A stretch of DNA of 64,000 nt from Thiohalomonas denitrificans (GTDB lineage: Bacteria > Pseudomonadota > Gammaproteobacteria > Thiohalomonadales > Thiohalomonadaceae): positions 1 through 64,000 of the forward strand of contig DYFR01000010.1 of assembly GCA_020725115.1 (NCBI GenBank). The letters run 5' to 3'. This document shows, one piece after another, positions 1 to 64,000 of this stretch (its first letter is position 1; every line of letters begins with the position of its first letter). The translations under genes were made by a program, and so were the position numbers. Below the pieces are notes generated by a model. The model searched no databases, was not told the origin of the DNA, and worked only from the letters and a program-made list of their open reading frames with translations.

Positions 1-54
1 CCCGCGACCCCCGGCGTGACAGGCCGGTATTCTAACCGACTGAACTACCACTCC
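1..54 (-). tRNA. tRNA-Asp (GTC), 3' end cut by the window edge
   Basis: Read on the minus strand, the segment starts GGAGTGGTAGTTCAG and holds an anticodon arm CCGGC-CTGTCAC-GCCGG with anticodon GTC. The T arm and acceptor 3' strand run off the left edge. It follows tRNA-Val on the same strand, so the two are probably cotranscribed. Confidence 0.93.
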
Positions 55-72
55 AAAAAACAACTTCATACG

Positions 73-148
73 TGGTGGGTGCTGAGGGACTTGAACCCCC
101 GACCCTCGCCTTGTAAGGGCGACGCTCTACCAACTGAGCTAAGCACCC
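73..148 (-). tRNA. tRNA-Val (TAC)
   Basis: A complete cloverleaf on the minus strand: acceptor GGGTGCT pairs with AGCACCC, D arm AGCTCAGTTGGTAGAGC, anticodon loop CTTACAA with anticodon TAC, T arm GGGGGTTCAAGTCCCTC, and an encoded CCA. It lies just downstream of hupB on the same strand. Confidence 0.97.
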
Positions 149-163
149 CAGACTAAAGGCGCG

Positions 164-436
164 CTAGTTTACTGCATCTTTCAAGGCTTTGCCAGCCTTA
201 AAGCTGGGATTTTTTGCAGCCTTGATGTCGATGGTTTCGCCAGTGCGCGGATTGCGGCCACTGCGGGCAGCACGCTCACGCACAATGAAGGTTCCGAAAC
301 CAACCAGATTAACCTGCTCGCCATTTTTCAGCGCACTGGTCACAGCTTCGATCATGGCGTCCAATGCACGGCCTGCGGCTGCCTTGGAAATGTCGGCGCC
401 AGCAGCTACCGCATCGATCAACTCTGACTTATTCAC
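164..436 (-). CDS. hupB: DNA-binding protein HU-beta
   Basis: A 90-aa nucleoid-associated protein of standard HU length. HU dimers bind and bend DNA without strong sequence preference. Visible signatures are the GFGTF turn (residues 46-50) and the DNA-contacting arm with RNPRTGE (61-67), whose proline intercalates between base pairs. The position downstream of lon is the classic place for hupB in gammaproteobacteria. A 190-nt gap separates it from lon and should hold its own promoter. Two tRNA genes follow on the same strand; in many relatives ppiD is next, which would lie outside the window. Confidence 0.97.
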
Positions 437-587
437 CCGGTATCTCCCCTATTATTTCGCTGTTCAAAAAAAACACCGCCTCAAGACTTGGGCGGCCGGC
501 GATTCGAGGGCAGTTTTATACCAACTGCCCCGAGAAGCTGTCAAGCAAGGATTTGACTTGCTTCGGCTCTGACCTGATTTTGCTACG

Positions 588-615
588 GAAAAACACCCCG
601 CCGATAAGCGGCGGG
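588..615 (-). terminator. Rho-independent terminator of lon
   Basis: CCCGCC (597-602) pairs with GGCGGG (610-615) around a short loop. On the minus strand the hairpin is followed by a T run (588-593). It lies 15 nt past the lon stop codon and separates lon from hupB. Confidence 0.8.
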
Positions 616-629
616 ATGCGGATTATATA

Positions 630-3056
630 TCAATGCGGACGGATAGTCCCCTGCGCTTCGGACTCTCCCGGCTTCGATTTCTCGACGACAACCACCTCTT
701 CAGGCAAGGACTCCGGCATGTTCACCAGTGCCAGCTGCAACACCTCATCAATCCACTTCACCGGATGAATATCGAGATTTTCCTTGATACTGTCCGGAAC
801 ATCGGCCAAATCACGCTGGTTCTCATCCGGGATCACAACAATCCTGATACCACCACGCTGTGCCGCCAGCAGCTTCTCCTTCAAGCCACCAATAGGCAGC
901 ACCTCGCCACGCAGGGTGATCTCGCCGGTCATCGCCACGTCCGCACGTACGGCAATTCCGGTCAGGGCCGAAACCAGCGCGGTACACATGCCGACACCGG
1001 CACTGGGGCCATCCTTGGGTATGGCTCCCTCGGGTACATGAATGTGGATATCCTTTTTCTCGTAGAACTCCGGATCGATGCCCAGCTTGCGTGAACGGCT
1101 GCGGACCACGCTCATCGCTGCCTGGATCGATTCCTTCATTACATCACCCAACTGGCCAGTGACCGTGTGCTTACCCTTGCCGGACACCACCGCCGTTTCG
1201 ATGCTGAGCAATTCACCGCCCACCTCGGTCCATGCCAGACCAGTCACCTGCCCCACCTGATCCTTCTCCTCGGCACGGCCGAAACGGAAGCGGCGCACGC
1301 CGAGATATTTCTCGATATTGGCCTCTGTTACAGTGGCCTTGCCCTGTTCCGGATGCAGCAGTAAATCCTTGACCACCTTGCGACATACCTTGGAGATTTC
1401 TCGCTCCAGATTGCGCACCCCGGCCTCGCGTGTGTAGTAACGGATGATCGCCTTCAGCCCCTCATCACCAATCTCCAGCTCACCCTCCTCCAGCCCATTG
1501 GCCTTGATCTGTTTGGTCAACAGGTAGCGCTGGGCGATGTTGAGCTTTTCATGCTCCGTGTAACCTGGAATGCGGATCACCTCCATACGATCCAGCAACG
1601 GCGCTGGAATATTCATGGAGTTGGCGGTAGCCACAAACATCACATCCGACAGGTCATAATCCACCTCCAGATAGTGATCGTTGAAAGTATTGTTCTGTTC
1701 CGGATCCAGTACCTCCAGCAGGGCCGACGCTGGGTCGCCACGAAAATCCATTGCCATCTTGTCGATTTCATCCAGCAGAAACAATGGATTACGCGTCCCT
1801 ATCTTGGATAGATTCTGTACAATCTTGCCCGGCATGGAGCCAATATAGGTGCGGCGGTGGCCGCGGATTTCCGCTTCATCACGCACGCCGCCCAACGACA
1901 TGCGTACAAATTTGCGATTGGTGGCACGGGCAATGGATTTGCCCAGTGAGGTCTTGCCCACACCCGGCGGACCGACCAGGCACAACACCGGCCCCTTCAG
2001 TTTGTTGACGCGCTGCTGCACCGCGAGATACTCGAGAATGCGCTCCTTGACCTTCTCCAACCCGTAGTGATCTGCCTCCAGCACCTCTTCAGCCACGGCA
2101 AGATCGTTGCGTACCTTGCTGCGCTTCTTCCAGGGCACGTTAACCAGCCAGTCAATGTAGTTGCGCACCACCGTGGCCTCTGCTGACATGGGCGACATCA
2201 TTTTCAGCTTGCTGAGTTCGGTGGTGGCCTTGGTCTTGGCCTCCTTGCTCATACCAGCCTTCTGAATCTTCCGCTCCAGCTCTTCCATCTCATTGGGCGC
2301 ATCTTCCAGATCGCCCAACTCTTTCTGGATCGCCTTCATCTGCTCGTTCAGATAGTATTCGCGCTGGCTTTTCTCCATCTGACGCTTGACCCGGGTACGG
2401 ATGCGCTTTTCCACCTGCAGCAGATCAAGCTCCGACTCCAGGCCGGCGATCAGATGCTCGAAGCGATCGCGCAGATCGACGATCTCGAGGATCTTCTGCT
2501 TTTCATCGATCTTGAGTGCCATATGCGCAGCGATGGTGTCGGCCAGACGGTTGCTATCCTCGATACCAGCAAGTGAGGTCAATACCTCGGGCGGTACCTT
2601 CTTGTTCAGCTTCACATACTGTTCAAACTGATTCATCACCGAACGTGACAATACCTCTGCCTCACGCTCATCCAGCCGCGGCGTATCAAGCATGCTGATC
2701 TGGGCGGAAAAGAATTTCTCGTTGGGCAGAAAATGGATGATTTTGGCGCGCCTGATGCCTTCCACCAGCACCTTGACGGTACCATCCGGCAATTTCAGCA
2801 GCTGCAGGATATTGGCCAGCGTACCCACGCGGTAAACATCATCCTGCTCAGGATCGTCCTGAGCAGCACTCTTTTGTGCCACCAGCAAAATGTGTTTGTT
2901 TCCCGCCATGGCATCCTCCAGGGCAAGAATCGATTTCTCGCGCCCGACGAACAGAGGAATCACCATGTGCGGATAGACCACCACATCGCGCAGGGGCAGT
3001 ACCGGCATTACCTGCAACTGGTCGGTTAATTCTGATGTTTTGTCCTGGTCTGTCAT
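630..3056 (-). CDS. lon: ATP-dependent protease Lon (LonA)
   Basis: An 808-aa cytosolic AAA+ serine protease that degrades misfolded proteins and short-lived regulators. Domain order is the LonA plan: N-terminal substrate domain (about 15-210), a coiled-coil stretch, AAA+ module with Walker A GPPGVGKT (362-369) and Walker B FLLDEIDK, then the protease domain with the catalytic serine in KDGPSAGVG (about residue 685). Length is normal (E. coli 784). A sigma-32-like promoter lies upstream and a terminator downstream, so lon can be transcribed alone although it follows clpX. Confidence 0.98.
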
Positions 3057-3143
3057 TATCGATTACCTCTCACCCGGCCTGAAACAGGTCGTCAGGGCGT
3101 ATTCACGATCGAGCCATAACGGCCCGCTACAAATCTGTTGAAG

Positions 3144-3172
3144 ATATGTGGATGTTGCACAGGGTTTTCAAG
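3144..3172 (-). promoter_or_regulatory. Sigma-32 heat-shock promoter of lon
   Basis: On the minus strand, CTTGAAA (3166-3172) is a perfect sigma-32 -35 element. After 14 nt comes CCACATAT (3144-3151), one mismatch from the CCCCATNT -10 consensus. It lies about 90 nt upstream of the lon start, as expected for a heat-shock protease gene. Confidence 0.75.
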
Positions 3173-3180
3173 CAGCGTCA

Positions 3181-3211
3181 GAAAAGGCACGGCCGCCTCA
3201 AGGGCGGCCGT
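3181..3211 (-). terminator. Rho-independent terminator of clpX
   Basis: A 9-bp stem, ACGGCCGCC (3189-3197) with GGCGGCCGT (3203-3211), is followed on the minus strand by GCCTTTTC. It lies 11 nt past the clpX stop and just upstream of the lon sigma-32 promoter. Confidence 0.82.
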
Positions 3212-3221
3212 TGGTCAGTAG

Positions 3222-4499
3222 TTATTCGCTGGCCGCTGCCGAGCGTTCACCACCTTCATACAGTAATAGCGGCTCGGACTCTCCCTTGATCACACCCTCG
3301 TCAATCACCGCCTTGCTGACATTGTCCAGCGACGGCAGATCGTACATGACATCAAGCAGGATCGATTCAAGGATGGAGCGCAGGCCACGGGCACCGGTCT
3401 TGCGCTCCATGGCCTTGCGCGCCACTGCCGAGAGAGCCTCGTCGGTAAACTCCAACTCGACCCCTTCCATCTCGAACAACCGGGAGTACTGTTTTGTCAG
3501 CGCATTGCGCGGCTCATTCAGTATCTGCACCAGCGCCGCCTCATCCAGCTCTTCCAGCGTCGCCACCACCGGCAGACGGCCGACAAACTCGGGGATCAAA
3601 CCATACTTGATCAGATCCTCTGGCTCGACATCAAACAATACTTCGCCGACATTGCGCTTGTCTTCCTTGCTTCTTACCTCGGCGGAAAAACCGATACCAC
3701 CCTTCTCGGATCGACTACGGATCACCTTCTCCAGGCCAGCGAAGGCACCACCGCAGATGAACAGAATGTTGCGTGTATCCACCTGCAAGAATTCCTGCTG
3801 CGGATGCTTGCGTCCACCCTGGGGCGGAACCGAGGCAACCGTACCTTCAATAAGCTTGAGCAACGCTTGCTGCACGCCTTCACCGGATACGTCACGGGTA
3901 ATGGACGGATTGTCGGATTTGCGCGAAATCTTGTCGATTTCATCGATATAGACTATGCCCGTCTGTGCCTTGTCCACATCGTAATCGCATTTCTGCAACA
4001 GCTTCTGGATGATGTTTTCCACATCCTCACCGACATAACCGGCTTCCGTCAGCGTAGTCGCATCTGCGATGGTAAAAGGTACATTGAGCAAGCGCGCCAG
4101 AGTCTCGGCCAGCAGTGTCTTGCCGCTGCCGGTAGGGCCGATGAGCAGGATATTGCTCTTGGCAATCTCGATATCGTCTTTTTTCTGGCCGGCATCAAGG
4201 CGTTTGTAGTGATTGTACACCGCCACCGACAATACTTTCTTTGCCCGCTCCTGACCAATGACATACTCGTCCAGAATGGATTTGATTTCGCGCGGCGTAG
4301 GCAGCTTGTTGCGACCACCGGAGGTCTGCTCTTCCTGCACCTCTTCGCGAATGATGTCATTGCACAGTTCGACGCATTCGTCGCAGATGAAGACCGACGG
4401 CCCTGCAATAAGCTTGCGTACTTCATGCTGGCTCTTGCCGCAGAAGGAGCAGTAAAGCAGTTTGTCGCTATCGCCCGTGCTGTTGGAACCCTCGCTCAT
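3222..4499 (-). CDS. clpX: ATP-dependent Clp protease ATP-binding subunit ClpX
   Basis: A 425-aa AAA+ unfoldase that feeds substrates to ClpP. The N-terminal C4 zinc-binding domain has cysteines at 17, 20, 39 and 42. Walker A is GPTGSGKT (121-128) and Walker B is IVYIDEIDK. The IGF loop that docks on ClpP is visible in GGIGFSAEV. Length matches E. coli ClpX (424). It follows clpP by 125 nt, giving the usual clpP-clpX pair downstream of tig. Confidence 0.98.
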
Positions 4500-4624
4500 G
4501 GGCTGTCCTCGCGTCTTTCGTTTACCTGTTTACACCATGCAGGTTTTCAGCCGGATTTTCAAGCCGACCACCTGCCGGGTTTCCGCTTGTACTGCCGCGT
4601 GCCTTTACCAAAAAATCAAGGCGT

Positions 4625-5257
4625 TCAGACACGCTTGTCCAGCACCTTGTCTACCAGACCGTACTCCTGGGCGGACTTGGCACTCATGAAGTTATCGCGC
4701 TCTGTGTCCAGCTGAATGCGCTCCAGCGGCTGCCCGGTATGGTGCGCCAGGATGCCGTTAAGGCGTTCACGTATATATAGAAGCTCACGGGCATGGATTT
4801 CCACGTCGGAAGCCTGGCCCGAGAAACCGCCCAAAGGCTGATGAATCATGACCCGCGAGTTGGGCAGGCAGTACCGTTTGCCCGCCTCACCCGCCGCCAG
4901 CAGCAAGGACCCCATACTGGCCGCCTGGCCAATGCACATGGTGGTCACATGGGGCTTGATGAACTGCATGGTGTCGTAGATCGCCATGCCGGCGGTAACC
5001 GAACCACCGGGGGAGTTGATATAGAGATGGATGTCCTTGTCCGGATTGTCTGATTCGAGGAACAGCAACTGGGCCACGATCAGATTGGCCATATGATCTT
5101 CGATGGGGCCAACCACGAAGATTACCCGCTCCTTGAGCAGGCGCGAGTAGATATCAAAGGCACGCTCCCCGCGCCCCGTCTGCTCGATCACCATGGGAAC
5201 CAGCCCCAGGTTGCGTATTTCCTGTGCTCCGGCCATAGGCACCTTATCGGTAATCAT
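4625..5257 (-). CDS. clpP: ATP-dependent Clp protease proteolytic subunit ClpP
   Basis: A 210-aa self-compartmentalised serine protease, normal length for the family. The catalytic triad is visible as Ser114 in QAASMGS, His139 in MIHQP and Asp188 in ERDNFM. The gene begins 27 nt after the tig stop and precedes clpX, so tig-clpP-clpX probably form one transcript. Two ClpP heptamers stack into the barrel that ClpX caps. Confidence 0.98.
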
Positions 5258-5284
5258 GCGTATTCCTTTAATAGGCTACTGCGC

Positions 5285-6577
5285 TTATGCGCGGTTCATC
5301 AGGTCATTGAAACCCTGCGGCTTCTCCGTTACCTGCGTCTGCCCCAGCACCCACTCAACCACGCGCTCCTCCAGTGCCAGCGACTCGACTTCACCCAGGC
5401 GACTCTTGTCGGCGTAGTACCATTTCACCACTTCTTCCGGCTGATCGTAACCGGCAGCCATTTGTTCCACCATCTTGCGCAGGGCATCGGCATCAACCTT
5501 GAGATTGTGGCGCTGCACCAGTTCCGCAAGGATCAGCCCCAAACTGACACGTTTTTTAGCCTGCTCCTCGAACATCGCCGGGGAAATGGAGCCACTCTTG
5601 TCGGCCGGCAGTTGCAGATTCTGAAGCATTTGCTGTGCCAAAGCCTGCGCCTCTTGCGCCATCAGCGCCTGAGGAACATCGATCTTGTTGATCTCCAACA
5701 ATTTATCCATTACCTGCTGCTTTACCAGGCTACTCACCCGCTGAGCCAGCTCGCGCTCCATATTGGCGCGAACTTCCTTGCGCAGTGCGCTCACACCACC
5801 CTCAATACCGAATTTATCTGCAAAGGCGTCATCCAGCTCCGGCAACAGCGGCTCTTCCACCTGTCTGACGGTAACCTTGAACTGAACCGGCTTGCCGGCC
5901 ACTTCCTTATAACCATAGTTCTCCGGGAACTGCAGGTCGAGGGTACGCTCCTCGCCGGCCGTTACACCCAGCAGGCCTTCTTCAAAACCGGCGATCATGC
6001 GCTTGCCCCCCAGGGTCACAGGGACATTCTCGCCCTTGTTGCCCTGGAATTCGGCCCCGTCGACGGTGCCCTTGAAATCGATGGTAACGCGATCCCCATC
6101 GGTAGCCGCGCGATCCGCAATCTGCCAGCCGGCATTCTGCTTGCGCAGGGTTTCCAGCATGGTGTCCACATCGGCATCGGCCACGGTACCGACCGGCTTC
6201 TCAATGGCAACGCCGTCAAGGCTGGCCAGCACGATCTCGGGCATCACCTCAAAAGTGGCAATGTACTCAATCCCCTTGCCCTGCTCCATGCTCTTGGGTT
6301 CGAAGGAGGGATAACCCGCCGGACGCAGCTTTTCCTGGGTCACGGCCTCGAAATAGCTGGATTGAATCACGTCACCCAGCACCTCCTGACGCACCTGCTC
6401 GGCATAGCGCTGCTCAACCATCTTGAATGGCACCTTGCCAGGGCGAAAACCCTTGATGCTGGTGGTGCGGGCCAGCTGACGCAGGCGGTTAGCCACTTCC
6501 GAAGCAATACGCTCTTCGGGAACCTGGACAGTCATGCGGCGCTCGAGGCCGGCGGTCGTCTCAACTGAAACCTGCAT
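5285..6577 (-). CDS. tig: Trigger factor, ribosome-associated chaperone and PPIase
   Basis: A 430-aa protein of normal length (E. coli 432). The N-terminal ribosome-binding domain carries the signature GFRPGKVP near residue 44. A central FKBP-type prolyl isomerase domain and a helical C-terminal chaperone domain follow. It binds L23 at the ribosomal exit tunnel and shields nascent chains. An AAGGAGT-type ribosome site precedes the ATG at 6577. First gene of the tig-clpP-clpX series. Confidence 0.97.
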   Translation of the reverse strand: MQVSVETTAGLERRMTVQVPEERIASEVANRLRQLARTTSIKGFRPGKVPFKMVEQRYAEQVRQEVLGDVIQSSYFEAVTQEKLRPAGYPSFEPKSMEQGKGIEYIATFEVMPEIVLASLDGVAIEKPVGTVADADVDTMLETLRKQNAGWQIADRAATDGDRVTIDFKGTVDGAEFQGNKGENVPVTLGGKRMIAGFEEGLLGVTAGEERTLDLQFPENYGYKEVAGKPVQFKVTVRQVEEPLLPELDDAFADKFGIEGGVSALRKEVRANMERELAQRVSSLVKQQVMDKLLEINKIDVPQALMAQEAQALAQQMLQNLQLPADKSGSISPAMFEEQAKKRVSLGLILAELVQRHNLKVDADALRKMVEQMAAGYDQPEEVVKWYYADKSRLGEVESLALEERVVEWVLGQTQVTEKPQGFNDLMNRA

Positions 6578-6685
6578 TGCAACTCCTTAATTCCAATAGC
6601 AAATAATCATATTTATGAAATTCTGTCGTCCGCTAACGGAGACTCCATGCGGTGCGTCAAGGGCAGACACGGTAACCCACGGTAC

Positions 6686-6770
6686 TGGTGCGAAAGGAGG
6701 GACTCGAACCCTCACGGAGCGATCCACTGGAACCTAAATCCAGCGCGTCTACCAGTTCCGCCACTTTCGC
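6686..6770 (-). tRNA. tRNA-Leu (TAG)
   Basis: An 85-nt class II tRNA with a long variable arm. On the minus strand it begins GCGAAAGTGGCGGAA; the anticodon arm is CTGGA-TTTAGGT-TCCAG (anticodon TAG), the T arm GAGGGTTCGAGTCCCTC, and CCA is encoded. It lies between tRNA-Lys and tig on the same strand. Confidence 0.97.
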
Positions 6771-6882
6771 GAATCGGGGGATTATAACGATTCCTACTGG
6801 CACGATATAGCCCTGATACGGCGTTATGACAGCAGAATGCAGCAAGATGGAGTGAATGAACTGAAAAACAGGGAGGGGAAGA

Positions 6883-6958
6883 TGGTGGGCCGTGTAGGAT
6901 TCGAACCTACGACCAAGAGATTAAGAGTCTCCTGCTCTACCAACTGAGCTAACGGCCC
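6883..6958 (-). tRNA. tRNA-Lys (CTT)
   Basis: A 76-nt cloverleaf on the minus strand beginning GGGCCGTTAGCTCAG. The anticodon loop CTCTTAA gives anticodon CTT. The T arm is GTAGGTTCGAATCCTAC and CCA is encoded. It marks the left border of the accessory 7-18 kb block. Confidence 0.96.
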
Positions 6959-7018
6959 TTGCGAGGGCGCAGATTAAACCAAATTCATTTGCGCTGATCA
7001 AGGGAAAATTTCCATCGA

Positions 7019-7110
7019 CCGTCCACAGCGGCTGCACGCTATTTGATCTCTATCAAGGCATAAAACACACATCATGCCCATATTTGCCACAGGAACTTTA
7101 CTGTGGACGG
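7019..7110. promoter_or_regulatory. 10-bp perfect inverted repeat bracketing the FNR promoter
   Basis: CCGTCCACAG (7019-7028) and its exact reverse complement CTGTGGACGG (7101-7110) flank the FNR box and predicted promoter of the sigma-54 activator. Relative to a start near 7091 the arms lie at about -68 and +15, one on each side of the promoter. This suits an operator pair bound by one protein, perhaps with looping. The binding protein is unknown; autoregulation by the activator is a guess. Confidence 0.5.
7043..7056 (+). promoter_or_regulatory. FNR/ANR-type box upstream of the sigma-54 activator gene
   Basis: TTGAT-CTCT-ATCAA matches all ten specified bases of the FNR consensus TTGAT-N4-ATCAA. 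Its centre (7049.5) would place a class II (-41.5) start near 7091, with TATTTG (7081-7086) as a poor -10 element. It indicates anaerobic induction of the gene at 7197. ANR, DNR or NnrR-type regulators bind similar sites. Confidence 0.8.
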
Positions 7111-7196
7111 GTTCGGGCGTTATCCTTCGCCCATGCTCAATGGCCGCCTGAAGGCGCCGGACACCAGCAATAATCGACGGGACAGGAGCAGCAACC

Positions 7197-8156
7197 ATGC
7201 CGCGCATGAACGCATTCGACCAACTGCTGACCGGGCAATCTCCCGAGTTTTGTGCCCTGATCCGCTCCGCCCAGGTGGTTGCAGCCACCAACGTCACAGC
7301 CCTGTTACTGGGTGAAAGCGGCACGGGGAAGGAGTTGTTCGCGACAGCCATCCATCAGGAAAGCCGCCGTGACCACGGCCCCTTCGTCGCCATCAACTGC
7401 GCTGCCCTGCCCGAGGGACTGGCAGAGTCCGAGCTGTTTGGACATCGCAAGGGGGCCTTCACCGGTGCTGTTCGGGAACATCCGGGACGCATCCGCTCCG
7501 CCCATGGCGGCACCCTGTTTCTCGACGAAATTGGGGAATTGCCGCTTGCCGTACAGGCCAAGCTGCTGCGCTTCCTTGAATCCAGCGAACTGCAGTCCGT
7601 AGGGGATACCGAGGTCGAACGCGTCGATGTGCGCGTCATCGCCGCCACTCATCACGACCTGCACCAGCGGGTAAAACAAGGTCTGTTCCGCGCCGACCTT
7701 TATTACCGTCTCAACGTGGTGCCACTGGAACTGCCGTCGCTACGCTCACGTTCAGGCGATATCCGCCTGCTGCTGGATACCCTCACCGCGCGTATTGCCA
7801 CACAGCATGGTCTCCAGATACCGCACTATCGTCCACGTGCACTGAAAGCGCTGGAGCAGTACCGCTGGCCCGGCAACATCCGCGAACTACGCAACTTTGC
7901 TGAGCGTATGGTGGTGCTGTTCCCAGGTGGCGAGATCGATTTCGAGAATCTGCCGCACGAAATCCGTATCCCGCAGATCGACGAACCGACACTGTTCACG
8001 CTACCCGATGGCGGTATCCGGCTGGAGGATCTGGAACAACAGATGATCCGCCAGGCCCTGTACAAGACGCGTGGCAACCGCAGCCATGCCGCCCGCCTGC
8101 TTGGTCTGACCCGCGACACCCTGCTCTACCGCTTGAAGAAATACGCTATTGATTAA
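7197..8156 (+). CDS. Stand-alone sigma-54-dependent transcriptional activator (PspF-like layout)
   Basis: A 319-aa activator with only an AAA+ domain and a C-terminal Fis-type helix-turn-helix. Walker A is GESGTGKE (39-46), the sigma-54-contacting GAFTGA loop is intact (86-91), Walker B is TLFLDEIG (106-113), arginine-finger region FRADLYYRL (164-172), HTH about 285-316. There is no receiver, GAF or PAS domain, so activity may be set by its amount; a perfect FNR box lies upstream. It converges on the PCu(A)C-tonB-exbDB-receptor operon, and sigma-54 promoters lie in the divergent region at 12.6-13.2 kb. It is therefore the likely dedicated activator of that block (inference). An AGGAGCAACC ribosome site supports the ATG. 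Confidence 0.92.
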   Translation: MPRMNAFDQLLTGQSPEFCALIRSAQVVAATNVTALLLGESGTGKELFATAIHQESRRDHGPFVAINCAALPEGLAESELFGHRKGAFTGAVREHPGRIRSAHGGTLFLDEIGELPLAVQAKLLRFLESSELQSVGDTEVERVDVRVIAATHHDLHQRVKQGLFRADLYYRLNVVPLELPSLRSRSGDIRLLLDTLTARIATQHGLQIPHYRPRALKALEQYRWPGNIRELRNFAERMVVLFPGGEIDFENLPHEIRIPQIDEPTLFTLPDGGIRLEDLEQQMIRQALYKTRGNRSHAARLLGLTRDTLLYRLKKYAID

Positions 8157-8171
8157 GCTCAGCTACTGCTG

Positions 8172-8208
8172 AAACGACAAGGGCGGCCCGAGGCCGCCCT
8201 TGTCGTTT
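8172..8208. terminator. Bidirectional terminator between convergent genes
   Basis: A 16-bp perfect stem (8172-8187 with 8193-8208), rich in GGGCGGC/GCCGCCC and flanked by AAAACG/CGTTTT tracts, lies between the sigma-54 activator and the PCu(A)C gene. It can end transcripts from both sides. Confidence 0.85.
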
Positions 8209-8221
8209 TGTGACCACAGGG

Positions 8222-8698
8222 TTAGTGGTTGTGATGCATCTTGCCATGATCCATGGGCGTGCCCATGCCACCACGTACTTCGAATGTTACCGGCAAACTG
8301 CTGCCGTCCTTGAACTTCAGGGTGATATCCACCTTCTCACCGGCCTTCAGCACACGCTTCGGCTTCATCAGCATCAGATGAAAATCGCCCGGCTTGAATT
8401 CGAGCTGGCCATGGGACGGAACCTCGATGGATCCCTGCCGCACCATCCTGGCCATGCCTCCCTCCATCACGGTACGATGCAACTGCACCTCTCCGGCAGC
8501 AGCACACTCTGCCCCCACCAGCACCAGCGGCTGGGTCGAGTGATTGTGCAACATCATGAAGGCGCCCAGCGCCGCTGCCGTTGGTGGTGCCTCACGCACC
8601 CAGGGATTTTCCACCATCGCCCCCATGCCGGCAGCTCCCGCCAGCGAAGCATAAAATCCCATCAGGACAACCGCCATCACTCGAAACATCTTCACCAT
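8222..8698 (-). CDS. PCu(A)C-type periplasmic copper chaperone
   Basis: A 158-aa secreted protein of the DUF461/PCuAC family with a signal peptide (cleavage near residue 23, SLAGAAG). Family members bind Cu(I) with two His and two Met ligands. Here H74, M85, H107 and M109/M111 (in FHLMLM) fit the H-M-X10-M-X21-H-X-M pattern. The tail is Met/His-rich. Known members pass copper to cytochrome oxidase Cu-A sites. Here it is the last gene of the receptor-exbB-exbD-tonB operon, 35 nt after tonB. ATG at 8698 was preferred to GTG at 8701 because AAGGAG lies 7 nt upstream. Confidence 0.9.
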   Translation of the reverse strand: MVKMFRVMAVVLMGFYASLAGAAGMGAMVENPWVREAPPTAAALGAFMMLHNHSTQPLVLVGAECAAAGEVQLHRTVMEGGMARMVRQGSIEVPSHGQLEFKPGDFHLMLMKPKRVLKAGEKVDITLKFKDGSSLPVTFEVRGGMGTPMDHGKMHHNH

Positions 8699-8732
8699 CA
8701 CCTTTCTCCTTAACGACGTAAAATCAAACCAC

Positions 8733-9371
8733 CTAGTTCAACTTGAATTCCATGCCAAAGCTCACCCGCAAGGGACTCGGCACATCGCGCGGCGGTAACG
8801 GCAGCGGTAATGCAGCATTGACGGCATCCACCGCCGCCTTGCGCAATACCTCATGGCCCTCTTCCACGGCGACGTCACTTATCTGACCATTCTCGTGCAG
8901 AAAGAATGATACCTGAATCACCCCCTGCAACCCGCGTCGGCGGGCGGCACGAGGGTAGAATTTTTGCTCTTCGATATGGGCCAGCAACTGGCCCAGATAA
9001 CTCCGGCGCGCCTGCTCCATCTGCTGCGGATCACCCGCTGTCTCTGCCGGTGCTGGCGCGGACTCGACCACAGGCTCGGGCTCGCGTGCCTGCACCGTTT
9101 CCACTGGTCGTGTTTTTTTAACCGGCTTCGGTTCCGGTGGACGCGGCTTGGGCGGTTCCGGCGGTTTCGGCTGTGGCTTCACCTCCGGCACGGGGGCCGG
9201 CGGCTGGGGTTTTGTTGCAACACGAAAGCTGAGCCGGGTTACTCCTGCCGGCTTTCGCGCCTTGCCGTCATCTGCACTGAGTGCGAAATTCCCGGGCCAG
9301 AACAGCATCAGATGCAGGCCCAGGGAAAGGACGATTGCCCCCGTCCAGATAGCCGTCTCGCGCAGAGTCAT
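8733..9371 (-). CDS. tonB: TonB-family energy transducer
   Basis: A 212-aa periplasm-spanning protein. One N-terminal membrane anchor (about 8-28) is followed by a Pro/Lys/Glu-rich linker (about 55-110) and the C-terminal TonB domain (about 125-212) with FYPRAARRRGLQGV. It carries proton-motive energy from ExbBD to outer-membrane receptors. The ATG overlaps the exbD stop by 4 nt (ATGA), implying translational coupling. Its place inside the receptor operon suggests it serves that receptor. Confidence 0.95.
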   Translation of the reverse strand: MTLRETAIWTGAIVLSLGLHLMLFWPGNFALSADDGKARKPAGVTRLSFRVATKPQPPAPVPEVKPQPKPPEPPKPRPPEPKPVKKTRPVETVQAREPEPVVESAPAPAETAGDPQQMEQARRSYLGQLLAHIEEQKFYPRAARRRGLQGVIQVSFFLHENGQISDVAVEEGHEVLRKAAVDAVNAALPLPLPPRDVPSPLRVSFGMEFKLN

Positions 9372-9766
9372 TGTTCTTCGGTAACAATGTCTACGCCTTC
9401 CGCCCCGGCCTTGCGCGCGGCATCCAGCACACCCACCGCCAGCCCCAGAGTGGCGGTACGATCACCACGAATACGAACCACCTTCTCGCTGTGTGTCGCA
9501 AGCTCGTTCTGCAGTCGCATCTCAAGCTCGGAGATATCAATAAAATGATCCCGCAGCAGAATGCGCCCCTGCGCATCCAGCACCACCTGCACATACTCGT
9601 TGTCGTCCGGCTCACCACTCTGCGCCACCGGCAGATCGACCTTGATGCTCTCCTCACGCACGAAATGCGAGGTCAGCATGAAGAACACCAGGAGCAGAAA
9701 GACAATATCAATCAGCGGCGTCAGATTGGGCACATGACTCAGGCGCCTGCGCCCCTCAAACTGCAT
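9368..9766 (-). CDS. exbD: Biopolymer transport protein ExbD
   Basis: A 132-aa inner-membrane protein with one transmembrane helix (about 14-36). It contains the conserved LTPLIDIVFLLLVFFML region; the aspartate of PLIDIVFLLL is the proton-translocating residue known in ExbD/TolR. The ATG at 9766 was chosen because the protein then begins directly at the usual charged N-terminus, 11 nt inside the exbB 3' end. Longer in-frame extensions read into exbB and look spurious. Confidence 0.95.
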   Translation of the reverse strand: MQFEGRRRLSHVPNLTPLIDIVFLLLVFFMLTSHFVREESIKVDLPVAQSGEPDDNEYVQVVLDAQGRILLRDHFIDISELEMRLQNELATHSEKVVRIRGDRTATLGLAVGVLDAARKAGAEGVDIVTEEQ

Positions 9767-10415
9767 GCACCACCCCCTCACGGTGATGCACCGGCTCAGC
9801 GGACTCCACGATAGCGCAATCCGGCAGCTGCTCCAGCACCAGCGAGGCGCAGCTGCGCATGGCCTGGGCACGACGGTCGGCCATCCCTTCCAGCACATGC
9901 AGCATCAGCAGGATAGGAATGGCCACCGCCAGACCGACACCGGTAGTCAGCATCGCCTCCCAGATACCACCCGCCAATGCCTGCGCATCGACCCGGCCAC
10001 CGGCCTGCTCGATCACCATAAAGGCCTTGATCATGCCGATGATGGTGCCGAACAGGCCGAGCAGCGGCGCGGTATTGCCCAGCACGCCAAGGGTGCGGAA
10101 GCCGCGCTCCATGCGCTGCAACTCTTCCGAGCCGATGCGCGAGGCTACCCGCCCAAGATCCTTCACCCCGGCGGCGCCAGCCTCCAGCATGCCGCGGACA
10201 ATGGCAGCCTCCGGCCCCCGCAACGGTTGCAGCAACACTTGCGCCTCGTTACGGCGCAGCGCCTGCGACAATCTCCCTTCGAAGTCGCGCGGAACACGCC
10301 CCAACAGGGCAAAACTTGTGAAGCGTTCGAGCAGCAGCGCCACCGCCAGTATGGAATAGGCCAGGAGCACCCATACCACTACCCCGCCCTTGGCCATCAC
10401 CTCTTCGATCGTCAT
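9756..10415 (-). CDS. exbB: Biopolymer transport protein ExbB (MotA/TolQ/ExbB family)
   Basis: A 219-aa inner-membrane protein with three predicted membrane segments (about 8-30, 118-142, 160-182). The family signature GLFGTIIGMIKAF and the third-helix motif ILLTTGVGLAVAIP-type sequence are visible. It forms the proton channel with ExbD that powers TonB. It lies 45 nt after the receptor gene and overlaps exbD by 11 nt. Confidence 0.95.
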   Translation of the reverse strand: MTIEEVMAKGGVVVWVLLAYSILAVALLLERFTSFALLGRVPRDFEGRLSQALRRNEAQVLLQPLRGPEAAIVRGMLEAGAAGVKDLGRVASRIGSEELQRMERGFRTLGVLGNTAPLLGLFGTIIGMIKAFMVIEQAGGRVDAQALAGGIWEAMLTTGVGLAVAIPILLMLHVLEGMADRRAQAMRSCASLVLEQLPDCAIVESAEPVHHREGVVHAV

Positions 10416-10459
10416 AGGCGCTCGTTTTCCTCCAGTTGATGCTCAATCGACAGTTTATC

Positions 10460-12622
10460 TTAATACTTTACCTCAAGTCCGGCCGTCCATACTCGTCCGG
10501 GATTGACGGTAATAGAAATATCCTCGGCATTGAATACACCGTCATAATTACCATCGGAGGAGCCTCGGGCAGTGGTGTAATACTGTTTGTCCAGGAGGTT
10601 ATCGATACGCCCGAAGAATGACCACACCACGCCGCCACGGCGCATGTCGTAGTTGACCAGCAGGTTGTAGACCTCATGGCCGGAAATCTTCACCAGATTG
10701 GTCTCATCTGCGTAGTAGGATGTAATGGCGCTTGCCTCACCACTGATACTCCAGCCCGGCGCCGGCCGGTGGGTCACGATCACGTTGAGGCGGTGGTCTG
10801 GAACACGGGGGATATTGTTACCGGCATTATCATAGACCGTACTACTCCAGACGGTACAGCGTCCTGCAACCACCGTCGAACACGTGCGCAAGTGGAAATT
10901 GTCATATCGAGTATAGATAGCATCCATGTACGTATAAGCCATATCCCATGACCAGCTACGGGCAGGATCGCTGCGCAACGACAGCTCCAGGCCACGATGA
11001 CGCATGTCGCCCACATTGTCGTAGATATTGTCCGTACCGGTAGTGTATTGACCTGCCGTGGCACGGATGTGATTGATGCGGTCCAACTGAAACACGGACA
11101 TATCCATATCCACTGGCGTCCCCGCCCAATCCATCTTGGCACGCAGACCAAGCTCCATATTCAGGGAGTGCTCGGGGCGAAGATCCGGATTGGCCAGTAC
11201 ACGGCTGGTAGGCGTATTGCTGCCGACGAACAGCTGATTGGCATCAGGCGCGCGGAAACCGGTCGACAGGTTGGCATAGTAGTCGAGATTTTCCCGTGCG
11301 GCATAATTCCCCCCCAGCCGCCAGGAGGCTACATCAAAGGCTTTGCTGCCATTTTTAGATGCACTGAGAAAATCTGAATAGCCAAGATCGATATGATCGA
11401 CGCGGCCATTCACAGTCAGCGTCAGCGGATCACTGAGGCGGAATTTCAACTCGCCATAAACAGCCTGAACCTTCTCTGCAGTACTGTTATAGCTGCTGTC
11501 ACTGCCTACTGCTGGCGAACCGAAGACCCCAGTGTTATCGACCACTGTCGTACGATTGTCGTACAGGTTATCGCGCATATCCAGCCCGGCCATCCAGGCT
11601 GCCCTCTCGCCACCGGAACGATATTCAGATTTCACCCCGCGCTGGGCCTGATCATAGTCATTGAAATAATTGTAATCGTCTGTTCCGCGTATCGGCGATG
11701 AAGAAAACCGCGTGTGATCGGCGAAAAAATATCCGTTAACCAGCAGGTTGCTGGTGGCATCGGTATCCCTGGCGTAGGTGAGATAGTATTTGCCCAAGCG
11801 CACGTTATACCTGTTGGCATAGTCGTTATAGGCTGGATCCTTGCTTTCGGGATCTGTTGCTGCGGCAGTTACACCTCGCACGGTTCCATGACTGTTCTTT
11901 AACCGGTGTGAATTCTCGAAACCGAAAGTCAGATCACTTTCGTCCGTCAGATAATACTGCAGCTTGCCATTGGCATAGTCGGCGCGATAGGCGGAGTCAT
12001 CGTGATAGCCGTCAGCCTCGCGGCGAGATATCTGGGCATGACCGTTGGATTTTTCACCGGCAAACCCGGCCCGCGCCAGCCCCTTCTTGTAGCCATAAGC
12101 ACCAGCCTCTGCGCCGAGACGATATCCTGCCTGCTTCGCGCCGCGCTTGGTGGTGATAATTACCGCGCCGGACAGGGCATCATCGCCGAACAGATAGGAG
12201 GCGCCGCCCTTGATGACCTTGATGGACTCGATATTATCCAGATCGATGTTGACGCGCCCGGTTCGCTCGAATACCGGCACACCGTCAATGACAATGGCCA
12301 CACCTGGCTTCTCACCCATATACACCTGGTTTTCTACACCACGGATGTGAATCTTGAGGGAGTCACCGCCCTGTACCTCAGTGGTTACACCAGGAACCGA
12401 TTGCAACAATTGCTGGATATTCTCCACATGAGAGGCATCCACCGCATCCCCGCCAATTACCCCGATACTGGACACTTCGTCTCGTTTCTGTTCAAAGCGA
12501 TCATCGATAGTGGTCGATTCCACATGAATTACACCAAGACTATCGGCCAACACATTGGATGACGCCAATACAGCACCACACAACATACCCGCCAAAGGAA
12601 CTGAGCTACAGACACGACTCAT
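10460..12622 (-). CDS. TonB-dependent outer-membrane receptor, substrate unknown
   Basis: A 720-aa receptor with a signal peptide ending near SNVLADS, a TonB-box-like LGVIHVEST, a plug domain (about 50-155; VPGVTTEVQGGDSLKIHIRG) and a 22-strand-type barrel ending in GLEVKY with a C-terminal aromatic residue. ATG at 12622 is preferred to GTG at 12631 because GGGGTG lies 6 nt upstream. It opens an operon with its own exbB-exbD-tonB and a copper chaperone. FNR and sigma-54 sites lie upstream. Copper or a metal chelate is a possible substrate by context only; nothing in the barrel identifies the ligand. Confidence 0.95.
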   Translation of the reverse strand: MSRVCSSVPLAGMLCGAVLASSNVLADSLGVIHVESTTIDDRFEQKRDEVSSIGVIGGDAVDASHVENIQQLLQSVPGVTTEVQGGDSLKIHIRGVENQVYMGEKPGVAIVIDGVPVFERTGRVNIDLDNIESIKVIKGGASYLFGDDALSGAVIITTKRGAKQAGYRLGAEAGAYGYKKGLARAGFAGEKSNGHAQISRREADGYHDDSAYRADYANGKLQYYLTDESDLTFGFENSHRLKNSHGTVRGVTAAATDPESKDPAYNDYANRYNVRLGKYYLTYARDTDATSNLLVNGYFFADHTRFSSSPIRGTDDYNYFNDYDQAQRGVKSEYRSGGERAAWMAGLDMRDNLYDNRTTVVDNTGVFGSPAVGSDSSYNSTAEKVQAVYGELKFRLSDPLTLTVNGRVDHIDLGYSDFLSASKNGSKAFDVASWRLGGNYAARENLDYYANLSTGFRAPDANQLFVGSNTPTSRVLANPDLRPEHSLNMELGLRAKMDWAGTPVDMDMSVFQLDRINHIRATAGQYTTGTDNIYDNVGDMRHRGLELSLRSDPARSWSWDMAYTYMDAIYTRYDNFHLRTCSTVVAGRCTVWSSTVYDNAGNNIPRVPDHRLNVIVTHRPAPGWSISGEASAITSYYADETNLVKISGHEVYNLLVNYDMRRGGVVWSFFGRIDNLLDKQYYTTARGSSDGNYDGVFNAEDISITVNPGRVWTAGLEVKY

Positions 12623-12721
12623 CACATTCACCCCATTAAGTTGTTGTTATCAACAGCCACAACCAGACATCAATCAACCAGACTGTGGCAACCAGTCTCG
12701 CGGCATTTGTGCATTGCGACA

Positions 12722-12735
12722 TTGATCACGATCAA
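12722..12735 (-). promoter_or_regulatory. FNR/ANR-type box on the receptor side
   Basis: TTGAT-CACG-ATCAA matches the FNR consensus at all ten specified bases. It lies 100 nt upstream of the receptor start codon. A class II start would fall near 12687, but I see no strong -10 there. It lies at +24 to +37 of the sigma-54 start predicted at 12759, so it could mark a second promoter or modulate the first. Confidence 0.8.
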
Positions 12736-12769
12736 CCGCTCCCCGCACACACAAGCAGGCCGTCACTGC

Positions 12770-12786
12770 TGCATGATCCATGCCCG
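12770..12786 (-). promoter_or_regulatory. Candidate sigma-54 promoter of the receptor operon
   Basis: On the minus strand, CGGGCATG-GATC-ATGCA has GG and GC exactly 12 nt apart, as required for sigma-54 (-24/-12). It matches most of TTGGCACG-N4-TTGCA. The predicted start is near 12759, leaving a 137-nt leader. It resembles the rightward promoter at 13028 over about 30 nt, which supports both. Confidence 0.6.
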
Positions 12787-12790
12787 GACA

Positions 12791-12803
12791 TAAGTTATTG
12801 ATA
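12791..12803 (-). promoter_or_regulatory. IHF-like site upstream of the leftward sigma-54 promoter
   Basis: On the minus strand TATCAA-TAAC-TTA matches the IHF consensus WATCAA-N4-TTR at every specified base. It covers -44 to -32 relative to the predicted start. IHF commonly bends DNA between activator sites and sigma-54 promoters, though usually somewhat further upstream. Confidence 0.45.
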
Positions 12804-12817
12804 CGACTGTGTCACCC

Positions 12818-12833
12818 ATGTTGAGTGCAACAT
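12818..12833. promoter_or_regulatory. Perfect spaced palindrome, possible activator site
   Basis: ATGTTG-AGTG-CAACAT is a perfect 6+6 inverted repeat with a 4-bp spacer. It is about 67 nt upstream of the leftward sigma-54 start and 229 nt upstream of the rightward one. The position suits an enhancer-type site for the AAA+ activator encoded at 7197 (inference). Confidence 0.4.
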
Positions 12834-12946
12834 TCAATGCGCCATAAGACGCATTCGACTACGCCAAATGCCGCAAATATTTATTTTTTGCCTGATGGCT
12901 TTACGTTTGAACACGCCGCCAGCACGCAATCATTGTCTGATACGGC

Positions 12947-12975
12947 ATTTCACACGCATATGTGTTATTTCACAC
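12947..12975 (+). promoter_or_regulatory. 9-bp direct repeat at 20-bp spacing, possible upstream activator sites
   Basis: ATTTCACAC occurs at 12947-12955 and again at 12967-12975. The 20-bp phase equals two helical turns, so bound proteins would sit on one face of the helix. The pair is 80-108 nt upstream of the predicted rightward sigma-54 start, the usual distance for activator sites. Confidence 0.45.
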
Positions 12976-13010
12976 ACGCTGAAGGAAGAAACAAATACCA
13001 ACACACCAGA

Positions 13011-13023
13011 ACTCAATTAGTTA
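13011..13023 (+). promoter_or_regulatory. IHF-like site upstream of the rightward sigma-54 promoter
   Basis: ACTCAA-TTAG-TTA differs from the IHF consensus at one specified position. It covers -44 to -32 of the predicted start, the same offset and orientation as the site on the opposite arm. Confidence 0.35.
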
Positions 13024-13027
13024 TATA

Positions 13028-13044
13028 TTGGCACGCGTTATGCT
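13028..13044 (+). promoter_or_regulatory. Sigma-54 promoter of the double-cubane operon
   Basis: TTGGCACG-CGTT-ATGCT matches the whole -24 element and keeps the essential GC of the -12 element at exact spacing (GG at 13030-13031, GC at 13042-13043). The predicted start is near 13055, 125 nt upstream of the first gene. Confidence 0.8.
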
Positions 13045-13082
13045 CACAGCAGCGAAACGTGTGCGCCAATAAAAATACTCGC

Positions 13083-13096
13083 TTGACCATGATCAA
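13083..13096 (+). promoter_or_regulatory. FNR/ANR-type box on the double-cubane side
   Basis: TTGAC-CATG-ATCAA matches nine of ten FNR consensus bases. TATCCT (13122-13127) fits a -10 element for a class II start near 13131-13134, 46-49 nt upstream of the first gene. A separate FNR-dependent promoter downstream of the sigma-54 promoter is therefore plausible. Confidence 0.6.
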
Positions 13097-13179
13097 CGAC
13101 GGAGCTTCCTGACCACTTCAGTATCCTGCATGACAAATACACATCGCATCAGCAACCAACCTGTTTTCTGGAATCACAC

Positions 13180-14151
13180 ATGAATCGAATCCATCATCTA
13201 CTGACAGCGCTTTTTCTATGCATCGCACAACCGGCACTTGCCGCCACATCGTTGTGGTGGTCAGAGACCATGCCCCATGCCGAGCACGGCACCTCGCGTC
13301 ACTCCCATGGCGGACCGGTGGAGATCAGGCGTGGGGTGTATTACAAGAATCTGTGGTTACGGATCGGCAATGGCCCGGCGGATGCACGCTATATGGATAG
13401 TGCCATTGCCGGAAAGCTCCTGTTGGTGGACGTAAAAGGAGAGGTGAAGGAATTTTCCGGCGGCAATGTGCATGGCTCCTACGGCGTGAATTTCGCCATG
13501 CCGGATGAGGGCTTTTACAATATCTATCTGGTAAACGAGTCGATCCGGGATGGGCTGCGGCAGATAAACGTAGCCAAGTCAGAGGTGCTGAAGCACAGCT
13601 GTCGCGAGGGCCACGATCATGTGAAGCCACTGATGGCACCGCGTCAGCTCGACACGATACCTCTGGAGATTGTGCGCGAACGTTTCCCGGCGGAAAATTT
13701 CCATACCCTGTTCGGCTACGGTGACACCATCACATTTCTTGTGTTGCGTCAGGGCGTGCCGCTCGCCGGCGCCGAAGTTACCCTGCACACGGGGCGCGGC
13801 TGGCGCAATACCGTGCATACCGATGCGGAGGGACGCGCCAGTTTCATGATGATTCGCGATTACTATCCGCCTTGGCACGAGTTTGAGCGCCGCCACCGTC
13901 AGGACTATGTGGTAAGTGCCGTGTACGCCTCTGATGCATCTGGCGAGACCGCCGCCGGCCGCTACACCGCGACACGTTATGTGTCCACGCTCAACGGCAG
14001 CTATTATCCGTCGGAGCGCGATTACCGTTCCTATGCCTACGGCCTGCTGCTGGGAACCTTCGCCCTTGCCTTCACCGGCATCGCCGTCTACCTGTACCGT
14101 CGCCGCCGCCAGCGCCGCTTCCACGAGGTTCGCTTCGATGAAAAGAATTAG
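13180..14151 (+). CDS. His-rich periplasmic protein with C-terminal membrane anchor, function unknown (DUF4198-like?)
   Basis: A 323-aa protein with a signal peptide (1-22, ending PALAATS), a periplasmic body, one transmembrane helix (about 284-305) and a basic cytoplasmic tail (YRRRRQRR). Possible metal ligands are clustered: HAEH and HSHGG near the mature N-terminus and HSCREGHDH in the middle. The segment around residues 180-240 (GYGDTITFLVLRQGVPLAGA, then TDAEGRASFMM) resembles the Ig-like fold of DUF4198/NikK-type proteins, but I would not assign a family firmly. First gene of the rightward operon; it overlaps the NapH-like gene by 14 nt. Confidence 0.85.
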   Translation: MNRIHHLLTALFLCIAQPALAATSLWWSETMPHAEHGTSRHSHGGPVEIRRGVYYKNLWLRIGNGPADARYMDSAIAGKLLLVDVKGEVKEFSGGNVHGSYGVNFAMPDEGFYNIYLVNESIRDGLRQINVAKSEVLKHSCREGHDHVKPLMAPRQLDTIPLEIVRERFPAENFHTLFGYGDTITFLVLRQGVPLAGAEVTLHTGRGWRNTVHTDAEGRASFMMIRDYYPPWHEFERRHRQDYVVSAVYASDASGETAAGRYTATRYVSTLNGSYYPSERDYRSYAYGLLLGTFALAFTGIAVYLYRRRRQRRFHEVRFDEKN

Positions 14152-15124
14152 AGACGCCGTCAACGGCGTCGACCTGCGGCGCTTTCGTTTCTGGTTGCAG
14201 CTGTTCTTCTTCGTGCTGCTGGTCTATGGCGGGTATATGGCAGTGAACCTCGGCCAGTATCTGCCGACCTTTGCCTGCGGTTTCAATGATGAGGGCCGGG
14301 GCGGCATCTGCTATCTGTTACCACTGCAGCATCAGCTGGCGATGTCCTGGGGCACGCTGTTCGGCTGGGCCGGCCTGATGGTCTTGCAGGGCTTCCTGTT
14401 CTTTGCCCTGTGGTTCTTCGTGCTGAACAAGGGCTGGTGCGGCTATGTCTGCCCCTTGGGTACCATCCAGGACTGGATCACCAGCCTGCGCACGCGCCTG
14501 GGTATCCGCTACTCGCGCTATACCGAAGGACAGTTTCGTCGCCTCAGCCTGATCAAGTATCTGCTGCTGGCCTTGATGATCCTGATTCCACTCGGGATTG
14601 GCGGCGCCCTGCTACCCCACGACATGGGCACACCGTTTTGCGACATCTGCCCCGGCCGCATGATCATCCCCATGTTTACCGGTGATTTTTCCCAGCTCAC
14701 CATCGATTTTTCCAGCAAGACAACCATGGTGATGACGGCTCTCGGCATGCTGGTCACCGGCCTGTTTCTGGCCGGTGCCTTCTTCAAGAAGCGTTTCTTT
14801 TGCTTCTTCTGCCCCATGAGTGCCCTTCACTACCTTCTCTCCAAGCCGGCCCTGCTCAAGCTTAAGAAGGATGGCGCCAAGTGCACCCGCTGTGGCGACT
14901 GCTACCGGGTGTGCGACATGGAGATACGTGAAATCGCCGACGAAGTGAAGGAGCCGCGCATCATGCAGGACGACTGTATCCTGTGTCTGAAGTGCGTGGC
15001 CCACTGCCCTGAACAGGGTGCCCTCAAGGCCACCTTCGCCGGCATCCCCATCTTCGAATCTACCGAACAGGGCTTCATCAAGCGCATGACCAAGGGACAT
15101 AAAGATGAACAACACCACGAGTGA
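14138..15124 (+). CDS. NapH/CcoG-like membrane polyferredoxin
   Basis: A 328-aa inner-membrane iron-sulfur protein with about four transmembrane helices and three CxxC(x)CP-type membrane motifs (CGYVCP 101-106, CDICP 168-172, CFFCP 222-226). Two C-terminal 4Fe-4S ferredoxin clusters follow (C249/252/255/259 and C280/283/286/290). NapH, NosR and CcoG relatives move electrons between quinols and soluble or periplasmic partners. The ATG at 14138 overlaps the previous gene by 14 nt, and the next start overlaps its end by 20 nt. The likely role is feeding low-potential electrons to the downstream activase and reductase (inference from context). Confidence 0.92.
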   Translation: MKRIRDAVNGVDLRRFRFWLQLFFFVLLVYGGYMAVNLGQYLPTFACGFNDEGRGGICYLLPLQHQLAMSWGTLFGWAGLMVLQGFLFFALWFFVLNKGWCGYVCPLGTIQDWITSLRTRLGIRYSRYTEGQFRRLSLIKYLLLALMILIPLGIGGALLPHDMGTPFCDICPGRMIIPMFTGDFSQLTIDFSSKTTMVMTALGMLVTGLFLAGAFFKKRFFCFFCPMSALHYLLSKPALLKLKKDGAKCTRCGDCYRVCDMEIREIADEVKEPRIMQDDCILCLKCVAHCPEQGALKATFAGIPIFESTEQGFIKRMTKGHKDEQHHE

Positions 15125-16385
15125 TGCCACCGCACCGGCCTACAACCGCAGCCGCCAGGCGCGCGAGGCGGAGACCCTGCTCGACCGCATCCAGGACGAC
15201 TTTCCCGACAACCCGCAGGCGATGCGCTATTTCTACGATCTGTTCCGCAACGTCTATTGCCAGGGCGAACCGGTCAAACACGAGGGCACGCTGGTCGGCA
15301 CCACCTGCATCCACGCGCCGGAAGAGCTGATCTACGCCTTCGGCGCCACGCCGGTACGACTGTGCAACGGTTCCTATCATTACGACCAGATCGGCGCCGA
15401 CTTCATGCCGGCCAAGTCCTGCCCCCTGGTCAAGGCCACCCTGGGCTCGCTGCATGCCAAGGCCGCTGTGCCCAACACCGCAGCCCTGGAGTTGATCGTC
15501 AATCCCACCACCTGCGATCAGAAGACCAAGGCAAGCGCAATGATCGAGGCCATGGGCTACAAGGTGCACGACCTGGAGCTGCCGCCGGCCAAGGAAAGCG
15601 AGGAGGCGCGGCTGTACTGGCAGCGTTCTGTGCGACGCCTGGCCTTGCGCCTGCGCGAGTTGACCGGGCGCAAACTCACCCGCAGCAATCTGAAGACGGC
15701 CATGGCCCGCACCGCCCGCGCCCAAACCGCCTTCCGCACCCTGCATCAGCTGCGCAAGAGCGCACCCGCATTGTTCCTCGGCAAAGATGCCTTTCTGGTG
15801 ACCAATGCCTATTTCTTCGACGACCTCGACCGCTGGACTGCGGCCGTGGAGCAGCTTAATACCGAACTGCAACTACGACAGATGGAAGGTTTCCAAGCGG
15901 CACAGAAACGCGCCCCGCGCATCCTGTTCACCGGCTCGCCGCCCATCTTCCCCAATCTCAAGCTGCCGCTGCTCATCGAGGAGGCCGGCGGCGTTGTGGT
16001 GGCCGATGAAACCTGTTCCGCCAACCGCATGCTGTACGACATGACGGCGGTGGACGAATGGCTGCTCAACGACATGGTGGACGGTCTGGCCGATCGCTAT
16101 CTCAAGCCCTGTACCTGTCCCATATTCACCCGCAACGACGATCGTCAGCGCCGTCTGCTGCAACTGGCGGCGGACTTCAACGTGGACGGTGTGGTCTATC
16201 AGGCCTTCGCAGGCTGTCAGGTGTATGAGATGGAGTACCGCAGCATCGCCGATGTGCTGGCCGCGCAGGGGATACCCATGCTGTACGTGGAAACCGATTA
16301 CAGTCCCGACGACATGGGACAGTTGTCCACCCGAATCGAGGCCTTCCTTGAATCGATCAAGACCCGCAAGAGGAACAAGCAATGA
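15105..16385 (+). CDS. Double-cubane-cluster anaerobic reductase (BcrC/HgdB/YjiM family)
   Basis: A 426-aa protein of the 2-hydroxyacyl-CoA dehydratase/benzoyl-CoA reductase component family. Its encoding as a single subunit next to one activase, like E. coli YjiM/YjiL, points to the homodimeric double-cubane-cluster proteins rather than the two-subunit dehydratases. Candidate cluster cysteines are C68 (TTCIHAPEE), C87, C106 (AKSCPLVK), C137 (NPTTCDQK), C304, C336/C338 (KPCTCP) and C371 (FAGCQVYE). Characterised members reduce small molecules such as acetylene, azide or hydrazine when the activase supplies ATP-driven electrons; the natural substrate is not known. No CoA-ester pathway genes are near. 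AAGGGA supports the ATG at 15105. Confidence 0.9.
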   Translation: MNNTTSDATAPAYNRSRQAREAETLLDRIQDDFPDNPQAMRYFYDLFRNVYCQGEPVKHEGTLVGTTCIHAPEELIYAFGATPVRLCNGSYHYDQIGADFMPAKSCPLVKATLGSLHAKAAVPNTAALELIVNPTTCDQKTKASAMIEAMGYKVHDLELPPAKESEEARLYWQRSVRRLALRLRELTGRKLTRSNLKTAMARTARAQTAFRTLHQLRKSAPALFLGKDAFLVTNAYFFDDLDRWTAAVEQLNTELQLRQMEGFQAAQKRAPRILFTGSPPIFPNLKLPLLIEEAGGVVVADETCSANRMLYDMTAVDEWLLNDMVDGLADRYLKPCTCPIFTRNDDRQRRLLQLAADFNVDGVVYQAFAGCQVYEMEYRSIADVLAAQGIPMLYVETDYSPDDMGQLSTRIEAFLESIKTRKRNKQ

Positions 16386-17179
16386 ATTATTTTGCCGGTA
16401 TCGACATCGGCTCCACCGCCATCAAGGCTGCCGTGGTCGATCAGGACGGGAAATTGATCGGCACCCGCATCACCCCCACCGGCAGCATGTTCCACAAGAA
16501 CGCCATGGAAGCCTTCGAAACGCTGCTGGCACAACACGGCATTGCCCGCGAGGCGGTGAAGTTCGTTACCGCCACCGGCTACGGTCGCAAGCTGTTCAAG
16601 GAGGCGGACGATTCCATCAGCGAGATCACCGCCAACGCCATCGGCGCCTGCGAGGCGGGACGTGCCTTCGGCGGTGTGCGCACCATCATCAACATCGGCG
16701 GCCAGGACTCCAAGGCGATCCAGATCGACGTCAACGGCAACGTCTGCAACTTCGCCATGAACGACAAATGTGCCGCCGGTACCGGACGTTTCCTCGATGT
16801 GGCAGCGCGCAACCTGGAGATCGATCTGGAAGAACTGGGCGAGTATCACTTTGGCGGCAGCGGCGCGCCCCTTACCATCAACAGCACCTGCGCGGTATTC
16901 GCCGAATCGGAGATCATCGGCCTGCTGGCCAAGGGGCATGGCAAGCAAGAGATTGTCGCCGGCATTCACTATTCCATCGCCCGCCGCACCGTGCGTCTGG
17001 CCAAGCGCGTCGGCATCGAGGATCGCGTCTATTTCGACGGCGGCCCGGCACTCAACAAGGGGCTGGTGGCGGCATTGCAGGACGAGCTGGGCCGCGAACT
17101 TGTGATTCCCGAGCAGCCGCAAACCACCACTGCCTTCGGTGCCGCGGTACTGGCACGCAGCCAGTATCTGGCGGAGTAA
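16382..17179 (+). CDS. ATP-dependent activase/reductase of the double-cubane protein (BadF/BadG/BcrA/BcrD family, YjiL-like)
   Basis: A 265-aa ASKHA-fold ATPase. The phosphate-binding start GIDIGSTAIKAAV (6-18) and GGQDSK (106-111) are clear. The two cysteines that bridge one 4Fe-4S cluster between subunits are C130 (NDKCAAGTGRF) and C170 (NSTCAVFAESE). Family members couple ATP hydrolysis to very low-potential electron transfer into a partner reductase. The start overlaps the partner's stop by 4 nt, the usual sign of a fixed pair. Electron donor is probably a ferredoxin or the NapH-like protein two genes upstream (inference). Confidence 0.95.
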   Translation: MNYFAGIDIGSTAIKAAVVDQDGKLIGTRITPTGSMFHKNAMEAFETLLAQHGIAREAVKFVTATGYGRKLFKEADDSISEITANAIGACEAGRAFGGVRTIINIGGQDSKAIQIDVNGNVCNFAMNDKCAAGTGRFLDVAARNLEIDLEELGEYHFGGSGAPLTINSTCAVFAESEIIGLLAKGHGKQEIVAGIHYSIARRTVRLAKRVGIEDRVYFDGGPALNKGLVAALQDELGRELVIPEQPQTTTAFGAAVLARSQYLAE

Positions 17180-17181
17180 CG

Positions 17182-17868
17182 ATGGAGCCCATCGAACAGA
17201 CTCTGGTCACGTTGCCGCTGGCGCTGGCGCTCGGTCTGGTGTTCGGTTTCAGCGCCTGCACCATCAGCTGCCTGCCCTATCTCGGGCCGGTGTTTCTGGC
17301 CAGCGAGGGCGGTATCCGCCAGTCCTGGCGCACCGTGCTGCCATTTTCTCTCGGCCGCCTGTCCAGCTATGCCGGGCTGGGACTCGTAGCGGGCATCGCA
17401 GGTCAGTACATCGGCAATGGCGTAGGCGCCAGTCCGGTACGCTGGGTGCTGGGCTGTGCCGCCATCATGGTCGGCATTGCCCTGTTGCTGCGCCAGACAT
17501 CCGGCAAGAGTTGCACTGCCCCGGTGCCCGCGGAACAACCGCTGCGCCATATCGCGCGCACCGATGCACCGCAAACACTCATGCCCGGAGGTCTGTTCCT
17601 GATGGGGGCCGGTATGGCCCTGACACCCTGCGCTCCCCTTGGCACGGTGCTGTTCTCCGCCGCCACCACCGCCAGCGCCAGTCATGGCCTCGCCCTCGGT
17701 CTCTCCTTCGGCCTCGGTGCCATCGCCCTGCCTGCCCTGGTCTTTGGTGTCGGCGTGGCCTACATCGGCAGTCGACTGCGCGAACAATTGCGTCACTGGC
17801 GCCATGGCGTGCAGCGTCTCAGCGCCGTGCTGCTCATCGTCGTCGGCGGCGTGAATCTGCTGGGCTGA
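17182..17868 (+). CDS. CcdA/DsbD-like (SafE-type) integral membrane protein
   Basis: A 228-aa protein with about six transmembrane helices in two similar halves. Each half begins with a Cys/Pro motif: FSACTISCLPYLGP (C26, C30) and LTPCAPLGT (C150). This resembles CcdA/DsbD cores, where such cysteines pass thiol electrons across the membrane, and SafE-like proteins found near copper-oxidase assembly genes. It begins 2 nt after the activase stop and closes the operon, before a terminator. A role in reducing thiols or metal on the periplasmic anchored protein is possible but unproven. Confidence 0.82.
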   Translation: MEPIEQTLVTLPLALALGLVFGFSACTISCLPYLGPVFLASEGGIRQSWRTVLPFSLGRLSSYAGLGLVAGIAGQYIGNGVGASPVRWVLGCAAIMVGIALLLRQTSGKSCTAPVPAEQPLRHIARTDAPQTLMPGGLFLMGAGMALTPCAPLGTVLFSAATTASASHGLALGLSFGLGAIALPALVFGVGVAYIGSRLREQLRHWRHGVQRLSAVLLIVVGGVNLLG

Positions 17869-17891
17869 GAAATAACCTGAGCGCACACGAA

Positions 17892-17913
17892 AAAGCCCGC
17901 ATCAGCGGGCTTT
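17892..17913 (+). terminator. Terminator of the double-cubane operon
   Basis: AAAGCCCGC (17892-17900) pairs with GCGGGCTTT (17905-17913) around ATCA, followed by a short T-rich tail. It lies 24 nt past the last operon gene and just before the convergent tRNA-His gene. Confidence 0.8.
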
Positions 17914-17923
17914 CTGTATTAGA

Positions 17924-18000
17924 TGGGGTGGACGATGGGACTCGAACCCACGACAGCCGGAATCACAATCCGGGACTCTACCAACTGAGCTACGCCCACC
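17924..18000 (-). tRNA. tRNA-His (GTG)
   Basis: On the minus strand it begins GGTGGGCGTAGCTCAG with the extra 5' G typical of tRNA-His. The anticodon arm is CCGGA-TTGTGAT-TCCGG and the end is CACCCCA with C73. First of three tRNAs that bound the accessory block on the right. Confidence 0.96.
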
Positions 18001-18040
18001 ATTGAACGTGTAAATATTGGCCACGAAGGGCCGCCGGGAT

Positions 18041-18118
18041 TGGCGCGCCCGGCAGGACTCGAACCTGCTACCCTCGGCTTAGAAGGCCGATGCTCTATCC
18101 GGATGAGCTACGGGCGCC
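18041..18118 (-). tRNA. tRNA-Arg (TCT)
   Basis: Minus-strand cloverleaf starting GGCGCCCGTAGCTCA. The anticodon loop CTTCTAA gives TCT, the T arm is GCAGGTTCGAGTCCTGC, and CCA is encoded. It lies between tRNA-His and tRNA-Pro. Confidence 0.96.
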
Positions 18119-18167
18119 GGATGGCCGAGTCCGCGTATCCTATCGAAAAACGGTCCATTTATCGAGT

Positions 18168-18244
18168 TGGTCGGGGTAGAGGGATTTGAACCCCCGACAT
18201 CCTGCTCCCAAAGCAGGCGCGCTACCGGACTGCGCTATACCCCG
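18168..18244 (-). tRNA. tRNA-Pro (TGG)
   Basis: Minus-strand cloverleaf starting CGGGGTATAGCGCAG. The anticodon arm CCTGC-TTTGGGA-GCAGG gives TGG, and CCA is encoded. It is the first of the three tRNAs in transcription order. Confidence 0.96.
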
Positions 18245-18462
18245 AGTTCAGGAGCCGGCGCCCAACCCGCTACGGGACGCACGAAGCGGGCGATAATACG
18301 CGCCGGCCGCTGACGAGTCAACGGCTCGCCGCAGTGTGGCTCGACCCGTCGAAACGAGGCGCATTATAGCGGAAAAACACCTCTCCGCACCGTGGTTATC
18401 TTGGCGAAACCGCGCCCGGCATGAGACCATACACCGCTTTCCTCACAGGCAACGGCAAGGTT

Positions 18463-19317
18463 ATGAGCGCGCAGATCATCGACGGCAAGGCCATCGCATC
18501 CCGACTCCGCCAGCAGGTCAAGCAACGCGTCGATGAGCGCATCGACCGCGGCCTGCGCGCCCCCGGTCTGGCCGTAATCCTGGTGGGCAGCGATCCCGCT
18601 TCGGAGGTGTATGTGGCGCACAAGCGCAAGGACTGCATCGAGGTGGGCTTCGATTCCCGTGCCTATGATCTGCCCGCCGACACGACACAGGCGAAGCTGC
18701 TCGCCCTCATCGACGAGCTGAACACCGACAGCACGGTAGACGGCATCCTGGTACAGCTGCCCCTGCCCGCCCATATTGATGCCGAGGAAGTGATCGAGCG
18801 CATCCATCCGGACAAGGATGTGGACGGATTTCATCCCTACAACATCGGCCGCCTGGCACTGCGCATGCCGGTGCTGCGCCCGTGCACGCCGCGCGGCGTG
18901 ATGGTGCTGCTGGAGAGCCTGGGCCAGCCCATCAAGGGCATGCACGCCGTGGTGGTCGGCGCCTCCAACATCGTCGGCCGCCCCATGGGCCTGGAACTGC
19001 TGCTGGCCGGCTGTACCGTCACCACCTGCCACCGCTTCACTCGCGACAGCGCGGCGCTGGTACGCCAGGCCGACATCGTGGTGGTGGCCGTGGGCAAGCC
19101 CGGTCTGGTCAAGGGCGACTGGATCAAGCCCGGCGCCATCGTCATCGACGTCGGCATCAACCGCACGGCTGAAGGCAGGCTCATCGGCGACGTGGAGTTC
19201 GAGGCTGCCAGCGAACGCGCCGGCTGGATCACCCCGGTGCCCGGCGGCGTCGGTCCCATGACCCGCGCCCTGCTGCTGCAGAACACCCTCGACGCCGCCG
19301 ACAAGCTGCACAAATAA
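18463..19317 (+). CDS. folD: Bifunctional methylenetetrahydrofolate dehydrogenase/cyclohydrolase
   Basis: A 284-aa cytosolic enzyme that interconverts 5,10-methylene-, methenyl- and 10-formyl-tetrahydrofolate. Visible signatures are the conserved lysine region [13 protein letters not shown], the PLPAHID segment and the C-terminal signature [10 protein letters not shown]. The nucleotide-binding stretch [11 protein letters not shown] is intact. Start set at ATG 18463 because it gives the standard N-terminus [12 protein letters not shown]; upstream codons are not conserved in type. Confidence 0.97.
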
Positions 19318-19366
19318 GGCAGCTTTGGCATTATCGGCGGGACCACACTACCAAGAGCCCGCCGAT

Positions 19367-19909
19367 ATGGAACTGCTCGCTCTGCTGCTCGCCGCCCTGT
19401 TCATCTGGGGCGTGTTCATCTACAACGCCCTGGTACGCGATCGCAACCGTGTGCTCGCCGCGTGGTCCGACATCTCCGTCCAGCTCAAGCGCCGTCACGA
19501 CCTGCTGCCCAAGCTGGTCGATGCCGTGAAGCAATATGCCGCCTATGAGCAGGCCACCCTCAGCGCCGTCACCGAACTGCGTACCCGTAGCGAACAGGTG
19601 ACCACCATCGCCGAGAAGGGCCGGCTGGAAACGGCGCTCGCTGCCGGCATGCACAAACTGTTGCTGCTGGCGGAGGCCTATCCCGAACTGAAGGCCAACC
19701 AAAGTTTCCTCGCCCTGCAGCGCGACATCACCGCCGTGGAAGACCACCTGCAATACGCCCGCCGCTATTACAACGGCGCGGTGCGCAATCTCAACACCCG
19801 TATCGACTCCTTCCCCGATCTGCTGCTGGCACGTCTGTTCCGCTACACGCCTCACGAATATTTCGCGCTGGAAGCGGACGCCGAACGCCACGCCCCGGAG
19901 CTACGCTGA
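19367..19909 (+). CDS. LemA family protein
   Basis: A 180-aa protein with one N-terminal membrane helix (about 2-20) and a helical body with the family pattern RNRVLAAWSDISVQLKRRHDLLPKLVDAVK and later YNGAVRNLNT. LemA proteins are widespread; their biochemical role is unclear. The stop overlaps the start of the next gene (DUF2207), a common pairing. ATG 19367 was chosen over an upstream ATG because it gives the membrane anchor directly. Confidence 0.92.
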   Translation: MELLALLLAALFIWGVFIYNALVRDRNRVLAAWSDISVQLKRRHDLLPKLVDAVKQYAAYEQATLSAVTELRTRSEQVTTIAEKGRLETALAAGMHKLLLLAEAYPELKANQSFLALQRDITAVEDHLQYARRYYNGAVRNLNTRIDSFPDLLLARLFRYTPHEYFALEADAERHAPELR

Positions 19910-21804
19910 TGCGTCACTGGTTACTGCTGTTGCTGCTCATCGCCGTCGGCGCTCATGCCGACGAGCGTATCCTCGACTTCCACAGCGACATCGTCGTCTA
20001 CAGCGACGGCAGCATGCGGGTGACCGAGACCATCCGCGTACGTGCCGAGGGCAGTCAAATCAAGCGCGGCATCTACCGCGATTTCCCCACCGATTACCGC
20101 GACGCACGGGGCAACCGCTATCGCGTGGCATTTGATGTCGTCGAAGTACTGCGCGACGACCGTGCGGAGGATTACCACACCGAGCGTCGCGGCAACGGCG
20201 TGCGCGTCTACATCGGCCACGCCGACCGCCTGCTGCGCCGCGGCGAATACACCTATACCCTGAGCTACCGCACCAATCGCCAGCTCGGCTTCTTCGCCGA
20301 ACACGACGAGTTGTACTGGAACGTCACCGGCAACGGCTGGGCCTTCGCCATCGATCATGCCGCGGCCACCGTACAGTTGCCGCCGTCCCTGGGCGATACC
20401 GCATTGACGGTGGAGGCCTATACCGGCCCGGCCGGCAGCCGGGGGCAACACTATCGCGTCGCGCAGCCGGAGCAGGCCCTGGCCTGGATTGAAACCAGCC
20501 AGCCGCTGGCCGCCGGCGAGGGGCTGACCCTCGTGGTGGGCTGGCCCAAGGGCCATGTACAGGAACCGACGCAGCAGGAGCAACTCGGCTACCTGCTCGA
20601 CGATAACCGCGAGTTGCTGGTGGCCGGCGGTGGCCTGCTGCTGCTCGCCCTCTATTACCTGCTGGTGTGGCACAACGTCGGCCGCGACCCCGCCGCCGGC
20701 GTGATCATTCCGCAGTACGAAGCGCCACCGAAGTTCTCCCCCGCCTCGCTGCGCTTCATCCGCCGCATGGGCTACGACCACAAGGCCTTCGCCGCGGCCC
20801 TGGTCGGGCTAGCCGTCAAGGGGCTGCTGCGCATCGACTTCGTGAATGGCCATTACACCGCCCACCGCGAAAAGACCCCGGCCACCGATCTGGCCCCGGG
20901 AGAACAGGCCATCCTCAAGCACATGTTCGCCTCCTCCGACAGCATCACCTTCAAGCAGGACAACCATCGCCGCATCAAGACCGTCATCGATGCGCACAAG
21001 GAGGCGTTGAAACGCAACTACGAGCGCATGTATTTCGCTACCAACAGCGCCTGGCTGATCCCCGGCATCCTGTTGTCCCTCGCCACGCTGATCCTGGCGG
21101 CCATGCAGTTGCCGCAGGGCGAAGAGGCCTTTGCCGGCGTGTTCATGCTGGTGTGGCTGAGCGGCTGGAGCGTCGGCGTGGTGGTACTGCTGTTCGGTGT
21201 CCGTAATGCCTGGCGCAATGCGTTTGCCGGCGGCAGTTTCATCGCCGCTCTGGGCATCACCGCCTTCGCCGTCCCCTTTGTGGCCGGTGAGGCCTTCGGC
21301 ATCTGGGCACTGATCCATTTCACCTCCCTGAACATGGTGGCCGTGCTGCTCGGCATCATTGCCCTCAACCTCATCTTCTACCATCTGCTCAAGGCCCCCA
21401 CCCTGGCCGGGCGCAAACTGCTGGACAGGGTCGAGGGCCTGCGTCTGTACCTCGATGTGGCGGAAAAGGACGAACTGCAACTCAAGCACCCGCCGGAGAA
21501 GACCCCGCAACTGTTCGAGCGCCTGCTGCCCTATGCCATGGCACTGGATGTGGAGCAGCGCTGGGCCGAACGCTTTGCCGCCGTGTTCGCCCGCCTCGGC
21601 GCCGAGCGGCAGGACTACCAGCCGTCCTGGTACCGCGGCAACCAGTTCAGCAGCCGCAACCTGGGCGGCTTTGCCGGCAGCCTCGGCAGCGCCATGAGCA
21701 GCGCCATCTCGTCTTCCTCCACCGCGCCCGGATCCAGTTCCGGCGGCGGTGGCGGCGGCTCGTCCGGCGGCGGCGGCGGTGGCGGCGGCGGGGGTGGCTG
21801 GTAA
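19909..21804 (+). CDS. DUF2207 membrane protein (YciQ-like) with glycine-rich tail
   Basis: A 631-aa protein with a signal peptide (1-18), an extracytoplasmic DUF2207 domain (about 19-230; ILDFHSDIVVYSDGSMRVTE), a membrane helix near 235-255, a cytoplasmic domain and further helices near 385-500. The C-terminus is Ser/Gly low complexity ending in polyglycine and Trp, as in many YciQ and TPM-domain proteins. It overlaps lemA by one nucleotide. The function is not established; a membrane-associated complex with LemA is a reasonable guess. Confidence 0.9.
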   Translation: MRHWLLLLLLIAVGAHADERILDFHSDIVVYSDGSMRVTETIRVRAEGSQIKRGIYRDFPTDYRDARGNRYRVAFDVVEVLRDDRAEDYHTERRGNGVRVYIGHADRLLRRGEYTYTLSYRTNRQLGFFAEHDELYWNVTGNGWAFAIDHAAATVQLPPSLGDTALTVEAYTGPAGSRGQHYRVAQPEQALAWIETSQPLAAGEGLTLVVGWPKGHVQEPTQQEQLGYLLDDNRELLVAGGGLLLLALYYLLVWHNVGRDPAAGVIIPQYEAPPKFSPASLRFIRRMGYDHKAFAAALVGLAVKGLLRIDFVNGHYTAHREKTPATDLAPGEQAILKHMFASSDSITFKQDNHRRIKTVIDAHKEALKRNYERMYFATNSAWLIPGILLSLATLILAAMQLPQGEEAFAGVFMLVWLSGWSVGVVVLLFGVRNAWRNAFAGGSFIAALGITAFAVPFVAGEAFGIWALIHFTSLNMVAVLLGIIALNLIFYHLLKAPTLAGRKLLDRVEGLRLYLDVAEKDELQLKHPPEKTPQLFERLLPYAMALDVEQRWAERFAAVFARLGAERQDYQPSWYRGNQFSSRNLGGFAGSLGSAMSSAISSSSTAPGSSSGGGGGGSSGGGGGGGGGGGW

Positions 21805-21921
21805 CGCCCTGAAATGGTGCGTGTCGCACCCTCGTTTTCCTGTTGCCTGGCGGTGCCCGCGCGCGCTATTTTTCGCACTTTCGAACCCACCCCATAACAA
21901 CAACCTGTACACGAGGTGCCC

Positions 21922-23352
21922 ATGCTGCTCTGGTTCGTGATTGCCTATCTGGTGATTTCCATCGGCATCGGCCTGCTGGCCGCGATGAAGGTGCATAACT
22001 CGCGCGACTACTTCGTCGCCGGCCGCCACCTGCCCATCTTCGTGGTATTCGCCATGGTGTTCGCCACCTGGTTCGGTGCCGAAACCGTACTCGGCATTTC
22101 CGCCACCTTCCTCACCGACGGCCTCGGCGGCCTGGTGTCCGACCCCTTCGGTGCCGCCCTGTGTCTGATCCTGTTCGGCCTGTTCTTCGCCCGTCCGCTG
22201 TACCGCATGGGCCTGCTCACCATCGGCGACTTCTACCGCCGCCGCTACGACCGTCCGGTGGAAATGATCACCTCCATCTGCATCGCCCTGTCCTACCTGG
22301 GTTGGGTGGCGGCGCAGATCACCGCCCTCGGCGTGGTGTTCAACGTGCTCACCGAAGGCTATGTGTCGCGCGAAGCCGGCATGATCATCGGCGCCTCGGT
22401 GGTGCTGGTCTACACCCTGTTCGGCGGCATGTGGTCGGTGGCGATCACCACCGCCGTGCAGATGGTGATCATCGTCGTCGGCCTGCTGATCATCACCTGG
22501 ATGGTGGCGGATCAGGCCGGCGGCGTCGTCACCGTGGTGGAGCACGCCGCCGCCAACAACAAGTTCGACTTCTGGCCCGCCTTCAGTACTCCCGAACTGC
22601 TGGCCTTCGTCGCCGCCTGGATCACCATGGGTTTCGGTTCCATCCCGCAGCAGGATGTGTTCCAGCGCGTCAACTCGGCGCGCACCGAAAGCAGTGCCGC
22701 CAACGGAACCATCTTCGGCGGCGTGGCCTACCTGCTGTTCGCCGCCGTGCCGCTGTTCCTGGCCTACTCCGCCACCCTCATCGATCCGCAGATGGTGGAA
22801 AACCTGATCGATGTGGATCCCGAACAGATCCTGCCCAGCCTGATCTACCATCACCTGCCGCTGTATGCCCAGGTGATCTTCTACGGCGCGTTGCTGTCGG
22901 TGATCATGAGTACCGCCAGCGGCACCCTGCTGGCGCCCTCGGCCACCATCGCCGAAAACGTGATCAAGAACCTGCTGCCGGCCATGGACGACCGCCACTT
23001 CCTGCGCATGACGCGCATCGTGGTGGTGTGCTTTGCCGTACTGGTCACCGTCTACGCCCTCAGCACCGCCGCCACCATCCATCACATGGTGGAGAACGCC
23101 TACAAGGTGACCCTGGTGTCGGCCTTCATCCCGCTGGTGGCAGGCATCTACTGGAAACGTGCCACTACCCAGGGCGCCCTGACGGCCATCGTGCTCGGCA
23201 TCGGTTCCTGGCTGCTGATGGAAATCTTCCTGCCCGAGGGTGACAGCATGTGGCCGCCGCAGCTGGTGGGCCTGCTGTGCGCCGCCGTCGGCATGGTGCT
23301 CGGTTCGCTGCTGCCGCAGCGCTACGGCCGCGCCGTCGTGGTACAAGCCTGA
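21922..23352 (+). CDS. Sodium:solute symporter family transporter
   Basis: A 476-aa integral membrane protein with about 13 transmembrane helices, typical of the SSF (PutP/PanF-like) family. Signatures include NSRDYFVAGRHLP near the N-terminus and ATWFGAETVLG in the first-helix region. The substrate cannot be told from sequence; family members carry proline, pantothenate, acetate and others. ATG 21922 was chosen over an in-frame GTG at 21916 because GAGG lies 5 nt upstream. The stop overlaps the next start (TGATG). Confidence 0.9.
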   Translation: MLLWFVIAYLVISIGIGLLAAMKVHNSRDYFVAGRHLPIFVVFAMVFATWFGAETVLGISATFLTDGLGGLVSDPFGAALCLILFGLFFARPLYRMGLLTIGDFYRRRYDRPVEMITSICIALSYLGWVAAQITALGVVFNVLTEGYVSREAGMIIGASVVLVYTLFGGMWSVAITTAVQMVIIVVGLLIITWMVADQAGGVVTVVEHAAANNKFDFWPAFSTPELLAFVAAWITMGFGSIPQQDVFQRVNSARTESSAANGTIFGGVAYLLFAAVPLFLAYSATLIDPQMVENLIDVDPEQILPSLIYHHLPLYAQVIFYGALLSVIMSTASGTLLAPSATIAENVIKNLLPAMDDRHFLRMTRIVVVCFAVLVTVYALSTAATIHHMVENAYKVTLVSAFIPLVAGIYWKRATTQGALTAIVLGIGSWLLMEIFLPEGDSMWPPQLVGLLCAAVGMVLGSLLPQRYGRAVVVQA

Positions 23353-24068
23353 TGACGATCACTGACATCCTGCGGGAAGATGCCGCGCTCGACGAGCGTT
23401 TCGAGTGCCTCCTCGCCGACGTCACCCAGCAGGGCTGGGCAGTGCAGCGTGATTTTCTGAGCACCGAAGACACGGCCATGCTGCGCGCCGAATGCGACAT
23501 CCGCTGGCGCGGCGGCGACTTCCGTCACGCCGGCGTCGGTCGCGGCGCCGAACTGAAAATACGTCCCGAAGTGCGCAGCGACCACGTGCACTGGCTCGAC
23601 CCCAGCGTGCCGGACACGCCGCAGCAGCGGCGCTACTTCACCACCATGGAAGGACTGCGCCAGGCGCTGAACCGCAGCCTGTATCTCGGCCTGTTCGACT
23701 TCGAGGCCTTCTTCGCCGTCTACCCGCCGGGCAAGTTCTACCAGAAACACCTCGATCGTTTTCGCGGCAGCGAGGACCGATTCGCCGGGAGCGAATCGGG
23801 GCGCCCGGAGGGCGCGCGCAGTGCCACCGCCATGGATGGCGGCGGTCAACGAACCGTTACCGCGGTGTTGTACCTGAATGACGACTGGAAGGAAGAGGAA
23901 GGCGGCCAGCTGCGCCTGTACCTGGACGAGGCCGGCAACGGCCCCTGGGTGGATGTGCTGCCCCAGGCCGGCACCCTGGCGGTGTTCATCACCGAGGGCC
24001 GCTGGCACGAGGTGCTGCCCGCAACGCGCGAGCGCATGAGCCTGACGGGATTCTTTCGCACGCGGTAA
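23352..24068 (+). CDS. 2OG-Fe(II) oxygenase (prolyl 4-hydroxylase-like), with in-frame palindromic insert
   Basis: A 238-aa dioxygenase. The iron ligands are visible as H-x-D in YQKHLDRF and a distal His in GRWHEVLPA, with the 2-oxoglutarate-binding Arg in RMSLTGFFR. Between HLDRF and the strand TVTAVLYLNDDW there is an extra Gly/Ser/Arg-rich stretch of about 22-28 residues encoded by three consecutive DNA hairpins (separate entry). The insert lies in a loop and leaves the ligands intact, so activity is likely kept. Translationally coupled to the symporter. Substrate unknown. Confidence 0.9.
   Translation: MTITDILREDAALDERFECLLADVTQQGWAVQRDFLSTEDTAMLRAECDIRWRGGDFRHAGVGRGAELKIRPEVRSDHVHWLDPSVPDTPQQRRYFTTMEGLRQALNRSLYLGLFDFEAFFAVYPPGKFYQKHLDRFRGSEDRFAGSESGRPEGARSATAMDGGGQRTVTAVLYLNDDWKEEEGGQLRLYLDEAGNGPWVDVLPQAGTLAVFITEGRWHEVLPATRERMSLTGFFRTR
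23777..23842. repeat. Mosaic of three hairpins inserted in a coding sequence
   Basis: Three adjacent palindromes lie inside the oxygenase gene: CCGATTCGC/GCGAATCGG (23777-23785, 23791-23799), GCGCCC/GGGCGC (23801-23806, 23810-23815) and CCGCCAT/ATGGCGG (23827-23833, 23836-23842). Reading frame is kept. This looks like a palindromic mobile repeat that inserted in frame, analogous to RPE elements of Rickettsia. Confidence 0.7.
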
Positions 24069-24117
24069 TTCGGGTTTCGGCAACCCATGGCGCAACTATA
24101 TGGGTACCAACAAGACC

Positions 24118-24188
24118 TCTCTCGCCAAGAACGCCAAGCGCGCCAAGGAGGCAGAGTCGCATCGGATTTCTTGGCGCGCTTGGCGAGA
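24118..24188. repeat. Inverted repeat, family B (9-nt CGCCAAGNN units)
   Basis: The left arm has three tandem units CGCCAAG at 9-nt spacing. The right arm is its approximate reverse complement (TTGGCGCGCTTGGCGAGA). It lies between the convergent oxygenase and glycine-rich protein genes. A second copy is at 42511-42633 and a half copy near 33383-33407. Confidence 0.8.
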
Positions 24189-24292
24189 TCAAACTTCTTT
24201 AGCGCCGGCCTACCAGCACCACCGGCTGGTACACCTAATGTGGGGCGCCGCGGTTTCCGTCTTCGGTTCTATACTCGAAACTATTTGTTGAC

Positions 24293-24937
24293 CTAATCGC
24301 CGCCGTCTCCCCCGCAGCCGACGCCGTCACTGCCTCCGCTGTCGCCACCGCATCCCCCGCCACAACCGATGTGCGAGGCGCAGTAGCCCCTGTTCTGCGC
24401 CCCCTGCCCGACCATGCAGTTCAGCGTGTAGCGAAAGCCGTCGGGAATATTGAGTTCACCGTCGATGGCGAACAGCAGAGGCAGGCGTGCCGGATTTTTC
24501 GGGTCGATGCCGTCATGGGCGCAGGCCAGGCGCCAGGCACGCCTGATGCTGTCCTGCGCCATGGTCGGCGCGGCCATGGCCTCGGCGGGGGTGTGGTGCA
24601 GAAAGCGGCCCAGCGCCCGGCGACAGAACTGCTCGTAGGCGCGGGTGAAAAGGATGAAGGCATGCCAGGCGTCGTCCACCGCCTGTGACGGCATGGCGAC
24701 CATGCGACGGCCGGCACGGTTGCACAGATGGAAGTATTCGCGCAGCGCGGCGAACACCAGTTCCTCCTGGGCCTCAGTGAGGCCCGGACGCACGGCGCGA
24801 AACTTGTTGAATACCGCCGGGTGGAAGACGTATTCATCAATGAAGGCCGTGCGGCGGCGTCTCGCCGCCGCACGCCGCATACCCCAGGCCACCCCCAGCA
24901 CGACGGCGAGAGGCAGGAGGAAAATCCACTCCGTCAC
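24293..24937 (-). CDS. Glycine-rich domain-containing protein-like, membrane-anchored
   Basis: A 214-aa protein with an N-terminal membrane helix (about 3-19) and a conserved middle with AVDDAWHAFILFTRAYEQFC, typical of the glycine-rich-domain (GRDP/DUF1399-like) group. The C-terminus is Gly/Cys/Asp-rich (IGCGGGCGGDSGGSDG). Bacterial functions are unknown. It lies near the LemA/DUF2207 pair, which also ends in polyglycine, but on the opposite strand. It precedes nothing in an obvious operon; the mutarotase gene ends 9 nt upstream of its start. Confidence 0.75.
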   Translation of the reverse strand: MTEWIFLLPLAVVLGVAWGMRRAAARRRRTAFIDEYVFHPAVFNKFRAVRPGLTEAQEELVFAALREYFHLCNRAGRRMVAMPSQAVDDAWHAFILFTRAYEQFCRRALGRFLHHTPAEAMAAPTMAQDSIRRAWRLACAHDGIDPKNPARLPLLFAIDGELNIPDGFRYTLNCMVGQGAQNRGYCASHIGCGGGCGGDSGGSDGVGCGGDGGD

Positions 24938-24946
24938 GCCAGCCGA

Positions 24947-25849
24947 TTACAGCGGTGCGCTGGAGTAAATCGCCACCAGGCGGTGCTGTTCGCCCGGCGC
25001 CAGGCTGCGCACGTCGTCGGCCGCGTTGGCGGTTTCGACGCAGACCATGCCGGTCCAGCCTTCCGGCCCGAAGTCACCCATCTTGTCGGCCTTCTCGTTC
25101 CACGGATTCCACACCACGGTGGAGCGGCTGCCGCTGCACTGGATGACGATGCTGCGGTTCAGCGCCGGGTCCCTGATCTCGCAACGGTTGCCGGTTCCCA
25201 GATAGACACGGTCGGTCTCGCCGGCGAAGGTGACCGCGCCCTGCTGGGTCTTGCGCTTGCCACCGTCCACCTTGTCCAGATAGTCGCAGCCATCGAGGCC
25301 GAGAACGGACAGGCGATGGATGTCGCCGATCTCGAAATAGGTGTGCAGCGCCTGGCCCAGGGTGAAGGCCTCCTTGCCGGTGTTGGTGGTCAGCAGTTCC
25401 ACGGTCAGCGTCGGACCGACGGTGACGATGGTGCGCACGTCGGAGGCATGGGGCCACTGGGCGCGGGTGGCCTCACTCTGTTCGATCTGGAATTCCAGGC
25501 GATTGGAACCGTCCGGCAGGGTGGTAGCCTGCACCAGGCGCCAGGGTACGGTACGGGCGAAACCATGGCCGGGGAATTTCGGATTGTCCGCGTGCGGGCC
25601 GAACCACGGCCAGCATACCGGCACACCGCCGCGTATGGACTTGCCCACGGCCAGCCTGGCCTGGCGGCTCAGCCAGATCAGCGGCTCCTCGCCGCTTCTG
25701 GCATAGGTCATGACATGGGCGCCCTGCAGGGCAATGGTGGCGCGGGCGTGGACATTATTCACCTCCGCCAGCACCAGGCCGCCGGCCCCGGTAACGAACT
25801 TCACCCCGGCACCACCGAAATCACGATTCAACTGCTCGACGTCTGACAT
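24947..25849 (-). CDS. D-hexose-6-phosphate mutarotase (YeaD-like)
   Basis: A 300-aa aldose-1-epimerase-fold enzyme that interconverts anomers of hexose-6-phosphates. Family signatures are GGVPVCWPWFGPH, the histidine in GHGFART and QALHTYFEIGDI, and the late glutamate in MVCVETANA. Length is normal for YeaD (294 in E. coli). Single gene in front of the glycine-rich domain gene, 9 nt apart, possibly cotranscribed. Confidence 0.93.
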   Translation of the reverse strand: MSDVEQLNRDFGGAGVKFVTGAGGLVLAEVNNVHARATIALQGAHVMTYARSGEEPLIWLSRQARLAVGKSIRGGVPVCWPWFGPHADNPKFPGHGFARTVPWRLVQATTLPDGSNRLEFQIEQSEATRAQWPHASDVRTIVTVGPTLTVELLTTNTGKEAFTLGQALHTYFEIGDIHRLSVLGLDGCDYLDKVDGGKRKTQQGAVTFAGETDRVYLGTGNRCEIRDPALNRSIVIQCSGSRSTVVWNPWNEKADKMGDFGPEGWTGMVCVETANAADDVRSLAPGEQHRLVAIYSSAPL

Positions 25850-26009
25850 GCTCCACTCCGTTATTGGTATGCAATCGCAACAAACTACCCAAAGCCGCGC
25901 CCCGTCACAAGCTTGACACAGGTGCCGGATCTCTGTGTTTGGCCGGCCATCCCAGGAGAGCCGCCGTCGGGGAAGGTGAACAAGGCGGGTCGCCCGCGGA
26001 AACCCGGGC

Positions 26010-26036
26010 TAAATGTCTTTATCAAACGGCCGATAG
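26010..26036 (+). promoter_or_regulatory. Sigma-28 (FliA) flagellar-type promoter
   Basis: TAAATGTC, an 11-nt spacer and GCCGATAG match the sigma-28 consensus TAAAGTTT-N11-GCCGATAA at 12 of 16 positions, with exact spacing and an almost complete -10. It lies 36 nt upstream of the small ORF at 26072. Confidence 0.75.
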
Positions 26037-26071
26037 TTGAACCAAGGCCGACCGTAAGGGAGGAATACATC

Positions 26072-26236
26072 ATGCCCTACGAAGAATACGTAAGACTCAT
26101 TGAGCAAAAGACACTGCAAAACGCACGTCTGGAGCGCCTGCTGCTGCAAGAGCGCGCGGCCCATGGGCCGCTGGATATGGAACAGGAAAAAGCCGTGAGG
26201 CTGCTGGCCATGGCGGGTCTCGGCGGCAGCTACTGA
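26072..26236 (+). CDS. Small 54-aa protein under a sigma-28 promoter, function unknown
   Basis: A 54-aa, mostly helical, charged protein ([20 protein letters not shown]...GGSY) without a signal or membrane helix. AAGGGAGG lies about 8 nt upstream of ATG 26072. The sigma-28 promoter just upstream puts it in the late flagellar/chemotaxis regulon. The 3' end overlaps, tail to tail, the last 7 nt of the convergent hybrid histidine kinase gene. I recognise no family. Longer in-frame extensions would cross the promoter and were rejected. Confidence 0.7.
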
Positions 26237-28257
26237 CAGCGATTGAGCAACCGTGCCAATTCGCTGTTGAGCTTGTCCAGGTCAAGGGGCTTCTCGACAA
26301 TGCCGTCCATGCCTGCCGCCAGAAATCGCTCCATGTCAGTCTGCATCACGTGGGCTGTCAGGGCCACGATGGGAGTCCGTGCCTTGCGCTGATCGGGCAA
26401 CTGCCTTATCCGCCGCGTCGCTTCCACTCCATCCATTTCCGGCATCTGCACGTCCATCAGAATCACGTCGAAATCATCGCCGCGCAGCGCCTCCAGCGCC
26501 TCACTGCCGTTACTGGCGAAGCTGACACGACAGCCCTGCTGCTGCAACAAACCGGCGGCCACCTTGCGATTGATCTCGTGATCCTCGGCCAGCAACACAT
26601 GCAGCCGCAAACCAGTGGCCGTCACTGGCGCCGGCTGCTGCGTGGCAGCGACCGCGAACTGCAGCGGTAACACCATCCGGAAAGTACTGCCTGCTCCGGG
26701 ACTGCTCTCCAGCGTGAGGCTGCCATCCATCGCCTCCGTCAAACGCTTGCAGATGGCCAGTCCAAGCCCGCTGCCTCCGAAGCGGCGTGTAATGGAACTG
26801 TCGGCCTGTTCAAAGGCGATGAAAATACGCTGCTGCATCTCCGGGGCGATACCGATACCGGTATCGGAAACGGCGAACTCCACCCTTGCCACATCGCCTT
26901 CGACAGCAAGACAGCGCACCAGCAAGACCACCCTCCCCGCCGCGGTAAACTTGATGGCATTGTTGAGCAGATTGAGCAGCACCTGGTGCAACCGGTTGGC
27001 ATCGCCATGCAGCCGGGATGGCACATCATCGGCCACCTCGGTAATCAGGCGCAGGTGCCTGTCTGCGGCCTGCGGTGCCAACAGCACAAACAGGTTGTCC
27101 ACCAGACGATGCAATTCGAAATCCACCGGTTCCAGCTCCAGCTTGCCGGCCTCGATGCGCGACAGTTCCAGTACATCACCGAGCAGATTGCTCAGCACAC
27201 GCCCCGAACTGGTAATGGCATCGACATAGTCGCGCTGCTGCTCATTCAGGGTGCTGTGCTCCAGCAGCTGTGCCATACCGAGTATGCCGTTGAGCGGAGT
27301 GCGTATCTCGTGGCTCATGGTGGCCAGAAAGGTGCCCTTGGCGGTATTGGCGCGCTCTGCCGCCTCCTTGGCCAGGCGCAATCGATAGCGATCACGCAAC
27401 AGCGTGTACACCAGCCCCCCCAGCAGCAGGGCCAGCAGCAAGCCACCAAGCAGCATCGCGGGGATGTAAGGCAGATGCGGTTCCCAACCGTCACGAGGTA
27501 TCGCAGCCAGCTGCCAGTAACCTTCCGGCAGGGTCACATCAAGCATGGCCGGGGCGTGTTCGAATATGCTCGCATCACCCAAAAATACTGCGCCTTCCTC
27601 ACCCAGACCATCCGTGCCGCGCAGCGCAAATTCCAGCCAAGAATCAGGCTCCAGCAGACCGGCATCACGCAGCAATGCATTGCTGTCGATCACGATGCTG
27701 GCCAAGCCCCAGTAAGTACCCGAGTTCGATATGCCTTGCGGCGGCGTCAGAAAGATGGGGGTACGATTGATGAAGCCCTGCCCACCCTGCACCAAATCAA
27801 CCGGACCGGCCAGCACGGTATGGCGGTTTTCCATGGCCCGCAACACTGCGGTTCGTTGTACGGGCATCTCCAGATAACGCAGTCCGAGCGCACTTTCGTT
27901 GCCCTGCAGCGGATACATGTGGGAAATGACGTTGTCGCGGGCCAGACCGATATTGCGGATATGGTGGCTATGGCTCATCAGCTCATGGGCCAGACCGTTG
28001 AACTCCTCGCTGCTGATGTCGCCATGCGTGGCGATATATGCCACCAGGCCGCGGGTGAGAAACAGGGTGGAGTTGATGATGCCCTCGAGCCGCGCACGCA
28101 CGGTGCTGAGTTGCGACACCGCCTGGGCACGATGTTCCTCGCGCACCTTGTCCCGCTCCAGCTCGACCACCCACAAGGTAATGCCAAACAGCACCGCAGC
28201 CACGGCGCCGCCGATCAGCAGCGAAAAGAGATACGGTTTGAGGGGTAAACGGTCCAT
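26230..28257 (-). CDS. CHASE-domain hybrid histidine kinase
   Basis: A 675-aa membrane sensor. An N-terminal helix (about 12-30) and a second (about 265-288) bracket a periplasmic CHASE domain ([30 protein letters not shown]). The cytoplasmic part has HisKA with the phospho-acceptor His in [14 protein letters not shown], HATPase with [11 protein letters not shown], and a C-terminal receiver with phospho-acceptor Asp in [14 protein letters not shown]. No separate response regulator lies beside it, so it works with a distant partner or phosphorelay. CHASE domains sense small molecules; the ligand is unknown. Confidence 0.94.
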
Positions 28258-28316
28258 GTCGCGTGGTATTGCCTGAGTGTCTGCTTCGTTATCGTTGAAC
28301 CCGCCATGGCCAGTGG

Positions 28317-29723
28317 CTACATGCGCCGCCAGGTCGTGCCGCCGGCGCCATCCTCCAGCACGATACCCTGCGCCTTCAACTCGTCGCGGATGCGATCCGA
28401 GGCAGCCCAGTCCTTGTTCCGACGCGCCGTCAGCCGTTCGTTGATCAGCTGTTCGATGTCCGTGTCGGCCAGCCCGCCGTCGGGCGTGCCACCCTGCAGG
28501 AATGCCTGTGGCTCGCGCTGCAGCAGGCCAAGCAGTCCGGCCAGGTGACGCAACAGCGCCCCATGCGCTGCCGCAGCGGCATCATCGCCGCCGCGCAGGC
28601 GATTCACTTCACGCGCCAGGTCGAACAGTACCGCCAGCGCCTCGGGGGTGGCGAAATCATCGTCCAGGGCGGCATAGAAGCGTGCGGCATGATCACCCCG
28701 TGCTTCGTCCACTGGCGGCAGCTCCAGCCCACGCAATGCGGTGTACAGGCCGGTGAGTGCCGCCTTGGCGCCATCCAGGTGCTGATCGGAATAATTGAGC
28801 GGGCTGCGGTAATGACTCGCCAGGATGAAATAGCGCACCACTTCCGGGTCATATTTCTTCAACACATCGCGGATGGTAAAAAAGTTGCCCAGCGACTTGG
28901 ACATCTTTTCGTTGTCCACACGCACGAAGCCATTGTGGATCCAGTAATTGACGTACTGACAGCCGCAGGCCGCCTCGGACTGGGCGATCTCGTTTTCGTG
29001 GTGCGGGAACTGCAGGTCGAGGCCGCCGCCGTGGATATCGAAGTGGTGGCCCAGCGCCTGGGTGGACATGGCGGAGCACTCGATGTGCCAGCCGGGACGG
29101 CCCGGACCCCAGGGCGACTCCCATGCCGGCTCACCCGGCTTGGCCGCCTTCCACAGCACGAAGTCCAGCGGGTCATCCTTGGCCTCGTCCACCGCCACGC
29201 GCTCGCCGGCGCGCAGGTCTTCCACGTTCTTGCCGGACAACTTGCCGTAGCCGTCGAATTTGCTGACATCGTAATACACGTCGCCGTTACTCGCCGCATA
29301 GGCATAGCCCTTGTCCACCAGCGCCTGAATCATGGCGAGGATTTCCTGGATGTGCAGGGTGGCGCGCGGCTCGAGATCCGGGCGCTGCACGCCGAGGGCG
29401 TCGGCGTCCTCGTTCATGAATTCGATGAAGCGTTCGGTCAGCTCGGTGTACGGCTCGCCGTTGTCATTGGCGCGCTTGATGATCTTGTCGTCGATGTCGG
29501 TAATGTTGCGCACATAGGTCAGGTGGTCGGCGCCGTAGATCTTGCGCAGATAGCGGCTGATCACATCGAACACCACCAGCACCCGGGCATGGCCGATATG
29601 GCAGTAGTCATAGACCGTCATGCCGCACACATACATGCGCACCCGCTGCGGATCGATGGGCCGGAACGGCTCCTTGCGCTTGGTAAGGTTATTGTGGACT
29701 TGCAGGTTGTGCTGGTAGCTCAT
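28317..29723 (-). CDS. cysS: Cysteinyl-tRNA synthetase
   Basis: A 468-aa class I aminoacyl-tRNA synthetase, close to the usual 461. HIGH is visible in [11 protein letters not shown] and KMSKS in EKMSKSLGN. Zinc ligands include the Cys of YVCGMTV, the Cys of WHIECSAM and His of FPHHENE. ATG 29723 was preferred to an in-frame GTG at 29738 because the protein then starts [11 protein letters not shown]. It is divergent from ppiA with a 28-bp perfect palindrome between them. Confidence 0.97.
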
Positions 29724-29790
29724 GGTTTGATTATCCACCGCGGCCGGTCGGGACTGGGAGTGGCGTGCATGATATCAGCCCGGCGGGGCA

Positions 29791-29818
29791 GGCAGAAGGC
29801 GGCCGGCCGCCTTCTGCC
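29791..29818. repeat. 28-bp perfect palindrome between cysS and ppiA
   Basis: The 14-nt arm GGCAGAAGGCGGCC is followed directly by its exact reverse complement, centred between 29804 and 29805. It lies in the divergent gap, 57 nt upstream of the ppiA ATG. It may be a protein site or form a hairpin in the ppiA leader; there is no T tract. Confidence 0.6.
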
Positions 29819-29874
29819 CGCTGGCCGGGACTGTTATCATTGCGCCTCATTCAGGATTCAGGGAGCCTCAGCCT

Positions 29875-30462
29875 ATGTATCGCCTCACCATTCTCCTGCT
29901 TGCCCTGCTGCTCGGCCTGAGCGCCACGGCCTGGGCCGATACCGACAATCCGCGTGTACGCCTGGTCACCAGCAAGGGCGACATCGTGCTGCAGCTGGAT
30001 CGCACCAGGGCGCCCAAGACGGCGGAAAACTTCCTGCGCTACGTGCAGGACGGCCATTACAATGGCACCATTTTCCATCGCGTCATCGATAACTTCATGA
30101 TCCAGGGTGGTGGCTTTGATGCCGACTTCGCACAGAAGCCTACCCGTGCCCCGATCATGAACGAGGCCGACAACGGCCTGCGCAACACCATCGGCACCAT
30201 CGCCATGGCCCGCACCGGCGACCCGCACTCGGCGACGGCCCAGTTCTTCATCAATGTCGCCAACAACGACTTCCTCGACTTCCGCGAGAAGACCCCGCGT
30301 GCCTGGGGCTATACCGTGTTTGGCCGCGTGGTAGCGGGCATGGACGTGGTCAAGGCAATCAAGGAAACCCGTACCGGTGCCGGCGGCATGTTCCCCAAAG
30401 ACGTGCCGCAGGAGACCATCACCATTCAACAGGCGATCATCGTCCCCGACGCCGCCCAATAA
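29875..30462 (+). CDS. ppiA: Periplasmic cyclophilin-type peptidyl-prolyl isomerase
   Basis: A 195-aa protein with a signal peptide (1-20, ending SATAWAD). The cyclophilin core carries [30 protein letters not shown] and the late [11 protein letters not shown]. It catalyses cis-trans proline isomerisation in the periplasm. It is followed after 13 nt by a cytoplasmic paralogue, so the pair is a tandem duplication with different locations. Confidence 0.95.
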
Positions 30463-30475
30463 ATCAGGAGTCAGC

Positions 30476-30970
30476 ATGTTCAAGTTACACACCAGCCACG
30501 GCATCATCACCCTCGAACTCGATGCCGCCAAGGCGCCCAACACCGTAGCCAACTTCGAGCGCTATGCGCGCGAAGGCTTTTACGACAGCACCATTTTCCA
30601 TCGCGTCATCGACGGCTTCATGATCCAGGGCGGCGGCCTCACCGCCAACATGGTCAACAAGCCGACCCACGAACCGATCAAGAATGAGGCCGACAACGGC
30701 CTGAAGAATGATCGCGGCACCATCGCCATGGCACGTACCGGCGATCCGCACTCGGCCACCGCCCAGTTCTTCATCAATGTCGCCGATAACGGCTTCCTCA
30801 ACCACCGCGCCCCGACCCAGGACGGCTGGGGCTACTGCGTGTTCGGCAAGGTGGTGGAAGGCATGGACGTGGTGGATCGCATCAAGGGCGTGGCAACCAG
30901 CAATGCCGGTTTCCATCAGGACGTGCCGGCCGAGCCGGTGGTGATCGAGAAGGTCGAGATCGTCGAGTAG
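30476..30970 (+). CDS. ppiB: Cytoplasmic cyclophilin-type peptidyl-prolyl isomerase
   Basis: A 164-aa cyclophilin without signal peptide, matching PpiB length. [15 protein letters not shown] and [15 protein letters not shown] are intact. ATG 30476 has CAGGAG upstream. It lies between ppiA and lpxH, the usual cysS-ppi-lpxH neighbourhood in gammaproteobacteria. lpxH starts 4 nt after its stop. Confidence 0.96.
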
Positions 30971-30974
30971 CCTG

Positions 30975-31715
30975 ATGGCAACACTGTTCGTCTCCGACGT
31001 ACACCTGCAGGGTGAGCAGACGCCGGCCAACGGCCTGTTGCGCCGGTTTCTGCAACATCGGGCCACAGCGGCGGAGGCGCTGTACATCCTCGGCGATCTG
31101 TTCGAGGCCTGGCTGGGAGACGATCTGATCCTGCCGGAACAGCAGGGCATCATCGATGCCCTGCGCTCCCTCACCGACAGTGGCGTGCCCGTCTACCTGA
31201 TGCACGGCAACCGCGACTTTCTGCTCGGCGCTGACTTCGCCCGCCGTACCGGCTGCACCCTGCTGCCGGATCCCTGTGTGATCGATCTGTACGGCAGCCC
31301 TGCCCTGCTGATGCACGGCGACCTGCTGTGCAGCGATGACCTGCCCTACCAGCAGATGCGGCGCCAGCTGCGCGATCCGCAGTGGATAGCCGCTTTCCTG
31401 GCGAAGCCCGCCGCGGAGCGTGTCGCCTTCGCCCGCCAGTTGCGTGATACCAGCAAGGAAGAGATCGGCCGCAAGGCCGACTACGTGATGGACGTGAATG
31501 GGGAAACGGTGGCGGCCTATCTGCAGCAATACCGGGTAAGCCGTCTGATCCACGGTCACACCCACCGTCCGGCCGTGCATGAATTGCCCGACGGCAGGCA
31601 GCGCCTGGTACTGGGGGCATGGCATGACAGCGGCAGCGTATTGTGCTGTGACGGGGACGGCTGCCGGCTGGAAGAATACCGGCACGGGGGATCAGGGGCA
31701 GGAGACAGGGGCTAA
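30975..31715 (+). CDS. lpxH: UDP-2,3-diacylglucosamine diphosphatase
   Basis: A 246-aa metallophosphoesterase that makes lipid X in lipid A synthesis, at the inner membrane's cytoplasmic face. Metal motifs: DVHL (SDVHLQGEQTP), GDLFEAW, GNRD (MHGNRDFLLG) and the late HGHTHRP. Residues after about 235 (GGSGAGDRG) come from a G-rich tandem sequence that resembles the intergenic repeats, so the natural C-terminus has probably been replaced or extended. Cotranscribed with ppiA-ppiB. Confidence 0.96.
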   Translation: MATLFVSDVHLQGEQTPANGLLRRFLQHRATAAEALYILGDLFEAWLGDDLILPEQQGIIDALRSLTDSGVPVYLMHGNRDFLLGADFARRTGCTLLPDPCVIDLYGSPALLMHGDLLCSDDLPYQQMRRQLRDPQWIAAFLAKPAAERVAFARQLRDTSKEEIGRKADYVMDVNGETVAAYLQQYRVSRLIHGHTHRPAVHELPDGRQRLVLGAWHDSGSVLCCDGDGCRLEEYRHGGSGAGDRG

Positions 31716-31775
31716 GATTTCCGTGCGCCCCGCGCGCACGCCTGCCCCGCATCTTGTACCCAGCACCTCGTACCT
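31683..31775. repeat. Degenerate 7-nt tandem stretch at the lpxH 3' end (family F, tentative)
   Basis: GGGGATC-AGGGGCA-GGAGACA-GGGGCTA shows a 7-nt period and overlaps the lpxH stop. After 40 nt a C/T-rich stretch with TTGTACCCAGCACCTCGTACC follows. The two halves are not clear reverse complements, so membership in the repeat group is uncertain. Confidence 0.35.
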
Positions 31776-31783
31776 GGCGCTGT

Positions 31784-32497
31784 TCAGTGCCCCGGCGCGT
31801 AGTTCTGATAACCCTTGGGCAGGCTGTACAGCGCTGCATCCAGCGGATAGTCGGTGCTGAAGTCCAGCAGCAGCTGCCCCTTGCCCAGCATGTCCCGCTC
31901 CTGGATCGGCAACCCGAACTGCAACTGCCAGGTTGGCGCATAGATGTTGAGCGCAAGGTCGCAGGGATCCTGCATGTCTGCCGGCACCTCGGTCAGGATG
32001 CGCGCCCCCTCGCCCGCCAGCACGGTGCGGAAGGCCGCCAGTGCCGCCACCACATCGCTCAGCAAACCCTCGACAGCCACCATCTCGTAACACTGTTCAC
32101 CATTGACACTGAGCCGGTGCTGCTGCGGCACCCTGCCGGCGACGGCAGGCAATGCCTCCTCCGTTGGCATCCGCGTGTGCGTTCTGTCCAGCGGGATGGG
32201 TGACTCCACAGCCACCGGCTGCGCATGGATCTCCAGCACCGTGCGATCGCTGTGTGTGACGCTGTAGATGATGTTGCGCTTGCGATCGAACAGCACGAAA
32301 TTGCTGTCGGCGTCACCGTCGTCCATGCGCAGAAAACGCGGGCTGACGATGAGCCGCGAGCTGTAAGGCTCCCCCCCCGGTTCGGTCACCTGATACAGCA
32401 CCATGGTTGCACCCTGCCCGGCGGCAACCGCCAGACCACCCGCCAGCAGCAGCACACCTGCCAGCCACACCTGTCGCCACACCATCATCGTCCTCAC
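31784..32497 (-). CDS. Secreted hypothetical protein
   Basis: A 237-aa protein with a signal peptide (cleavage near AVAAGQG, residue 27). The body has no recognised catalytic motif; it holds two cysteines (VNGEQCYEM, QDPCDLALN) that could form a disulfide. The phrase RFLRMDDGDADSNFVLFDRK suggests a beta-rich outer-membrane-lipoprotein-carrier-like fold, but this is only an impression. It overlaps the DUF455 gene by 4 nt and is probably its operon partner. Confidence 0.7.
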   Translation of the reverse strand: MRTMMVWRQVWLAGVLLLAGGLAVAAGQGATMVLYQVTEPGGEPYSSRLIVSPRFLRMDDGDADSNFVLFDRKRNIIYSVTHSDRTVLEIHAQPVAVESPIPLDRTHTRMPTEEALPAVAGRVPQQHRLSVNGEQCYEMVAVEGLLSDVVAALAAFRTVLAGEGARILTEVPADMQDPCDLALNIYAPTWQLQFGLPIQERDMLGKGQLLLDFSTDYPLDAALYSLPKGYQNYAPGH

Positions 32498-33297
32498 CCC
32501 ACGCCCTGCAGATAGGCCAGTTCCGCCTCGGAAAATCCGGCGCGGCGCCGTGCCTCCAGATGAAACGGCCCCTTCAGCGGCCCCTTCATGTATTCATCGA
32601 TGAGACGCCGGTAGCTCGCCTCCACCTCCAGATTCCGCTCTGCGCACAGATGGCGGAACCAGCGATCGCCGATGGCGACATGACCAATCTCATCACGCAG
32701 GATGATGTCGAGCAGGGCACAGCCCTCATCATCCCCGACTGCGCGCAGCTTGCCCTGAATGCCCGGATTGACGTCCAGCCCGCGCGCCTCCAGGCAGCGC
32801 GGCACCAGCGCCATGCGTACCAGCGGATCGTGCGCGGTCTTCAGCGCCATCTCCCACAGGCCATTGTGGCCGGGCCAGTCAGCATAATCGGCATCAAGGG
32901 TGTTGAGATGGGCGCGCAGCAGCTCGAAATGGCTGGCCTCCTCCTCCGCCACGCGGATCCAGTCGGCGTAATACGCCGCCGGCATGGCGCGGAAACGGTA
33001 CACCGCATCCCAGGCCAGATTGATGGCATTGAACTCGATATGGGCCAGGGCATGGAACAGGATGGCGCGCCCCTCGCGGCTGTCGGGGCGGCGCTGCGGC
33101 AGATCGCGCGGCATGACGAGGCGCAGGCGGGCAGGCAGCCCCGGCGTTTCAATGATCTGTGCCGTCGTCGTTGCCGCCAGGCTGAGCTGACCGTCACGCC
33201 AGGCCTGCGCCGTGGCGCGGGTCAGGGCCACCTTGTCGGCCGCCTCGCAGGCTTGCAGACAGGTGAGGGCGGCATCAAACAGATTGGTTTCGGCCAT
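32494..33297 (-). CDS. DUF455 family ferritin-like protein
   Basis: A 267-aa helical protein with metal-ligand motifs typical of ferritin-like di-iron folds: HIEFNAINLAWD, EEASHFELLRAHL and DEIGHVAIGDRWF. DUF455 members are related to MiaE-like oxidases but their reaction is unknown. Its 3' end overlaps the secreted hypothetical gene by 4 nt. A compound intergenic repeat precedes it. Confidence 0.88.
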   Translation of the reverse strand: MAETNLFDAALTCLQACEAADKVALTRATAQAWRDGQLSLAATTTAQIIETPGLPARLRLVMPRDLPQRRPDSREGRAILFHALAHIEFNAINLAWDAVYRFRAMPAAYYADWIRVAEEEASHFELLRAHLNTLDADYADWPGHNGLWEMALKTAHDPLVRMALVPRCLEARGLDVNPGIQGKLRAVGDDEGCALLDIILRDEIGHVAIGDRWFRHLCAERNLEVEASYRRLIDEYMKGPLKGPFHLEARRRAGFSEAELAYLQGVG

Positions 33298-33343
33298 GGC
33301 GCGCCATTCTAGCCTGAAGGATTCATCCTAAAAACATCGGTCA

Positions 33344-33457
33344 GTCCGCAAATGAACGCGAATGGACGCAAATTTAAAGACCTTCACTCTCGCCAAGACG
33401 CCAATTGACGTGTTCAGGCTCATATTGATTCGCGCTCATTCGCGTTCTTTCGCGGAC
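33344..33457. repeat. Inverted repeat, family E (10-nt units), with a family B half-copy inside
   Basis: Left arm: three units at 10-nt spacing (CGCAAATGAA, CGCGAATGGA, CGCAAATTTA). Right arm: reverse-complement units (GATTCGCGCT, CATTCGCGTT, CTTTCGCGGA). Between them is CTCTCGCCAAGACGCCAA, a family B half. It fills the gap between the DUF455 gene and the end of the glycerate kinase gene. Confidence 0.8.
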
Positions 33458-34684
33458 TCATGCTCGCTTGAGCGCCAGCACCAAGTCCATCACATTGCTG
33501 CCGGTGGGGCCGGTCTGGATCAGGTCGCCACTGGCCTCGAGAAAGTTGCCGGCATCGGCACGCGCCAGGCATTCCCGCGCATTGAAACACTCCAGTTCGC
33601 CGCGCGAGATGGTTTCCCCGTCCACCAGGGCGCCGGCATCCTCGCCGGGGCCATCGCTGCCGTCGGTGCCGGCGGCCAGCAATACCACAGGGGAATCCGC
33701 CAGCACCTGCGCCGCAGCCAGGGCCAGGGTCTGGCAGCGCCCGCCGCGGCCCGGCCGTGGCGGCAGGCGCACCGTGGTTTCACCGCCCCACACATGCAGG
33801 CCAGACGGCCCGGTCAGCACATGCTGCGCCAGGGCTTGGCCGGCAGCAGCGGCATCGCCCTGGATAAGCTCGTCATGGCGATATACCGTCAACCCGCGCA
33901 TCTGACCGGCGGCGACCGCCGCCGCGCGGGCATCACGGTTGCTGCACAGGATTTCGGTATGTATGGCAGAGAACTCCGTGGCCACCGGCAGCGGCGGCGC
34001 TGCGGCCAGCTGGGCAGCCAGCCAGGGCGGCAATTGCGCCGGCGCTTCGGCATCAGGCACGGCATCCCGCGCCGGCACCAGCAATCCCGAACCGATGGTT
34101 GCCGGATCATCGCCCGGCACATCGGAGATGAGCAAATTGAGCACCGGGCGACCGGCGACATGCCGGGCCAGCCGCCCGCCCTTGATGCAGGACAGGCCAC
34201 GGCGCACCCGATTGATGCGCCCGATATCCCAGCCGCTGGCCAGCAGCCAGTCGTTGGCCGCCTGCAACTGCGCTGCGTTCAGCGTGGCCGGCAACACCTC
34301 CACCAGCGCCGAGGCGCCGCCCGAGATGAGAAACAGCAGGGGCGTGTCGGCGGGTGTCGCAGCAATGAAATCAAGCAGGGCCTGGCCGGCGGCGAGACTG
34401 GCGGCACCGGGCAGGGGGTGATCCGCCTCCAGCACGCGAATGCGGTGCTCCGCTGCGTCGGCATAGCCGTGCCTGGTGATCACCAGCCCGGCCGCGATGC
34501 CTTCCCCCAGCGCCTCGATGGCCCCCTGCATCATGGCGGAGGCCGCCTTGCCGATGGCCACGACATGGATCGGCCGGGTTGCGACATGACGCGACAGACG
34601 CTCGCGCACCACAACGCGGCCATCCACCGCCCGCAGCGCGGCGGCGTAGATATCGAGCAGCAGACGGCGGTTATCAGTATTCAT
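33458..34684 (-). CDS. Glycerate 2-kinase (DUF4147/MOFRL family)
   Basis: A 408-aa enzyme of the glycerate kinase type II family, which phosphorylates glycerate to 2-phosphoglycerate. Visible signatures are AIGKAASAMMQGA near the N-terminus, LLFLISGGASALVEV, and the MOFRL-end GTDGSDGPGEDAGALVD. The stop codon lies directly at the edge of the family E repeat. It could also be called hydroxypyruvate reductase in older annotation, but the fold is the kinase one. Confidence 0.9.
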   Translation of the reverse strand: MNTDNRRLLLDIYAAALRAVDGRVVVRERLSRHVATRPIHVVAIGKAASAMMQGAIEALGEGIAAGLVITRHGYADAAEHRIRVLEADHPLPGAASLAAGQALLDFIAATPADTPLLFLISGGASALVEVLPATLNAAQLQAANDWLLASGWDIGRINRVRRGLSCIKGGRLARHVAGRPVLNLLISDVPGDDPATIGSGLLVPARDAVPDAEAPAQLPPWLAAQLAAAPPLPVATEFSAIHTEILCSNRDARAAAVAAGQMRGLTVYRHDELIQGDAAAAGQALAQHVLTGPSGLHVWGGETTVRLPPRPGRGGRCQTLALAAAQVLADSPVVLLAAGTDGSDGPGEDAGALVDGETISRGELECFNARECLARADAGNFLEASGDLIQTGPTGSNVMDLVLALKRA

Positions 34685-34746
34685 TGCGACAACGGTTTTC
34701 CGCCGGTACCACGCCGGGTGCCGGTAGCAGGCATCAGAGGAAAATC

Positions 34747-35040
34747 TCAGGCGGTGCGGTAAGGTGAGCGGCGGCGCAAGCCACCGCCCGGACGCGGCGC
34801 GCGTTCCTTGGCCTCGTTCACGCGCAGGTCACGGCCGCCGAAGTCCTTGCCGTCCAGATCACGAATGGCCTCGTCGGCCCCGGCCCCCATTTCCACAAAG
34901 GCAAAGCCGCGGAAGCGGCCGGTATCGCGATCGTTGACGAACTTCACCGAGGTCACCTCGCCGAAGGCCGCAAACAGGTCGCGCACCTGCTCCTCGGTGG
35001 CACTGAACGGCAGGTTACCCACGTAGATGGTCTTGCCCAT
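34747..35040 (-). CDS. RRM-type RNA-binding protein
   Basis: A 97-aa single-RRM protein. RNP2 is IYVGNLPF (about 4-11) and RNP1 is RGFAFVEM (about 44-51). The C-terminus is Arg/Pro/Gly-rich (KERAPRPGGGLRRRSPY), like the glycine-rich cold-induced RNA-binding proteins of cyanobacteria and proteobacteria. Upstream TAGGAGGAGAG-type purine run supports the ATG at 35040. Probably monocistronic or with glycerate kinase. Confidence 0.93.
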   Translation of the reverse strand: MGKTIYVGNLPFSATEEQVRDLFAAFGEVTSVKFVNDRDTGRFRGFAFVEMGAGADEAIRDLDGKDFGGRDLRVNEAKERAPRPGGGLRRRSPYRTA

Positions 35041-35213
35041 GCTCCTCTCCTCCCGCCTCGCCAGGCACGGTATTGTCGTTATGGCCGTACCACTCCGGGC
35101 ACGGTTGCAACGAGCTTACGCCAGATACCGGCAGAGGTTCAACGCGTGCCGGAAGCGGCCTGGAATACCAGGGCATATGTCATGTACTGCGGCATTCCGG
35201 CAGGGAGCACGAC

Positions 35214-36404
35214 TCAGATCAGCGCCAGACCGCGCGCCAGATCCGCCTTGATGTCGTCCACCTCTTCCAGTCCCACGGAGATGCGGATCAGCCCTTCGCC
35301 TATCCCCGCCTCCGCCTTCTGCTCTGCCGACAGGCGACCATGGGTGGTGGTGGCCGGATGGGTGATGGTGCTCTTGGCATCGCCCAGGTTGGCGGTGATG
35401 GACAGCATGCGCGTGGCGTCGATCACGCCCCAGGCCTGCTCGCGCCCGCCCTTCACCTCGAAGGCGACGATGCCGCCGTAGCCCTTCTGCTGGGCGGTGG
35501 CCAGGGCATGTTGGGGATGCGAGGCAAGACCCGGGTAATAGACGCGGGCGACCTGAGGCTGCTGCTCCAGCCACTGGGCCAGCGCCAGGGCATTGGCACT
35601 GTGCGCCTGCATGCGCAGCTTGAGCGTCTCCAGCCCCTTGAGGAACACCCAGGCATTGAACGGGCTCATGGTGGGGCCGGCGGTACGCAGGAAGCCGAAT
35701 ACTTCCTTGCCCACCAGTTCCTCGCTCCCCACCACTGCGCCGCCCAGGCAACGACCCTGGCCGTCGATGTATTTGGTGGCGGAATGAATCACGATGTCGG
35801 CGCCGAGGGCGAGCGGCTGTTGCAGCGCCGGGGTACAGAAACAGTTGTCCACCGCCAGCAGGCAACCGTGGCGATGGGCGATCTCGGCCAGGGCGCGGAT
35901 GTCCGCAATCTCGGTCAGCGGATTGGACGGCGTTTCCACGAACAGCAGGCGCGTGTTCGGGCGGATCGCCGCCTCCCAGGCATCCAGATCGGTTTGCGGC
36001 ACGTAACTGGTCTGCACGCCGAAACGGCCCATGAAGCTGTCGAACAGCACCACCGTGGAGCCGAAGATGGCCCGCGAGGAGACGATGTGATCGCCGCTCT
36101 TCAGCAGCCCCATGCAGGTGGCAAGGATCGCCGCCATGCCGGAACTGGTGGCCACGCAGCGTTCACCGCCTTCCAGCGCCGCCAGGCGCTGCTCGAAGGT
36201 GCGCACGGTGGGATTGGTGAAGCGCGAATAGATGTTGCCCGGCTCCGTACCGCCGAAGCGCGCCGCCGCCTGCGCCGCGCTGTCGAAGCGGAAACTGGAG
36301 GTGGGGAAGATGGCCTCGCTCTGCTCACCCTCACCCGTACGCATCTGGCCGGCACGCACCGCCAGCGTGCCGAAGCCCCACTCGTCGAAATCCTGTTGAT
36401 CCAT
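35214..36404 (-). CDS. metZ: O-succinylhomoserine sulfhydrylase
   Basis: A 396-aa PLP enzyme of the Cys/Met metabolism family that makes homocysteine from O-succinylhomoserine and sulfide. The PLP lysine is in SATKYIDGQGRCLGG; SSGMAAI and NPLTE(I) sequences are family marks. Position after purF is the Pseudomonas-type context that favours MetZ over MetB. Start set at ATG 36404 (MDQQDFDEWGF) with AGGTGA upstream; further codons run into a repeat. Confidence 0.93.
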   Translation of the reverse strand: MDQQDFDEWGFGTLAVRAGQMRTGEGEQSEAIFPTSSFRFDSAAQAAARFGGTEPGNIYSRFTNPTVRTFEQRLAALEGGERCVATSSGMAAILATCMGLLKSGDHIVSSRAIFGSTVVLFDSFMGRFGVQTSYVPQTDLDAWEAAIRPNTRLLFVETPSNPLTEIADIRALAEIAHRHGCLLAVDNCFCTPALQQPLALGADIVIHSATKYIDGQGRCLGGAVVGSEELVGKEVFGFLRTAGPTMSPFNAWVFLKGLETLKLRMQAHSANALALAQWLEQQPQVARVYYPGLASHPQHALATAQQKGYGGIVAFEVKGGREQAWGVIDATRMLSITANLGDAKSTITHPATTTHGRLSAEQKAEAGIGEGLIRISVGLEEVDDIKADLARGLALI

Positions 36405-36437
36405 TTCGTCACCTGCACTATCGAAAACATAAATCCC

Positions 36438-36507
36438 ACCGCCGAGGCGCAGAGTACGCAGAGACATATCATCAATCGAAACTCTGCGTACTCTGCGTCT
36501 CGGCGGT
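36438..36507. repeat. Inverted repeat, family A copy 1
   Basis: Arms ACCGCCGAGGCGCAGAG... and ...CTCTGCGTCTCGGCGGT frame about 20 nt of unrelated sequence. Arm units are CGCAGAG at 8-9-nt spacing. It lies between the purF terminator and metZ. Confidence 0.85.
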
Positions 36508-36528
36508 AAAAAGCCTTTCGCAGGTACA

Positions 36529-36564
36529 AAAAAACCCGCCGGCCTGGGGCCAAAGCGGGTTTTT
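36529..36564 (-). terminator. Terminator downstream of purF
   Basis: AAAAACCCGC (36530-36539) pairs with GCGGGTTTTT (36555-36564), with GGCC/GGCC pairing inside. On the minus strand it ends in a T run. It separates purF from metZ. Confidence 0.85.
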
Positions 36565-36657
36565 CGCCCTCTCTTTAGCCGTATTTGTTAAGCGCCCGCA
36601 AGCTGAGTCAAATCGGCGCTGAGACTGGAGATTAGGTAATCACCGCCCGCCTGTCAA

Positions 36658-38172
<1,515 letters not shown>

Positions 38173-38211
38173 CGTAACTACCTCTGTTTCAATATGGACG
38201 CCGGGGCGTCT

Positions 38212-38700
38212 TTAGTAACGAATGTTCCTGGCAATTTCCGGCGGTAGCCAGGCGCGCGTCCACACCGCCATGTCCTGGAAATAGTGCAACAGCGCCGACT
38301 GTTTCCACCACGGATCGCGCGGCACATTGGTAAACCCGGCCAGCAGCACCAGCACCGTCACCAGCACGATGCCGCGCGCCAGGCCGAAGACGATACCGAT
38401 GACGCGATCGGTGCCGGACAGGCCGGTCTTCTTGATCAGCTGTACCGCCAGATAATTGATGAAGGCGGCCACCAGCAGGGTGAGGAAGAAAAGTATGGCA
38501 AAGGCAACGATGAGGCGCAGTGAGGGGGTTTCGATGTGCGAACGCAGCAGGCGTTCCAGATTATCGCTGAACATCAGCGCCACCCACACTGCCAGCACCC
38601 AGCCGGCCAGGGACAGCGCCTCGCGCGTGAAACCGCGCCACAGGCTGATGAGGACGGAAACCCCGAGGATGCCGAGAATGACGAAATCGACCCAGTTCAT
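38212..38700 (-). CDS. cvpA: CvpA family membrane protein
   Basis: A 162-aa inner-membrane protein with four predicted helices, starting MNWVDFVILGILGVS and containing GLSGTDRVIGIVFGLARG. CvpA is required for colicin V production and envelope homeostasis; its molecular role is unclear. ATG 38700 gives the family N-terminus; an upstream in-frame extension is not membrane-like and was dropped. Confidence 0.95.
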   Translation of the reverse strand: MNWVDFVILGILGVSVLISLWRGFTREALSLAGWVLAVWVALMFSDNLERLLRSHIETPSLRLIVAFAILFFLTLLVAAFINYLAVQLIKKTGLSGTDRVIGIVFGLARGIVLVTVLVLLAGFTNVPRDPWWKQSALLHYFQDMAVWTRAWLPPEIARNIRY

Positions 38701-38776
38701 TAGGTTGGGGCTGGAGGTATCTGCCGGAAAGGGCGCAATTCTAGCAGAGCGCCACCGGCAGCAAAAGAAAAGCCTG

Positions 38777-39385
38777 TCAGGGATGCGGCACCACGATGCC
38801 GCGCTGGTCAATCTTCGCCAGCTTGGCCTGGATCGCCTCGGCGTCGGCGCGCGACAGCGCCGGACCGACACGCACGCGATAGGAGGTGCCGCTGGTCAGC
38901 TTTACCTGCTCCACATAGGCCGGATAGCCCTTGCCGCGCAGGTTGTCGCGCAAGCGGGAGGCATTGGCCGATTCGGCGAAACTCCCCACCTGCACCGCCC
39001 AGGCTGCTGCTGCGGCAGGCTTGGGGCTTTGAGGAATCTCTGCCGGTTTCACCGGCTGCACCGGGGCGGCGGGTTTGGGTTGGGGGGCAACCGGTGCTGG
39101 AGCCGGTTCCGGCACGGGGGTGGCGGGTGCGGCGGCCAGGGGCGGCAGCTCATGCTCTACCACGACGGGAGCCTCCGGGCGCGGCGGCGGTACCTGCAAT
39201 GGAATATCCACCATGCCGACACGGTTCTCCGGCGGTTCCGGTACATTGCTGCCGAACAGCGGAATGCCGGAGCGCTTGTCGCCCTCCAGCACCATGGGCA
39301 GAAAGATCACCGCCAGCGCCACCAGCACGATGGCACCCACCAGACGTTTTTTCAGCTGCTCGTTCAAGGTCAGTCTCCGTACCAC
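38777..39385 (-). CDS. dedD: SPOR-domain cell-division protein (DedD-like)
   Basis: A 202-aa protein with one N-terminal membrane helix (about 14-34, GAIVLVALAVIFLPMVL), a long Pro/Ala/Glu linker and a C-terminal SPOR domain (about 125-200, WAVQVGSFAESANASRL) that binds denuded septal peptidoglycan. The first codon is GTG 39385 or a TTG seven codons later that gives MNEQLKKRL. It lies between folC and cvpA, the conserved dedD site. Confidence 0.93.
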   Translation of the reverse strand: MVRRLTLNEQLKKRLVGAIVLVALAVIFLPMVLEGDKRSGIPLFGSNVPEPPENRVGMVDIPLQVPPPRPEAPVVVEHELPPLAAAPATPVPEPAPAPVAPQPKPAAPVQPVKPAEIPQSPKPAAAAAWAVQVGSFAESANASRLRDNLRGKGYPAYVEQVKLTSGTSYRVRVGPALSRADAEAIQAKLAKIDQRGIVVPHP

Positions 39386-39411
39386 ACCTGGGCCCAGGAA
39401 TATGGGCCCGA

Positions 39412-40677
39412 TTATACGGGGCGCGCCAAAGCCTCCGCCACCGTATGGAAAGATCCGAATATCACGATGCGGTCACCGGGCCGGGCCGCCTGCTGTGCCA
39501 GCGCAAGTGCGGTACCGACATCAGCGCAGAAGGTAATGCGCTCAGCCGCCACAGCCGCCGTCGCCAGCGCCTGGCCCAGCTGCGCGGTAGCGGCACCGCG
39601 CGGCACGTGCAGCGCCCCGGGATACCAGTGATCGACGGAGCCCTGCAACTGCGCCAGGGCGCCGGCCATGTCCTTGTCCGCCAGCATGCCGACCACCGCC
39701 AGAGTGCGGCCGGTACAGGGCATGGCCACCAGATTGGCCGCCAATTCCCCGGCCGCCTGTGGATTGTGCGCCACATCGAGGATACGCGTGACGATGCCCG
39801 CTTGCACCTGGAAGCGCCCCGGCAGTTGCACCGCCAGCAGGCCGGCGCGGATCTGTGCCTGATCGAGCGGCAGGCGCCCGGAAAGGGCTTCCAGCGCCAT
39901 CAATACGCCGGCGGCATTCTGCAGCTGGGAACGGCCACGCAGGGCTGGCAGCGGCAAGGCGCGGCGTTCGCGTCCCCCGCCCCACCAGCGCCAGCCTTCT
40001 CCTCCGGCCTCGGCACCGAAATCCTGGCCGTAGCGATACAACCGTGCGCCCAGGGTGGCGGCATGGTCCAGCAGGGACTGCGGAGCATCGAGGCTGCCGT
40101 AGATGGCGGGACGGCCGCCACGATAGATGCCGGCCTTCTCGAAGGCTATGGCCTCCCGCGTGCCGCCCAGCCACTGGGCATGGTCGATGTCCACGGTGGT
40201 CACCAGGGCGACATCGGCATCCAGCACGTTGACCGCATCGAGCCGCCCGCCCATGCCCACTTCGAGGATTGCCACATCCACGGGGCTGCACCAGAAGATA
40301 TCCAGCGCGGCCAGGGTGCCGAATTCGAAATAGGTGAGAGAAATGTCGCCGCGTGCCTGGTCGATGCGCTCGAAGGCCTCGCACAGGGTCGCGTCCTCCA
40401 CTTCGCCGCCATCGAGGCGGACGCGCTCGTTGTAGTGCAGCAGGTGGGGTGAGGTGTAGGCGCCGACACGATAGCCGCCGGCGCGCAGGATCGCCTCCAG
40501 CATGGCCACGGTAGAACCCTTGCCGTTGGTGCCGCCGACGGTGATCACCGCAAAGGGCGGCGGCGCGAGATGCAGGCGGCGCAGTACTGCCGCCACCCGT
40601 TCCAGACCCAGTTCAATTTCGCTGGGATGGAGGGTTTCCTGCCAGGCAAGCCAGGCATCGAGTGTCGGAAAACGCAC
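39412..40677 (-). CDS. folC: Bifunctional folylpolyglutamate/dihydrofolate synthase
   Basis: About 421 aa. It adds glutamate to dihydropteroate and folates. The P-loop TVGGTNGKGSTVAML and the ligase motif LDVAHNPQAAGEL are clear. The start is uncertain: GTG 40677 (VRFPTLDAWL) is chosen because upstream codons, including a TTG at 40698, lie inside intergenic repeat C. No strong ribosome site is seen. It follows accD, the usual accD-folC order. Confidence 0.94.
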   Translation of the reverse strand: MRFPTLDAWLAWQETLHPSEIELGLERVAAVLRRLHLAPPPFAVITVGGTNGKGSTVAMLEAILRAGGYRVGAYTSPHLLHYNERVRLDGGEVEDATLCEAFERIDQARGDISLTYFEFGTLAALDIFWCSPVDVAILEVGMGGRLDAVNVLDADVALVTTVDIDHAQWLGGTREAIAFEKAGIYRGGRPAIYGSLDAPQSLLDHAATLGARLYRYGQDFGAEAGGEGWRWWGGGRERRALPLPALRGRSQLQNAAGVLMALEALSGRLPLDQAQIRAGLLAVQLPGRFQVQAGIVTRILDVAHNPQAAGELAANLVAMPCTGRTLAVVGMLADKDMAGALAQLQGSVDHWYPGALHVPRGAATAQLGQALATAAVAAERITFCADVGTALALAQQAARPGDRIVIFGSFHTVAEALARPV

Positions 40678-40683
40678 GGGAAA

Positions 40684-40766
40684 AGTTACAAGTCCCAAGT
40701 TACAAGTGACAAGTTAAAAAGACACCGCGGTTTTGCTTGTAACTTGCCACTTGCCACTTGCAACTG
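40684..40766. repeat. Inverted repeat, family C (7-nt GTTACAA units)
   Basis: Left arm GTTACAA-GTCCCAA-GTTACAA-GTGACAA; right arm TTGTAAC-TTGCCAC-TTGCCAC-TTGCAAC, both in strict 7-nt phase. It exactly fills the gap between the accD stop and the folC start. Confidence 0.85.
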
Positions 40767-40769
40767 CCG

Positions 40770-41636
40770 TCAAGGCGCCGGCTGATGGGTCAGCTTGGCC
40801 AGCAGACCTGCGATGCGATCGCGCATGTCGCGGCGATCGACGATGAGGTCGATGGCGCCCTTCTCCAGCAGGAATTCGCTGCGCTGGAAGCCTTCGGGCA
40901 GGGTTTCGCGCACGGTCTGCTCGATGACGCGCGGACCGGCGAAGCCGATCAGCGCCTTGGGCTCGCCGATGTGGATGTCGCCCAGCATGGCGAAGCTGGC
41001 GGAAACGCCGCCCATGGTCGGGTCGGTGAGCACGGAGATGAACGGCAGGCCGCGTTCGGACAGCTTGGTCAGCGCGGCGGAGGTCTTGGCCATCTGCATC
41101 AGGGAGAACAGGGCCTCCTGCATGCGCGCGCCACCGGACGCGGAGAAGGAAACCAGCGGAATCTTGTGTTCGATGGCGGTATTCACCGCGCGCACGAATT
41201 TCTCGCCCACCACCGAGCCCATGGAGCCGCCCATGAAGCTGAACTCGAAGGCGGCGGTGACCAGGGGCACGCCCTTCACCTGCCCCATCATCACCACCAG
41301 GGCATCGTTTTCCTCGGTGGCCTTCTGCGCGGCCAGCAGGCGATCCTTGTAGCGCTTGCTGTCCTTGAACTTGAGGATGTCCATCGGCTGCAACTGGCCG
41401 GCAATCTCCACCCGCGGCTCGGGGTCGAGAAAGGTCTCCAGGCGGCGGCGTGCGCCGATGCGCAGGTGATGACTGCACTTGGGACAGACATCCAGGTTGC
41501 GCTCCAGTTCGGCGCGATACAGCACGGCGTTGCAGTCGGGGCACTTGGCCCACAGCCCTTCCGGCACCGAACGGCGCTGGCCGGCAGTGCCTTCGGTGCG
41601 GATGGTCGAGGGGAGAAATTTCTGTAACCAGCTCAT
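40770..41636 (-). CDS. accD: Acetyl-CoA carboxylase carboxyltransferase subunit beta
   Basis: A 288-aa subunit of the enzyme that makes malonyl-CoA. The N-terminal zinc ribbon CPDC...CPKC is at about 32-54, followed by the crotonase-like domain with [12 protein letters not shown] 41636 gives the standard MSWLQKFLP start. It lies 28 nt after trpA. Confidence 0.97.
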
Positions 41637-41664
41637 GGTGGGGAGTCCTTCGCTGCCGCCGGGT

Positions 41665-42474
41665 TTATCGGGCGCCGTCGAGGGCGCGGCGCAATTCACC
41701 GATAAGGCCGGCGGTCTGGGCCAATAGTGTATCAGGATCGTCGCGCAGTTCCTCGATGCGGCGCACCAGGGCGCTGCCGACAATGACCGCATCGGCCACC
41801 TGGGCCACCGCCCGGGCCGACTCGGCGTCCTTGATGCCGAAGCCGACGCCCACCGGCAGGCCGGTGTGGGCGCGGATGCGTTCCACCTGGGCGCGCACGC
41901 CATCCATGTCCAGGTGGGCGGCACCGGTGACGCCTTTCACCGAAACGTAGTAGATAAAACCGCTGGCCACCTGGCAAATGGTGGCGATACGGCTGTCGGC
42001 GGTGGTCGGCGCCAGCAGAAAGATGGGGTCGATGCCATGTGGGCGCAGCTCGGCCAGGAACGGCGCGGCCTCTTCCGGCGGCAGATCCACGGTCAGTACA
42101 CCGTCCACGCCTGCCGCCGCCGCGTTGGCAGCAAAGGTGGCATAGCCCATGACCTCCACCGGATTGAGATAGCCCATCAGCACCACCGGCGTGCCGGCAT
42201 CCCGCTCGCGGAAACGGCGCACCATGTCGAGTACGTTCTTCAGACTGACGTGGTGTTGCAGGGCGCGCTCGCTGGCGCGCTGGATCACCGGGCCGTCGGC
42301 CATGGGGTCGGAAAACGGCACCCCCAGTTCGATGATGTCGGCGCCCTGCTCCACCATGGCGTGCATCAGCGGCACGGTAATCTCCGGACGCGGATCGCCG
42401 GCGGTGATGAAGGGGATCAGGGCCTTGCGGCCGGCTGCCTTGAGATCGGCAAAGCGTTGTGCGAGGCGGCTCAT
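41665..42474 (-). CDS. trpA: Tryptophan synthase alpha chain
   Basis: A 269-aa TIM barrel that cleaves indole-glycerol phosphate to indole. Catalytic Glu and Asp are in [14 protein letters not shown] and [10 protein letters not shown]. It partners with TrpB, whose gene lies upstream with a 180-nt gap holding a family B repeat. Length is normal. Confidence 0.97.
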
Positions 42475-42510
42475 CGTTCACCCCCGGCGAAGGAAACAAA
42501 AGAGCGGTGA

Positions 42511-42633
42511 CTCTCGCCAAGACGCCAAGCGCGCCAAGGAAAAACAGCCTCAACACGAAGGTTCGGAGTACGCGGAGAGCAAATAACGTGATGTGGCTCC
42601 GCCTTTCCTGGCGCACTTGGCGTCTTGGCGAGA
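42511..42633. repeat. Inverted repeat, family B copy 2
   Basis: Left arm CTCTCGCCAAGACGCCAAG with CGCCAAG units at 8-9 nt; right arm CTTGGCGTCTTGGCGAG. The loop holds a degenerate family A half (CGGAGTACGCGGAG). It lies between trpB and trpA. Confidence 0.8.
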
Positions 42634-42655
42634 ACTTCGCCTTTAAGCATTTGCG

Positions 42656-43885
42656 TCATACCTTGATCCCCTCCAGCTCGGCCACGGTGTGGATGTCCTT
42701 GTCGCCACGGCCGGACAGGTTGACGATGATGATCTGATCCTTGCCCAGGGTGGGCGCCAGCCTGGCCACATAGGCCAGGGCATGGCTGGATTCCAGCGCC
42801 GGGATGATGCCCTCGGTGCGGGTCAGATCGTGGAAGGCGGCCAGCGCCTCCTCGTCGGTGGCATAGACATAATTGACACGGCCACACTCCTTGAGCCAGG
42901 CATGCTCGGGACCGACGCCGGGGTAGTCCAGGCCGGCGGAAACCGAGTGCGACTCGATGATCTGGCCGTCGTCATCCTCCATCAGGTAGGTACGGTTGCC
43001 GTGCAGTACGCCGGGGCGACCGGTGGCGAAGCGCGCCGCGTGATGGCCGCTGGCGATGCCCTCGCCGCCCGCCTCCACGCCGTACATCCGCACCGATTCG
43101 TCGGCGAGGAAGGGATAGAACAGCCCCATGGCATTGGAGCCGCCGCCGACGCAGGCCACCAGCACGTCGGGCAGGCGCCCTTCCTGTTCCAGGCACTGTT
43201 CGCGCGCCTCGCGGCCGATGACCGACTGGAGGTCGCGCACCATCGCCGGGTAAGGATGAGGCCCGGCCACGGTGCCGATGATGTAAAAGGTGTCGTCGAT
43301 GTTGGTGACCCAGTCACGCATCGCCTCGTTGAGTGCATCCTTCAGGGTCTTGGAGCCGGAGCTGACCGGGACCACCTCGGCGCCCAGCAGGCGCATGCGG
43401 AACACGTTGATCTTCTGCCGCTCCACGTCGGTGGCGCCCATGTACACCACGCACTTGAGGCCCAGGCGCGCCGCCACCGTGGCAGTGGCCACGCCGTGCT
43501 GACCGGCGCCGGTCTCGGCGATGATGCGGGTCTTGCCCATGCGCCTGGCGAGCAGGGCCTGGCCGATGGTGTTGTTGATCTTGTGCGCGCCGGTGTGATT
43601 GAGATCCTCGCGCTTCAGGTAAATCTTCGCCCCGCCCAGTTTTTGCGTCCAGCGCTCGGCCAGGTACAGCGGCGAGGGCCGGCCGACGAACTGTTTGAGG
43701 TCGTACTCGAACTCGGCAATGAAATCAGGATCGTCCTTGTAGCGCTCATAGGCCAGGCGCAGTTCTTCCAGCGGCCCCATCAGGGTCTCGGCCACGAAGC
43801 GACCGCCATAGGGGCCGAAATGGCCGCCGGCATCCGGCAGCTGCTGCAACTCGGCACCGCTCATGGGCTTATCGGTTTTGGACAC
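42656..43885 (-). CDS. trpB: Tryptophan synthase beta chain
   Basis: A 409-aa PLP enzyme joining indole and serine. The PLP lysine is in [14 protein letters not shown] and the glycine loop in [10 protein letters not shown]. The start is GTG 43885, with GAGAGGTAG 7 nt upstream; it overlaps the trpF stop by 17 nt. An ATG at 43864 is a weaker alternative. Order trpF-trpB-trpA-accD is typical of this lineage. Confidence 0.97.
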
Positions 43886-44495
43886 GCTCTACCTCTCGCA
43901 TAAATGCCGCCATCTTGTCGGCACTCTTGATTCCCTTGGCCTGCTCCACCCCGCCGCTCACATCGACCGCGTACGGTCGGGCAACGGAAATGGCCTCGGC
44001 CACGTTGTCCGGCGTCAGACCGCCGGCCAGGATCACCGGCTGAGCCAGCCCCTGCGGCACCCGCTGCCAGTCGAAGGCCATGCCGGTACCGCCGGCCTGA
44101 CCCGGCGTATAGGTATCCAGCAGCAGGCCCTGGGCGCCGGCATGGCGCTGCGCCTCGGCCATGACATCGAGACCGTCACGCATGCGCAGGGCCTTGAGCC
44201 ACGGCCGCCCGAAGGCGGCGCAGTACGCCGGAGCCTCGTCGCCGTGAAACTGCAGCACATCCAGCGGAACGGCCTGCAACACCGCCCGCACCTCGGCCGC
44301 GGGGGCATCCACGAACAACCCTGCCACGCTGATGAAGGGAGGCAGCGCCGCGCACACTGCCTGCGCCTGCGCCACGCTGACTGCACGCGGACTGGAGGCG
44401 TAAAACACCAGGCCGATGGCATCGGCCCCCAGGCGTGCGGCCTCCACACCGTCCTCGGGGCGGGTGATGCCGCAGATTTTGATTCGAACCCTCAT
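43869..44495 (-). CDS. trpF: Phosphoribosylanthranilate isomerase
   Basis: A 208-aa TIM-barrel enzyme of tryptophan synthesis. The start [14 protein letters not shown] holds the catalytic Cys, and the catalytic Asp is in [18 protein letters not shown] 44495 was chosen to give this N-terminus. The start lies 13 nt after truA; the end overlaps trpB. Confidence 0.96.
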
Positions 44496-44508
44496 GGAGC
44501 CGTGCAGA

Positions 44509-45291
44509 TTACCAAACCAGCGCAGGGGGCGGAAGCTGCGGGATGGCGAACTCCTCCGGGTAATCGATGCGGACCAGGTACAGGCCCCAGGGCTGGGCGG
44601 TGACGCCGCCGGCGCTGCGGTCACGCGATTCCAGCACCTCCCGGCTCCACTCCAGCGGCTGCTCGCCGGCACCGATGGCCAGCAGCACGCCGGCGATATT
44701 GCGCACCATGTGGTGCAGAAAGCCGTTGGCCTCGATATCCAGCAGGATGAACTCCCCCTGCCGCCGTACCTCCAGGCGGTAGATGGTGCGCACCGGGCTT
44801 TTCGCCTGGCAGGCCACCGCACGGTAGGACGAAAAATCGTGCTCGCCCAGCAGGGGCAGCGCCGCCGCGGCCATGCGTTCGGCATCCAGGGCGCGGTAAT
44901 CGTAGCTGACCTTGCGCGACAGCAGGGCCGGACGCTGCTGGCGGTTGAGGATCACGTAGCGATAGGCGCGGCGCCGGGCGGAAAAACGGGCATGAAAGCC
45001 CTCCTCTACCGGCTGCGCCCAACGCAGGACCATATCCGGCGGCAGGTGGGAATTGCCGCCCATCACCCAGGCACGCATGGGGCGCTCAACCGTGGTGTCG
45101 AAATGGATCACCTGGCCGCTGGCATGTACCCCGGCATCGGTACGCCCGCCGCAGATCACCTCCACCGGATGGTCGGCAATGCGCGACAGCGCCGCCTCCA
45201 CCCGCGCCTGCAGGGTGTTGGGGTCGTGGGACTGCGCCTGCCAGCCGCCGTAGCGGCTGCCATCGTATTCAACACCTATGGCAATTCGCAT
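44509..45291 (-). CDS. truA: tRNA pseudouridine(38-40) synthase
   Basis: A 260-aa enzyme modifying the anticodon stem of many tRNAs. The catalytic Asp is in [14 protein letters not shown]. It starts [17 protein letters not shown], as is typical. It lies between fimV and trpF in the conserved order; a family A repeat and the fimV terminator separate it from fimV. Confidence 0.97.
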
Positions 45292-45348
45292 AACGGAACT
45301 TCGAATCGGTTAAAACGTTAAGGCGTAAAGAACAGGTAAAAACCGCAT

Positions 45349-45411
45349 CCGACGCAGAGACGCGGAGGCGCAGAGAGATACTGTACTCCGCGTCTCTGCG
45401 TCTCTGCGGCA
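45349..45411. repeat. Inverted repeat, family A copy 2
   Basis: Arms CCGACGCAGAGACGCGGAG and CTCCGCGTCTCTGCGTCTCT, with CGCAGAG-type units. It lies between the fimV terminator and truA. Confidence 0.85.
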
Positions 45412-45465
45412 AGAATTGGAAGTTCATTGTGTTCTGTACGCCCTGACGTTGGCGACTATCGGTCT

Positions 45466-45502
45466 AAAAACAAAAATCCCCGGCGGGCAGCCCGGCCGGG
45501 GA
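45466..45502 (-). terminator. Rho-independent terminator of fimV
   Basis: TCCCCGGC (45477-45484) pairs with GCCGGGGA (45495-45502). On the minus strand the hairpin is followed by TTTTTGTTTTT (45466-45476). It lies 24 nt past the fimV stop. Confidence 0.87.
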
Positions 45503-45525
45503 CGTGTATTGTACTGCGTTGACGA

Positions 45526-48195
45526 TCAGGAAAGCTGGTTCAGCAGTTCCTGGGCCTGGGTCTTCTGCTTGTCGTCGCCTTCCGCCAGCACCTCATTGAG
45601 GATGCTGCGTGCGCTGTCGGGTTCGCCCATGTCGACATAGGCCCTGGCCAGATCCAGCTTGGTGCCGACGGCATCCAGATCCCCCATATCCATATCGCCA
45701 AAATCGCCCAAATCTCCCAGACCAGATTCCTCGTCCCCCACAGGCAGGGTAGCGGCCGGCTCCATATCCAGCGCAGCCAGGCCAGACTCTGCGGCATTTT
45801 CCGCCGTATCCCCGCCCAGCTCCAGATTCAGGTCGCCCATATCCAGGTCGAGCAGGCTCTCTTCCTTCTGCTTCGGGGCGGCGGGGGCCTCTGCAGACGT
45901 TTCAAGCGCCGCATCGCCAAACTGGAAGTCACCCAGGTCGAAATCCATCGACTGCTCCGGGGCCTCATCCGCGGCGGCCGCAACCGGCTCCGGGGCGGCG
46001 GATATTGCCTGCGGTGCTGCTTCGGGGGCCATCTCGTCCAGACCACCCAAATCGAAATCCATCTCGGCCAGTGGCGAGTCCTCGGCCGCAGCCCCCTTCC
46101 TGGCCACCATCGATGCAGGCTCGGCAACGGCCGCACCTTCATCCAGATCAGAGAAATCAACACCGAGATCCAGATTGAACGCAGCACCGCCTCCTTCGGA
46201 GGAGGATTCCATGTCTTCTGCCAGCGCATCCAGGTCGATGCCGATATCCAGCACATCATCACTGGCGCCGTGTCCGCCCAGTTCCAGCCCGGCACCCGGT
46301 TCCGGGGCAGCGCTGAACATCGGATTATCCGGGCACAGCTCATGTCCCATCATCAGGACCTTGCTCCACAGCGGGCCGGAGCCTTCCAGCGCGGTAAACA
46401 CCTCGTCAGCCAGCGGCTCAAAGGCGGCACGATCCTTGGTGGCGTAATAGACTTCCAGCAGCTTCACCTTGGTATCGTGGCGCTCGGGCTGGCTCTTCAG
46501 CGCCTCCTTCAACAGTTCTTCGGCCTGCTGGTAGCGACCGTAGGCCATGTAGACATCGGCCTCGGTCAGTGGATCCACCTCGGAGTCTGCGCCCTGTGCG
46601 CTGTTCATGCCGCTGACGGCCAGATCGCTGAACAGCGAACTCTCTTCGGACGGAACCCCGGAAGTGGTCTTGGAATTGAGCACCGAGGTGCCGCCGGCGG
46701 TGAGTATGCTCTCGCTGAAGCCGGGGCCACCCGCGCGACGGCGCTTGAAAAACAGGCCCAGCAATACCAGCAATGCCAGCACCACCGCACCCAATCCGCC
46801 CAGCATCAGCGGATCCTCCATCACTTCATCCAGAAAGCTGGGCTGCGCCACAGGCAGCGGCGGGGCCGGACGCACCGGCGCTGGCCTGGCTGCCGGGGCA
46901 GCCGGCTTGGTCTCTTCCACGGCAGGGGCCGCCTCGGCAGCAGGCGTCCCGGCGACGGGAGCCGCCTCTTCCGCAGTGGCCGGTTCCGGCGTCGCTGGCG
47001 CTTCTGCCGCTATCGGTGCGGCAGGCTCGGCATCCACCGGGGCAGACGGCGTGGTGGTCACTGGTGCCTCAGTACCCATCTGCTGCTGCAGGGCGGCAAG
47101 GTCGGAATCCTTCAGCGACAGCAGGCGCTGCATGGAGGCAAGCTGCCCTTCCAGTTCCTGCATGCGATTGCGCAACTGCTCGTTTTCTCGCACCTGCGCC
47201 TCGGTGCTCTCCTGCGCCAGCAGCAGTTCCTTGCGTATATCCGCGTCGGCCTCGCTGCTGGTTGCCGTACCGGCGGCCGCCTTCCCCGTACCTTCCGGTG
47301 CCACCAGCTTGAGGCGCGGCTCCACTGGTGCGGCAACGGCGCGTGCAGCCTGGGCACTGGAGGGGGTGGCTGGTCGTGCAGCGGCATCACTGGCCGCGCC
47401 CTTGACGTAATCCTGCCAGGCACGGTTCTGGGCGCTGATGGCGCGCACCGCATCGGCATGGCTCATGGCCGTGATCAGCGCGGGGTCATCCAGGCGCAGC
47501 ACATAGCCCATCTTGAGCCGGTTGACGTTGTTGTCGTAGAAGGCCTCGGGATTGGCCTTGAGCAGTGCCATCATCATCTGCTGCGTGCTCACCGACTTGT
47601 CGGGACGCATGCGACTGGCGATGGACCAGAGGGTTTCGTCGGCCTTGACCCGGCCGTAGCTCAGGCTGCCGGCAACGGGCGCGGGCGCAGCCTGCGCAGG
47701 CGCCGCACCACTCACGATAACCGGTGCGGCAGGTGCTGCAACCGGTTTGGTGGTGGCAACAACCGGTGCCTGAACCACCGGCGGCTCTTCCTCGCCCATG
47801 CCCGGCGGGTCGATAAGGACGGTGTATTCGCGCAACAGGCGCCCTGAACGCCAGCTCGTCTCCACCAGGAAACTGAGGAAGGGCTCGCGGATGGGTTCGG
47901 TGGAACTGATACGGATGAAGTGGCGCCCGCCGCTCTGCTCCACATTGAAACGCAGGAACATCAACGCCGCCGGCCGATCCAGCCCGATCCGGGCGAAGGT
48001 TTCGTGGGAGGCCAGGCCAACCTTGAGGGACTCCGCCTCGTCCGCAGAAACGGACAACAGTTCGATGTCTGCCTTGAACGGCTGATTGAGGGCGGAGTGG
48101 AGCTTGATATCCCCCATCCCCAAGGCAAAGGCCACTGACGGCACAACGAGTAATAGCGACAGCAACGTGTTAGCCAGCTTTCGCACCATCCTCAC
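45526..48195 (-). CDS. fimV: FimV/HubP-like polar hub protein
   Basis: An 889-aa inner-membrane protein. A signal peptide (about 1-24) is followed by a periplasmic FimV N-terminal domain (LHSALNQPFKADIELL), a LysM-like peptidoglycan-binding segment (about 175-240), a coiled coil (about 325-375), Ala/Pro-rich linkers, one membrane helix (about 470-490) and a long acidic cytoplasmic part with a TPR-like unit. The C-terminal FimV motif DLARAYVDMGEPDSARSIL is intact. Relatives organise the cell pole for pili, flagella and chemotaxis. Confidence 0.95.
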   Translation of the reverse strand: MRMVRKLANTLLSLLLVVPSVAFALGMGDIKLHSALNQPFKADIELLSVSADEAESLKVGLASHETFARIGLDRPAALMFLRFNVEQSGGRHFIRISSTEPIREPFLSFLVETSWRSGRLLREYTVLIDPPGMGEEEPPVVQAPVVATTKPVAAPAAPVIVSGAAPAQAAPAPVAGSLSYGRVKADETLWSIASRMRPDKSVSTQQMMMALLKANPEAFYDNNVNRLKMGYVLRLDDPALITAMSHADAVRAISAQNRAWQDYVKGAASDAAARPATPSSAQAARAVAAPVEPRLKLVAPEGTGKAAAGTATSSEADADIRKELLLAQESTEAQVRENEQLRNRMQELEGQLASMQRLLSLKDSDLAALQQQMGTEAPVTTTPSAPVDAEPAAPIAAEAPATPEPATAEEAAPVAGTPAAEAAPAVEETKPAAPAARPAPVRPAPPLPVAQPSFLDEVMEDPLMLGGLGAVVLALLVLLGLFFKRRRAGGPGFSESILTAGGTSVLNSKTTSGVPSEESSLFSDLAVSGMNSAQGADSEVDPLTEADVYMAYGRYQQAEELLKEALKSQPERHDTKVKLLEVYYATKDRAAFEPLADEVFTALEGSGPLWSKVLMMGHELCPDNPMFSAAPEPGAGLELGGHGASDDVLDIGIDLDALAEDMESSSEGGGAAFNLDLGVDFSDLDEGAAVAEPASMVARKGAAAEDSPLAEMDFDLGGLDEMAPEAAPQAISAAPEPVAAAADEAPEQSMDFDLGDFQFGDAALETSAEAPAAPKQKEESLLDLDMGDLNLELGGDTAENAAESGLAALDMEPAATLPVGDEESGLGDLGDFGDMDMGDLDAVGTKLDLARAYVDMGEPDSARSILNEVLAEGDDKQKTQAQELLNQLS

Positions 48196-48308
48196 TCCCT
48201 AGTTATCCCCTGGGACCAGCGTCCTCGTGACGGGCTTTTAGTATTCCTGAACGGGCAGTTGAGACATGTTCCTCTCAACAAGCTTTATGTATCGGCAGTA
48301 ACTTTAAC

Positions 48309-49319
48309 TCACATATAGTCTTTTACCAAGACCTGAGCGATTTGAATACAGTTTAATGCGCCCCCCTTGCGCACATTATCCCCCACCAGCCACATATCCA
48401 TGCCATTTTCATGGGAAATATCCTGTCGTATCCGGCCAACGAATACGGCATCGTCGCCCGAGGCATCGGTCACCGGGGTGGGCATATCCTCCGCCACGGC
48501 CACGCCCGGAGCCTTTTTTAACAGCTCCCGCACCCGGGTCGCTGTGATCATGTCGCGGGTTTCGATGTGCAGCGCCATGGCATGACCATAAAACACCGGC
48601 ACGCGTACGGTAGTGGGGTTCACGCCGATAGCCTCGTCACCAAGGATCTTGTGCGTTTCCTGCACCATTTTCATCTCTTCCCGGGTATAGCCGTTGGGCT
48701 CCAGCGCGCCGATCCGGGGTAACAGATTGAAGGCGATTTGCCTGGGGAAAATGTGCGTTTCGATGCCCTGCATATTGAGCAGACCGGCAGTCTGCCGCCC
48801 CAGCTCCTCCATGCCATCACGCCCGGCACCGGACACCGCCTGATAGGTGGCGACGTTGATGCGAGTAAGGCCGGCGGTATCGTGGATCGGCTTGAGCGCA
48901 GTCAGCATCAGTACCGTGCAGGCATTGGGGTTGGCGATGATGCGCCGTGCCTGCCAGCCCGCCAGGGCCTCGGGGTTGACCTCGGCCACCACCAGAGGCA
49001 CATCGGCCTCCATGCGGAACAGGCCGCTGTCATCGATCACCACACAGCCGGCGGCCGTGGCGCGTGGCACATAGGCGGCAGAAACATCGGCGTCGGCGCA
49101 GAAAAAGGCCAGCTGTACCCGGGAGAAATCAAAGCTTGCCACATCGCCCACGCGCAGGTGGCTGCCCTTGAACTCCACCCGGCCGCCGGCCTGGTCGGCC
49201 GTGTCCAGGGGATAGAGGGTGCCGACGGGAAAGCCGCGCTCGGCAAGAATGGAAATCAGCGCCTCCCCCACCAGGGTGGAGACGCCGACCACGGCCACAT
49301 CAATGCGCTCTGCCATCAT
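48309..49319 (-). CDS. usg: USG-1-like aspartate-semialdehyde dehydrogenase homologue, probably not a dehydrogenase
   Basis: A 336-aa paralogue of aspartate-semialdehyde dehydrogenase. At the active-site loop the sequence is NPNACT, where true enzymes of this branch have NPNCST: the catalytic cysteine position holds Ala and a Cys follows. Later RVPVFYGHAMALHIE keeps the His. It lies beside the real asd and upstream of fimV, as Usg does in Pseudomonas. A non-catalytic or changed role is likely; function is unknown. ATG 49319 or the next Met (49316) may be the start. Confidence 0.88.
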   Translation of the reverse strand: MMAERIDVAVVGVSTLVGEALISILAERGFPVGTLYPLDTADQAGGRVEFKGSHLRVGDVASFDFSRVQLAFFCADADVSAAYVPRATAAGCVVIDDSGLFRMEADVPLVVAEVNPEALAGWQARRIIANPNACTVLMLTALKPIHDTAGLTRINVATYQAVSGAGRDGMEELGRQTAGLLNMQGIETHIFPRQIAFNLLPRIGALEPNGYTREEMKMVQETHKILGDEAIGVNPTTVRVPVFYGHAMALHIETRDMITATRVRELLKKAPGVAVAEDMPTPVTDASGDDAVFVGRIRQDISHENGMDMWLVGDNVRKGGALNCIQIAQVLVKDYM

Positions 49320-49337
49320 TCAGCCCGGAATATGCTC

Positions 49338-49453
49338 ACCGCAGAGGCGCAGAGTACGCCGAGGAAGACGTTTCATTGCTGAACCGCCCGCGGCAACCCC
49401 TCGGTTATAGAACCGCTCGCGGAAAACATCTCGGCGTTCTCTGCGTCTCTGCG
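49338..49453. repeat. Inverted repeat, family A copy 3, long loop
   Basis: Arms ACCGCAGAGGCGCAGAG and CTCTGCGTCTCTGCGG are 70-80 nt apart. The loop holds a small direct repeat (GAACCGCCCGCGG and GAACCGCTCGCGG). It lies between asd and usg. Confidence 0.8.
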
Positions 49454-49477
49454 GCAAAATTGTTTTGCGCGTAAAAC

Positions 49478-50590
49478 TCAGCCTTCCAGCAGGATGCGCA
49501 GCATGCGGCGCAGCGGCTCGGCGGCGCCCCACAGCAGCTGGTCGCCGACGGTGAAGGCGGACAGGTAGTCCTTGCCCATGTTCAGCTTGCGCATGCGGCC
49601 CACCGGCACGGTGAGGGTGCCGGTGACGGCAGCCGGGGTCAGCTGCTCCATGGTGATCTGACGATCGTTGGGCACCACCTTCACCCAGTCGTTGTGGGCG
49701 GCGATGATGCCGTGGATCTCGTCCAGCGGCACGTCCCTGGTCATCTTGATGGTCAGCGCCTGGCTGTGGCAGCGCATGGCGCCGACGCGCACGCACAGGC
49801 CGTCGATGGGGATCTGCCGATCGGAGCGGCCGAGGATCTTGTTGCACTCCACCTGCGCCTTCCACTCCTCCTTGGACTGGCCGGACTCCAGCGCCACGTC
49901 GATCCACGGGATCAGCGAACCGGCCAGGGGTACCGGCCAGGCATCCAGCGGGTAGCGGTCGGAGCGGATGAAATCGGCCACCTTGCGGTCGATCTCCAGA
50001 ATGGCCGAGGCCGGGTCGTCGAGCAGGGACTTCACCTCGCCGTTGATGGCACCCATCTGCTGGATCAGCTCGCGCATGTTGCGCGCGCCGGCGCCGGAGG
50101 CCGCCTGATAGGTCTGCGGAGCGATCCACTCGACCAGGCCCTTGTCGAACAGGCCACCGATGGCCATCAGCATCAGGGACACGGTGCAGTTGCCGCCGAC
50201 GTAGGTCTTGATGCCCTTGGCCAGGCCGTCCTTGATGACGCCCTTGTTGACCGGGTCGAGGATGATGATGGCGTCATCCTTCATGCGCAGGGTGGAGGCG
50301 GCGTCGATCCAGTAGCCCTTCCAGCCGGCAGCCATCAGCTTGGGATACACCTCCTTGGTGTAGTCGCCGCCCTGACAGGTGATGATCACGTCCATCGCCT
50401 TCAGTTCGTCGATGCTCATGGCGTCCTTGAGCGGCGGTACGTCCTTGCCGATGTCCGGCCCCTTGCCGCCGGGATTCGAGGTGGTGAAGAACACCGGATC
50501 GATGAGGTCGAAATCCTTCTCCTCGCGCATGCGCCCCATCAGCACCGAACCGACCATACCGCGCCAACCGACTAAGCCTACCCGCTTCAT
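49478..50590 (-). CDS. asd: Aspartate-semialdehyde dehydrogenase
   Basis: A 370-aa NADPH enzyme of the Asp-family amino acid and diaminopimelate pathways. It begins [17 protein letters not shown] (nucleotide-binding loop); the catalytic Cys is in [12 protein letters not shown] and the His in [14 protein letters not shown] 50590 gives the normal length (about 370). It lies between leuB and usg. Confidence 0.97.
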
Positions 50591-50620
50591 GTCTCGTTCC
50601 TCTTGAAAAAAAACCATTTA

Positions 50621-50692
50621 ACGCAGAGACGCAGAGGTCGCAGAGAAAAACAACACCGCCATCTTTTCTCTGCGTCTCTGCGCCTCTGCGTT
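50621..50692. repeat. Inverted repeat, family A copy 4
   Basis: ACGCAGAGACGCAGAGG in the left arm and CTCTGCGTCTCTGCGCCTCT in the right, spaced by about 25 nt. It lies between leuB and asd. Confidence 0.87.
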
Positions 50693-50698
50693 GGATGT

Positions 50699-51763
50699 TT
50701 AATTCAATGCCGCCACCACGGCGTCGCCCATTTCGCTGCACGAAACCTTCTTGGTTCCCGCCGTGTGGATGTCGGCGGTACGCATGCCGTCCGCCAGTAC
50801 CTGGCGCACCGCCGCCTCGATGCGCGCCGCATTGGCCTCGTCGCCGAAGGTGTAGCGCAGCATCATAGCGGCCGACAGGATCGTCGCCAAGGGATTGGCG
50901 ATGTTCTTGCCGGCGATATCCGGGGCCGAACCGTGGATCGGCTCGTACATGCCCTTGTTGTTCTCGTCCAGCGAGGCCGAGGGCAGCATGCCGATGGAAC
51001 CGGACAGCATGGAGGCCTGATCGGACAGGATATCGCCGAAGATATTGCCGGTGACGATGACGTCGAACTGCTTGGGCCACTTCACCAGCTGCATCGCCGC
51101 GTTGTCCACGTACATGTGCGACAGCTCGACCTCCGGATACTCCTTGCTGACCTCCAGCACCACCTCCTTCCACAGTTCGGAGCATTCCAGCACGTTGGCC
51201 TTTTCCACCGAGCACAGCTTCTTGCCGCGCTTCATGGCGATGTCGAAGGCCACGCGCGCCACGCGGCGCACCTCGGACTCGGAGTAGATCATGGTGTTGA
51301 AACCGACGCGCTCGCCGTTACGTACCTCGATGCCGCGCGGCTGGCCGAAATACACATCACCCGTCAGCTCGCGCACGATCATGATGTCCAGACCGGACAC
51401 CACCTCCGGCTTGAGCGAGGAGGCATCGGCCAGTTCCGGATAGAGCAGCGCCGGACGCAGGTTGGCGAACAGGTTCAACTCTTTGCGAATACGCAGCAAA
51501 CCGCGCTCCGGGCGCAGCGGACGGTCCAGCTTGTCGTACTGCGGGCCACCGACGGCACCGAGCAGCACCGCATCGGCGGCGCGCGCCAGCTTGAGAGTGG
51601 CCTCCGGCAACGGGTCGCCGGCCGTATCGTAACCGGCACCGCCGATGGCAGCCTCCTCCATCTCCAGGTTCAGCTCCGGCATCGCCTTGAGCACCTTCAC
51701 CGCCTGCGCCACGATCTCCGGGCCGATACCGTCGCCAGGCAGAACTGCAATCTTCTTGGTCAT
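50699..51763 (-). CDS. leuB: 3-isopropylmalate dehydrogenase
   Basis: A 354-aa NAD enzyme of leucine synthesis. It begins [18 protein letters not shown]; substrate-binding region [18 protein letters not shown] is intact. ATG 51763 is chosen; upstream codons lie in a repeat. Part of the leuC-leuD-leuB run, each gap of which holds a family A element. Confidence 0.97.
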
Positions 51764-51789
51764 CACGAATCCTCTTATACAAAACACTT

Positions 51790-51856
51790 GCCGCAGAGAC
51801 GCGGAGCCGCAGAGTAAAAACCGAATTAATTCTCTGCGCCTCTGCGTCTCTGCGAC
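51790..51856. repeat. Inverted repeat, family A copy 5
   Basis: GCCGCAGAGACGCGGAGCCG in the left arm, TCTGCGCCTCTGCGTCTCTG in the right. Between leuD and leuB. Confidence 0.87.
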
Positions 51857-51866
51857 AGTACTGGAA

Positions 51867-52502
51867 TTAAAACAGCCAGGGCGCCTCCTGGCGGCGGCGC
51901 GTCTCGTAGGCCTTGATTTCGTCCACATGCTGCAGGGTCAGGCCGATGTCGTCCAGTCCGTTGAGCAGGCAGTGCTTGCGGAAGGCATCGACCTCGAACG
52001 GGATCACCTCGCCGCCCGGCGTGGTGATGGTCTGCGCCGCCAGGTCCACCGTCAACTGGTAGCCCTCCGTCGCCGCCGTTTCCTTGAACAGCCGGTCGAC
52101 GATGGCGCCGTCCAGCTTGATGGGCAGCAGGCCGTTCTTGAAGCAGTTGTTGAAGAAAATGTCGGCGAAGCTCGGCGCGATGATCACGCGGAAACCGTAA
52201 TCTTCCAGTGCCCAGGGCGCATGTTCGCGCGATGAGCCGCAGCCGAAGTTGTCGCGCGCCAGCAGGATCTTCGCGCCCTGATAGCGCGGCTGGTTGAGCA
52301 CGAAATCCGGATTGAGCGGGCGCCCGGAGTTGTCCATGCCCGGCTCACCATGATCGAGATAACGCCACTCGTCGAACAGGTTGGGACCGAAGCCGCTGCG
52401 CTTGATCGACTTGAGGAACTGCTTGGGAATGATGGCGTCAGTGTCCACGTTGGGACGGTCCATCGGCGCCACGATACCGGTCACCTTGTTCAATTTTTCC
52501 AT
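51867..52502 (-). CDS. leuD: 3-isopropylmalate dehydratase small subunit
   Basis: A 211-aa subunit that pairs with LeuC to isomerise isopropylmalate. It contains the family motifs [18 protein letters not shown] and [16 protein letters not shown]. Length is normal. Sits between leuC and leuB. Confidence 0.97.
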
Positions 52503-52516
52503 ATTAAAACCTCTTC

Positions 52517-52590
52517 AACGCAGAGACGCAGAGGACGCAGAGAAAAGCTCATTAACGATGTTTCTCTGCGTCCTCTGCGCCTCTGCGTTG
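52517..52590. repeat. Inverted repeat, family A copy 6
   Basis: AACGCAGAGACGCAGAGGAC in the left arm and GTCCTCTGCGCCTCTGCGTT in the right, spaced by about 30 nt. Between leuC and leuD. Confidence 0.87.
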
Positions 52591-52600
52591 GGTTGCATAC

Positions 52601-54004
52601 TCAAAACTCGCGCACATCAACGAAATGGCCGGCGATGGCCGCCGCCGCCGCCATCGCCGGGCTGACCAGGTGGGTGCGCCCGCCCTGGCCCTGCCTTCCT
52701 TCGAAGTTGCGGTTGGAGGTGGAGGCGCAGCGCTCACCCGGCTGCAGTCGGTCGGCATTCATCGCCAGGCACATGGAGCAGCCCGGCTCGCGCCATTCGA
52801 AACCGGCGTCGATGAATACCTTGTCCAGACCCTCGGCCTCCGCCTGCTGCTTGACCAGGCCGGAACCCGGCACCACCAGCACCTGCTTGACGTTGGCCGC
52901 CTTCCTGCGCCCCTTGATCACCGCCGCCGCGGCGCGCATGTCCTCGATGCGCGCGTTGGTGCAGGAGCCGATGAATACCACGTCCACTGGAATGTTGGTG
53001 ATCGGGGTGTTGGCCTCCAGCCCCATGTATTTCAGCGCGGCGCGCATGCCGGTGGCCTTCACGGCATCCTGTTCCTGCGCCGGATCCGGCACCTTGCCGT
53101 CCACCGCCACCACCATCTCGGGCGAGGTGCCCCAGGTGACCATGGGTTTGATCCTGCCGGCGTCGAGCCGGACGATGCGATCGAAATCGGCGTCGAAGTC
53201 GGAGTGCAGGTTGAACCAGGAGGCCACCGCCTGATCCCACTGGTCCCCCTTCGGGGCGTAAGGCCTGCCGTAGAGGTAATCGATGGTGGTTTCGTCCACC
53301 GCCACCATGCCGGCGCGGGCACCGGCCTCGATGGCCATGTTGCACACCGTCATGCGCCCTTCCATGGACAGGGCGCGGATCGCCTCGCCGCCGAACTCGA
53401 TGGCGTAGCCGGTGCCGCCGGCGGTGCCGATCTCGCCGATGATGGCCAGCACGATGTCCTTGGCGGTGACGCCGGGACCGACGTGGCCGTCCACCGACAC
53501 CAGCATGTTCTTCGATTTCTTCTGCACCAGGCACTGGGTGGCCAGCACGTGCTCCACCTCGGAGGTGCCGATGCCGTGGGCCAGGGCGCCGAAGGCGCCA
53601 TGGGTCGAGGTATGGGAGTCACCGCACACCACGGTCATGCCGGGCAGGGTGCCGCCCTCCTCCGGGCCGACCACGTGCACGATGCCCTGGCGCACGTCAC
53701 CCATGGGGAAATAGGTCAGGCCGAACTCGCGCACGTTGGCGTCCAGGGTCTCCACCTGGATACGGGCGACGGGGTCGGCGATGCCCTTGCTGCGATCGTC
53801 GGTCGGCACGTTGTGATCGGGCGTGGCCAGCACGGTGTCCCTGCGCCACGGCTGACGCCCCGCAATACGCAGGCCCTCGAAGGCCTGCGGCGAGGTCACC
53901 TCATGCACCAGATGACGGTCGATATACAGCAAGCAGGTGCCGTCATCGTCACAGCGCACCACGTGGGCATCCCACAATTTGTCGTACAGCGTCTTTCCAG
54001 CCAT
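52601..54004 (-). CDS. leuC: 3-isopropylmalate dehydratase large subunit
   Basis: A 467-aa aconitase-family 4Fe-4S enzyme. Cluster cysteines are visible in [14 protein letters not shown] and [11 protein letters not shown]. It starts [16 protein letters not shown], as is typical. First gene of leuC-leuD-leuB-asd; a LysR gene lies divergently upstream with an operator-like palindrome between. Confidence 0.98.
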
Positions 54005-54080
54005 AGCCTGTTCCTCTTACGATGGGGCCATCCTAGCCCCGCCGCTCGCATGACACAAATTCATTAATTTCATATACTGG

Positions 54081-54095
54081 ATTCCAATATGGAAT
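54081..54095. promoter_or_regulatory. LysR-type operator between leuC and the lysR gene
   Basis: ATTCCA-ATA-TGGAAT is a perfect 6+6 palindrome that contains the T-N11-A pattern of LysR-type binding sites. It is 77 nt upstream of leuC and 98 nt upstream of the divergent regulator, the usual place for a site controlling both. Confidence 0.6.
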
Positions 54096-54106
54096 ACTCA
54101 AAACCT

Positions 54107-54180
54107 GACGCAGAGGCGCAGAGACGCAGAGAACGAACAATCAACTCATGTTTTCTCTGCGCCTCTGCGCCTCTGCGTTA
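54107..54180. repeat. Inverted repeat, family A copy 7
   Basis: GACGCAGAGGCGCAGAGACG in the left arm and GCGCCTCTGCGCCTCTGCGT in the right. It lies in the leader of the lysR gene, just before its ATG. Confidence 0.87.
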
Positions 54181-54192
54181 AAGTCTTTCAAA

Positions 54193-55068
54193 ATGGACAT
54201 CAGCGCCCTGCAAGCCTTTCTCGCCGTCGCCGACAGCGCCTCCTTCTCCCAGGCGGCGGAGCGGCTGTTCCTCACCCAGCCGGCGGTAAGCAAGCGCATC
54301 GCCGCGCTGGAGGCGGCGCTGGGCACGGCGCTGTTCGACCGCGTCGGTCGCCAGGTGGGGCTGACCGAGGCGGGCCGCGCCCTGCTGCCGCGGGCGCGGC
54401 GCATCGTCGACGAACTGGAGGACAGCCGCCGCGCCATCGCCAGCCTGTCGGGCAAGATCGAGGGACGACTGTCCTTCGGCACCAGCCATCACATCGGCCT
54501 GCACCGCCTGCCGCCGGTGCTGCGCGCCTACCACCAGCGCTACCCGCAGGTGGCCCTGGACATCCAGTTCATGGATTCGGAACAGGCCTGCCTGGCGGTG
54601 CTGCGCGGTGAACTGGAGCTGGGTGTGGTGACACTGCCCACCGCCACGCCGCCCAACCTGGAGACGCAGGTGGTCTGGCACGACGACCTGGCGGTGGTGG
54701 TGGCCGCGAGCCATGCACTGGCGGCCAAGTCGCGCCCCACCCTGCACGACCTCGCCCAGTGGCCCGCCATCATGCCGGCCCACGGCACCTACACGCGCGA
54801 GATCGTCGAAGCCGCCTTCCGCCGCGAGGGGCTGACGCCGCAGGTGAGCATGTCCACCAATTATCTGGAAACCATCAAGATGCTGGTGGCGGTCGGCCTG
54901 GGCTGGAGCGTGCTGCCGCGCACCATGCTCGACGCCCAACTGGCGGCGTTGAAGCTGCCCGCCCTGAAACTGGAGCGGCAACTCGGCCTGGTCACCCACA
55001 CCAACCGCAGCCTGTCCAACGCCGCACGGGCCTTGCGGCAGCTGTTGCTGGAAGGCAACAGTGCATGA
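54193..55068 (+). CDS. LysR-type transcriptional regulator, probably of the leu genes
   Basis: A 291-aa regulator. The N-terminal winged HTH (about 2-60) reads ASFSQAAERLFLTQPAVSKR; a periplasmic-binding-like effector domain follows (about 90-290). It is divergent from leuC with a perfect T-N11-A palindrome between, so control of leuCDB is the simplest reading (inference). ATG 54193 was chosen; upstream in-frame codons lie in repeat A. The next gene overlaps its stop by 4 nt. Confidence 0.93.
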   Translation: MDISALQAFLAVADSASFSQAAERLFLTQPAVSKRIAALEAALGTALFDRVGRQVGLTEAGRALLPRARRIVDELEDSRRAIASLSGKIEGRLSFGTSHHIGLHRLPPVLRAYHQRYPQVALDIQFMDSEQACLAVLRGELELGVVTLPTATPPNLETQVVWHDDLAVVVAASHALAAKSRPTLHDLAQWPAIMPAHGTYTREIVEAAFRREGLTPQVSMSTNYLETIKMLVAVGLGWSVLPRTMLDAQLAALKLPALKLERQLGLVTHTNRSLSNAARALRQLLLEGNSA

Positions 55069-55571
55069 ATCCGCTCGCGCTGTGGCATGCCGATCCACTG
55101 GATGCCGAGGCGGCACGGACACTGCTGGAGCGGGCACAGCAACGCCAACGTCGCGGCCAGCGCCTGCGCCGCTGCCGTACCTGTGTCTTGCAGGAACTGG
55201 TGGCCCGTTGCTGGCTGGGTGAAGACATCGACGCCTTATACCGTCACGCCCTGCCGCTGCTGCGGCAAAGCGCTCATGGCCGCGCCCTGCTGGAGATCGT
55301 CACCGGACAGCTCCTGCTGAGCCGGCGCCTGAACGGCGCACGGCAACACCTGGAAGACGGCTTTCACCTCGCCAGCCGGCTGTTCACCCCGGCCGACTAC
55401 CTGGCGGTGCTCAACCGCCGGCAGCAACTGGCGCACCTGCCGCTCGGCGAGACGTCGCTGCCGGCGGCGACGCTGGCGGAATTGCTCACCACGGCACAGG
55501 TGATTGACCGGCTGGAGGGCGACGGACGACGGCTGCGCGGGAAACATGATCCGACGGATTTGTATGGATAA
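55065..55571 (+). CDS. Hypothetical protein translationally coupled to the LysR regulator
   Basis: A 168-aa, Leu/Arg/Ala-rich, probably all-helical cytosolic protein. Its ATG overlaps the lysR stop (ATGA), so it is cotranscribed and coupled. Two cysteines lie close together in RCRTCVLQELVARC, with a third at the end of that stretch. No signal peptide or membrane segment is visible, and no family is recognised. The stop lies directly at the edge of repeat D1. Confidence 0.75.
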   Translation: MNPLALWHADPLDAEAARTLLERAQQRQRRGQRLRRCRTCVLQELVARCWLGEDIDALYRHALPLLRQSAHGRALLEIVTGQLLLSRRLNGARQHLEDGFHLASRLFTPADYLAVLNRRQQLAHLPLGETSLPAATLAELLTTAQVIDRLEGDGRRLRGKHDPTDLYG

Positions 55572-55573
55572 GG

Positions 55574-55652
55574 CAGATACAAGATGCAAGAGAAAAGATA
55601 AAAGGAGCCACGCATCACTTTCCTCTTGTATCTTTCCCCTTGTATCTATTCT
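55574..55652. repeat. Inverted repeat, family D copy 1 (7-nt units)
   Basis: Left arm AGATACA-AGATGCA-AGAGAAA-AGATAAA and right arm TTTCCTC-TTGTATC-TTTCCCC-TTGTATC are both in 7-nt phase. It lies between convergent genes and contains the stop codon of the MFS gene. Confidence 0.82.
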
Positions 55653-56770
55653 TTAAGCCACCGCCAACCGATCACCAACGCCGCTGCGCTCAACCCGGCG
55701 GCAATGACGAAGGCCGCCTCCGCTCCCAGCGATTCCCACACCACACCGCTGTAGTAGCTGCCGAGGGCACCGCCGGCGCCGAAGGACAGCGAGGCATACA
55801 AGGCCTGGCCGCGCCCTTGCAGGCGACCGGGAAAGTATTTGTGGAACAGCGCGATGGCGGTGGCGTGATAGACGCCGAAGCTGGCCGCGTGCAGGGTCTG
55901 CGCCGCCAGCACGACGGGCAGTGACTGCGGATAGTGACCGATGAGCAGCCAGCGCAGGGTGGTCAGCACCAGACTCGCCAGCAGCAGACTGCGCAGCCCG
56001 TAGTGCGCCACCAGGCGCGGCATGATCAGGAACATCCCCACCTCGGCCACCACGCCCAGGGCCCACAACTGGCCGATGGCGCTGCGCGTGTAGCCGTGCG
56101 CCTCCATGTACAGGGTGTAGAAGGTGTAATAGGGGCCGTGGCTGGCCTGCATCAGGAAACACACCGCGAGCAGCGCCAGCACCTGCGGTTTGAGCAGCAC
56201 GCGGCGCAGCGACTCGGCGTTCAGCGCATGCGGCGCGCCGTCCAGGCGCGGCGCCAGCAGGCTGGCGCCCAGGATGCCGACGAACAGGGCCAGCATCACG
56301 CCCGGCACGATGCCGGCATCGAAGCGATCCAGCAGCGGCCCCATGCCGGCCACCATGACGATGAAACCAATGGAGCCCCACAGGCGGATCGAGCTGTAAC
56401 GGTGCTGCTGCTCGCCCAGATGGCTCAGGGTGTTGGCCTCGAACTGCGGCAGCACCGCGTTCCAGAAGAAACTGAACAGCACCATCACCAGTGCCGTCGG
56501 CCAATAAGCTTCGACGAAAAATATGGCGGTAAAGGTCACCAGCGCCAGCAAGGCCCCGGCACGCACCACCGTGAGACGCATGCCGGTGTGATCGGCAATC
56601 CAGCCCCAGATGTTGGGCGAGACGATCTTGGTGGCCATCAACAGCGCCATCAACTCGCCGATCTCGCCCACACCGAAGCCCTGGTGCTTGAGATACAGGC
56701 TCCAGTAGGGCACCAGCACGCCGAGGCTGGCGAAGTGGAAGAGATAGAAGGTGGATAGGCGCCAATACAT
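55646..56770 (-). CDS. MFS transporter (3-phenylpropionate/HcaT-like family)
   Basis: A 374-aa 12-helix major facilitator. It starts MYWRLSTFYLFHFASLGVL, and the family resemblance is to HcaT/LacY-like permeases, often found downstream of aroC in Pseudomonas. Substrate unknown. ATG 56770 gives a normal N-terminus. The C-terminal LKE-stop is encoded inside the D1 repeat. Confidence 0.88.
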   Translation of the reverse strand: MYWRLSTFYLFHFASLGVLVPYWSLYLKHQGFGVGEIGELMALLMATKIVSPNIWGWIADHTGMRLTVVRAGALLALVTFTAIFFVEAYWPTALVMVLFSFFWNAVLPQFEANTLSHLGEQQHRYSSIRLWGSIGFIVMVAGMGPLLDRFDAGIVPGVMLALFVGILGASLLAPRLDGAPHALNAESLRRVLLKPQVLALLAVCFLMQASHGPYYTFYTLYMEAHGYTRSAIGQLWALGVVAEVGMFLIMPRLVAHYGLRSLLLASLVLTTLRWLLIGHYPQSLPVVLAAQTLHAASFGVYHATAIALFHKYFPGRLQGRGQALYASLSFGAGGALGSYYSGVVWESLGAEAAFVIAAGLSAAALVIGWRWLKE

Positions 56771-56771
56771 T

Positions 56772-56856
56772 AAGGCAGTTTCAAGATACAAGAGGAAAGA
56801 TACAAGTCAAAAAGTAACAGCCTTTCCTTTTCACTTTGTTCTTTTATCTTTCACAC
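56772..56856. repeat. Inverted repeat, family D copy 2
   Basis: Left arm TTTCAAG-ATACAAG-AGGAAAG-ATACAAG, right arm CCTTTCC-TTTTCAC-TTTGTTC-TTTTATC, 7-nt phase. Between the PKHD hydroxylase and MFS genes; it includes the hydroxylase stop. Confidence 0.8.
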
Positions 56857-57522
56857 TTCTGACCACATGCGCACCAGGTTGATGTAGGCGTGATCGACGG
56901 CGTCGGTCTCCGGTGCGCCGGGGTTATCGGCCAGCAACTGGTTGCGGGCGCCGGAGAGCTCGAACAGGATTTCGCGCTGGGCCGGGTCGCGCACCATGCT
57001 CTGAATCCAGCCGATGGAGACCAGGCGCACGCCACGCGTCACCTCGGCCACCTGGTGCAGGGTGCCGGAAGGATAGATCACCGCGTCGCCGGCCTTGAAC
57101 TTGACCGGCTTCTCGCCGAACGAAGTGCGCACCACCAGCTCGCCGCCGTCGTATTCCTCCGGCTCGCTGAGAAACAGGGTGAACGACACGTCGGTACGGT
57201 AGTGCGGCCCCTGCCCCATCACCGGATCATCCACATGCCAGCCGTAGGCCATGCCCGGCGTATAGCGGGCGAAGATCGGCGTACCCAGCTTGAGCGGCAG
57301 TGCCGCAGTGCGAAAGGTTTCGCTGCGGTACAGTGCCGTAACCACGATCTGCGCCAACGCGTCGCGTTGCGGCTGCTCGCGATCCAGCTCGGTGTTGTGC
57401 TTGACCTTCTCCGCCGCGCGGCCCGCGGTCAGTTTGCCGTCGACGAAGGCCGACTGGTCCAGCACGCGGCGCATCGCCTCCAGCTCATTGGGCAACAGGA
57501 CTTCAGGAATGTGCAGCAGCAT
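56851..57522 (-). CDS. PKHD-type Fe(II)/2OG hydroxylase (PiuC/YbiX family)
   Basis: A 223-aa dioxygenase. The iron ligands are in YGWHVDDPVMG (H-x-D) and a distal His in PSGTLHQVAEV; a later Arg in GVRLVSIGW fits 2-oxoglutarate binding. In other bacteria piuC lies beside TonB-dependent siderophore receptors, but none is adjacent here. ATG 57522 (MLLHIPEVL) was chosen; upstream codons are in repeat A8. Confidence 0.93.
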   Translation of the reverse strand: MLLHIPEVLLPNELEAMRRVLDQSAFVDGKLTAGRAAEKVKHNTELDREQPQRDALAQIVVTALYRSETFRTAALPLKLGTPIFARYTPGMAYGWHVDDPVMGQGPHYRTDVSFTLFLSEPEEYDGGELVVRTSFGEKPVKFKAGDAVIYPSGTLHQVAEVTRGVRLVSIGWIQSMVRDPAQREILFELSGARNQLLADNPGAPETDAVDHAYINLVRMWSEV

Positions 57523-57546
57523 GGAGAACCTCTGAAACAAAAAGCC

Positions 57547-57613
57547 GCCGCAGAGACGCAGAGGCGCGGAGAACAACCAGGTTAATAACTCTGCGTCTCC
57601 GCGTCTCTGCGGC
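57547..57613. repeat. Inverted repeat, family A copy 8
   Basis: GCCGCAGAGACGCAGAGGCG in the left arm and CTGCGTCTCCGCGTCTCTGC in the right. Between aroC and the PKHD hydroxylase gene. Confidence 0.87.
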
Positions 57614-57624
57614 AGGTTGTTTTA

Positions 57625-58722
57625 TTAACCGGCGCTGGCCGGGATGATCGGCGTGGCCGAGTGCACCTCGCCGTTCTGGCCGCGCTGGCGCAGGAAGTGG
57701 TCCATCAGCACGATGGCCATCATCGCCTCGGCGATGGGCGTGGCGCGGATGCCGACGCAGGGGTCGTGACGGCCGGTGGTCACCACCTCCACCGGCTCGC
57801 CTGCCAGATCCACGCTGCGGCCCGGCAGGCGCAGGCTGGAGGTCGGTTTGAGGGCAATGGAGGCGATGATGTCCTGGCCGCTGGAAATACCGCCGAGGAT
57901 GCCGCCGGCATGGTTGGACAGAAAGCCCTGCGGCGTCATTTCGTCGCGATGCTCGGTGCCCTTCTGTTCCACACAGGCAAAGCCGGCGCCGATCTCCACG
58001 CCCTTCACCGCATTGATGGACATCAGGGCATGGGCCAGATCGGCGTCGAGACGATCGAAGATCGGCTCGCCCAGGCCGGGCGGCATGCCGGTGGCCACCA
58101 CGTTGATGCGGGCGCCGACGGAGTTGCCCTCCTTGCGCAGGGCATCCATGTATTCCTCCAGCTGCGCCACCTTGGCGGCGTCGGGGAAGAAGAAGGCGTT
58201 CTGCTCCACCGCGGCCCAGTCGAACTGCTCTGCCTTGATGGGGCCGAGCTGCATCATGTAGCCGCGGATCTCGATACCCTGGCGGTGCAGGTATTTCTTG
58301 GCGATGGCGCCGGCGGCAACACGCATCGCAGTCTCGCGCGCCGAGGAGCGACCGCCGCCGCGGTAGTCGCGGAAGCCGTATTTCTGCTGGTAGGTGTAGT
58401 CGGCATGGCCGGGGCGAAACTGCTGGGCGATGTCCGAGTAATCCCTGGAGCGCTGATCGGTGTTCTCGATGAGCAGGCCGATGGGCGTGCCGGTGGTGCG
58501 GCCCTCGAACACGCCGGAGAGGATGCGTACGGCATCCTCTTCGCGCCGTTGGGTGGTATGGCGCGAGGTGCCCGGCTTGCGCCGATCCAGATCGCGCTGC
58601 AGATCCGCCTCCGACAGTTCAAGGCCGGGGGGACACCCGTCGACGATGGCGCCCAGCGCCGCGCCGTGGCTTTCGCCGAAGGTGGTGACGGTAAACAGTT
58701 TGCCGATGCTATTGCCTGACAT
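57625..58722 (-). CDS. aroC: Chorismate synthase
   Basis: A 365-aa FMN-dependent enzyme making chorismate from EPSP. Signatures [18 protein letters not shown] near the start, [15 protein letters not shown] and [19 protein letters not shown] are intact. Length is normal. The prmB-aroC-MFS neighbourhood is conserved in Pseudomonas. Confidence 0.98.
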
Positions 58723-58767
58723 AGTGGCGCCTATTGTAACGGTTAACGCTGAAATCGTCCCCGTGTT

Positions 58768-59871
58768 TCAGAATCCAAGATAGAGTCCGATGCCGTAGTA
58801 ACCGATGTAGTCGGCATAGAACTGGCCGTGGGGCGCGTGGCCGCGGTAGCCCTCCAGCATCAGCCGCACCCGACGCTGCCCCGGCTGATAGGAACCGAAC
58901 TGCAGACCGACCTTGAGACTGACATCGGGGCTGAAGTCGTGCTCCTCCCAGGCCTTGACGTCCAGACCTCCAACCCAGTGTCCGGCATTCCAGACCGGAC
59001 GGTTGGTGCGAAACTCCAGGCCGCCGTGCAGCCCGGCAGGCTTGAGGTCGGCCGGCTCACGGTGAAACAGGTATTCGCCGCCGAAATACGCGCGCCACAC
59101 CTCGCGCTGCTCCGACAGCAGAAACTCCACTGACTCAAAGCTCAGATTGACGCGCTCGGGGCTGGCGCGCAGCAGAAACTCATCGCCCAGATGTGAGCTT
59201 TGATGATAGATGCGCAGTCGTGCCGAAGTGGTGCCATTACGCCAGGTGATCGGCACACCAATGGTGTAGTCGGCATTGATCAGATCGGCCGAAGGGCTAT
59301 CGAGATTGAACTGGGCAAACAGTGCGCCGGACACGCCCACCTGCAGGCCATCACCGGGATGCTGTCCCTGTTGGCGGTAAAAACCAAAGGTTTCGCCATA
59401 GCCCACCGCGGCGGCATGGGCATCCGCAATGGGGGTACTGTAATAACGGTAGCTGGTGAAAAACTGCGGCTGCTTGGGATCGGCCAGCAGGGGCAGAAAC
59501 AGATCGCCCACCGGAAACGGCGCCGAGCCGGGAGTCAGGCCGAGAAAGCTGTAGATGGCCCCGGCCGGCTCTGCGCCACTGCTTGGCGTACTGCCGACCA
59601 CCACAGTGATGCTCTTGAGCCGATCAAAGGCAGGCAGGTGCTGCTCGACTTCGACGCGGCGCGCCCCGTCATCTTCCGACAGGGCAATGACGGCGACACC
59701 TCCGCGCACCTCAAGGCGATAGCTGCCCCGCGGCCAGCCCAGATCGCGCTCCAGAAAATAGCTGAGCTGGCCGGCCAGATAGGCATCCTGCTCAACAGGC
59801 GACGGTGCGGCCACCAGTGCGCCGCCGTAGCACAGCAGCGCCAATAGCAGCAGCCGCGCGCCCCGACCCAT
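58768..59871 (-). CDS. DUF1207 outer-membrane-type protein
   Basis: A 367-aa exported protein with a signal peptide (1-21, ending ALVAAPS). The first 100 residues look like a small soluble domain; the rest is beta-rich with alternating aromatics (FFTSYRYYSTPI, YADYIGYYGIGLYLGF) and a C-terminal Phe, so an outer-membrane barrel is likely. Role unknown. It starts 1 nt after the hemN stop, so the two are cotranscribed. Confidence 0.85.
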   Translation of the reverse strand: MGRGARLLLLALLCYGGALVAAPSPVEQDAYLAGQLSYFLERDLGWPRGSYRLEVRGGVAVIALSEDDGARRVEVEQHLPAFDRLKSITVVVGSTPSSGAEPAGAIYSFLGLTPGSAPFPVGDLFLPLLADPKQPQFFTSYRYYSTPIADAHAAAVGYGETFGFYRQQGQHPGDGLQVGVSGALFAQFNLDSPSADLINADYTIGVPITWRNGTTSARLRIYHQSSHLGDEFLLRASPERVNLSFESVEFLLSEQREVWRAYFGGEYLFHREPADLKPAGLHGGLEFRTNRPVWNAGHWVGGLDVKAWEEHDFSPDVSLKVGLQFGSYQPGQRRVRLMLEGYRGHAPHGQFYADYIGYYGIGLYLGF

Positions 59872-59872
59872 G

Positions 59873-61276
59873 TCAGATCACTTTGGAGAAGCGCTGCCCG
59901 GCCTTCTCCCGCAGGTAGCGGTCGAAGGTCATGCATATATTGCGGATCAGCAGCTTGCCCGCCGGCTGCACCTGGATACGCCCGGCATCAAGGCGGAGCA
60001 GGCCATCGACCTGCATGGCTGCCAGTTCCTGCAGTTCGGTGGCAAAGTAGGTATCGAAGTCGATGCCAAACTGCGCGGCCACCAAGGCCTTGTCGAGATG
60101 GAAGTGACAGATGAGCTGGGTGATCACCTCGCGCCGCAGCACGTCGTCGGTGTCGAGTTCCACGCCGCGGAACACCGGCAGCCGGCCGGCGTCGATGGCC
60201 GCGTAATACTCCTCCAGCTCCTTCATGTTCTGCGCGTAGCAGTGGCCGACCTGGCCGATGGAGGTGCTGCCCAGCCCCACCAGATCGCAATCGGCGTGGG
60301 TGGAGTAGCCCTGGAAGTTGCGGTACAGGGTACCGCTGCGCTGCGCCACCGCCAGTTCGTCGTTGGGCCTGGCGAAGTGATCCATGCCGATATAGACATA
60401 GCCCGCGGCGGTAAGCTTCTCGATGGTCATCTGCAGGATGTTGAGCTTTTCCTGCGGTGCCGGCAGCTCCTCGGCATTGATGCGGCGTTGCGGCTTGAAC
60501 AGCTCGGGCAGATGGGCATAGTTGAACACCGACAGGCGATCGGGAGATATCTCCAGAATCTTGTCCAGGGTGGCGGAGAAGCTCACCACGCTCTGGAACG
60601 GCAGGCCGTAGATCAGGTCGATGCTGAGCGACTTGAAGCCTTCGCGCCGCGCCGCGTCCAGCGCCGCCATGGTCTCCACCTCGGATTGCAGGCGGTTGAC
60701 CGCCTTCTGCACGCGCGGGTCGAAATCCTGCACCCCCAGGCTCATGCGGTTGAAGCCCAGCTTGCGCAGCAGGGCGATGGTATCCACCTTCACCTCGCGC
60801 GGATCGATCTCGATGGAGTATTCACCGCTGTCGTCATTGCGCAGGTTGAAACATTCGCGCGTCTTGTCCATCAGCGCGGTCATCTCGCCGTGGCTGATGA
60901 AGGTGGGCGTGCCGCCGCCCCAGTGCAGCTGATCGACGGTACGGTTGCGGTCGAACAAGGCCCCCTGCAACTCCAGTTCGCGGTGCAGCCGCTCCAGATA
61001 CGGCGCGGAACGGGTACGATCCTTGGTCACCACCTTGTTGCAGCCGCAATAGAAGCAGACGGTGTCGCAGAAGGGGATATGGAAATACAGCGACAGCGGA
61101 TTGCCGCGCTTGTTGCTCGCCTCGGCGTAGCGGCGATAGTCGTCGGCGCCGAAACCACTGTGAAACTGTACCGCCGTCGGATAGGAGGTGTAGCGCGGCC
61201 CGGACTTGTCGTAACGCTTGATAAGCTCAGGGTCGAAGACGATCTGCTGATCTGTGCTGCCTTGTTGCGTGCTCAT
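59873..61276 (-). CDS. hemN: Oxygen-independent coproporphyrinogen III dehydrogenase
   Basis: A 467-aa radical-SAM enzyme that makes protoporphyrinogen IX without oxygen. The cluster motif CDTVCFYCGC is in HIPFCDTVCFYCGCNK (about 70). The GGGTPTFI motif follows. Length and the N-terminal VFDPELIKRYDKSGPRYTSY segment match true HemN rather than HemW. ATG 61276 was chosen. Presence indicates anaerobic or microaerobic haem synthesis; I found no FNR box immediately upstream. Confidence 0.96.
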   Translation of the reverse strand: MSTQQGSTDQQIVFDPELIKRYDKSGPRYTSYPTAVQFHSGFGADDYRRYAEASNKRGNPLSLYFHIPFCDTVCFYCGCNKVVTKDRTRSAPYLERLHRELELQGALFDRNRTVDQLHWGGGTPTFISHGEMTALMDKTRECFNLRNDDSGEYSIEIDPREVKVDTIALLRKLGFNRMSLGVQDFDPRVQKAVNRLQSEVETMAALDAARREGFKSLSIDLIYGLPFQSVVSFSATLDKILEISPDRLSVFNYAHLPELFKPQRRINAEELPAPQEKLNILQMTIEKLTAAGYVYIGMDHFARPNDELAVAQRSGTLYRNFQGYSTHADCDLVGLGSTSIGQVGHCYAQNMKELEEYYAAIDAGRLPVFRGVELDTDDVLRREVITQLICHFHLDKALVAAQFGIDFDTYFATELQELAAMQVDGLLRLDAGRIQVQPAGKLLIRNICMTFDRYLREKAGQRFSKVI

Positions 61277-61304
61277 GCCACTCCTCCACACCGGCGCCCG
61301 GTGC

Positions 61305-61625
61305 TTATTCGCTCTCGGTATCGAGGCCTTCTTTATGGGTCTTGTTGATCATCGCCAGCAGATCCGCGAAAGGAATGCGGCTGCGGAAGCGATTGACCAT
61401 ATCCATGAACGGCAGATCGGTCTTGCCAAACTCATAGCTGCCGTCGGCCATGGAGGCACGCAGATCCTTGAGCATCTGTTCCATGGTGTTGAGGTAGGGA
61501 GGCACGTTGCCCATCTCTTCCGCATCATATTCGTAGCTGGAACGCAGCTCGTCCACCTCGACCATGGCATCGTCAACCATCTTCACATACTGCTGGGCCG
61601 TCTTCGGCCGTAAACTCAGTGCCAT
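61305..61625 (-). CDS. Small conserved hypothetical protein
   Basis: A 106-aa, acidic, helical protein (MALSLRPKTAQQYVKMVDDA...) with no signal or membrane segment. It lies between hemN and prmB on the same strand. I do not recognise a domain; similar proteins have sometimes been labelled as secretion-pathway proteins, but the sequence gives no support for that. An AGGAGTCTGCAC-type ribosome site precedes the ATG. Confidence 0.75.
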   Translation of the reverse strand: MALSLRPKTAQQYVKMVDDAMVEVDELRSSYEYDAEEMGNVPPYLNTMEQMLKDLRASMADGSYEFGKTDLPFMDMVNRFRSRIPFADLLAMINKTHKEGLDTESE

Positions 61626-61653
61626 AAGTGCAGACTCCTAAAAAAAACAATCT

Positions 61654-61725
61654 GCCGCTGAGGCGCAGAGACGCAGAGTATGCTGTATCACTCACATTCT
61701 CCGCGGCTCTGCGCCTCTGCGGCGG
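61654..61725. repeat. Inverted repeat, family A copy 9
   Basis: GCCGCTGAGGCGCAGAGACG in the left arm and GCGGCTCTGCGCCTCTGCGG in the right. Between prmB and the 106-aa gene. Confidence 0.85.
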
Positions 61726-61730
61726 GTTTA

Positions 61731-62654
61731 TTAACGCACCAACCGGAACAGGCTGCGGTATTCGCGCACCTGCTCGGCGGTGAGCAGAAACACGCCATGA
61801 CCGCCGTGCTCGAACTCCAGCCAGGTAAAGGGAACTTCGGGAAGGCGCTCGGCCAGGGCATGCCAGCTGTTACCCACTTCGACGATCAAGATGCCGTCGC
61901 GGGTCAGATGGCTGGATGCCTCCTGCAAGATGGTGAGAACCAGGTCAAGACCGTCGCTGCCTGCAGTAAGCGCCAGTTGCGGTTCATGACGGAACTCCGG
62001 CGGCAACGCCGCCATGTCCTCGGCATCGACATAGGGCGGGTTGCTGACGATGATGTCGTACTTGCGTCCGGCCAGGTTCTGGAACAGGTCGGACTGAACG
62101 GGATGCACCCGCCCCTCCACACCATGTTTCTGTATGTTGATCGCGACCACCTCCAGTGCCGCGGTGGAGATATCCACGGCATCCACCTCGACATGAGGCA
62201 GATATTCGGCACAGGCAATGGCAATGCAACCGCTGCCGGTGCACAGGTCGAGCATGCGCTCCACCCGGTTGGGATCGATCCACGGTTCGAAGCCGGCCTC
62301 GATCAACTCGGCAATGGGCGAACGCGGAATCAGCACACGTTCGTCGACATGGAAGGTCATGCCGGCAAACCACGCCTCGTGGGTCAGATAAGGCGCAGGC
62401 AGGCGCACCTCGACACGCTGCTCAAGTATGTTCAGCACCGCCTTCTTCTCCGCGCCGGTGAGGCGGGTATCCAGATAGGGATCGGCAATATCCGGCGGCA
62501 GGTGCAAGGTATGCAGCACCAGATAGGCCGCCTCATCCAGGGCATTGTCAGTACCGTGACCAAAGTACAGCCCTGCCTCGGCAAAGCGGCTCATCCCCCA
62601 GCGGATGAAGTCGCGCGCGGTGTGCAAACTCTCCAGTACGTCGCTGCGATCCAT
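61731..62654 (-). CDS. prmB: Ribosomal protein L3 N5-glutamine methyltransferase
   Basis: A 307-aa SAM methyltransferase. The substrate motif [10 protein letters not shown] and SAM motif [12 protein letters not shown] are clear. Length about 300 and the position near aroC favour PrmB over PrmC. It overlaps nothing; mog lies 3 nt upstream in transcription order. Confidence 0.94.
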
Positions 62655-62657
62655 GGC

Positions 62658-63206
62658 TCAATCCTGCGGTTTCTTGGCATGTTTGGGACGGAAGGCGCTG
62701 ATCACTTCCGGCCGGGTTTCCAGATATGGGCCTTCAATCAGATCGATGCAATAGGGCACGGCGGAAAACACCGCATCCATACAATCCTTGATGGCCGACG
62801 GTTTGCCCGGCAGATTGATGAGCAGCGAGCGGCCGCGGATACCGGCGATCTGGCGCGACAGGATGGCGGTGGGCACGAATTTGAGAGAAACCGCGCGCAT
62901 CTGCTCACCGAAACCATCGAGGAGCTTGTCGCACACGGCAACGGTGGCCTCGGGGGTAATATCGCGCGGCGCCGGGCCGGTGCCGCCGGTGGTCACCACC
63001 AGGCAGCAGCCCGCCTCGTCACACAACTCGCGCAATATCGCCTCCACCTGCGCCTGCTCGTCCGGCACCAGTCGTTCTACGGCCTCCCAGGGAGTGGCCA
63101 GGGCCTGCTGCAGCCAGTCACGAATGGCGGGGCCGCCGAGATCCTCGTATTCGCCGCGGCTGGCGCGATCCGAAACGGTAACAATACCGATACGTACGTT
63201 CTGCAT
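62658..63206 (-). CDS. mog: Molybdopterin adenylyltransferase (Mog/MoaB family)
   Basis: A 182-aa enzyme that adenylates molybdopterin before molybdenum insertion. The signature TTGGTGPAPRDITPEAT and the later LPGKPSAI are present. ATG 63206 gives MQNVRIGIVTVSDRAS; the upstream extension is not conserved in type. It indicates molybdenum-cofactor enzymes, in keeping with nitrate-type anaerobic respiration. Confidence 0.93.
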   Translation of the reverse strand: MQNVRIGIVTVSDRASRGEYEDLGGPAIRDWLQQALATPWEAVERLVPDEQAQVEAILRELCDEAGCCLVVTTGGTGPAPRDITPEATVAVCDKLLDGFGEQMRAVSLKFVPTAILSRQIAGIRGRSLLINLPGKPSAIKDCMDAVFSAVPYCIDLIEGPYLETRPEVISAFRPKHAKKPQD

Positions 63207-63307
63207 GGCAATTCGGACTGGTGGGGTCGGGCCGGGTATTGTAACCGCATCCGCGCCGCTTGGGGTCCCATGTCCGTCGGGGCAGGTGTAAGCCCGCCCC
63301 GGGGGCA

Positions 63308-64000
63308 TCAGAAGTCGTACACCAGGGTAATCGCACTCACGCTGTCGGTATGCTCGACGCCGGCGGGCACGTCGCTGTTGTGCTTCACCGTAAGCGACAG
63401 CTTCAGGGCAAACTGGCTGTTAATCCGCACGCGGAGGGCGGATATCGACTCGGTGTAGGTATTGCTCTCACCGCTCTCCACCAGCAGTTCCTCGGTAAAA
63501 CGGGCAGTGGGACTGATATCCCACCCCAGCCTGGCGGCACCGCGCAGGATGCCCTCGTCGCGTTGCCGGCCGCCGGTTTCGCGGCTGTGCCGCCCACCGG
63601 CACCGATTTCCAGGTCCAGTTTCACACGGGCAGCGTCCACCAGGCGGCGGCCGTAACCGACTGCCTCGGACAACTGGTAGTCGTAACCGCTGAAATGATC
63701 GTCCTCGTAGCGCACGGTGACGAACACATAGTCGGCGGGGCTAAAGCGGTAGTCGCTCTTGCCGCTGGCCAAATAGCGCTCGGAGGTAACGGTATCGCCG
63801 TCCGAGATGCGCAGGCCCTCCAGGCGGCCTTCGTTGCGCCAGGGGCCACTCAGGTAACGCAGCCTGACCTTGGCATTGACACTGCGGGTATTGGTGTTGC
63901 CGCTGGTGGTGACCATACCCAGTTCGGCCTCGCCGCCGAAACCTTCGGCCTCCGCCGCTGCCGCTACACCCATCCAGAAGATCGTCGTCAGCGCCACCAG
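63308..64000 (-). CDS. DUF481 outer-membrane protein, 5' end cut by the window edge
   Basis: At least 229 aa of a YdiY-like (DUF481, salt-induced) outer-membrane barrel. The signal peptide end AAAAEAEGF is visible and the mature part begins GGEAELGMVTTSGNTNTRSVN, the usual DUF481 opening. The C-terminus ends in Phe (ITLVYDF). The first residues and start codon lie beyond 64000. Function unknown. Confidence 0.88.
   Translation of the reverse strand: MVALTTIFWMGVAAAAEAEGFGGEAELGMVTTSGNTNTRSVNAKVRLRYLSGPWRNEGRLEGLRISDGDTVTSERYLASGKSDYRFSPADYVFVTVRYEDDHFSGYDYQLSEAVGYGRRLVDAARVKLDLEIGAGGRHSRETGGRQRDEGILRGAARLGWDISPTARFTEELLVESGESNTYTESISALRVRINSQFALKLSLTVKHNSDVPAGVEHTDSVSAITLVYDF

Follow-up and report, generated by a model that had tools for sequence, protein, structure and literature searches.

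The 548-bp gap between two divergent operons in the window (the whole 64-kb stretch that was analysed, part of a 2.9-Mb gammaproteobacterial draft genome) probably constitutes a mirror-symmetric control region in which two stacked promoters on each arm take part in a coherent feed-forward loop. The sequence directly shows the sites with their spacing and conservation, and the surrounding genes; from it we infer the occupancy of the sites, the palindrome-binding activator, the start sites, the direction of regulation, and copper or another metal as the theme. In the proposed mechanism, higher-order oligomers of the activator encoded at 7197-8156 would occupy both palindrome pairs (12838/12860 and 12941/12961). 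IHF would bend the DNA from a site immediately upstream of every core, and the activator would open sigma-54 polymerase at 12759 (leftward) and 13055 (rightward). An FNR-type protein at 12722-12735 and 13083-13096 would activate sigma-70 promoters starting near 12687 and 13131. FNR would also control the activator gene, and low oxygen would raise the activator. With FNR boxes at both the activator gene and the operons, low oxygen would act directly and through the activator, which is what makes the predicted loop coherent and feed-forward.

Two divergent operons and a sensorless activator

The cassette lies between tig and folD and is also flanked by tRNA genes. The activator gene, the TonB operon, and the reductase operon are syntenic between tig and folD in four genomes. 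Of the genus's four other genomes, G014, G016, and G017 carry the cassette at the same place; G015 (84% complete) has neither a DUF4198 gene nor a close activator relative. The left-arm operon reads leftward on the minus strand and encodes, in order, a TonB-dependent receptor (10460-12631; PF00593, PF07715), ExbB, ExbD, and TonB (together 8733-10415; PF01618, PF02472, and PF03544), and a PCu(A)C copper chaperone (8222-8701; PF04314). The right-arm operon reads rightward on the plus strand and starts with an exported DUF4198-like protein that has a membrane segment at its C-terminus (13180-14151; a weak PF10670 match below the cut-off), relatives of which are present across the family. It continues with a NapH-like membrane 4Fe-4S protein (14138-15124), a double-cubane-cluster reductase and its adjoining activase (15105-17179, with the reductase at 15105-16385 and the activase at 16382-17179), and a DsbD_2/TauE-like membrane protein (17182-17868; PF13386). 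The reductase scored 358.4 bits with NF040772 (cut-off 350) and the activase 245.8 bits with TIGR00241 (cut-off 125.4). The window receptor gave no match to the TonB-dependent copper receptor model TIGR01778. The two operons probably serve the import of a metal such as copper and an oxygen-sensitive enzyme, respectively. Operons of the DUF4198-NapH-reductase-activase type, usually with DsbD_2, were also observed across the family, in methanotroph and in other gammaproteobacterial MAGs (L028, L029, L030, L031, L033, L007, L008, L009, and L011); no activator relative was found within the stretches taken around them.

The gene at 7197-8156 (plus strand) encodes a stand-alone sigma-54 enhancer-binding protein of 319 aa (PF00158, PF25601, PF02954), an AAA+ protein with Walker A and GAFTGA motifs and a Fis-type HTH. 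No sensor domain was found in it, and there is no space for one after the in-frame stop at 7149; the level of the activator, or another partner, may therefore set its activity. Assignment as NifA was rejected, as the protein scored 333 bits with the nifA model (cut-off 529) and has no N-terminal GAF sensor. About 11 other sigma-54 activators are encoded in the genome; gene neighbourhood points to the 7197-8156 protein, and not another, as the one that would bind the palindromes. Relatives with 53-68% identity were found in 44 genomes outside the genus among 369 gammaproteobacterial genomes searched, and they adjoin DsbD_2 genes at several inspected loci and a heavy-metal P-type ATPase gene at one.

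Upstream of the activator gene, a perfect FNR box (TTGATCTCTATCAA, 7043-7056, plus strand) precedes a likely sigma-70 promoter at 7097-7126 on the same strand (-35 TTTACT at 7097-7102, -10 TATCCT at 7121-7126). The promoter motifs TTTACY and TATYCT are kept in all four genomes, and the box is kept with one mismatch in G014, G016, and G017. The box is centred about -83.5 from the predicted sigma-70 start, and a second, weaker -10-like element (CATATT) stands at class II distance from it. Neither this gene nor its FNR box had been mentioned in the original prediction, and the same is true of the enhancer pairs and of the -10 elements described below.

Sigma-54 cores, IHF-type sites and enhancer pairs

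The left sigma-54 -24/-12 core (CGGGCATGGATCATGCA, 12786-12770, minus strand) and the right core (TTGGCACGCGTTATGCT, 13028-13044, plus strand) give predicted starts at 12759 and 13055. Both contain GG-N10-GC and conform to the -24/-12 consensus, the left in four of four genomes and the right in three of four. With sigma-54 and -10 matrices that are approximations from general knowledge, the right core ranked best in the 64-kb window and the left about fifth. Between enhancer and core, at -44 to -32 and in the same orientation on both arms, stands a match to the IHF consensus WATCAANNNNTTR, perfect on the left (TATCAATAACTTA, 12791-12803, minus strand) and with one mismatch on the right (ACTCAATTAGTTA, 13011-13023, plus strand). 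The genome has rpoN and HU/IHF-family genes. The original prediction had named these cores, IHF-type sites, and starts together with an FNR-type box 24-42 nt downstream of each start, and all of them are present where it placed them; the TCAAT, TTAT, GGCA, and ATGC blocks that it described indeed recur in both arms with the same spacing. Over the 20 nt that precede the cores, the arms agree at 11 of 20 positions (P ~0.0009 for random placement); the corresponding counts are 13 of 20 in G016 and only 6 of 20 in G014.

Conservation argues for the same arrangement. The intergenic DNA of the genus genomes is otherwise heavily changed and poorly alignable, but all four aligned regions retain the left core, IHF-type site, and FNR box; on the right, G000, G014, and G016 retain the core and the IHF-type site. 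The right core of G017 has degraded or moved, and a weaker candidate takes its place about 28 bp farther away from the enhancers. Because the left sites are kept in all and the right sites mostly, amid DNA that aligns poorly, the mirror pattern is well beyond chance.

Each arm also carries a pair of 16-bp palindromes of the TGT-N10-ACA type (consensus about TGYGKCAWWTGMCRCA). The left pair consists of a proximal enhancer at 12838-12853 (centre -86.5) and a distal one at 12860-12875 (centre -108.5), and the right pair of a distal enhancer at 12941-12956 (centre -106.5) and a proximal one at 12961-12976 (centre -86.5). A leave-one-out matrix, to which only the other three genomes contributed, ranked 12961, 12941, 12860, and 12838, in that order, above every other position of the 64-kb window. 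These regions are also where the palindrome consensus was first noticed, a circularity which the leave-one-out and held-out tests lessen and do not remove. Two pairs, with sites 20-22 bp apart, occur in every cassette-bearing member of the genus, and of the eight pairs, seven are placed at about -87/-107 relative to a predicted start. The eighth, the right pair of G017, faces the displaced weak core, and some of the individual sites of G016 and G017 match weakly. Thus paired palindromes at about -107/-86, as expected of enhancers of a sigma-54 promoter, are found on both arms, and the mirror symmetry is deeper than first noticed, because each arm is a complete enhancer-enhancer-IHF-core module. 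Single enhancer matches with two mismatches were not specific genome-wide (124 against 81 for the control).

The module was then scored as two enhancers plus a core at fixed spacing, with reversed sequences as the null. The two window promoters reached 51.7 and 46.0 against a null maximum of 13.3, and seven loci held out of the matrix (other genera and a second G016 locus) scored 31-41 at the same spacing. Three of these matches lie upstream of DUF4198-reductase operons (G009, G018, and G019) and two are in G007, one at a receptor-DUF4198-reductase operon and the other at an ExbB-ExbD-TonB-PCuAC operon that adjoins an activator relative and tig. The remaining two are the second receptor-DUF4198 locus of G016 and a site in G103 without an obvious gene. 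Relaxed spacing added three loci with scores of 41-48 (null maximum 14.6), two of them upstream of TonB receptors that neighbour activator relatives (G109 and G141) and one upstream of a DUF4198 operon from a methanotroph. The IHF consensus, with at most two mismatches, was found at -43 to -45 in 12 of 17 module promoters, compared with a null rate of 0.0016 per position.

The chance gathering of consensus matches is, on these grounds, highly improbable. It would agree with the strict sigma-54 consensus being barely commoner genome-wide than its control (seven matches against five, an uninformative count), but the conservation, leave-one-out, cross-genus composite, and IHF results contradict it. 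Judged from conservation, the divergent, mirror-symmetric predicted sigma-54 promoters with IHF-type sites are strongly supported, which upholds this part of the original prediction.

Some of these loci, and others, showed further features. The second receptor-DUF4198-NapH copy of G016 (L032, 4356-8794) lies under an enhancer-enhancer-IHF-sigma-54 module, and tblastn of the 14-kb stretch around it gave no reductase or activase match. At L090 (7538-7660), one of the seven held-out loci, a full enhancer-pair/sigma-54 element (score 36.0) adjoins an activator relative; no protein-coding gene was found downstream, where a small RNA or small protein is possible. At L092 (9242-9337), a very strong sigma-54 core (18.0), without clear enhancer pairs, lies just downstream of an activator relative and 94 nt before a NapC/NirT-type cytochrome gene. 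A genome-wide search for enhancer-pair patterns gave one convincing match beyond the window, on contig 32 of the same genome (L102, ~24231-24262; L113, 7159-7362), where an enhancer pair and a sigma-54 core with a composite score of 42.1 are flanked on one side by a probable TonB-dependent receptor and on the other by the divergently oriented gene of another sigma-54 activator (441 aa). Because this neighbouring activator differs from the 7197-8156 protein and has an HTH of its own, the element was not assigned to the regulon of the latter.

FNR boxes and the predicted downstream promoters

Within the predicted sigma-54 leaders, the left FNR box (TTGATCACGATCAA, 12722-12735, minus strand) is perfect and spans +24 to +37 (centre +30.5), and the right box (TTGACCATGATCAA, 13083-13096, plus strand) has one mismatch and spans +28 to +41 (centre +34.5). 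The left box is kept in four of four genomes; the right box is kept in G000, G016, and G017 and gone in G014. Perfect FNR boxes number only 12 in the 2.9-Mb genome, and two of them are inside the cassette. FNR-activated promoters in E. coli most often have the box centred at -41.5 (PMC3688515), a class II geometry that corresponds to a gap of 22 nt between box and -10 element, and the gap was preset at this value. At 22 nt after the box there is a -10-like GAGACT on the left (12694-12699, minus strand; predicted sigma-70 start ~12687) and CAGTAT on the right (13119-13124, plus strand; predicted start ~13131). Across the seven FNR boxes of the structural operons, which, being drawn from four related genomes, are not wholly independent of one another, -10-like hexamers fitted best by mean score at a gap of 22 among 75 gaps (resampling P ~2e-5), and NAnnnT occurred at five of the seven sites at this gap (binomial P 6e-6). 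The hexamers are weak (3-4 of 6 positions), and the G014 left arm lacks one. They also differ among genomes (CAGTAT, CATCAT, GAGACT, GATAGT, and AAGAGT); being both weak and different, they argue against simple shared ancestry of one sequence. As a calibration, nirS and norC of the same genome have a perfect box 22-23 nt before a -10-like element.

The original prediction had left two roles for these boxes, separate class II promoters or roadblocks, and the -10 fit at 22 nt favours the former. If FNR bound at about +31 acted as a roadblock, it would stop or repress sigma-54 transcription in anoxia and switch the operons between modes. Such a role would account for the left box, which in four of four genomes is centred between +30.5 and +33.5 relative to the sigma-54 start while leader length varies, and for right boxes at +34.5 and +43.5 where the core is canonical. 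We consider it unlikely, however, since the -10 elements stand at exact class II spacing and the right boxes track the start codon (86-90 nt) and not the sigma-54 start (-4.5 to +43.5). In addition, the reductase family is annotated as anaerobic, so that anoxic repression makes little sense, and a conserved FNR box also precedes the activator gene. Most likely, the boxes form separate FNR-activated class II sigma-70 promoters about 72 nt downstream of the sigma-54 starts, as indicated by the -10 fit at the preset gap, the gap at nirS and norC, and the right boxes tracking the start codon. Interference between the stacked promoters is a possible consequence.

The boxes might instead be relics, with only the sigma-54 promoters at work. 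The absence of the right box in G014 would be in keeping with this, and so would the search in other genera, where no FNR boxes were found near these operons, making the boxes specific to the genus. This seems quite unlikely to us, because the left box and the activator-gene box are kept in four of four genomes while the neighbouring DNA has changed heavily. On the right arm neither layer is strictly required, given that G014 lacks the FNR box and the core of G017 is degraded or moved. As for the protein that reads the boxes, an NO-responsive DNR-type paralogue is a tentative possibility, which would tie the cassette to denitrification and not to oxygen itself. The genome encodes six Crp/FNR-family genes, one of them beside nirS, nirS and norC carry the same perfect box, and nosZ is present in the genus. 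However, the two proteins encoded beside nirS and beside a ccoN-like gene both have the four cysteines of the FNR type, and the box sequence does not discriminate between FNR and DNR.

Metal theme and relation to known systems

Copper is a reasonable, if tentative, theme of the regulon. It is reasonable because the G141 target (L094) exceeds the TIGR01778 cut-off (607.8 against 472) and the G109 target is a receptor followed by a PepSY_TM gene, as in CrtA/CrpH operons. In a broader and rather doubtful reading, the activator would belong to an undescribed sensorless family that controls the import of copper (or a copper complex) by a fixed enhancer-pair/IHF/sigma-54 module across gammaproteobacteria. 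Within the genus, each leader would have gained an FNR-sigma-70 promoter, which would set an anaerobic mode and a metal-starvation mode in competition on the same DNA and wire the double-cubane reductase into metal uptake.

The present analysis supplies a predicted activator, an enhancer sequence, and two predicted starts per operon for a double-cubane reductase family. The link of the regulon to TonB-dependent metal uptake makes the function of activator and enzyme directly testable, and with the tandem sigma-54/FNR layout on both arms one can ask, in a clean natural setting, how output is affected by a sigma-70 promoter that lies within a sigma-54 leader. The literature on sigma-54/FNR tandem promoters, and on double-cubane proteins with TonB or sigma-54, gave no match to the arrangement. 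The parts are of known kinds; the activator family, the enhancer pair, and the mirrored tandem were not found in the searchable literature.

The NifA enhancer consensus is TGT-N10-ACA, and the site at 12961-12976 and the sites of several relatives fit it. The activator described here, however, is without the sensor domain of NifA and falls well short of the cut-off score for that family. The arrangement also resembles E. coli norVW, where the NorR-controlled promoter combines a sigma-54 core, IHF, and multiple tandem enhancers (PMC4601167). NorR, however, has a GAF sensor and three enhancers, whereas here there is no sensor, two enhancers serve each promoter, and an FNR layer would be added. 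The downstream promoters are like FNR class II promoters in their TTGATN4ATCAA box and in a -10 element at the -41.5 geometry (PMC3688515), and differ from the usual ones in lying inside a predicted sigma-54 leader on both arms of a divergent region.

Some targets of the module (L091 and L094) look the same as the copper operons of the CrtA/CrpH and OprC types, in which TonB receptors occur with a PepSY_TM protein, ExbBD/TonB, and PCuAC (PMC12914433, PMC13038864). No sigma-54 activator was found in the passages searched, and the window receptor does not match the copper receptor family. Finally, in the fixR-nifA system of Bradyrhizobium, a single operon is driven from two promoters, each for a different polymerase holoenzyme, through which redox inputs are joined (PMC4064962). 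Each operon here would likewise be driven from promoters for two different holoenzymes that join redox inputs. The fixR-nifA system has one operon, overlapping promoters, and RegR, whereas the region described here has two divergent operons, promoters predicted to lie about 72 nt apart, and FNR.
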